From positions 1 to 23,429 of the IMG/VR virus record IMGVR_UViG_3300042564_001299: a stretch of DNA of 23,429 nt, one strand, 5' to 3'. Origin of the DNA: a virus. The position numbers were made by a program, and so were the translations under genes. The notes beneath the pieces were generated by a model. The model had not been told where the DNA came from. It searched no databases and saw only the letters and a program-made list of their open reading frames with translations. Shown piece by piece: positions 1 through 23,429 of this stretch (positions are counted from its first letter, which is position 1; each line of letters opens with the position of its first letter).

Positions 1-1120
1 CAGCGGTCTTTAATTCGACCGTGCCAAAGGCTTCAGCGGTGCGCTTATCGTCGGCAAGCATCCGTGCGCCAAGCACTGCCATGCGCTGTTCTTTGTCCTT
101 CAGGGCTTCGCGCAGTGTCTTCAGGCCATCGCCCTTAAATTCAAGATAGCCAGCGTTTGCGGCTGGGTCAGGGAATATCCATGCGCTCATTGAGCCGACA
201 GCAAGGGTTGCGCCTTCTGGTAACTGCACACCCGCAACGTATGGGGTTGGCAATCCAGTGAAGTGCAAGCCATGCTCATAATCGGCGCTGTTGCGATAAT
301 GGCCAAGGTTCGTGTCTACCAAATCCAGCAATGGCGGTTTCTGCACTGTGGCAGTCGCGCTGTTAGCGCCAAGGATAACAAACGGGATGTAACGCAATGT
401 GCCGCCATTTTGCATGGGATACATTTCGCTAATCAGTTCGTTATCGTCGGTCATTACGCGAACGCGATAACCTTGCTCCGTCAAGTCAAGGACGCGATAT
501 TGTGTTACCTGATTGGTGGTAAATTCGTTTTCCTGCACATCGACAGTTTCTTTAAGCACCACAAGCGTCAGCACCTGTGCGCCGTTGATGTAGCTGACGC
601 GCCAGTTGATGATGCTTTCCGCTGTGTAATACCGCAAGAATGGGCGGATGTTTAACGCTTCGGCAGCGGCAATCGTGATATTGGTCGGCGCATTGGCAGG
701 GTAATCGACCATGATGCCGACGCGACCCACGGCAATCTGTTGCTCAACAACCTGTTCGCTAAATTCGCGCAGATTGTCGCCAGCCAGCGTGATGTCATCA
801 GCGTATGGCTCAATCGCCGTGGGCAGCTTGTAAACTGGGTCTTTGGCAAATATCATGCCCGTAAAGGCATCCAGTGTCCGTGCGCTTGCGTTAAAGAAGC
901 CAGCCCGTTCCTGATAAGTGATATATTCAACATCCGTCTGGCCTGTCAGCCGTGGCAGATAGTTGTTTGTATCGAATGACGGGTTGTAAAGGCTTCCAGT
1001 GTATCGCGTATTGCTGACATAGTTCTGGATTAAAGCATCCCGACCAGCGATGACATCACGGCAACGCTTCCACTTAAAGCGGTTAGCGTCATATTCGGTG
1101 TTGGTGTTGGAGACAGACAT
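1..1120 (-). CDS. Phage portal protein, DUF4055 type (3' end outside window)
   Basis: The frame is open from an ATG at 1120 to the left edge, giving 373 residues with no stop. It reads like the DUF4055 portal family: an N-terminal YLP-L-GQ block followed by an RAGFFNASARTLDAFTGMIF block (about residues 45-90), then a LLDLVDTN-HYRNSADYEHGLHF block (about 230-255), and LGARML near the edge. The portal forms the dodecameric DNA channel at the capsid vertex and docks the terminase. The start lies directly against the terminase stop (0-bp gap), so the two are almost certainly co-transcribed and translationally coupled. The C-terminal part is missing because the window ends. Confidence 0.85.
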   Translation of the reverse strand, partial: MSVSNTNTEYDANRFKWKRCRDVIAGRDALIQNYVSNTRYTGSLYNPSFDTNNYLPRLTGQTDVEYITYQERAGFFNASARTLDAFTGMIFAKDPVYKLPTAIEPYADDITLAGDNLREFSEQVVEQQIAVGRVGIMVDYPANAPTNITIAAAEALNIRPFLRYYTAESIINWRVSYINGAQVLTLVVLKETVDVQENEFTTNQVTQYRVLDLTEQGYRVRVMTDDNELISEMYPMQNGGTLRYIPFVILGANSATATVQKPPLLDLVDTNLGHYRNSADYEHGLHFTGLPTPYVAGVQLPEGATLAVGSMSAWIFPDPAANAGYLEFKGDGLKTLREALKDKEQRMAVLGARMLADDKRTAEAFGTVELKTA

Positions 1121-2374
1121 TTACACCCCAGAAATTTGAGCAAAGGATACCGTTCCTCTACCGATAGCATATTTATATGCAATAAAATAGCCGATAGCAT
1201 CATTCAAATGGTCAAAGCCGCTTGATTTATCTGGCTCACCATTTTTCGCGTATGCTTGGCGCTCCAAACCTTCAATAACATTAGGGCATTTGTCAGGATT
1301 GACCAACAACCTTCGCTTGCCCTGATTATAAATCATCTGGTTCACCGCCATCAGCCTATCCTTGACGGCAGGGTTTTTACTATTTGCCAACACCGTGAAA
1401 CCAGCAGACCGCAAAAGGGTCAAATCTGATAGGCTGGCATTGACGCTTTTGGTCGCGCCGCCCGATGCGTCTGGGTAAACCGTGATTTGATGCCCAGCGT
1501 ATCGTTCCTGCAATATGCGTATCATCGTCGGCGTATCGCGCACACCCGACAATTCATCCAGTGCCAGCGGGTCATTATTGCGTATCACGCACACGACGGC
1601 GCTCATATTGTTGACGTTAAAGTCAACACCGATGTGCAGCGGTTCGCGCTGTTCGATGGTTGCAAAGGTGATGTTCAGCTTGCGGTCAAATTCTGGGTAT
1701 ATGCTGCCAGCCGTCAGGTTGACAAATTCGCCATCAAGATATGCAGCAAGCAAGCTGGCGCTGTAACTGTTCTGCAAGTTCTGGATATAATCAGGTGGAA
1801 GGTTGGCGGCATTGTCGGATGTCTTGGCCTTATACAGCGAATATCCTTCGGCCTTGTTCTTCACCCAGCGGTCATAGACGAAGCGGAAGCCTTCAGGCGT
1901 CGTGGCAACGCCGACAGTATTGCGGACAGGCTTGCCACCAACAGTAAATGCCTTCTGGCGGTTGCGGGCAATAATCTTGTTCCAGACGGCCCGTGCCTTT
2001 TCGATGGGCAGCGTATCAAGTTCATCGACAACGCTGTGAGCAACTTCGTAACCGACGATGCGGTCAGGCTGTTCCATGTTGCGAAAGATGATGCGCCCCA
2101 ATTCCGTTTCCAGCACAGCCTTTTGCTGGTTCAGCTTGAACGGGATGCCGTTGCGCTCAAACAAAGCAGGAAAGCGTTGAAAGGCAATGTCTTCAATCAG
2201 CGGATAGGTCGGAAGGTAATATGCGACATCCTGATACGGGCAATAACGCTTCAAGCGCATTAGCCGTGCGATACCCGCAGCAGTTTTCCCAGAACCAAAG
2301 CCACCAACGAAGGCAGGGAACGGCTCTTGGCTATATACAAAGTCGCGCTGGCTTTCAGTAAAGTTCAAAGCCAA
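1121..2374 (-). CDS. terL: Terminase large subunit
   Basis: A 417-residue DNA-packaging motor. Residues 24-31 (GGFGSGKT) are the Walker A loop, VVDELD with Asp117/Glu118 is Walker B, and VATTPEG (156-162) sits where the ATPase coupling motif is expected. The C-terminal RNase H-like nuclease is marked by HIGVDFNV (Asp251), YPDASGG (Asp302) and FDHLNDA (Asp388/Asp392). The length is normal for a compact terminase. It starts 10 bp inside the small-subunit gene and ends against the portal start. It cuts concatemeric DNA and pumps it into the prohead using ATP. All expected catalytic positions are present. Confidence 0.95.
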   Translation of the reverse strand: MALNFTESQRDFVYSQEPFPAFVGGFGSGKTAAGIARLMRLKRYCPYQDVAYYLPTYPLIEDIAFQRFPALFERNGIPFKLNQQKAVLETELGRIIFRNMEQPDRIVGYEVAHSVVDELDTLPIEKARAVWNKIIARNRQKAFTVGGKPVRNTVGVATTPEGFRFVYDRWVKNKAEGYSLYKAKTSDNAANLPPDYIQNLQNSYSASLLAAYLDGEFVNLTAGSIYPEFDRKLNITFATIEQREPLHIGVDFNVNNMSAVVCVIRNNDPLALDELSGVRDTPTMIRILQERYAGHQITVYPDASGGATKSVNASLSDLTLLRSAGFTVLANSKNPAVKDRLMAVNQMIYNQGKRRLLVNPDKCPNVIEGLERQAYAKNGEPDKSSGFDHLNDAIGYFIAYKYAIGRGTVSFAQISGV

Positions 2375-2763
2375 TCTTCGTCCGTGATGGGCTTAAACTG
2401 CAAATCGACCGAAACTTTGGTCGGCTGGTTAAAGCCGTGCATGATGTTTAGTTCTTTCACAGCCCCCGTCATGCCCGATGCCGACTTTTCTATGGTTGCC
2501 ATTTCATAAGCCCTGATAAGGCTTATCACGGACATTTCGCGTGTCCATAATTGCTGTTCTGCCGTCTGCGCCTTTAGTTCTGACACCCTTGTTGCAATCT
2601 TGGGGTTTTTCATCAGCTTTGATGCCTGTGGATAAACGCTTTCATCCTTCATGTTTTCGGCATCATATGCTGTGCGGTATGCTGTGGCTTGGTCTTTGCC
2701 ATCAGCAATGGCTTGGCAGAATGCTTCCTGCTTTGCGGTCAGTTTGGTTTGTGGGTTGCTCAT
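2365..2763 (-). CDS. terS: Terminase small subunit
   Basis: A 132-residue protein beginning MSNPQTKLTAKQEAFCQAI, with the pattern K-LT-KQ-AF--A-A-G---A-AYR-AY typical of Terminase_2 small subunits, including the helix-turn-helix-like segment with SKLMKNPKIATRVSEL (about residues 48-63). The small subunit recognises the packaging site and loads the large subunit. Its 3' end overlaps the large-subunit start by 10 bp. A poor promoter-like element (TTGCCA, 15-bp spacer, TATAAC) lies just upstream, but I do not rely on it. The start has only a weak purine stretch (AGGGGC) upstream. Confidence 0.88.
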   Translation of the reverse strand: MSNPQTKLTAKQEAFCQAIADGKDQATAYRTAYDAENMKDESVYPQASKLMKNPKIATRVSELKAQTAEQQLWTREMSVISLIRAYEMATIEKSASGMTGAVKELNIMHGFNQPTKVSVDLQFKPITDEDWL

Positions 2764-2809
2764 TGCCCCTAGTTATACAACCCTTATCATTTTGGCAACT
2801 GTCGCACAA

Positions 2810-2968
2810 TTAACCAACTATGTCTTTCCATTGCCAGTTCGCCCATTGCCGCATTGCATCGCTCGACCATTCATGCTTGCGCCATTTGGCAAGCAGTGCT
2901 GCCTTATCCTTAACCGCGCTGTGCTTATAGCGTATCAGGTCGGTCATATAATCCGTAGCAGTCATCAT
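2810..2968 (-). CDS. Hypothetical 52-residue protein, Trp/Lys rich
   Basis: A short gene between the HTH protein and the terminase small subunit. I chose the ATG at 2968 because GAGG lies 9 bases upstream; an ATG one codon later is equally possible, and a longer start at 2992 lacks this site. Its 5' end overlaps the HTH gene by 44 bp in another frame. The C-terminal half (ALLAKWRKHEWSSDAMRQWA) is amphipathic and rich in Trp and basic residues. No family is recognised. The tight packing in a terminase-directed operon is the main reason to call it a gene. Confidence 0.5.
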   Translation of the reverse strand: MMTATDYMTDLIRYKHSAVKDKAALLAKWRKHEWSSDAMRQWANWQWKDIVG

Positions 2969-3170
2969 CGTTTTCATCCTCAAACGGGTCATAACCTTTT
3001 AGCATGGCATCAACAGCAACAGATATTGGGCCTGTGATGTTTATCTTGCCAGCTTCCATCTTGCGAAGCGTGGTCGCCCCCGTTGTGGGTGACAGGCGCA
3101 ATGCGTCAGCCATGTCGTTCAGGCTGTAGCCAAGGAAATTTCTTGCCAACTTTAAGTCCGATGGTTTCAT
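2925..3170 (-). CDS. Xre-like helix-turn-helix DNA-binding protein
   Basis: An 81-residue protein that is almost entirely one Xre/Cro-type HTH domain: LKLARNFLGYSLNDMADALRLSP (about 6-28) followed by TLRKMEAGKINITGPISVAVDAML (about 34-57), the layout of phage regulators whose recognition helix is followed by W/ME-G and GP. The tail is acidic (EDENDDD). Its ATG overlaps the stop of the DnaA-domain gene (ATGA), so the two are translationally coupled. A role in controlling late or packaging transcription, or in origin binding with its DnaA-like partner, is inference only. Confidence 0.75.
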   Translation of the reverse strand: MKPSDLKLARNFLGYSLNDMADALRLSPTTGATTLRKMEAGKINITGPISVAVDAMLKGYDPFEDENDDDCYGLYDRPDTL

Positions 3171-3409
3171 TCTGCTGCTTCCATTTTTGCTATCTTTTGC
3201 AAGGCGTGAACAATGGTGCTGTGGTCGCGCTTCATGATGCGACCGATTTCTGGTGTGCTATAACCACGTTCACGGAATAGCTTTATACATTCGTAACGGA
3301 TTTCGACCAGCACCTTGAACCGCCTTTTGCCAACAACGTCATGCCTATCATATCCATATTCGGATGCGATGTGGTCAATAATGGTAAGGTTTTTTTCGCG
3401 GGGTGTCAT
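3167..3409 (-). CDS. Stand-alone DnaA domain-IV-like DNA-binding protein
   Basis: An 80-residue protein resembling only the C-terminal DNA-binding domain of the replication initiator DnaA. Residues 53-73 read PEIGRIMKRDHSTIVHALQKI; the DHSTIVHA core matches the DnaA signature DHTTVLHA that contacts the DnaA box, and the preceding SxPEIG helix also fits. There is no AAA+ ATPase domain, so it cannot act as a complete initiator. It could bind DnaA boxes to compete with or recruit the host initiator, or act as a transcription factor; both are inference. The AAGGAA site upstream supports this start. It is coupled to the downstream HTH gene by an ATGA overlap. Confidence 0.8.
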   Translation of the reverse strand: MTPREKNLTIIDHIASEYGYDRHDVVGKRRFKVLVEIRYECIKLFRERGYSTPEIGRIMKRDHSTIVHALQKIAKMEAAE

Positions 3410-3447
3410 TGTGTTTCCTTTGTGGCGAAGCTGGGCCTCTGGTGGTT

Positions 3448-3463
3448 GGGGGCCGAAGCCCCC
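3448..3463 (-). promoter_or_regulatory. GC hairpin with UUCG tetraloop in leader of the DnaA-like gene
   Basis: On the minus strand this reads GGGGGC-TTCG-GCCCCC: a 6-bp GC stem closed by the very stable C(UUCG)G tetraloop. It begins 6 bases after the stop of the upstream gene and about 40 bases before the DnaA-like start. No U-run follows, so it is more likely an RNA stability, processing or attenuation element than a full terminator. Confidence 0.6.
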
Positions 3464-3469
3464 GTTGGG

Positions 3470-3817
3470 TTAGATGCTTACTACTTCGACTGTGAAGGCC
3501 TTGGCTTGTTCGTCACGAACCAGTTGGTCAGCGGCATACCAATCTTTCCAGTTACGAAATCCATGCTCACGGGCAATTTTGTTAAATACGATGATAGCAG
3601 CCATATGATTGTTTGGCTTGTCAACGTGCTGACCGTGGGCAAAATATGTGCGGATGTTGCCAGTTCCTGTTTTAAGAGCCTTGGCAGTGTCCATCGAATG
3701 TCCCGACATCATAACCTTGCCGTCAGCTTTGCGAATGATGGCCCAAGCAGCAGTAACTTCGCGCTTACCCTTGTAAGTGTCGGTATGGCCGTTTGAAAAA
3801 GTAGCTGTGATAGTCAT
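3470..3817 (-). CDS. Orphan early protein, 115 residues
   Basis: Unrecognised small protein driven by its own strong promoter (3865-3893) and leader hairpin. It begins MTITATFSNGHTDTYKGK, probably beta-rich, and continues with KADGKVMMSGHSMDTAKALK and a His/Asn-rich middle; the last third (IVFNKIAREHGFRNWKDWYAA) looks helical. No signal peptide, membrane segment or zinc motif is visible. The RBS is AAGGAAAACGACC before ATG, the same leader as the next gene upstream (3919-4152). Individually promoted small genes without homologous neighbours are typical of early host-takeover or anti-defence genes; that role is inference. Confidence 0.7.
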   Translation of the reverse strand: MTITATFSNGHTDTYKGKREVTAAWAIIRKADGKVMMSGHSMDTAKALKTGTGNIRTYFAHGQHVDKPNNHMAAIIVFNKIAREHGFRNWKDWYAADQLVRDEQAKAFTVEVVSI

Positions 3818-3836
3818 GGTCGTTTTCCTTAATGGC

Positions 3837-3849
3837 GGGGCAGAACCCC
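3837..3849 (-). promoter_or_regulatory. Short leader hairpin (GGGG-N5-CCCC)
   Basis: Minus strand GGGG-TTCTG-CCCC lies between the promoter at 3865-3893 and the RBS of the 115-residue gene. An alternative pairing of the upstream GGGGCA with the same TGCCCC is possible. It is the counterpart of the hairpins at 4172, 4332, 10724 and 10964. Confidence 0.5.
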
Positions 3850-3864
3850 TGTGGTTGATGCCCC

Positions 3865-3893
3865 CTTATAAAAGGGGCATTATATTACGTCAA
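3865..3893 (-). promoter_or_regulatory. Sigma70-type promoter for the 115-residue orphan gene
   Basis: Minus strand: TTGACG at 3893-3888, a 17-bp spacer, TATAAG at 3870-3865, with GAAAAAAGGTG directly upstream of the -35. The -10 is followed by GGGGGCATCAAC, shared almost exactly with the promoter at 4198-4226. The near-consensus boxes and the spacer length support the call. Confidence 0.8.
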
Positions 3894-3918
3894 CACCTTT
3901 TTTCATTAAAGTGCATTT

Positions 3919-4152
3919 TTATTTGTTCCAGCAATCAACCATGAAGTTGGCCCAAGCCATCGTGAAGGCATCGTCGGCATCGACAAAAAAGGTAACTGAA
4001 CGATTGTTGGCCTTAACCTTGACGGCGTTGGGTGTGCTGTCTTCTGGAAAATCCTTGAACGTGTCAGGATTGCGAACATCGTCAAAGCAATCGTGCATGG
4101 CCCAAAACTTGTCTTCGGTGCAGTAAACTTCAAAAGCAGCAAAATTCGTCAT
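3919..4152 (-). CDS. Small acidic orphan early protein, 77 residues
   Basis: Unrecognised protein beginning MTNFAAFEVYCTEDKFW, with the ATG chosen at 4152 because AAGGAAACGACC precedes it; upstream in-frame codons lie in the promoter leader. By counting it has about 14 acidic against 7 basic residues, so it is clearly acidic, with Asp-rich stretches (CFDDVRNPD, VDADDAF). It has its own near-consensus promoter at 4198-4226. Small size, strong early promoter and acidity would suit an inhibitor or DNA mimic, but no motif proves this. It is transcribed in the same direction as the 115-residue gene, with which it shares a duplicated leader. Confidence 0.65.
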   Translation of the reverse strand: MTNFAAFEVYCTEDKFWAMHDCFDDVRNPDTFKDFPEDSTPNAVKVKANNRSVTFFVDADDAFTMAWANFMVDCWNK

Positions 4153-4171
4153 GGTCGTTTCCTTGTTTGGC

Positions 4172-4184
4172 GGGGCAGCGCCCC
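4172..4184 (-). promoter_or_regulatory. Short leader hairpin GGGGC-N3-GCCCC
   Basis: A 5-bp GC stem with a 3-base loop (minus strand loop GCT) in the leader between promoter 4198-4226 and the RBS of the 77-residue gene. It is followed by GCCA and the AAGGAA ribosome site, as in the sister leader at 3837. Confidence 0.5.
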
Positions 4185-4197
4185 TTGTTGATGCCCC

Positions 4198-4226
4198 CTT
4201 ATACAAGGGTTGGGTTATCCTGTCAA
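4198..4226 (-). promoter_or_regulatory. Sigma70-type promoter for the 77-residue orphan gene
   Basis: Minus strand: TTGACA (4226-4221), 17-bp spacer, TATAAG (4203-4198), preceded by the A-tract GAAAAAAGGTG. The -35 is perfect and the -10 has five of six matches. It lies back to back with the plus-strand promoter at 4274-4302, across an AT-rich stretch (4229-4270). Confidence 0.88.
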
Positions 4227-4273
4227 CACCTTTTTTCATAAAATAAAACTTTTTTTATATATGAAAAAGCCTC

Positions 4274-4302
4274 TTGACATTGTATCCCGACCTTGCTATA
4301 AG
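4274..4302 (+). promoter_or_regulatory. Sigma70-type promoter for the 78-residue plus-strand gene
   Basis: TTGACA at 4274-4279, a 17-bp spacer and TATAAG at 4297-4302, with GAAAAAGCCTC immediately upstream. The hexamers and spacer length are identical to those of the divergent promoter at 4198-4226, while the spacer sequence differs, so this is not a simple inverted copy. Confidence 0.88.
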
Positions 4303-4344
4303 GGCTTTGTCAGCAGCACAAAGCTGTTGATGGGGCCTCGCCCC
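4303..4344 (+). promoter_or_regulatory. Structured 5' leader with two hairpins
   Basis: Just downstream of the -10, GCTTTGT (4305-4311) can pair with ACAAAGC (4318-4324). A second hairpin, GGGGC-CTC-GCCCC, occupies 4332-4344 and belongs to the window-wide GGGGC-N3-GCCCC set. The leader ends in a BoxA-like site and then the RBS. The transcription start is expected near 4309, so part of the first stem may not be transcribed. Confidence 0.5.
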
Positions 4345-4359
4345 GCTCTTTGACAATTT
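4345..4359 (+). promoter_or_regulatory. BoxA-like antitermination element
   Basis: GCTCTTTGACAATTT differs by one base from the BoxA region of Escherichia coli rRNA leaders (GCTCTTTAACAATTT). BoxA binds NusB-NusE in RNA and promotes antitermination. It lies 10 bases upstream of the start codon and right after a GC hairpin. The match could be coincidental because CTCTTTGACA is also promoter-like, but no suitable -10 follows. Confidence 0.45.
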
Positions 4360-4369
4360 GGAGATTGAA

Positions 4370-4606
4370 ATGACTTTGAAAGACCTACGCGCACGGGCTG
4401 CGTCCATTGGCATCCGTATTGAAGCTGAACGCTTTGACGTTCCAGTGGGGGGCAATTTCTGGGGCTATTGGCTCATTGATGAAAAGACCAACGATGGCGT
4501 CTGGGACGATGAAAATTATTGTTCTGACCATCAGGAATTGAGCCAAGCGTTACGCAAGCTTGAATTTGAACGTGGCGTTAGATGCAAGGCAATGATGCCG
4601 TTCTAG
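4370..4606 (+). CDS. Orphan early protein, 78 residues
   Basis: A lone plus-strand gene between minus-strand genes, with a private promoter (4274-4302), a structured leader and a terminator (4612-4639). I chose the ATG at 4370 because GGAG lies 6 bases upstream; a TTG four codons earlier overlaps that site. The sequence begins MTLKDLRARAASIGIRIEAER, continues with a GGNFWGYWLIDE segment and ends in a basic region. No family is recognised. The self-contained promoter-gene-terminator structure is that of a phage moron or early accessory gene, possibly anti-defence; this is inference from architecture. Confidence 0.72.
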   Translation: MTLKDLRARAASIGIRIEAERFDVPVGGNFWGYWLIDEKTNDGVWDDENYCSDHQELSQALRKLEFERGVRCKAMMPF

Positions 4607-4611
4607 CAAAG

Positions 4612-4639
4612 ATGGCCCCGCCTTAACTGGTGGGGCCAT
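4612..4639. terminator. Hairpin terminator between convergent genes
   Basis: ATGGCCCCGCC (4612-4622) pairs with GGTGGGGCCAT (4629-4639), 11 bp with one G-U, around a 6-base loop TTAACT. It lies between the ends of the plus-strand 78-residue gene and the minus-strand MazG-like gene. A modest T-rich tail follows on either side (TCCTGTTT in plus, CTTTGCT in minus), so it may act in both directions. Confidence 0.7.
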
Positions 4640-4646
4640 TCCTGTT

Positions 4647-4943
4647 TCAGTTATCCTCTTTGACGAAAATGCCGTCCACCATGCGGCCCTTGCGGTCTTT
4701 GATTTCATGCCATGCGTGAACGACGCATTCCTCAATTTCCAAATCCTTTTGCGCTGCCAAGATGGTCAGCACGACGAAGGCGTCACCGATGCTGTCCATA
4801 AACTGTTCGTCCTTGCCCTTGGCGATGGCTTCAGCCAGTTCCCCGATTTCCTCTATCAGCTTTACGAATTGCGCTTGAACCGTGCTGCCTTCAATCAGGT
4901 TGCGGTCTTTGGCCCATTCACGGATTAGGTTGGCATAAATCAT
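4647..4943 (-). CDS. MazG-like nucleotide pyrophosphohydrolase
   Basis: A 98-residue all-alpha protein with the MazG/dUTPase-superfamily metal-binding pattern: Glu31-Glu32-x-x-Glu35 in KLIEEIGELAEAI and Asp50-x3-Asp54 in FMDSIGDAF. The family hydrolyses (d)NTPs to monophosphates and pyrophosphate; phage versions are thought to shape nucleotide pools or alarmone-related signalling, but the substrate cannot be read here. It starts at the stop of the upstream gene (TAATG, 1-bp overlap) in the DUF1376 replication operon. The length is that of single-domain phage MazG-like proteins, much shorter than the two-domain bacterial enzyme. Confidence 0.85.
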   Translation of the reverse strand: MIYANLIREWAKDRNLIEGSTVQAQFVKLIEEIGELAEAIAKGKDEQFMDSIGDAFVVLTILAAQKDLEIEECVVHAWHEIKDRKGRMVDGIFVKEDN

Positions 4944-5443
4944 TAGTTCATTCCTTCTTTGGCGTTCAGTGATTGCATCAATTCCTCTTTCAGCGCCGCA
5001 AATTCTTCTGGCGTGATGTATTCTGGTTCTTGCTTGGCGATGCGTGGAGCGTGGAAATTATTGACCCGCGCTTGTGCATAGCGGATTTCATCTTCAGCCC
5101 AGCGCACGGCTTCCTGTTCAAAATTGCAGATGAACGGCACAATCTTGGCAGGGTGGTCGCAGCTTCGACGGGCTTGCTCACAAGCGCGTCGCAGTATCGA
5201 CAGTGGGATGTGGTTCACCGTCATGACGGCGGCTTTATACCAAGCTGTCCGTTCGCTCTCCTGCATACCCGATGGAGCGCACAGCATCAGGCATGGCGTC
5301 AATAGTATGATGATTTCCTGCGGCGTGGCCTGTCGGTATTTCTCCTGCGCTGCTTTCAAAGCTTCCAGTGCCGCCCGATATTTCGTGCAGTGCTTGTCTG
5401 GCTGCTCTCTCTGATGTTCCTGCGCTGTCAAATTGCTGTCCAT
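4943..5443 (-). CDS. Unknown replication-region protein overlapping the DUF1376 gene
   Basis: A 166-residue, largely helical protein beginning MDSNLTAQEHQREQPDKHC. A strong site (AAAGGAGCAAAGAA) immediately precedes the ATG and matches the RBS used throughout the phage, so the start is well supported. The first 209 bp overlap the end of the DUF1376 gene out of frame. The middle carries two Cys residues (LLTPCLMLC) and a basic helix (SILRRACEQARRSC). A position right after an initiator-like gene is where helicase loaders often sit, but no P-loop or DnaC motif is present, so the function is unknown. Confidence 0.75.
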   Translation of the reverse strand: MDSNLTAQEHQREQPDKHCTKYRAALEALKAAQEKYRQATPQEIIILLTPCLMLCAPSGMQESERTAWYKAAVMTVNHIPLSILRRACEQARRSCDHPAKIVPFICNFEQEAVRWAEDEIRYAQARVNNFHAPRIAKQEPEYITPEEFAALKEELMQSLNAKEGMN

Positions 5444-6059
5444 TTCTTTGCTCCTTTACCCATTCAGCCTTGAAGGTAAGCCAGCCGCGACTTGTTGCCT
5501 CGCTGATAGCATCCTGCAAATTCCATCCAGCAATGCTGGCTTGGTTCATTAAAGACCGCAATGCGGTTTCCGTCATAGGTGATTTCTTGGCTTTGCGAAC
5601 AGCCATAAAATCATCCCACACCTGTTGCGATACACCGTCAGGCTTCAACACTTTCCCCTTCAGGGGTATATTTGTTTCTTGGTTGTTGGTTATTGGTTGT
5701 TGGTTATTGGTTGGTTGAGCGTCCGTTGAACGTCCGTTGTTCCGACGTTGAGCGGAAGCCCTACCAGCGTTAGATGCTTTCAGTGATTTATCGCGGAAAT
5801 GCGCTATTTCTGCATCGCACCTTGTATGCCCCCATCCACCCTGATTGTCGGCAATGAAAAAGTCTTGCAGCACCTGTTCGACTTCTGCGATGTGGTCACG
5901 CATACCTATTTGTCGTGCAACTTCTGCTGCCGTTCCAACAAGCGCACCGTCTTTCAGGTAATAGACATCAAGCAAACGACGATAAGCCAAATCCTCTAAC
6001 AAGGACAGGTGGCGCGTATGGCTGGCGTAATCGCCAATGTTGAATTGGAAATAGTGCAT
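5235..6059 (-). CDS. DUF1376-domain phage replication protein
   Basis: A 274-residue protein whose N-terminus, HYFQFNIGDYASHTRHLSLLEDLAYRRLLDVYY (residues 2-34), is the hallmark of DUF1376, a winged-helix-like domain of phage initiator-type proteins (analogous in position to lambda O). A low-complexity linker (TNNQQPITNNQETN) and a second region, SQQVWDDFMAVRKAKKSPMT, with GWLTFKAEWV near residue 205, follow as in related proteins. It probably binds the origin and recruits helicase or loader; this is inferred. The last 68 residues are coded in DNA shared with the next gene and look like a poorly constrained tail. Confidence 0.82.
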   Translation of the reverse strand: MHYFQFNIGDYASHTRHLSLLEDLAYRRLLDVYYLKDGALVGTAAEVARQIGMRDHIAEVEQVLQDFFIADNQGGWGHTRCDAEIAHFRDKSLKASNAGRASAQRRNNGRSTDAQPTNNQQPITNNQETNIPLKGKVLKPDGVSQQVWDDFMAVRKAKKSPMTETALRSLMNQASIAGWNLQDAISEATSRGWLTFKAEWVKEQRNGQQFDSAGTSERAARQALHEISGGTGSFESSAGEIPTGHAAGNHHTIDAMPDAVRSIGYAGERTDSLV

Positions 6060-6061
6060 GG

Positions 6062-6136
6062 CTATGTGCCTTGCAAAATGGTTTTATGGCGTATATAATT
6101 TGCCATTGCGGTGCTACTTCCCCTTAAATTTAGCAT
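6062..6136 (-). CDS. Possible 24-residue leader peptide
   Basis: ATG at 6136 opens MLNLRGSSTAMANYIRHKTI and stops two bases before the DUF1376 start, so termination there could couple to initiation of DUF1376 (whose own site, AAGG, is weak). An internal ATG at 6106 would give 14 residues. The nearest AAGGAG lies in the loop of the hairpin at 6140-6177, farther upstream than usual. Expression is unproven. Confidence 0.25.
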   Translation of the reverse strand: MLNLRGSSTAMANYIRHKTILQGT

Positions 6137-6139
6137 TGC

Positions 6140-6177
6140 GGCCAGCGAAATTTTGATGCTCCTTAATTTCGCTGGCC
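6140..6177 (-). promoter_or_regulatory. Perfect 13-bp inverted repeat with an RBS-like loop
   Basis: GGCCAGCGAAATT (6140-6152) is perfectly complementary to AATTTCGCTGGCC (6165-6177). The 12-base loop on the minus strand is AAGGAGCATCAA, matching this phage's ribosome-site consensus AAGGAGCAAA. It lies between the DUF1064 and DUF1376 genes. No U-run follows, which argues against a simple intrinsic terminator. Confidence 0.65.
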
Positions 6178-6210
6178 CCCCTCTTATCTCAACATCAGCC
6201 ATTCATAAAG

Positions 6211-6564
6211 CTACTTTGTTTGCCGAAATTCGATTGTCGGAAACAGGGCTTTGAATATCGCCTTGCGTAATGTGAAGTCAGCCGTGACCATGCCCTTCAC
6301 ATCCTCGACGCAATCCTGACCGCCTTCCGTGTAGGAAAAGTCTGGTCGGTAACCACAGCGCCGTCCGTTATCATGCTTCACCTGACTGCCATTGATGATG
6401 AACCAAAACTGCGGCTGGATGACCAAATCGGCAATCACACCCGCAGCCCACAAAATATGCAGTTCATCACAACGCGCAGCTTCACGCTTGCTGTCATGCT
6501 TGTGGCATTGAGCGCAAAATGATTTTTCTGCGCCATATTTAGAGCCGCGACTAAATTTAGCCAT
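6211..6564 (-). CDS. DUF1064 family protein (predicted PD-(D/E)xK-type nuclease fold)
   Basis: A 117-residue protein of the DUF1064 type: an N-terminal KYGAEKSF region, a helix HDSKREAARCDELHIL, then YRPDFSYTEGGQDCVEDVKG (about 78-97), where PDF and EDVKG resemble the acidic and lysine residues of PD-(D/E)xK nucleases. The C-terminus has TADFTLRKAIFKALFP. The family is common in phages, and a nuclease role such as Holliday-junction or flap processing is suspected rather than known. I start at ATG 6564, overlapping the repressor stop by 8 bp; a TTG five codons earlier is possible. A CAQCHKHDS segment adds a possible metal site. Confidence 0.82.
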   Translation of the reverse strand: MAKFSRGSKYGAEKSFCAQCHKHDSKREAARCDELHILWAAGVIADLVIQPQFWFIINGSQVKHDNGRRCGYRPDFSYTEGGQDCVEDVKGMVTADFTLRKAIFKALFPTIEFRQTK

Positions 6565-6763
6565 TGGTCTTGGCTGCAATCAATCCATCCAGCGCCTGTT
6601 CGACAGCAAGATATGCTTCCAACATTGGCGTTGAGCGTTTGCGCTTCCAGTTGCTTAATGTGACCCGACTTAGGCCAGCGGCTTTAGCAAGCTTACCAGC
6701 AGTGATATTGTGTTCAGCAGCGCGTCCGTAAATACGCATAACAGCTTGATGGCTTAACGTCAT
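6557..6763 (-). CDS. Small helix-turn-helix repressor-like protein
   Basis: A 68-residue protein with one HTH: ITAGKLAKAAGLSRVTLSNWKRKRSTP (about 20-46), a Cro/Xre-like layout with Trp-x-Lys-x-Arg at the end of the recognition helix. The ATG at 6763 follows AAAGGAACCTAC; an upstream in-frame start at 6850 would run through the promoter and is rejected. It is the first gene of the leftward arm and lies beside a palindrome that carries both divergent -35 boxes. It is therefore the best candidate for a protein controlling both arms, probably including itself. No dimerisation or cleavage domain is visible, so it is more Cro-like than CI-like. Confidence 0.8.
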   Translation of the reverse strand: MTLSHQAVMRIYGRAAEHNITAGKLAKAAGLSRVTLSNWKRKRSTPMLEAYLAVEQALDGLIAAKTNG

Positions 6764-6791
6764 GTAGGTTCCTTTTGTTAGGTGTTGTGAG

Positions 6792-6820
6792 CCTATAAAA
6801 AAATGCTTTACATATGTAAA
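6792..6820 (-). promoter_or_regulatory. Leftward promoter for the HTH gene and replication arm
   Basis: Minus strand: TTTACA (6820-6815), 17-bp spacer, TATAGG (6797-6792). The -35 hexamer is the right half of the palindrome at 6807-6820. The repressor ATG is about 35 bases downstream of the expected start point. Confidence 0.75.
6807..6820. promoter_or_regulatory. Perfect 14-bp palindrome, putative operator
   Basis: TTTACATATGTAAA is a perfect palindrome whose two halves are the -35 boxes of the rightward and leftward promoters. A dimeric HTH protein bound here would block both. A partial relative, TTTACATATAATTAA, lies at the promoter 10695-10723. Confidence 0.7.
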
Positions 6821-6835
6821 TACGTCTTTTAGAAA
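6807..6835 (+). promoter_or_regulatory. Rightward promoter for the recombination operon
   Basis: TTTACA (6807-6812), 17-bp spacer, TAGAAA (6830-6835; four of six matches), preceded by an A-tract (TAAAAAAATGC). The spacer ends in ACGTCTTTT like that of promoter 10695-10723. The weaker -10 suggests dependence on derepression or an activator. Confidence 0.6.
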
Positions 6836-6856
6836 AAACACAAGGAGCAAACAATC

Positions 6857-7066
6857 ATGGACATTAAAACCTGCACAATTTGCAGCTTTGAATTGACATC
6901 AACCTTCTGTTGCCCAGCTTGCGATGCGGCTGACGCGATTGTTGAGGCTGGTGGTTGTCACCCAAATTTTAAAGAAGCGTTGGCTGAAAAAATCGGCAAT
7001 CTCCTTACCGCTGAAGATTGGCACACAACCATCGACCTTCGCAAAATTTATCCACGATTTTATTAA
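6857..7066 (+). CDS. Small zinc-ribbon-like protein
   Basis: A 69-residue protein, first gene of the rightward operon, preceded by CAAGGAGCAA. The N-terminus has CTIC (residues 6-9) and CCPAC (18-22), a two-knuckle Cys arrangement that would bind one zinc ion; two of the Cys residues are adjacent. The rest is helical (FKEALAEKIGNLL) with a DWHTTIDLRKIYPRFY tail. No named family is recognised. As the first early gene it may act in regulation or host takeover, but this is a guess from position. Confidence 0.7.
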   Translation: MDIKTCTICSFELTSTFCCPACDAADAIVEAGGCHPNFKEALAEKIGNLLTAEDWHTTIDLRKIYPRFY

Positions 7067-7079
7067 GGAGCAAAATGAA

Positions 7080-7442
7080 ATGAGTGATTTATTGAGCATT
7101 CACCAAGTGGCAATCGACAAGGCTATCAAAATCCTTGATGGGGCTGGTGCGGCATACGCCATCCAATACAACGGCAATACATACGGCACGTTGGAAGTTA
7201 AGCCAGCAAAGAGCGGCAAGCGTCAACGCCGTTATGCTATTGGTGAAACCCGCGCATATTACTGGCCTATCATTGGTCACTTAAAGGCTGGCGACAGCGC
7301 CGCAGTCCCATTTGGTGACTATGACCCAAAAACTTTATCGTCAAACATCAGTGCATATTGCGTCCATGTTTGGGGTGCTGGCAATGCTATGACAGCAAAA
7401 AATGATGAAAAGCAGACCATCGAAGTTCTGCGCTTAGGTTAA
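7080..7442 (+). CDS. Unknown early protein, 120 residues
   Basis: I chose the ATG at 7080 (MSDLLSIHQVAIDKAIKIL) because TAAGGAGCAAAATGAA precedes it; an ATG at 7075 hits a stop after one further codon. The N-terminal helix is followed by a basic beta-like segment (TLEVKPAKSGKRQRRYAIGE) and by YYWPIIGHLKAGDSAAVPFG. The latter, together with Tyr/Trp-rich surroundings and basic residues, would suit a nucleic-acid-binding fold. No family is recognised. It lies directly before Erf, with 10 bases between, so it belongs to the recombination operon. Confidence 0.7.
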   Translation: MSDLLSIHQVAIDKAIKILDGAGAAYAIQYNGNTYGTLEVKPAKSGKRQRRYAIGETRAYYWPIIGHLKAGDSAAVPFGDYDPKTLSSNISAYCVHVWGAGNAMTAKNDEKQTIEVLRLG

Positions 7443-7452
7443 GGAGCAAAAA

Positions 7453-8025
7453 ATGAGTGAAGACAAAATCTGTGCTGCATACGTTGCCGCATTTGCCGAA
7501 TTGGAAGCTGCGACCAAGACAGCCAGCAACCCGCATTTTAAATCCAAATACGCTGACCTTCCGACTGTAATTGATGCTATCAAGCCGCACCTTGCGAAAC
7601 ACGGTCTTGCATTTATGCAGATGCCAAAGCCAAGCGAAGGCGGCATATCAATTGAAACCATCCTGATACACAGCAGCGGCGACAAGCTTTCGATGGGCGT
7701 ATTGTTCGTGCCAGCCAATAAGCATGACGCACATGGTTACGGGTCGGCCTTAACTTATGCACGGCGATATGCGCTGCAAACTTGCTTTGGTTTGCCAACA
7801 GAAGACGATGACGGCAACGCAGCGGTTAAATCCCAGCAGCCAGCGCCAGCAAAGCCAATCACGCAGGAGCAATTCGCAGTGCTGCAAGATTTAATTGACC
7901 GCACAGGCACTGACGTAGCTGTCATGGCAGCGCACTATAAAGTGCAAGCCATCGCAATGCTTCCATCGAATTTGTTTGAAGCAGCAAAGACGGCATTAGA
8001 ACGGAAACTGCCAAATGAGGGTTGA
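7453..8025 (+). CDS. erf: Erf-family single-strand annealing recombinase
   Basis: A 190-residue protein with the ERF family signature: NPHFKSKYADL (26-36), a GL-F-Q strand, LIHSSGDKL, GSALTYARRY (97-106) and EDDDG (117-121). Erf proteins form rings on single-stranded DNA and anneal complementary strands during phage recombination and genome circularisation. The start follows AAGGAGCAAAA. The C-terminal 65 residues (Pro/Gln-rich linker, then a helical domain) fit the usual two-domain layout. The gene overlaps the YqaJ-type exonuclease by 11 bp, giving a lambda Red-like exonuclease/annealase pair. Confidence 0.92.
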   Translation: MSEDKICAAYVAAFAELEAATKTASNPHFKSKYADLPTVIDAIKPHLAKHGLAFMQMPKPSEGGISIETILIHSSGDKLSMGVLFVPANKHDAHGYGSALTYARRYALQTCFGLPTEDDDGNAAVKSQQPAPAKPITQEQFAVLQDLIDRTGTDVAVMAAHYKVQAIAMLPSNLFEAAKTALERKLPNEG

Positions 8026-8656
8026 TGTCGAACAGCGCAGCGAAGATTGGTATGCTGCACGATGCGGTTCGCTGGGGGCGTCACAGGTTGCTGACGCCCT
8101 ATCGCGCACCAAAAGCGGTTACAGCACCACCAGAACCAATTTGCGCGTTAAGCTGGCACTGGAGCGGCTGACAGGCAAGCAAGCGGCTGGCTTTGTTAGT
8201 GCGGCAATGCAGCATGGCATTGACACCGAAGCTGAAGCCAAAATAGCCTATTCGTTCGACCAAAACGTAACCGTTACGGAAACGGGCTTGGTCAGGCATT
8301 CAAGCATCCCGTGGACGCACTGTTCACCCGATGGTCTTGTTGGCGACGAAGGGCTTGTCGAAATCAAGTGCCGCCAACCAGCAGGGCATCTTGAAACGCT
8401 AACGACTGGCGAAATACCATCGCAGTATGTGACGCAAATCAACTGGCAGCTTGCTTGTATGCCAGAGCGGAAGTGGGTCGATTACGTTTGTTACAACCCA
8501 GACTTTCCCGAAGACCTCAAACTTTTCATCAAAAGGCATCATCGCAATGACGAACAAATCATGGAATTGGAAAAATCTGTTTGCGAATTTCTCGCAGAAG
8601 TCGAAGCCGACCTTGCAGCCATCAACAGCATTAGAGGAAGGTCTACGGTTGGCTAA
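8015..8656 (+). CDS. YqaJ/lambda-exonuclease family recombination nuclease
   Basis: A 213-residue protein with the YqaJ viral recombinase layout: EQRSEDWYAARCGSLGASQ (6-24), HGIDTEAEAKIAY (67-79, Glu72), CSPDGLVGDEGLVEIKC (103-119; Asp106, Glu116 and Lys118 as the PD-(D/E)xK core), and YVTQINWQLAC. These enzymes resect double-stranded ends 5' to 3' to give single strands for the partner annealase, here Erf. It overlaps Erf upstream and the next small gene downstream, so all three are coupled. Length and active-site residues look intact. Confidence 0.92.
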   Translation: MRVDVEQRSEDWYAARCGSLGASQVADALSRTKSGYSTTRTNLRVKLALERLTGKQAAGFVSAAMQHGIDTEAEAKIAYSFDQNVTVTETGLVRHSSIPWTHCSPDGLVGDEGLVEIKCRQPAGHLETLTTGEIPSQYVTQINWQLACMPERKWVDYVCYNPDFPEDLKLFIKRHHRNDEQIMELEKSVCEFLAEVEADLAAINSIRGRSTVG

Positions 8657-8927
8657 ATTGTCAGCCAATAAGCAAGGCCCAGAATGGAATGCACTGGCCT
8701 ATCAAGCTTATGTGGAACACGCCCGACGGCATAAGTTCTTTACCACCGAAGATGTGCGTAAAGCTGCCAAAAACGTCCCTGCGGCCACCAACAACAGCGC
8801 ATGGGGTTATATTGCAAAGTCAGCCAGCAAGAACGGCATTATGGTTGAGTTTGAAGTTATGCGCTCCAAAAGCCTGTCCACGCACGGGCGGCACATCATC
8901 ATTTGGCAATCGACGTTGCTGTCATGA
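8649..8927 (+). CDS. Unknown winged-helix-like early protein
   Basis: I start at TTG 8649 because GAGGAAG lies 8 bases upstream and it overlaps the exonuclease stop by 8 bp; an ATG at 8547 would overlap the exonuclease by 110 bp without a good site. The 92 residues include WNALAYQAYVEHARRHKFFT, then FTTEDVRKAAKNVPAATNNSAWG and YIAKSASKNGIMVEFEV. This is the arrangement of a small winged-helix protein seen in many phage recombination regions without known function. The end, HGRHIIIWQSTLLS, resembles the wing and last strand. Its stop overlaps the next ATG (ATGA). Confidence 0.68.
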   Translation: MAKLSANKQGPEWNALAYQAYVEHARRHKFFTTEDVRKAAKNVPAATNNSAWGYIAKSASKNGIMVEFEVMRSKSLSTHGRHIIIWQSTLLS

Positions 8928-9271
8928 TGTTACCGCGCAAGATACCAAAAGAGGCAAAGCGCCAAAGCCGATGGAAGTCGCCAGCGCATTGCAATTTTGT
9001 CAGGGGACACGCCTGTTCCATATGCGATAGCATGACGGCAATCGAAGTTGCCCACATACGCTACGGCAGCGGCACTGGCATGGGGCAAAAGCCGCACGAT
9101 TGGTTTACCGTCAGTCTGTGCAAGCAATGCCACACGAACCAGCACAGCGTTGGTGAGCGCACATTCTGGGCAACGTATAACATCAACCCGTTTGCATTGG
9201 CTGAAGCGTTTGCAAAGGCCAGCCCGAAAGCGGCTGAAATAGCTGCGAAGAAGCGGGAGTTGGGTTTATGA
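8924..9271 (+). CDS. HNH/His-Me nuclease-like protein (DUF968/Ref-like)
   Basis: A 115-residue protein with two Cys pairs and histidines in the order CSIC (31-34), IEVAHIRYGSGTGMG (His44), KPHDWFTVSLC (His58, Cys66), CHTNQH (Cys69-His74). This matches the compact HNH family that includes DUF968 proteins and the RecA-dependent nuclease Ref of phage P1. Such enzymes nick or cut DNA, in Ref at RecA-bound joints. The ATG at 8924 overlaps the previous stop and lacks a strong site, so coupling is likely; a TTG at 8903 is the alternative. It is followed by NinB through ATGA, a pairing also seen in lambdoid nin regions. Confidence 0.8.
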   Translation: MMLPRKIPKEAKRQSRWKSPAHCNFVRGHACSICDSMTAIEVAHIRYGSGTGMGQKPHDWFTVSLCKQCHTNQHSVGERTFWATYNINPFALAEAFAKASPKAAEIAAKKRELGL

Positions 9272-9648
9272 CGCAGACAGTTATTTTACGGGGCCAGTTG
9301 CAACGTGAATTGGCAAAGCAGTTAATTGATAAAGCGCCCGTCGATGGCGTTGTGGCAATCAGCGCAGCCAAGCGGTCAGATGACCAGAACGCAAAGATGT
9401 GGGCCATGCTATCGGATATAAGCCGCGCAAAGCCAGATGGCAGGGCGCATATACCAGAAGTGTGGAAGTGCATCTTTATGGCAGCACTAGGCCACGAAGT
9501 GAAATTTGAGACTGGTTTGGATAACCAACCCTTTCCAATAGGGTTTAAGACATCAAAGCTAACCAAGGCCCAGATGTCCGACCTGATAGAATTTATCTAC
9601 GCATACGGCGCAAAGAACAACGTAAAATGGAGTGAAAAATATGAGTGA
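9268..9648 (+). CDS. ninB: NinB-like recombination protein
   Basis: A 126-residue protein with the NinB pattern: [17 protein letters not shown] (residues 36-52), [38 protein letters not shown] and [13 protein letters not shown]. NinB (Orf of lambda) binds single-stranded DNA and SSB and can replace RecFOR-like mediator functions in phage recombination. Its neighbours fit: nuclease, annealase and SSB lie in the same operon. The start overlaps the HNH stop (ATGA), and the end overlaps the DUF2312 gene by 8 bp. Confidence 0.92.
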
Positions 9649-9874
9649 ACCAAACAATGACCAGCTTCGTCTTTTTATCGAACGCATTGAACGATTGAAC
9701 GAAGAAAAAAAGGGCATCAACGATGACATCCGCGATGTTTACAATGAAGCCAAATCACAGGGATATGATACCAAAATTATGCGGCCCGTTATTCGTCTTC
9801 GCGCAATGGCAGACCATGACCGCCAAGAATATCAAGCATTGCTCGACACATATATGTCCGCCCTTGGTCTTTGA
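9641..9874 (+). CDS. DUF2312 / GapR-like DNA-binding protein
   Basis: A 77-residue protein covering the whole DUF2312 domain: [21 protein letters not shown] and [20 protein letters not shown], then [20 protein letters not shown]. GapR of Caulobacter, the founding member, is a small coiled-coil protein that encircles overtwisted AT-rich DNA and assists topoisomerases ahead of replication. A phage copy might aid its own replication or displace host GapR; that is inference. The ATG at 9641 has GGAG 8 bases upstream, better than the GTG at 9632. The family's distribution is the main evidence for an alphaproteobacterial host. Confidence 0.88.
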
Positions 9875-9885
9875 AAGGAAGCATC

Positions 9886-10326
9886 ATGTCATCATTAAAT
9901 AAAGTAAGTTTGCTGGGTTCGCTTGGCGCTGACCCAGAAATAAAATCGTTTCAGAATGGTGGGCGCGTTTGCAATCTGCGGCTGGCAACATCAGAACGCT
10001 GGAAAGACAAAAGCACTGGCGAACAGAAAGAAACGACCGAATGGCACAGCGTGTCCATCTTTAGCGATGGCTTGGTCGGCGTGGCAGAACGCTATCTGAC
10101 CAAGGGCAGCAAGGTCTATATCGAAGGCCAGCTAAAGACCCGCAAATGGCAGGACGCCAGCGGCAATGATAAATACAGCACGGAAATTGTGTTGAACGGC
10201 CCGAAGGCGGCGCTGATTTTGCTTGGCAGCAAGGGTGAGGCAAAGCCACTGGATGCGTCTGTTGACCCATCAAGGGGTGAGCATAACACTTGGGATAATG
10301 ACCTCGACGATGATGTGCCATTTTAA
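9886..10326 (+). CDS. ssb: Single-stranded DNA-binding protein
   Basis: A 146-residue bacterial-type SSB. The OB fold begins SSLNKVSLLGSLGADPEIK and includes CNLRLATSERW, ETTEWHSVSIF, ERYLTKGSKVYIEGQLKTRKW and YSTEIVLN. The C-terminal tip DDDVPF is the conserved acidic tail that docks SSB partners. It coats single strands during replication and recombination and would work with Erf and NinB. The ATG at 9886 follows AAAGGAAGCATC. The linker is short and acidic. All expected features are present. Confidence 0.95.
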   Translation: MSSLNKVSLLGSLGADPEIKSFQNGGRVCNLRLATSERWKDKSTGEQKETTEWHSVSIFSDGLVGVAERYLTKGSKVYIEGQLKTRKWQDASGNDKYSTEIVLNGPKAALILLGSKGEAKPLDASVDPSRGEHNTWDNDLDDDVPF

Positions 10327-10337
10327 GGAGCAAAACG

Positions 10338-10673
10338 ATGACGCAAATTTCAATCAAGGATGTGGTTGAGCAATGCAGGATTTATGCTTGCGATAAAAAG
10401 GTGGCGCAAATCCTGAAATGCCCTGTCAGCTTGGTCGAAGCCTGTCGGCCCATGATTTACAGTCGTGGGCAGCAGCGCATGGATTTGAGCATCGACAAGG
10501 AAACGGGAAAGCATTGCCAAGCAACGCACCGCTACAGAACCGATACCGAAGCCACAAAAATATCGACGCAAAAACTGCTTATCAAGCAACTGGAAACGGG
10601 GCATCATTGGCTGACAAACGAAAGATTTTTCAACGTCGTTTCAAAGCTGAACCCCGAACTTGGCTTGCTTTGA
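10338..10673 (+). CDS. Unknown early protein with HTH-like N-terminus
   Basis: 111 residues, preceded by TAAGGAGCAAAACG. The first half, SIKDVVEQCRIYACDKKVAQ followed by ILKCPVSLVEACRPMI, could form a helix-turn-helix; the second half is basic and His-rich (THRYRTDTEATKISTQKLL, KQLETGHHWLTNERFF). No named family is recognised. It is the last gene before promoter 10695-10723, so it closes the SSB-containing transcription unit. Confidence 0.65.
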   Translation: MTQISIKDVVEQCRIYACDKKVAQILKCPVSLVEACRPMIYSRGQQRMDLSIDKETGKHCQATHRYRTDTEATKISTQKLLIKQLETGHHWLTNERFFNVVSKLNPELGLL

Positions 10674-10694
10674 TAAAATAATTGAAAAAAGTGC

Positions 10695-10723
10695 TTTACA
10701 TATAATTAACGTCTTTTTATAAC
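10695..10723 (+). promoter_or_regulatory. Sigma70-type promoter for the small-gene cluster
   Basis: TTTACA (10695-10700), 17-bp spacer and TATAAC (10718-10723), preceded by GAAAAAAGTGC. The stretch GCTTTACATAT...ACGTCTTTT resembles the rightward promoter at 6807-6835, suggesting control by the same HTH protein. The -10 is followed by GGGGCATCAAC as in the two minus-strand orphan-gene promoters. Confidence 0.82.
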
Positions 10724-10749
10724 GGGGCATCAACACGGGGTGATGCCCC
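10724..10749 (+). promoter_or_regulatory. 9-bp leader inverted repeat
   Basis: GGGGCATCA (10724-10732) pairs perfectly with TGATGCCCC (10741-10749) across an 8-base loop. Because transcription should start near 10730, the left arm is largely in the promoter discriminator. The element may therefore be a DNA operator rather than an RNA hairpin. Confidence 0.6.
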
Positions 10750-10767
10750 GCCAAGACGGAGAGCAAC

Positions 10768-10935
10768 ATGGAATACCAAATTGGACAAAAGGTCTGGGTT
10801 CGCAATAGCTGGCAGGACGCTGATTGCTGGACATCTGGTGTGGTCACAAAAATTACTGCCAAGAGAATTAAAGTTGACAGCGACATTCGGGGCGAAGGTT
10901 TTTACAGCCCACAGAACGTCAAAAAGCCCAGCTAA
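10768..10935 (+). CDS. Small SH3/KOW-like unknown protein, 55 residues
   Basis: ATG preceded by GGAGAGCAAC. The sequence starts MEYQIGQKVWVRNSWQDADC and continues WTSGVVTKITAKRIKVDS, ending FYSPQNVKKPS. The IGQKVWVR...GVVTKI pattern is that of small SH3-like beta barrels, which often bind nucleic acid or proteins; no specific family is recognised. It is the first gene after promoter 10695-10723. Confidence 0.65.
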   Translation: MEYQIGQKVWVRNSWQDADCWTSGVVTKITAKRIKVDSDIRGEGFYSPQNVKKPS

Positions 10936-10963
10936 AACCTGGGATTTTGACCAATTTAACCAA

Positions 10964-10976
10964 GGGGCATAGCCCC
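10964..10976 (+). promoter_or_regulatory. Intercistronic hairpin GGGGC-ATA-GCCCC
   Basis: A 5-bp GC stem with a 3-base loop in the 62-bp gap between the 55- and 37-residue genes, followed by ACCA and a GGGAG ribosome site. It is a member of the GGGGC-N3-GCCCC set and has no promoter of its own. Confidence 0.5.
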
Positions 10977-10997
10977 ACCATTTAGGGAGTTTTGATT

Positions 10998-11111
10998 ATG
11001 ACCATTCGTGAAATTATCCAATCGCAGCCATTAAGCGAAATCATCAGCGGCATTGCGTTGGCAATCGTCCTGCCCATCCTGTTTGTCGCATTGATGGTGG
11101 TGCTGCCATGA
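10998..11111 (+). CDS. 37-residue single-TM protein
   Basis: Preceded by GGGAGTTTTGATT. After a short polar N-terminus (MTIREIIQSQPLSEI) the remaining 22 residues form a hydrophobic helix (ALAIVLPILFVALMVVLP) reaching the C-terminus. It is probably an inner-membrane peptide. Its stop overlaps the next ATG (ATGA). Such early membrane peptides can be superinfection or host-interaction factors, but nothing specific can be read. Confidence 0.6.
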   Translation: MTIREIIQSQPLSEIISGIALAIVLPILFVALMVVLP

Positions 11112-11281
11112 AAAAATCTCTTACAGTTGAAGAACGCCGTGAGTTTTATAAGAATGTTACTGAAACCCTGTGGGAGCGCATAAAAAGAGAAGGCTTAGAT
11201 GCTGACGTAGATGTTCCACATCCCGACGATTACGATGGTGGACGCTTTGATTTTTACACAACACGGGGAATTTCAAAATGA
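11108..11281 (+). CDS. 57-residue acidic hypothetical protein
   Basis: It begins MKKSLTVEERREFYKNVTE with a charged helix, then has an acidic stretch (DADVDVPHPDDYDGGRFDFY). ATGA overlaps at both ends couple it to its neighbours. No family is recognised; the evidence for a gene is the tight overlapping arrangement. Confidence 0.55.
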   Translation: MKKSLTVEERREFYKNVTETLWERIKREGLDADVDVPHPDDYDGGRFDFYTTRGISK

Positions 11282-11439
11282 CGCACCCAAACACGACTTC
11301 TAAATTGACCATACGCACTGCTGCCCCAATCGGCTTACGGCATCGCGTCAGTCCTCAATCAGCATGGCCTTTACGAAATTCAGAGGGTTTGACCTTTGCA
11401 GAAGCCAAGCGCCGCCGTGAACAGGAGCAAAGCAAATGA
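11278..11439 (+). CDS. 53-residue basic hypothetical protein
   Basis: Starts MTHPNTTSKLTIRTAAPIGL, rich in basic residues, ending in a charged helix (FAEAKRRREQEQSK). Coupled by ATGA at both ends; the next gene's ribosome site (AGGAGCAA) lies in its last codons, which explains the EQEQSK end. Function unknown. Confidence 0.5.
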   Translation: MTHPNTTSKLTIRTAAPIGLRHRVSPQSAWPLRNSEGLTFAEAKRRREQEQSK

Positions 11440-11918
11440 TAAGTGAAGAAATCACATTTTTAGATAAGCTACGTTCCGCATGGCGGGTGGTTATTGATGG
11501 CGAAGGTGGTCGCTGCCCATGCTGCGATAGATGGGGCAAAGTTTACCCGCGCAGCCTTAATGAAACAATGGCACAGTCAATGATTTGGTTAGCGAAGCAA
11601 AGTGCTAATGGGGATTGGGTTGATATACCACAGCGGGGGCCACGTTGGTTGGTTAGGTCTAATCAATTGCCGACATTGCGCTGGTGGGGCTTAGTGGAAC
11701 GCCTTGACACGGAAGACAAGACAAAGAAGCATTCTGGCTTTTGGAGAGCAACCGAAAAAGGCATTTTGTTTGCACAGAACCGTTTGCAAGTCCCAAAAAA
11801 AGTCTACACATACAATGCTGAAGTCGAAGGTTTCAGCGAAGAATTGGTGACAATACAAGATTGTGTCGATTTTTTTGATTACAGTTCTGTCATGGAAATA
11901 AGAGGCATGGAACAATGA
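11436..11918 (+). CDS. Recurrent phage protein with CPCC zinc motif
   Basis: 160 residues, preceded by AGGAGCAAAGCAA. The N-terminal GGRCPCCDRWGKVYPRSLN (Cys27, Cys29, Cys30), together with TMAQSMIWLAK, PRWLVRSNQLPTLRWWGLVE, and a SGFWRATEKGILFAQ helix, form a pattern I recognise from uncharacterised proteins in many tailed phages. The middle resembles a winged helix, and the Cys cluster may bind zinc. The C-terminus includes VPKKVYTYNAEVEGF and an ISSVMEI-like helix region. The largest gene of this cluster, it is probably a DNA-binding early regulator; that role is inferred. Confidence 0.7.
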   Translation: MISEEITFLDKLRSAWRVVIDGEGGRCPCCDRWGKVYPRSLNETMAQSMIWLAKQSANGDWVDIPQRGPRWLVRSNQLPTLRWWGLVERLDTEDKTKKHSGFWRATEKGILFAQNRLQVPKKVYTYNAEVEGFSEELVTIQDCVDFFDYSSVMEIRGMEQ

Positions 11919-12088
11919 CCGACGAAGAAATCAGACAGACCGCACGGGAAATCTGCGCCCTGCAAGCGTGGAAAGACGATAGTGATGCGTCACAGAATTA
12001 CCTTAATGGTAATTACGACCACACCATCTGGATGCGTCTGGTCGAGCAAGGCATCCACAAGGGTATCGAGATTGGGAGGTCGCTGTGA
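11915..12088 (+). CDS. 57-residue hypothetical protein
   Basis: Starts MTDEEIRQTAREICALQAWK, acidic with Trp, and ends WMRLVEQGIHKGIEIGRSL, mostly helical. It overlaps the previous gene by ATGA. No recognised family. A GGGAGG site inside its end may serve the next tiny frame. Confidence 0.55.
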   Translation: MTDEEIRQTAREICALQAWKDDSDASQNYLNGNYDHTIWMRLVEQGIHKGIEIGRSL

Positions 12089-12162
12089 CCCTGCGCCAAT
12101 TCCTGCAAGATAATTTCGGCTGGGATATTTACGACTGGGCCGACGATGAGATTAGATTTTAA
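12085..12162 (+). CDS. Possible 25-residue peptide, GTG start
   Basis: GTG at 12085, GGGAGG about 8 bases upstream, coding MTLRQFLQDNFGWDIYDWAD and five more residues. It overlaps the previous stop and fills the gap to the next ribosome site exactly. It is acidic and aromatic. The small size makes this uncertain. Confidence 0.35.
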   Translation: MTLRQFLQDNFGWDIYDWADDEIRF

Positions 12163-12173
12163 GGAGCAAGCAA

Positions 12174-12347
12174 ATGGAACAAGATTTAGATTTAAAAGAT
12201 AGGCTCGATGAATTTTGCGCCGATTTTAACATACCAGATGCACACTATGGCAGCCTAAGACTGCTTTCGGGCATGGCCTATGTTCTGGGGCTTGAACTTG
12301 AAGTGCGAATAACACCACGCAAAGAGCAAGCAAATGACCGCCGATAA
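12174..12347 (+). CDS. 57-residue hypothetical protein
   Basis: Preceded by TAAGGAGCAAGCAA. Starts MEQDLDLKDRLDEFCADFNI and ends in a basic tail coded over the next ribosome site. It has a short GSLRLLSGMAYVLGLELEV segment that is too short and mixed to call membrane-spanning. Function unknown. Confidence 0.55.
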   Translation: MEQDLDLKDRLDEFCADFNIPDAHYGSLRLLSGMAYVLGLELEVRITPRKEQANDRR

Positions 12348-12462
12348 CTGGCTTTTCCTGTTGGTCATATCAGTCTGGATATTGACCGCATATCTGATTG
12401 CAACCGCGCCTGATATTACAGAGCAAGAGCGCAAAGAAATGGAGGATGAATGGTGGACGTAG
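12334..12462 (+). CDS. 42-residue single-TM protein
   Basis: Starts MTADNWLFLLVISVWILTAY: a hydrophobic helix from about residue 6 to 25 (through LIATA), then an acidic tail (ITEQERKEMEDEWW). N-out or N-in orientation cannot be decided. The tail DNA contains the GGAGG site of the next gene. It overlaps both neighbours. Probable inner-membrane peptide of unknown role. Confidence 0.6.
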   Translation: MTADNWLFLLVISVWILTAYLIATAPDITEQERKEMEDEWWT

Positions 12463-12740
12463 ACGAAAGCACAATCGCTTTGATGAAGGCGGCAAATATC
12501 AGCTTGAACAAAGCTGTGGCAATCATTGCCAATTTAGAAGCTGGCGGCTTTGCGATTTATAAGAAAAAGGTTTTCCGCAATGGCAGACGGCCAGTTTCGT
12601 CAGTCTCAATGACCGAAGCACTGAAAGCAGAAATTGTGGAATTTTACAGGCTGAACCCGACGGTTACGCAATCAAAAATTGCAGCAATGTTTAACGTCAA
12701 TGCTGGGCGCGTTGCCGAAGCACTGTCAGGCAATAAATAA
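12450..12740 (+). CDS. HTH-like DNA-binding protein, last gene of the rightward arm
   Basis: 96 residues; GGAGG precedes closely spaced ATG (12450) and GTG (12453) starts. The C-terminal LKAEIVEFYRLNPTVTQSKIAAMFN plus VNAGRVAEALSG (about 59-94) reads as a resolvase/Hin-type helix-turn-helix: helix, turn at PT/TQ, then recognition helix NAGRVAEAL. The N-terminal half is helical and hydrophobic (AVAIIANLEAGGFAIY). The protein could regulate late genes, being the last gene of the early operon. Terminator 12757-12782 follows. Confidence 0.68.
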   Translation: MVDVDESTIALMKAANISLNKAVAIIANLEAGGFAIYKKKVFRNGRRPVSSVSMTEALKAEIVEFYRLNPTVTQSKIAAMFNVNAGRVAEALSGNK

Positions 12741-12756
12741 ATGCCGTTAAAGGAAT

Positions 12757-12782
12757 TGGGCCACTCCCCAACGAGCGGCCCA
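12757..12782. terminator. Hairpin terminator where the two arms converge
   Basis: On the minus strand TGGGCCGCTC pairs with GAGTGGCCCA (10 bp, one G-U) around loop GTTGGG. On the plus strand one position is A-C, so it is stronger for the late (minus) operon. It sits between the plus-strand HTH gene (ends 12740) and the last minus-strand lysis-region gene (ends 12791). Moderately T-rich sequence (AATTCCTTT) follows on the minus strand. Confidence 0.72.
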
Positions 12783-12790
12783 CACCTTAT

Positions 12791-12997
12791 TTATCCGCCA
12801 ATGATTTGCGACAGGCCAGCAGCAGCGGCAGCGACAAACGCCAGCGCAGCGGCAACAGTTGCCTTCCAGCCCAGCTTCTTTTCAGAAGCATCGACCATAG
12901 GCAAAAGATTGCCAGTGGCTTTCTTGATGATGGCTTTTTCGGCTTCCTTCTTCAAAGCCTTCCCAGCTTCTTTCTTCAGCTTGCTTTTAATATCCAT
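12791..12997 (-). CDS. Small membrane protein beside the endolysin
   Basis: 68 residues, preceded by AGGAGACTGAAC. The N-terminal half is a Lys/Glu-rich amphipathic helix (KSKLKKEAGKALKKEAEKAI) and the C-terminal 25 residues are a hydrophobic, Ala-rich membrane helix (ATVAAALAFVAAAAAGLSQI). Position directly after the endolysin, as the last gene of the late operon, suggests a holin, pinholin-like or spanin-like role, but no family is recognised. The absence of a lipobox argues against an outer-membrane spanin. Confidence 0.65.
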   Translation of the reverse strand: MDIKSKLKKEAGKALKKEAEKAIIKKATGNLLPMVDASEKKLGWKATVAAALAFVAAAAAGLSQIIGG

Positions 12998-13007
12998 GTT
13001 CAGTCTC

Positions 13008-13619
13008 CTATAACCAAGAAGCGTATTTCTTGGTCTTCAGTTTGCGGTCATCAAGGCCATGTGTTCCGCCATTGATGCGCTTTGTAAGGGCAAGGATTGC
13101 AGCATCATTGATGCCTTGGTCGCAGATGCCCCACAACTTATTGCGGTCAAAGAACCATAGCGCACTTTCGATTGCCAGTTCGCCAGCCACAAGGTCAGGA
13201 TTGTCCATAACGTCAGGGCGTCCGATATAATCGGAAAACGCCTTGAAATTGTCATGGCCCGTCAATTGCAAAAATCCGCGACCGCGAAATTTGAAACCCA
13301 TGCCGCTGCTTTCAGGGCCATTGCCCATGCGGTTGGCATATACACGGTTTGCAATCTTGGCGGGTTGACGCTCATAGGCTTTTGCTAAAGCGTCTGTTGG
13401 AAAATACTTCCCAAAGATACCACGCAAGCCTTTCGCGCCATAGTTAAGGTTTTCACTGGTGGCTTTCCAGTTGCCGCTTTCATGGGCGCACTGCGCGAAG
13501 AAATGCGCCGCACGATTGTTGTTCAGCTTATAATAAGCAGCCGCAGCTTTCAGCGTTGCGGGGCCAAAAGCCCCATCAGCAGGAATACCGATTTTTTCCT
13601 GTAGTTTTATTAGGCTCAT
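13008..13619 (-). CDS. Endolysin, GH19 chitinase-like muramidase type
   Basis: 203 residues. A short peptidoglycan-binding-like start (LQEKIGIPADGAFGPATLKA) leads into a GH19-like catalytic domain: HFFAQCAHESGNWKATSENL with Glu47 in the AHESG motif, NYGAKGLRGIFGKYFP, YANRMGNGPESSGMGFKFRG, RGFLQLTGHDNF and a terminal Gly/Asn-rich SINGGT-like segment. GH19-type phage endolysins cleave the glycan strands of peptidoglycan at lysis. No signal peptide is seen, so export should need a holin. The start overlaps the two-TM gene stop (ATGA), chosen over a frame six codons longer because of the GGAG site. Confidence 0.92.
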   Translation of the reverse strand: MSLIKLQEKIGIPADGAFGPATLKAAAAYYKLNNNRAAHFFAQCAHESGNWKATSENLNYGAKGLRGIFGKYFPTDALAKAYERQPAKIANRVYANRMGNGPESSGMGFKFRGRGFLQLTGHDNFKAFSDYIGRPDVMDNPDLVAGELAIESALWFFDRNKLWGICDQGINDAAILALTKRINGGTHGLDDRKLKTKKYASWL

Positions 13620-14122
13620 TTCCCTGCACTCCGCCAATCTGGAAAGTCGTTTTCGTCAACTACGCCATCGCCATTGGCATCATAGCGCAAATCATTGCGA
13701 TACTTTTCCCAAGGTTCAAGTTCGTCATCGTCATCGTCATCTGGTTCATCAATAAACACAGTTGCCGCAGGGTCATCATAACGTGGCGCTGGTGCAACCA
13801 TGTCAGGTGTAAGCGGCAGCGGGTCTGGTTGAGGCGCTACAGGAACCGTAGGCTCTGGTTCTGGGTCGTTGCGGTCTTCTGGGGGTGGTGGGGCCAATTC
13901 GCCCTTCATGCCCATCAGAGTGGCGTAGGAGCCAGCCACAGCACCGACAACCGATGTCATGACGTATGACAGCAAGCCAAATACGTCTTTATTGTCGATA
14001 ATTTCGTTCGATATGAATAGGCCAACAATCATCGCGCAAGTGATGGCAACAATGACAAACGCCATCGTTTTTGCAGCCAGCAGCAACGCTTTAATCCGTG
14101 CCTCTAATAATTTATCATCCAT
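13616..14122 (-). CDS. Two-TM holin-like protein with proline linker and C-terminal EF-hand/dockerin loop
   Basis: 168 residues. Two hydrophobic helices occur at about residues 18-38 (TMAFVIVAITCAMIVGLF) and 49-68 (GLLSYVMTSVVGAVAGSYAT). A long Pro/Glu/Asp linker follows (APPPPEDRNDPEPEPTVPV), then a six-Asp run (about 128-133). The end reads RYDANGDGVVDENDFPDW: Asp148, Asn150, Asp152, Asp156 and Asp159 occupy the 1-3-5-9-12 ligands of a calcium loop of dockerin/EF-hand type. Genes of this topology next to endolysin commonly act as holins; a calcium-sensing tail is unusual. It is ATGA-coupled to the endolysin. The function as holin is inferred. Confidence 0.7.
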   Translation of the reverse strand: MDDKLLEARIKALLLAAKTMAFVIVAITCAMIVGLFISNEIIDNKDVFGLLSYVMTSVVGAVAGSYATLMGMKGELAPPPPEDRNDPEPEPTVPVAPQPDPLPLTPDMVAPAPRYDDPAATVFIDEPDDDDDDELEPWEKYRNDLRYDANGDGVVDENDFPDWRSAGK

Positions 14123-14124
14123 CC

Positions 14125-14655
14125 TTATTCCTTTCCTGCCAGCGGGTTTGCCAGCGTCTTTTGGATACGTTCTTTCGTTTCAGCTTCCAGTTCCTTGATG
14201 CGGCGCTGTTGCTCTTGGTCTTGCTGGCGCAACTGGTCAATGACCGCACGTTGCATCGCCATGTTCTGTGCATCGCTACTACGAACGCTGCTGCTTACAG
14301 CGTCAACCGTCTGGCGTGTTGCGCCGACACTGCTTGATATGCTGCCCGTCAAATAGTTCAGCGCCTCACTGTTGCCCTTGGTCAGACGTTCAACGCTTGT
14401 TACACGTTCGTCAAGCACCGAAATGCGCCCTTCAATACCAGAAAGGTCAGGCGGCACATAAGCAGCGGTCACTTCTTTCATGGTCAAGAATTGCTGATAC
14501 ACTTGGAAACCAGCCCACAGGCCACCAAGGATTGTCGAAAAAGCCGCAAAGATAATAGCAATCTTGCCGCTGCTTAGGCCACCGATGTTGAAGCTAAAGC
14601 CGCTTTCGTCAAAGGATACCTTGGGTTCTTCTTTTTCATCATTTGTATTGGGCAT
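14125..14655 (-). CDS. Membrane-anchored coiled-coil protein
   Basis: 176 residues, start at ATG 14655 with GGGAG upstream (an earlier in-frame codon is less well placed). The N-terminus is polar; one TM helix is at about 31-52 (GKIAIIFAAFSTILGGLWAG), followed by a long coiled coil with DLSGIEGRISVLDERVTSVE, a Ser-rich middle, and a C-terminal charged helix (DQEQQRRIKELEAETKERIQ). This topology suggests an inner-membrane anchor with a periplasmic rod, reminiscent of i-spanins (Rz-like), though much less clear. It overlaps the upstream secreted-protein gene by 17 bp and lies 2 bp before the two-TM gene. Confidence 0.65.
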   Translation of the reverse strand: MPNTNDEKEEPKVSFDESGFSFNIGGLSSGKIAIIFAAFSTILGGLWAGFQVYQQFLTMKEVTAAYVPPDLSGIEGRISVLDERVTSVERLTKGNSEALNYLTGSISSSVGATRQTVDAVSSSVRSSDAQNMAMQRAVIDQLRQQDQEQQRRIKELEAETKERIQKTLANPLAGKE

Positions 14656-16354
14656 CAACAATCTCCCGCCACTTGGCGTCATTAGTTTGGTTCATCCGAT
14701 ACATTTCAAAGTCAGCGTCACGCAGCCTTCTGTTGCGGTATATATCACGCACGGCATAAAAGTCAGCCCTGTCGGATAATGTCGCTTGTCGGTAGGCGTT
14801 AAACGCAGGAACCGAACCCATTTCTTCGATAGTTTCCGATTGGCCTTCTGCCATTTCGCTTTCTGACTTTTCAGATGTTGTGCTTGCTACAACTGGCGCA
14901 GCAGCGGTTTGACCGCCTACATTGTTCAAAATTTCAAATGTGTTTGTCATCGACATAGGGCTACCCGCCGAAATAGCTGTATCAAGCGGCGATGAACCCG
15001 CGCCAAAACCACCGCCGCTACTACCGACAGCGGAATTGCTTGACCCAAAATCAACGCGCATTTGGAAGCTACCAAAACTTTGTGACGATTGTGCGCTGTT
15101 TTCAAACGCCGATGCTTGGCTGACCTGTGCGGCTTCTTCAAAGAATGCCGACTGCATACCCTGTCCGCTTTCTTCGAGCGCCGTAGCAAGCTGATTTGAT
15201 GCTTCCTGCTCTAATTCACCGCCAGATACGTCTTGGCCCCCTATGGCGTTTTCTGCGCCTTCCAATTCAAGTGCCGCCAAGGTTTCGGACGCCAAGGTTT
15301 CTTTGTCCGCATTATCATCTTCTGGGCCTTGTGCGGCCAATGCAGCCAGTTCGTCTGGCGATAGCCGTTCTTCGTCAGGGCCAAGGTCTTCCAAATCCTG
15401 TTCCGCTACCAGTTCTTCAATAGCGTCATCTTCGACAGCTTCTTCGGCAGCGGCTTCTTCAGCTTCGGCGGCTGCGTCGGCTTCAAGCGATGCTTCGGCA
15501 GTTTCCAACGCCTCCTGCGCTTCCTCAATGACCAGTTCAATATCGGCCACATCTTCCATCTGCACTTCTTGTTGCGCTTCTTCTATCGCGGCTTGCTCGA
15601 CAGAAGCCACGGCAGCATCCAATGCGCTTTCCGTCGGGTCAGGTGCGCCAACATCAATGGCTATTGATACTGGTGGGCAAGATGGGTGCATGGGCGTTGC
15701 ATTACAATCTATCGCCACTTCGTCAGGGATTGGCGAACCATAGGTTAAAAGGCCCGATTGGTTTTGCAGGAATTGCGGATTGCGCCCGTAAAAAAGCGGC
15801 ACGTTGTCACCAGCTTCGGGGCCAGTGATGCCAGCCGTAAAGTCACGCCAGCCAGATGCAGTCAAAGACCCGTAGTTGAATTGGATATTGCCGTTTTCAA
15901 ACAACCCAATTTCAAACGTGTTGAGATTGTTTGTGCCGTATTCTTGGGTTCCATACCAGCCAAACAGTGCAGACCCTTCGTCCAAGCGATAAAATGGGTT
16001 GCCAGTGAAGCTGATTAGGTCTGACCAATATGCGTAAATCGTGTTGCGCTGCGCCTGTTCAATAGGCTGACCATTGCAGCACAGGTTTGCCGCGCTTTCA
16101 AACGACACAAAGCCGTTGCTCGACACCCAAACGTCGGTGAAGGTCTGGCCCCAATACTCAAATTCAAAGCCAAGGCTGACGCGCCGTGTGTTATCGTCGC
16201 CAAGGTTCAGGGGCGTCATTGTTGTGGGAGCGCCGTTTATCTGTGGCGGCAAAAGTGTAGGGTCGTATGTTTGGGCAGCAACAGATGTGCTGACCAGCAA
16301 TGCGGCCAATAAAGAGATTAGACGCTTAGTCTGCGTCGGGGCGGCGGTCAGCAT
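14639..16354 (-). CDS. Secreted protein with nidogen-like N-terminal domain and acidic helical stalk
   Basis: 571 residues from ATG 16354 (GGGAAG upstream). The longer 16441 start would bury the Sec signal peptide, RLISLLAALLVSTSVAA-Q (cleavage after Ala27). Residues about 48-120 (SLGFEFEYWGQTFTDVWVSS, then NGFVSF and YWSDLI) resemble NIDO/nidogen-like extracellular beta domains. Next comes a very Ala/Glu/Asp-rich helical stalk of about 150 residues (about 230-380), then a Ser/Gly-rich region, and a compact C-terminal domain (AYRQATLSDRADFYAVRDIY, DAKWREIVDAQYK). No cell-wall anchor is seen. The start overlaps the preceding gene by 29 bp. A role in the envelope or in virion adsorption is undecided. 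Confidence 0.7.
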   Translation of the reverse strand: MLTAAPTQTKRLISLLAALLVSTSVAAQTYDPTLLPPQINGAPTTMTPLNLGDDNTRRVSLGFEFEYWGQTFTDVWVSSNGFVSFESAANLCCNGQPIEQAQRNTIYAYWSDLISFTGNPFYRLDEGSALFGWYGTQEYGTNNLNTFEIGLFENGNIQFNYGSLTASGWRDFTAGITGPEAGDNVPLFYGRNPQFLQNQSGLLTYGSPIPDEVAIDCNATPMHPSCPPVSIAIDVGAPDPTESALDAAVASVEQAAIEEAQQEVQMEDVADIELVIEEAQEALETAEASLEADAAAEAEEAAAEEAVEDDAIEELVAEQDLEDLGPDEERLSPDELAALAAQGPEDDNADKETLASETLAALELEGAENAIGGQDVSGGELEQEASNQLATALEESGQGMQSAFFEEAAQVSQASAFENSAQSSQSFGSFQMRVDFGSSNSAVGSSGGGFGAGSSPLDTAISAGSPMSMTNTFEILNNVGGQTAAAPVVASTTSEKSESEMAEGQSETIEEMGSVPAFNAYRQATLSDRADFYAVRDIYRNRRLRDADFEMYRMNQTNDAKWREIVDAQYK

Positions 16355-17366
16355 TTTCTTCCCATGCCGCTGTTGCAGCTTCACCGATTGCGCCCATGAA
16401 CGGGCAAGGTGTGCCAGCCATTTCCATTGCCCTAAAAACACGGGTGTCTTGGCATAGAAGGCTCACAGCAGCCACGCGCATACCCATATCGTAAAGCGTC
16501 TTGGATAGCTTCATGCGTTCGCAGTTTTGGTCGCGCACTGTGCGGCCAGCCGACAAGCCGATGATTTGCGTTTGCACAGCGCCCGATTGTCCCGTGGTGC
16601 AAAGGTCTTGGCTGTATGACATCATCGACGGGGCGATGGCGCTGGGTGGTGGCGATTTGATGTTCTGGTCGATTATCTGACGATTGACGCTTTCGCTGTA
16701 GCTTTTGCTGTCGCTGACGTTGACGTTGTTGTTTTGGTTGACGTTGTTGTTGTTGCTGTTCGTCGTTTGGTTAATCGTGCTGGTGTCGTTGTTTGTGTTG
16801 TTGGTGTTCACGGTGCTGTTGTTATTGCTGTTGACCGTCTGATTGACCGTGCTGTTGCTAACGTCCGTGTTGAAATTGCGGTTTGTGGCGTCAGATGTGT
16901 TGACGTTCGTATTCTGGTTGATGTTCGTCATTGTGCCAGAATTGATGTTGGTGTTCTGGTTGATATTGGTCATCGTGCCAGAATTTTGGTTGATGTTGGT
17001 GTTCGTTGACGAACTTACATTGTTGTTGTTGTTCGTGTTCAGCGAAGTGCTTGTGCTGGCGTTCACGTTGTTGTTCGTGTTGACCGATGTGCTGGTGCTT
17101 GCGCTGGTGTTGAAATTGTTATTGGTGTTGGTATTTACCGAAGTGCTGGCAGATACGTTGTTGTTGTTATTCGTGTTCGTCGATGTGCTGGTCGAAGTGT
17201 TGTTATTGTTGTTTGTGTTCGTGCTGGTGGTCGTGTTGGTGTTGTCAGATGTGCTGGTCGTGGTCGTGTTATAGATGTATTCCGTAGGCGCTACGGATAC
17301 AGTTTGTGCCAGCACCACCGATGATGATGCAGCCAGCGCGATAAAACCAAACACAAATTTCTTCAT
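16326..17366 (-). CDS. Secreted Asn/Thr/Ser-repeat protein with Cys-containing C-terminal domain
   Basis: 346 residues. The signal peptide is MKKFVFGFIALAASSSVVLA-Q (cleavage about Ala20). Residues about 33-235 are almost only Asn, Thr and Ser with Val/Ala interruptions, in irregular short repeats such as STNTNNNN, a prion-like composition. The internal motif SGTMTNINQNTN occurs twice. After a Pro-rich hinge (IKSPPPSAIAPSMMS), a 95-residue C-terminal domain contains CTTGQ, GLSAGRTVRDQNCERMKLSK, LLCQDTRVFRAMEMAG and TPCPFMG, with four Cys residues that may form disulphides. Whether it forms amyloid-like fibres or extended surface threads is inference. Codon use follows the repeat, with AAC/ACC/AAT predominating. 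Confidence 0.78.
   Translation of the reverse strand: MKKFVFGFIALAASSSVVLAQTVSVAPTEYIYNTTTTSTSDNTNTTTSTNTNNNNNTSTSTSTNTNNNNNVSASTSVNTNTNNNFNTSASTSTSVNTNNNVNASTSTSLNTNNNNNVSSSTNTNINQNSGTMTNINQNTNINSGTMTNINQNTNVNTSDATNRNFNTDVSNSTVNQTVNSNNNSTVNTNNTNNDTSTINQTTNSNNNNVNQNNNVNVSDSKSYSESVNRQIIDQNIKSPPPSAIAPSMMSYSQDLCTTGQSGAVQTQIIGLSAGRTVRDQNCERMKLSKTLYDMGMRVAAVSLLCQDTRVFRAMEMAGTPCPFMGAIGEAATAAWEENADRRPDAD
16685..17270 (-). repeat. Low-complexity AAC/AAT/ACC-type repeat tract within the Asn-rich gene
   Basis: The minus strand is dominated by Asn and Thr codons, giving a G/T-rich plus strand. Irregular copies of about 18-45 bp (Asn-Thr runs, then Ser-Ala-Ser-Thr and Val) suggest expansion by slippage or unequal recombination. 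The large hydrophobic frame on the opposite strand (16843-17274) is a by-product of these triplets. Confidence 0.8.
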
Positions 17367-17593
17367 GGTCTGTCAGCCTTATTATCCAATTTGTCTTCAA
17401 TGCGGCGAAGGTGCATCATTACTTCGTCAAACTTTTTGTCGATGGCCTGAAATTTCTCATCGCCAAAGCCAAGCCGCGCTTCAAGGAGCGTCAGCTTATT
17501 GGTCAAGTTGACCCATACGGTTATCAGCGCCCCAATGAAGCTAAGGGCGGTTATAACAAAGCCAAGGATGGTGAAAAGGGTGTTGGTGTCCAT
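17363..17593 (-). CDS. Small single-TM coiled-coil protein
   Basis: 76 residues: a TM helix near the N-terminus (LFTILGFVITALSFIGALIT), then a charged coiled coil (NKLTLLEARLGFGDEKFQAI, KKFDEVMMHLRRIEDKLDNK). This is a common phage topology near lysis genes, similar in plan to the 176-residue protein at 14125-14655. It overlaps the next gene by ATGA and the previous stop by 1 bp (TAATG). The role may be holin-like or spanin-like; not resolved. Confidence 0.68.
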   Translation of the reverse strand: MDTNTLFTILGFVITALSFIGALITVWVNLTNKLTLLEARLGFGDEKFQAIDKKFDEVMMHLRRIEDKLDNKADRP

Positions 17594-18048
17594 TAGTTAT
17601 TACCTGTCGCTATAAGTAGAACTTGATAATAACGGGTAACACCGCCAGCCACCGCAGTTACATTAAAGACTGTTGTTCTATATTGAAATTCTGTATCAAG
17701 ATTAAATGTGATGCTGAATGCCGAACCACCACTGGCAACACTGGCAAAGCCAAATGTGCTTCCACTTTTTGTCCAAGTCCATGTAGCAGCTTCGCTACAA
17801 TCTATTGTAATGCTGGCGCTAAATGTGTCTTCGCTTTCCAGCAAAACAGGTGCGCCAGAAGTTGTGCCGCCATCAGGCGTAAACGTCACCGCGCTTTTGC
17901 CGCGCAAGTTATCCATGGAAATTGCACCAGACGGAACACCAGCCAAGGTGCGGACGGCACTTTCACCAAGCGAAATTGTCGCGGTAGCGGAGCGGCCAAG
18001 TTCCGTGTTGACCTGTGACATGGATATAGTTCCAGTGGGCAATGTCAT
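17593..18048 (-). CDS. Phage tail/fibre-associated beta-rich protein
   Basis: 151 residues. The N-terminus (LPTGTISMSQVNTELGRSAT, LAGVPSGAISMDNLRGKSA) is a pattern found in several phage tail and baseplate proteins. The rest is beta-sandwich-like (VTFTPDGGTTSGAPVLLESE, ITIDCSEAATWTWTKSGS) and may be a receptor- or carbohydrate-facing domain. It follows the fibre gene by two bases. The exact virion role is not readable from sequence. Confidence 0.65.
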   Translation of the reverse strand: MTLPTGTISMSQVNTELGRSATATISLGESAVRTLAGVPSGAISMDNLRGKSAVTFTPDGGTTSGAPVLLESEDTFSASITIDCSEAATWTWTKSGSTFGFASVASGGSAFSITFNLDTEFQYRTTVFNVTAVAGGVTRYYQVLLIATGNN

Positions 18049-18050
18049 GG

Positions 18051-19274
18051 TTATGCAGTCCCGTATGCAGTGACGTTATCAATGGCGGTAAACGCACCCG
18101 CGCTGCTTAACTTGGCAATGGTCGTGCCGTTGTATTTAAACAACAGGTCAGTGCCGCTTTGCTCGACAGTAAAGTTTGCAGCCACCAGCTTTGTTGCGTT
18201 CGTTGCGTTCGTTGCGTTTGTCGCGTTCGTGGCATTTGTCGCATTGGTGGCATTCGTAGCATTGGTGGCTGTCGTTGCCGTGGTTGCGCTTGTGGCTGTC
18301 GTGGCAGTGGTCGCACTGGTTGCTGTCGCAGCGTTCCCAGTGATGTTAATACCCCAAGTGCCAGATGCACCCGTGCCATCCGCTTTAGGAGCGCCTACAG
18401 TGCTGTAATCAACAGTCCGTGCAGCCGAACCATTGAAGGTAGCGCCAGAAGAAGCACCACCCGTGTTGGCAAACGTCACGGCATTAGTGACAGACCCAGC
18501 CGTTGTCGCAGAGCCAGCCGTTGTAGCGGATGTTGCAGTTGTTGCGCTGGTGGCAGTCGTTGCACTTGTTGCTGTGGTTGCCGTGGTCGCACTGGTCGCC
18601 GTTGCAGCATTACCAGATATACTGATAGCCCAAGTGCCAGTTGCGTTTGCGCCGCTTACTGAAGGTGCGCCAATGGTGTTATAGCTAATCGTTCGTGCAG
18701 CAGAACCGTTAAACGAACCACCAGCCGCAACGCCATCGCCGCCGCTGCTAAAAGTTACAGCCGCAGCGGTAGCCGTAGCCGTGGACGCAGTTGTTGCAGT
18801 TGTCGCGGTTGTCGCCGTTGCAGCATTACCAGTTACGTTGATATTCCAAGTGCCGCTTGCGCCGCCGCCAGTTAGTGAAGGAACACCAAGGTTGGTTCGC
18901 GCACCAGCGGCATCAGATGCGCCAGTGCCGCCATTGGGAACCGTAAGGTCAGCGCCACTCCATTGGTCGTTATTGATGGCGCTTAAAACAGCCAGCGAAC
19001 CAAGGCCAAGAGCAGTTCGTGCGCCAGATGCACTGTTCGCACCAGTGCCGCCATTAACAACCGCGACGATGCCGCTGACGTTATTTGCAACGACGTTCCA
19101 GTTCCCGCTGGCGTTTGTGCCATCAGCGCGTGACAATGCGCGTCCGCCAACAGTCGCGCCGTCATGAACGTGGATTGTATCGGTGGTGGTGTTGACCGTT
19201 ATTTCGCCTTCGACGCCAGTAAAACTTGCGTGTTGGGTTGTCGTGCCGCGACGAATTTTTACTTGCTTACTCAT
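18051..19274 (-). CDS. Tail fibre protein with Mtd-like N-terminus and collagen-like simple repeats
   Basis: 407 residues. The N-terminus [22 protein letters not shown] continuing to [17 protein letters not shown] (about 4-46) matches the major-tropism-determinant N-terminal domain of phage fibres. The shaft has repeated blocks of NGGTGA-SA-GARTALG and G-W-I-I-GNAATAT followed by Thr/Ala/Ser/Asn triplet repeats such as ATSATTATS and TNATNATNA, ending in a small tip domain ([20 protein letters not shown]). Trimeric fibres of this kind bind the host surface. The start overlaps the 201-residue gene by ATGA. Confidence 0.85.
18185..18840 (-). repeat. Nested repeats in the fibre shaft
   Basis: Three copies of a roughly 85-residue module (GTW-I-I-GNAATAT, then Ala/Thr/Ser triplets, then [14 protein letters not shown]) are visible. 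Inside each, 9-bp units coding Thr-Asn-Ala, Ala-Thr-Ser or Thr-Ala-Thr repeat tandemly; the Thr-Asn-Ala block at about 18191-18262 has about eight units. This could vary in length by slippage. Confidence 0.7.
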
Positions 19275-19876
19275 GCGATAAAACCCCAGTCATCAGTTTC
19301 GGTGTATACTATATCAATTTCCGACCAATCTTCATAGCCGCTTGAAAAGACAGCAACGTAATCAGCCAAGCCTTGCAGCGATAATGAAAATGCCCGTGCG
19401 CTGCCGTAAAATGACAGAGCCTTGCTTTCAAAAGCGCCTTGTCCATCGTTACGCAATGGGCTTGGATTTACTGTCGGAATGATTGGGCGCGTCGGGTCAA
19501 CGATGCTTGGGTTGGCAATATCAGTTTCGCCATCAATCCAAGCTGCAACGGTGTTTGCGTCCGATATAAACGGATTGAAGGTCGCCAGCATATCATCAAT
19601 GGCATCTGCCAAGCCTTGACCAAGCAGCGGCGGGTTGGTTGGTGTTTCACTAATAAAGTTCGTCACAGATACAGGCGATGAACCGCTAATAGGGCCAAGG
19701 TTGCCCCAATCATTTGGGTTAAACTTGCCAGCGTTTAATGTGGACGCAACGCTATTGCACTGCGTTGCAAAGCCAGCTTGCGCGTCAAGAAACGCAAGGC
19801 TTTCGGTGATGAAATTGCTGGGGTCGCCTAATCGTGAAGGCGATGCTGGCATTGCTGAAATTGTTGTAACGGCCAT
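19271..19876 (-). CDS. Hypothetical tail protein, 201 residues
   Basis: Starts [22 protein letters not shown], followed by [21 protein letters not shown] with a helical pattern, and then Pro/Asn-rich stretches ([35 protein letters not shown]). It ends in an aromatic/acidic segment ([19 protein letters not shown]). The gene lies between the tail protein at 19876 and the fibre, with 1-bp and 4-bp overlaps, which supports a structural role such as a tail tip or fibre-adapter protein. No named family is recognised. Confidence 0.6.
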
Positions 19877-20775
19877 TAAATCAACCCTTCAACAGACAAA
19901 GAGCATTCCGATATTGTCGGGCCTGATAGCACAATCGAGAAGTCGCGGTAATAGCCTAAAACAATCGTTTCACTTCTGTTTTCGTCACCGATGTAAACAA
20001 CGGGCGTGGTGCGAACAGATGCCAGAAAGCGGGTGAACGCGCTGACATCGCTGGTTTCAACAGTTACGTCATAATCAGCACGTTTGCTGTAAGCGCGTGG
20101 CGTAATCGTGACGTTGCCAAAGTCATCAATGGTCTTGACCGAATAATCTTTGATGCCGACAGATGTGCCGAAATTGGTCACAGCCAGCGCAGACTTTTGA
20201 CCGATAATAAGTTCACCACATGAAGCTGTGCCAGCGCCAGCGTCGATGATAAGCTGGAAAGATGCGCCTGAATAATTCGGAATATCCAAAAACGCCACTT
20301 CAGATGCGCCCGTTTCGGTTATCGGCGCGAAAAAATAATTAAAGTAGCCGTCTATGGCGCTGTAGTCGGCAAGGCTTATGGTTTGGTCGTAAACAGTCGT
20401 GCCGCCAGATGATTTGACAATAAGCCGTGCGCTTGAACCATCGACGTTAAACAGCACAACGGAATTGCACACTGTCGCAGGGGTGATTTTAATATCAATC
20501 GTGCCGCTGTTTTGTGTGCCAGAGCCTACCGATATATCAAACATCTTGAAGCGGTTTGTCGCGCTAACGAAAATCCATGTTGGCGAAATAGCAGCCGCGC
20601 CGACATCAGGGCGGTCAGCCGTTGATGTAGCAACCACTTCATAAATCTTGTGGTCATATATACGGCGGGTTCCAATCGTATATGTGCCAGCAGTCCATGC
20701 GGGATAATCCGTTTCCGCTACGTTGCTTGTTGTCAGATTGGTTTCCGTAACATCAACGGGCTTAATAATAATCAC
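19876..20775 (-). CDS. Tail structural protein with carbohydrate-binding-like N-terminus
   Basis: 299 residues from GTG 20775, chosen because GGGAGG lies 6 bases upstream; an ATG at 20811 gives a longer frame without such a site. The N-terminus reads (V)IIIKPVDVTETNLTTSNVAE, then YPAWTAGTYTIGTRRIYDHK and a ATNRFKMFDISVGS block. This is a pattern seen in phage proteins encoded just after the tape measure, with a Trp/Tyr-rich motif resembling small chitin-binding-like folds. The remainder is beta-rich, ending in TISECSLSVEGLI. It overlaps the tape-measure stop by 14 bp. Confidence 0.72.
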   Translation of the reverse strand: MIIIKPVDVTETNLTTSNVAETDYPAWTAGTYTIGTRRIYDHKIYEVVATSTADRPDVGAAAISPTWIFVSATNRFKMFDISVGSGTQNSGTIDIKITPATVCNSVVLFNVDGSSARLIVKSSGGTTVYDQTISLADYSAIDGYFNYFFAPITETGASEVAFLDIPNYSGASFQLIIDAGAGTASCGELIIGQKSALAVTNFGTSVGIKDYSVKTIDDFGNVTITPRAYSKRADYDVTVETSDVSAFTRFLASVRTTPVVYIGDENRSETIVLGYYRDFSIVLSGPTISECSLSVEGLI

Positions 20776-23429
20776 TTGCGTCCTCCCGAATGTCAGGCAA
20801 CCCGTCACCATCCCACCTGTCCATCAATTCATAGGATTTGCCAGTGTTCTTGGCGACTTGATACAGCACGTTATACATCTCATTTCGCATATTGGCTATG
20901 CCGTCGGCAGTATCTGCGCTGTTGCTTGCCAAGCCAGTTTGGTTGCCGTCAAAGACCAACCCTGCGCCCGTGGTGGCAATTTCTGCACTGTTTGCTGCTT
21001 GCGCCCCAAGTGTTTCACTAAGGCTTGCTGACAGCCACGCACGGATACGGGCAACTTCAAGCGCAGACGTTGCCGAACCAAGTGTCGCTTCTTCAATCGA
21101 ACGGCTAAGTTCTGGCAGCTTACCAAGTGCATCCAGATTGCCTGTTCGTGCCTGTGCGGTCAGCGTGGCAAACTGCGCCTTCAGCAATACTGACGATGAC
21201 GATGCGTTAATGCCACGCAGACGATTGATTTCGTCCACAACTGTTTGGCTGACGCTTGCCAGTGTTTCGGCGTATTTCTGCATTGCTTGTGCAGCGTCTT
21301 CGGCGGCTTTTTCTTGTATCTTGGCGGCGTCTTCAGCGGCCTTGGCAGCGGCGGCATCTGCTTCTGCCTTGGCTTGCGCGGCCCAGATTTGCTGCTTCAG
21401 TCCAACAAGGGTAGCGTCAATAGTTTCAAGTTCAATCGCCCGACGCGCAGCAAGCGCCTCAACAGCAAAACCCTGTGCGTCAAGCAATTCGATTTCGAGC
21501 AAACGGCGCTCTTTTGCGACAGCCAAGATTTGTTCAGCAGCCCGTGACTGTTCTTCAGCAGCAGCCCGTGCAGCTTCAGCGGCAGCATCATTTGCAGCCT
21601 TGGCATCTTGGGCAGCGTAAATCTGCAACTGCAATCCACGCAAGCTTGCGTCGATGGTTTCCAGTTCAACAGCGCGACGGGCAGCGAGTGCTTCAACCGC
21701 GAAGCCCTGTGCTTCCAGTAGGTCGATTTCCATAGAACGACGTTCACGGGAAAGGGCCAAGGTTTGTTCAGCCAGCCTTTCTTGTTCCGCAGCCATTGTT
21801 CTGGCAGCTTCTGCCGCTGCATTGCTTGCGTTTTTGGCATCTTCAGCCGCATAAATCTGAAGTTGCAAGCCGCGCAATGTTTCATCAAGCGCCGCCAATT
21901 CCAATTCGCGCCGCGCAGCCAATGCTTCGGATGATTTGCCCAGTGCTTCAAGCAACTGTATTTCAAGTTCGACCCTGTTTCTTTGCAAGTCAGCAGCAGC
22001 CTTTGCCACTTCCGCCGCAGCACTGGCGGCAGCGTTCATTGCATCGTTTGCAGCCTTAGCGTCTTCAGCAGCCCAAATTTGCTTCTGCAAGCCACGCAAT
22101 GTTTCATCCATTGCTTCCAATTCAAGCTGACGCCTTGCGACCAGCGCGTCGGTTGCAAAGCCCTGCGCTTCAAGAAGGTCGATTTCAAGCATACGCCTAT
22201 CTCTGGCTAATGCCAAAGCCGCTTCAGCCAATACAGCCGCTTCTTCAGCAGCCTTTTCCTGTGCGTCGGCCAATGCCTGTGTCGCCTTTGCAGCGTCTTG
22301 GGCGGTATACACTTGCTCTTGCAACCCACGAAGGCTTGCATCCATGCTTTCAAGTTCAAGCGCACGTTGTGCAGCCAAAGCGCCAGCAGCATTGCCCTGC
22401 GCTTCCATTAGTTCAATTTCTAATTCACGGCGCGGCCTATTAGCTTCAAATATCGCTTTGGCTTGCTTGATGGCATACAGTTCTTCAAGCTTGGCATAAT
22501 CAGCGGCGGACGCGCCAGCTTCGCCAAAAATGACCTTCAGCTTTTCCATTTCGACGGAAAGTTCATCAAGGCTTGATTGCAGCGGGTCGCTTTGGCTTTT
22601 CAGGTCTTTGAACACTTGGTCGAACTTCAGTGCCTTCTGCACTTGCCCATTCAAGTCGTTGCCAGCGCGAATGAGCGTTTGCGCCCCTGCGCTGATACCT
22701 GTGACGATGCCTTGTTGGATTGCCAGTTGCGTGACGTATGCAACAGCCGCCGCTTCGTCTGTGCCAAAATTCTTAACGCCCGAACCCTTAGTGCGGCCAG
22801 CGCCAGTTGGGTCAACAACGTAATCCTTTTTACGCATACCAAGGCTGACCTTGACGTTACCACCCAATGTGCCGCCAAGTTGTTCTGCAACGCTGCCCAA
22901 GCCTTTTAATAGGCCATTCGCCATATTGTCAGCGATACCCTTTAGCTGTGCGCTATTGCCCGTCAAAGTGCGCTGCATAGCGCCGCCAGCAATCTGGGTA
23001 AGCGTTACGCTGCCCGTTTTGGTTTTGGTCAACAAGCCACCAACAAGACCGCCAAGCAAGCCACCAGCAATTGAACCCAGCGGCCCAGCAAGAGAGCCAA
23101 GCGCCTTTCCAAATACCTTGCCGCCAATGTCCTGCAATCCCTTGGTCAAAAACTCCTTGCCAAGCGCACCACCAACAGCGCCACCAACAGCACCACCAGC
23201 GCCGCCGCCAACCATCTGACCAATTCGAGCATTGGCAAGAACGGTGGGAAGTGAAGTAAGAAATCCGCTAAAGGTGTCTTGCAAATCCTTCGGCAAATCG
23301 TCGAAAATCGTCTTCAGGTCTTTTTTCAAATCTGGGGCAACGATGTTTATTTCTTTGCCAAGGTTAGCCAAGAATGAACCCGCGCCGCCAAAAAGTTCGT
23401 CGGTCAGGTCAATCAGGCCAGCAATCGTT
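20762..23429 (-). CDS. Tape-measure-like tail protein with 78-residue repeats (5' end outside window)
   Basis: The frame is open to the right edge (TIAGLIDLTDELFGGAGSF lies upstream of the TTG at 23371), so the true start is beyond the window; about 888 residues are visible. First comes a Gly/Ala-rich hydrophobic region (MVGGGAGGAVGGAVGGALG, then LGSLAGPLGSIAGGLLGGLV), typical of tape-measure membrane segments, then a long alpha-helical coiled coil built from five copies of a repeat beginning E-I-x-L-L/M-E/D-A-x-G, and a C-terminal domain (ETLASVSQTVVDEINRLRGI, and NSADTADGIANMRNEMYNVL). Tape measures set tail length and enter the cell at infection. An internal virion protein of a short-tailed phage is the alternative. 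Confidence 0.8.
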   Translation of the reverse strand, partial: TIAGLIDLTDELFGGAGSFLANLGKEINIVAPDLKKDLKTIFDDLPKDLQDTFSGFLTSLPTVLANARIGQMVGGGAGGAVGGAVGGALGKEFLTKGLQDIGGKVFGKALGSLAGPLGSIAGGLLGGLVGGLLTKTKTGSVTLTQIAGGAMQRTLTGNSAQLKGIADNMANGLLKGLGSVAEQLGGTLGGNVKVSLGMRKKDYVVDPTGAGRTKGSGVKNFGTDEAAAVAYVTQLAIQQGIVTGISAGAQTLIRAGNDLNGQVQKALKFDQVFKDLKSQSDPLQSSLDELSVEMEKLKVIFGEAGASAADYAKLEELYAIKQAKAIFEANRPRRELEIELMEAQGNAAGALAAQRALELESMDASLRGLQEQVYTAQDAAKATQALADAQEKAAEEAAVLAEAALALARDRRMLEIDLLEAQGFATDALVARRQLELEAMDETLRGLQKQIWAAEDAKAANDAMNAAASAAAEVAKAAADLQRNRVELEIQLLEALGKSSEALAARRELELAALDETLRGLQLQIYAAEDAKNASNAAAEAARTMAAEQERLAEQTLALSRERRSMEIDLLEAQGFAVEALAARRAVELETIDASLRGLQLQIYAAQDAKAANDAAAEAARAAAEEQSRAAEQILAVAKERRLLEIELLDAQGFAVEALAARRAIELETIDATLVGLKQQIWAAQAKAEADAAAAKAAEDAAKIQEKAAEDAAQAMQKYAETLASVSQTVVDEINRLRGINASSSSVLLKAQFATLTAQARTGNLDALGKLPELSRSIEEATLGSATSALEVARIRAWLSASLSETLGAQAANSAEIATTGAGLVFDGNQTGLASNSADTADGIANMRNEMYNVLYQVAKNTGKSYELMDRWDGDGLPDIREDASDYY
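21263..22420 (-). repeat. Tandem 234-bp coding repeats in the tape measure
   Basis: Units begin at 22420, 22186, 21964, 21730 and 21496. Four intervals are 234, 222, 234 and 234 bp (78, 74, 78 and 78 residues). Each unit reads E-I-x-L-L/M-E/D-A-x-G, then AL-A-R--E---(M/I/L)D--L-GL, then Q-(I/V)(W/Y)-A(E/Q)DAK, then an Ala/Glu coiled coil. The fifth unit is incomplete. Confidence 0.85.

Follow-up and report, generated by a model that had tools for sequence, protein, structure and literature searches.

A perfect 14-bp palindrome, TTTACATATGTAAA, lies at positions 6807-6820 between the two divergent gene arms of an uncultured phage, and it is probably the single operator of the adjacent 68-residue helix-turn-helix (HTH) protein, which would regulate its own gene through this site. 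Each half-site of the palindrome also reads as the -35 box of a sigma-70-type promoter, the two promoters being divergent, and occupation of the one site would repress both arms. The 14-bp dyad, the two promoters, and the 68-aa protein would form a minimal, conserved control point between the arms of this phage group. All positions refer to the window, i.e., the whole stretch of 23,429 nucleotides that was analysed.

A palindrome containing two predicted -35 boxes

The palindrome is located in a 93-bp intergenic region that separates the HTH gene and the left (replication) arm from the right (recombination) arm, which carries Erf, YqaJ, NinB, and SSB. The features of this region are as follows (L numbers denote related loci, described below).

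5235..6059, minus strand: DUF1376 primosomal/O-like replication protein, left arm
6211..6579, minus strand: DUF1064 / Holliday-junction-resolvase-like protein, second left-arm gene
6557..6763, minus strand: HTH_3/Xre protein, 68 aa, first left-arm gene, proposed autoregulator
6792..6797 (read 6797-6792), minus strand: -10 box TATAGG of the leftward promoter-like site, 17-bp spacer
6797..6803, plus strand: A-tract directly upstream of the rightward -35 box in a UP-element-like position, doubling as the T-tract before the leftward -10 box
6807..6812, plus strand: -35 box TTTACA of the rightward promoter-like site
6807..6820, no strand: proposed operator, perfect palindrome TTTACATATGTAAA; the conserved core reaches 6806-6821
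6815..6820 (read 6820-6815), minus strand: -35 box TTTACA of the leftward promoter-like site
6830..6835, plus strand: -10 box TAGAAA of the rightward promoter-like site, 17-bp spacer
6842..6847, plus strand: Shine-Dalgarno sequence AAGGAG of the first right-arm gene
6857..7066, plus strand: 69-aa cysteine-rich protein, first right-arm gene; absent or replaced in L019, L021, L024, and L025
7453..8025, plus strand: Erf single-strand annealing protein, right arm
8015..8656, plus strand: YqaJ-type exonuclease, right arm

The palindrome, read directly from the sequence, occurs as a single exact copy in the window, where the next best match has two mismatches. A sequence-only reading had described the palindrome, a -35 box in each of its halves (TTTACA-17-TAGAAA to the right, TTTACA-17-TATAGG to the left), and its position between a small HTH gene with the replication arm and the recombination arm. 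The sequence and the gene content bear this out, and both sites are promoter-like and conserved.

Dinucleotide shuffles of the intergenic region contain a perfect palindrome of at least 14 bp in 1.0% of cases, and 1.9% of them have a promoter-like site facing each way. The region has no other sites of such quality (5/6 at -35 and 4/6 at -10) in either direction. One other 14-bp perfect palindrome exists in the window, at 21638, within coding sequence. The promoters at the palindrome are both missed by a stricter scan of the window, since neither -10 box ends in T; by the borrowed consensus that was used, both match at 4/6 positions. The predicted rightward transcription start, at about 6842, coincides with the edge of the Shine-Dalgarno sequence and would leave a very short leader in this phage. 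The 4/6 -10 boxes without a final T and the start at the Shine-Dalgarno edge weaken the interpretation as an operator. In this phage, -10 boxes commonly end in a base other than T (sites at 4226, 4274, and 10695), and the same holds for most alphaproteobacterial promoters (PMC8407463). Taken from the single sequence alone, the case for the palindrome and its promoters is moderate. The doubt that such single-sequence statistics leave is removed by the comparison of 20 distinct related sequences, in which all but one of the 16 core positions are invariant.

A replication origin at the palindrome was considered and rejected: the GC skew flips sign nearby, but so do the coding strand and the AT skew.

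Conservation in close relatives

Querying IMG/VR with the 68-aa HTH protein recovered 27 close relatives (L001-L026 and L029), referred to here as clade A. L001, which matches the window exactly over the compared block, is possibly the same virus. With the window included, the set provides 20 distinct 66-bp blocks. Across these, 15 of the 16 positions of the core, ATTTACAT[A/T]TGTAAAG, are invariant, and the sole variable position is one central base. Bases 6821 and 6806, outside the 14-bp palindrome, and one central base are thus fixed as well as the two TTTACA arms. Over this set of 20, the adjacent HTH gene varies at 51 of its 64 third codon positions, with a largest pairwise difference of 60% at such positions. 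This difference between a nearly fixed core and variable third positions next door supports an operator. In 19/20 sequences the left -10 box reads TAT[AG]N and then G; its last base is the exact border of conservation, and variation is at background level right after it. The right -10 box is mostly YAKAAA, with A invariant at positions 2, 4, 5, and 6. The A-tract at 6797-6803 is present in all relatives, including the distant groups described below.

The -35/-10 block is retained where its surroundings are exchanged. In L002-L004, L006, L017, and L026 the left leader has been swapped for another, longer one, and in L019, L021, L024, and L025 a 118-aa protein or Erf itself takes the place of the first right-hand gene; the -10 box there is the same and is followed by a normal leader. 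Judging from these exchanges, the block acts as a unit independent of the neighbouring genes. In L019, an inverted repeat, GTCTTGC-ATAAAAAAA-GCAAGAC, spans the right -10 box about 70-100 bp to the right of the HTH start; it is absent in L021.

Exactly one TTTACAWWTGTAAA is found per record in 14/14 related records searched. This single copy, in the window and in all of those records, excludes a lambda-like multi-operator arrangement and agrees with the earlier description of one site in place of the several in lambda. When the whole viral collection was scanned for the palindrome with the T-tract, 27 stretches were found, 26 of them in contigs already recovered through the HTH protein; this co-occurrence also supports an operator for that protein. 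The palindrome is a feature of one clade and a real, strongly selected regulatory element.

Other promoters in the phage and the constraint on the palindrome arms

A second divergent region, at 4200-4302, has the consensus TTGACA-17-TATAAG on each strand, at 4226 (minus) and 4274 (plus). TTTATATATGAAAA at 4254-4267 within this region, which differs from the palindrome at two positions, was rejected as a second operator copy. It is not kept as a palindrome in relatives, and 0.85 matches at three or fewer mismatches are expected in the window by chance. The first codons of a 106-aa ORF (3919-4239) overlap the leftward promoter of this region, and the true start of this ORF is probably the internal MTNF. 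A further promoter-like site, TTTACA-17-TATAAC, is located in a gap between right-arm ORFs (10695-10723, plus strand) and is perhaps a second right-arm promoter. TTTACA is thus probably used as a -35 box elsewhere in this phage too.

The promoter at 4226 is informative for a simpler explanation of the palindrome, namely that the symmetry arises from two -35 boxes placed head to head, with no repressor on the dyad and with polymerases that exclude each other, so that the switch works by competition. Both spacers have the ideal length of 17 bp and are conserved, and in E. coli polymerases are known to compete at divergent promoters (PMC12825309). A sigma factor alone, however, would permit or favour TTGACA. 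TTGACA and TTTACA interchange among relatives at the 4226 promoter, whereas both palindrome arms are always TTTACA, and never TTGACA, in the 20 sequences. More than sigma recognition therefore probably constrains the arms, and the invariance of 6821, 6806, and one central base likewise speaks against back-to-back promoters alone. Promoter competition without a repressor is unlikely, and this pattern of substitution is the chief reason to think that something besides the sigma factor reads the dyad.

The HTH protein as candidate regulator

The 68-aa protein matches PF01381 (HTH_3) with 28.1 bits against a Pfam cut-off of 23. Its predicted structure is an all-helical HTH fold of four helices (pLDDT 95). 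The best fold matches in the PDB are P22 c2, DdrO, SinR, and controller proteins (Foldseek; lowest E 4e-3, TM about 0.7). The DNA-binding domain of the P22 c2 repressor ranks first by fold (TM about 0.68-0.70; Foldseek E 4e-3, weak by E-value alone) and is also, by sequence profile (E 2.8e-5), the nearest relative with a solved structure. The protein had been called Cro-like; an HTH protein of 68 residues is indeed present, but the label is too specific for a member of HTH_3/Xre that is closest to the P22 c2 repressor domain. The invariant V34 of the HTH protein corresponds in the alignment to Val33 of the P22 c2 repressor, a residue located among thymine methyl groups (PMC3865217). Central operator base pairs are read indirectly by the P22 and 434 repressors, via DNA shape (PMC3317979), and the variable centre of the core fits such reading. 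No relatives of the HTH protein were found in a pattern scan of 84,980 sequenced genomes, nor among 50,697 phage records. Its C-terminus occurs in two unrelated versions (AAKTNG/KG or SEKI...) in L010-L018, L020, L024, and L026, which suggests recombination inside the HTH gene.

The reader of the dyad might instead be a host regulator or another phage protein, which would make both arms responsive to the host's condition. Besides the 68-aa protein, the phage encodes another HTH protein (2925-3170) and one that resembles DnaA domain IV (3167-3409), and distant relatives retain the HTH gene and its recognition helix without the palindrome. Against this, all clade members tested have one copy per record, located beside this HTH gene, and the additional sites expected for a regulator of several phage genes are not seen. 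A regulator other than the 68-aa protein is quite improbable. The protein encoded at 3167-3409 (minus strand) is small and consists of the DnaA C-terminal (domain IV) HTH only.

Distant relatives without the palindrome

More distant HTH proteins form group B (L030-L053) and group C (L027 and L054-L081). They are 43-55% identical and have the same RVTLSNWK recognition helix. Both groups retain the divergent layout and an A-tract before a -35-like TTTTAA. Despite the same layout and helix, the clade A palindrome is absent from both, so that its conservation across related phages holds in the 27 close relatives and does not extend to the two distant groups. This leaves two possibilities: a shift of the operator between the groups, or an HTH protein whose site is not the palindrome. 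This absence is the main weakness of the interpretation of the palindrome as an operator.

In a search for conserved dyads, clade A gave the palindrome, and groups B and C gave ATAAAAAnnGCTTTTAAT. The latter overlaps the left -10 box and the right -35 box, about one helical turn away from the position of the clade A palindrome. It is a lead only, as A-tracts facing T-tracts look dyadic by nature. One tentative picture, possible though doubtful, is that of a lysogeny-free module in a large group of uncultured phages, in which a bare P22-c2-like domain lowers both arms via one dyad. The dyad would have shifted by about one helical turn between clades (ATAAAAAnnGCTTTTAAT in B and C as against TTTACATATGTAAA in A), with the recognition helix and the divergent promoters retained. 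The three clades would then be a natural series for the movement of an operator under an unchanged protein reading head.

A perfect DnaA box, TTATCCACA, follows directly after the T-tract in the HTH leader in 8 of 36 group B and C loci checked (L030, L033, L046, L063, L070, and L074-L076) and is usually the only copy in the locus. In group B (L030-L053), the intergenic region contains a direct repeat, TTGTAAAC, with 11-bp spacing (TTTTGTAAACCCCTTGTAAAC), near the predicted right start.

Gene arms and the question of lysogeny

In G006, a relative of 39.6 kb, the HTH gene is the first of an arm that spans about 33 kb and has nearly all genes in the same direction (DUF1064, DUF1376, MazG, a DnaA domain IV-like protein, terminase, portal, tail-region genes, and endolysin). 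The other arm is about 4 kb long and carries Erf, YqaJ, HNH, NinB, and SSB. Since internal promoters exist, the palindrome need not drive the whole long arm.

A P22 c2-like DNA-binding domain and a divergent layout would also fit a lysogeny switch, in which the HTH protein would maintain the prophage of a temperate phage that persists without an integrase, e.g., as a plasmid. The absence of an integrase had been noted in the window, and the same holds more widely: tyrosine integrase (PF00589) and serine recombinase (PF00239) were each found in 0/28 records and an S24-type repressor in 0/20, in records that are classed as linear and may be incomplete. These results fit a role other than lysogeny. 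The HTH protein is also a bare 68-aa domain, its gene heads an arm with replication, packaging, structural, and lysis genes, and the scan of sequenced genomes gave no relative of it. A lysogeny switch is very unlikely.

Proposed mechanism and comparison with known systems

In the mechanism that we favour, with the HTH protein as autoregulator, host RNA polymerase would start transcription both ways upon phage entry, into the recombination arm on the right and the HTH/replication arm on the left. As HTH dimers build up, they would cover both -35 boxes. Both arms would then be lowered together, and the HTH protein would limit its own synthesis. With no detectable lysogeny module, we infer a dose-limiting or timing feedback and not a two-state lysogeny switch.

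The P22 c2 repressor has the same HTH core (with V33 and V34 aligned) and is closest by both profile and fold. The protein described here differs in having 68 aa without the C-terminal half and one site in place of several, and no integrase or partner repressor is detected. In lambda OR, divergent early promoters are likewise under HTH_3-type proteins. Three operators and two repressors (CI and Cro) operate there, whereas one operator-like site and one candidate regulator are found here, with no CI-type partner detected.

The compact arrangement is not without precedent, since PY54 Cro binds a single 16-bp palindrome, and this binding is proven (PMC4488713). As in PY54, a small HTH protein is associated with one palindromic site between divergent genes, with binding to the operator-like site proposed in the present case. 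In PY54, a prophage repressor gene lies opposite cro and that side is blocked by Cro (PMC4488713). Here the opposite gene encodes the 69-aa cysteine-rich protein, the 118-aa protein, or Erf, none of which is a prophage repressor, and both -35 boxes are part of the dyad itself. In E. coli, too, bidirectional promoters such as acrA/acrR use symmetric DNA for two directions, and the autoregulator AcrR represses both (PMC12825309), as is proposed for the HTH protein. The element shared in acrA/acrR is the -10 element; here it is the -35 boxes that are adjacent, within a single dyad that is flanked by a -10 box on either side. Each part has a precedent in PY54 Cro or AcrR, and the combination, with the apparent lack of a lysogeny module, is a compact variant and not a new kind of switch. 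If the mechanism is correct, it shows how a domain of the CI/Cro type can act as a simple governor where a phage gives no sign of lysogeny. The intergenic region would then also be a compact promoter part for two directions, controlled at a single site.

Host hints and a conserved ORF

The terminase is nearest to that of Caulobacter phage DMCA (60%) and also has one 39% match in a metagenome-assembled Sulfurimonas contig; these matches are insufficient for naming a host. At 4358-4606, an 82-aa ORF on the plus strand lies inside the minus-strand arm. It has no PHROG match and is 52-100% identical across groups A, B, and C.
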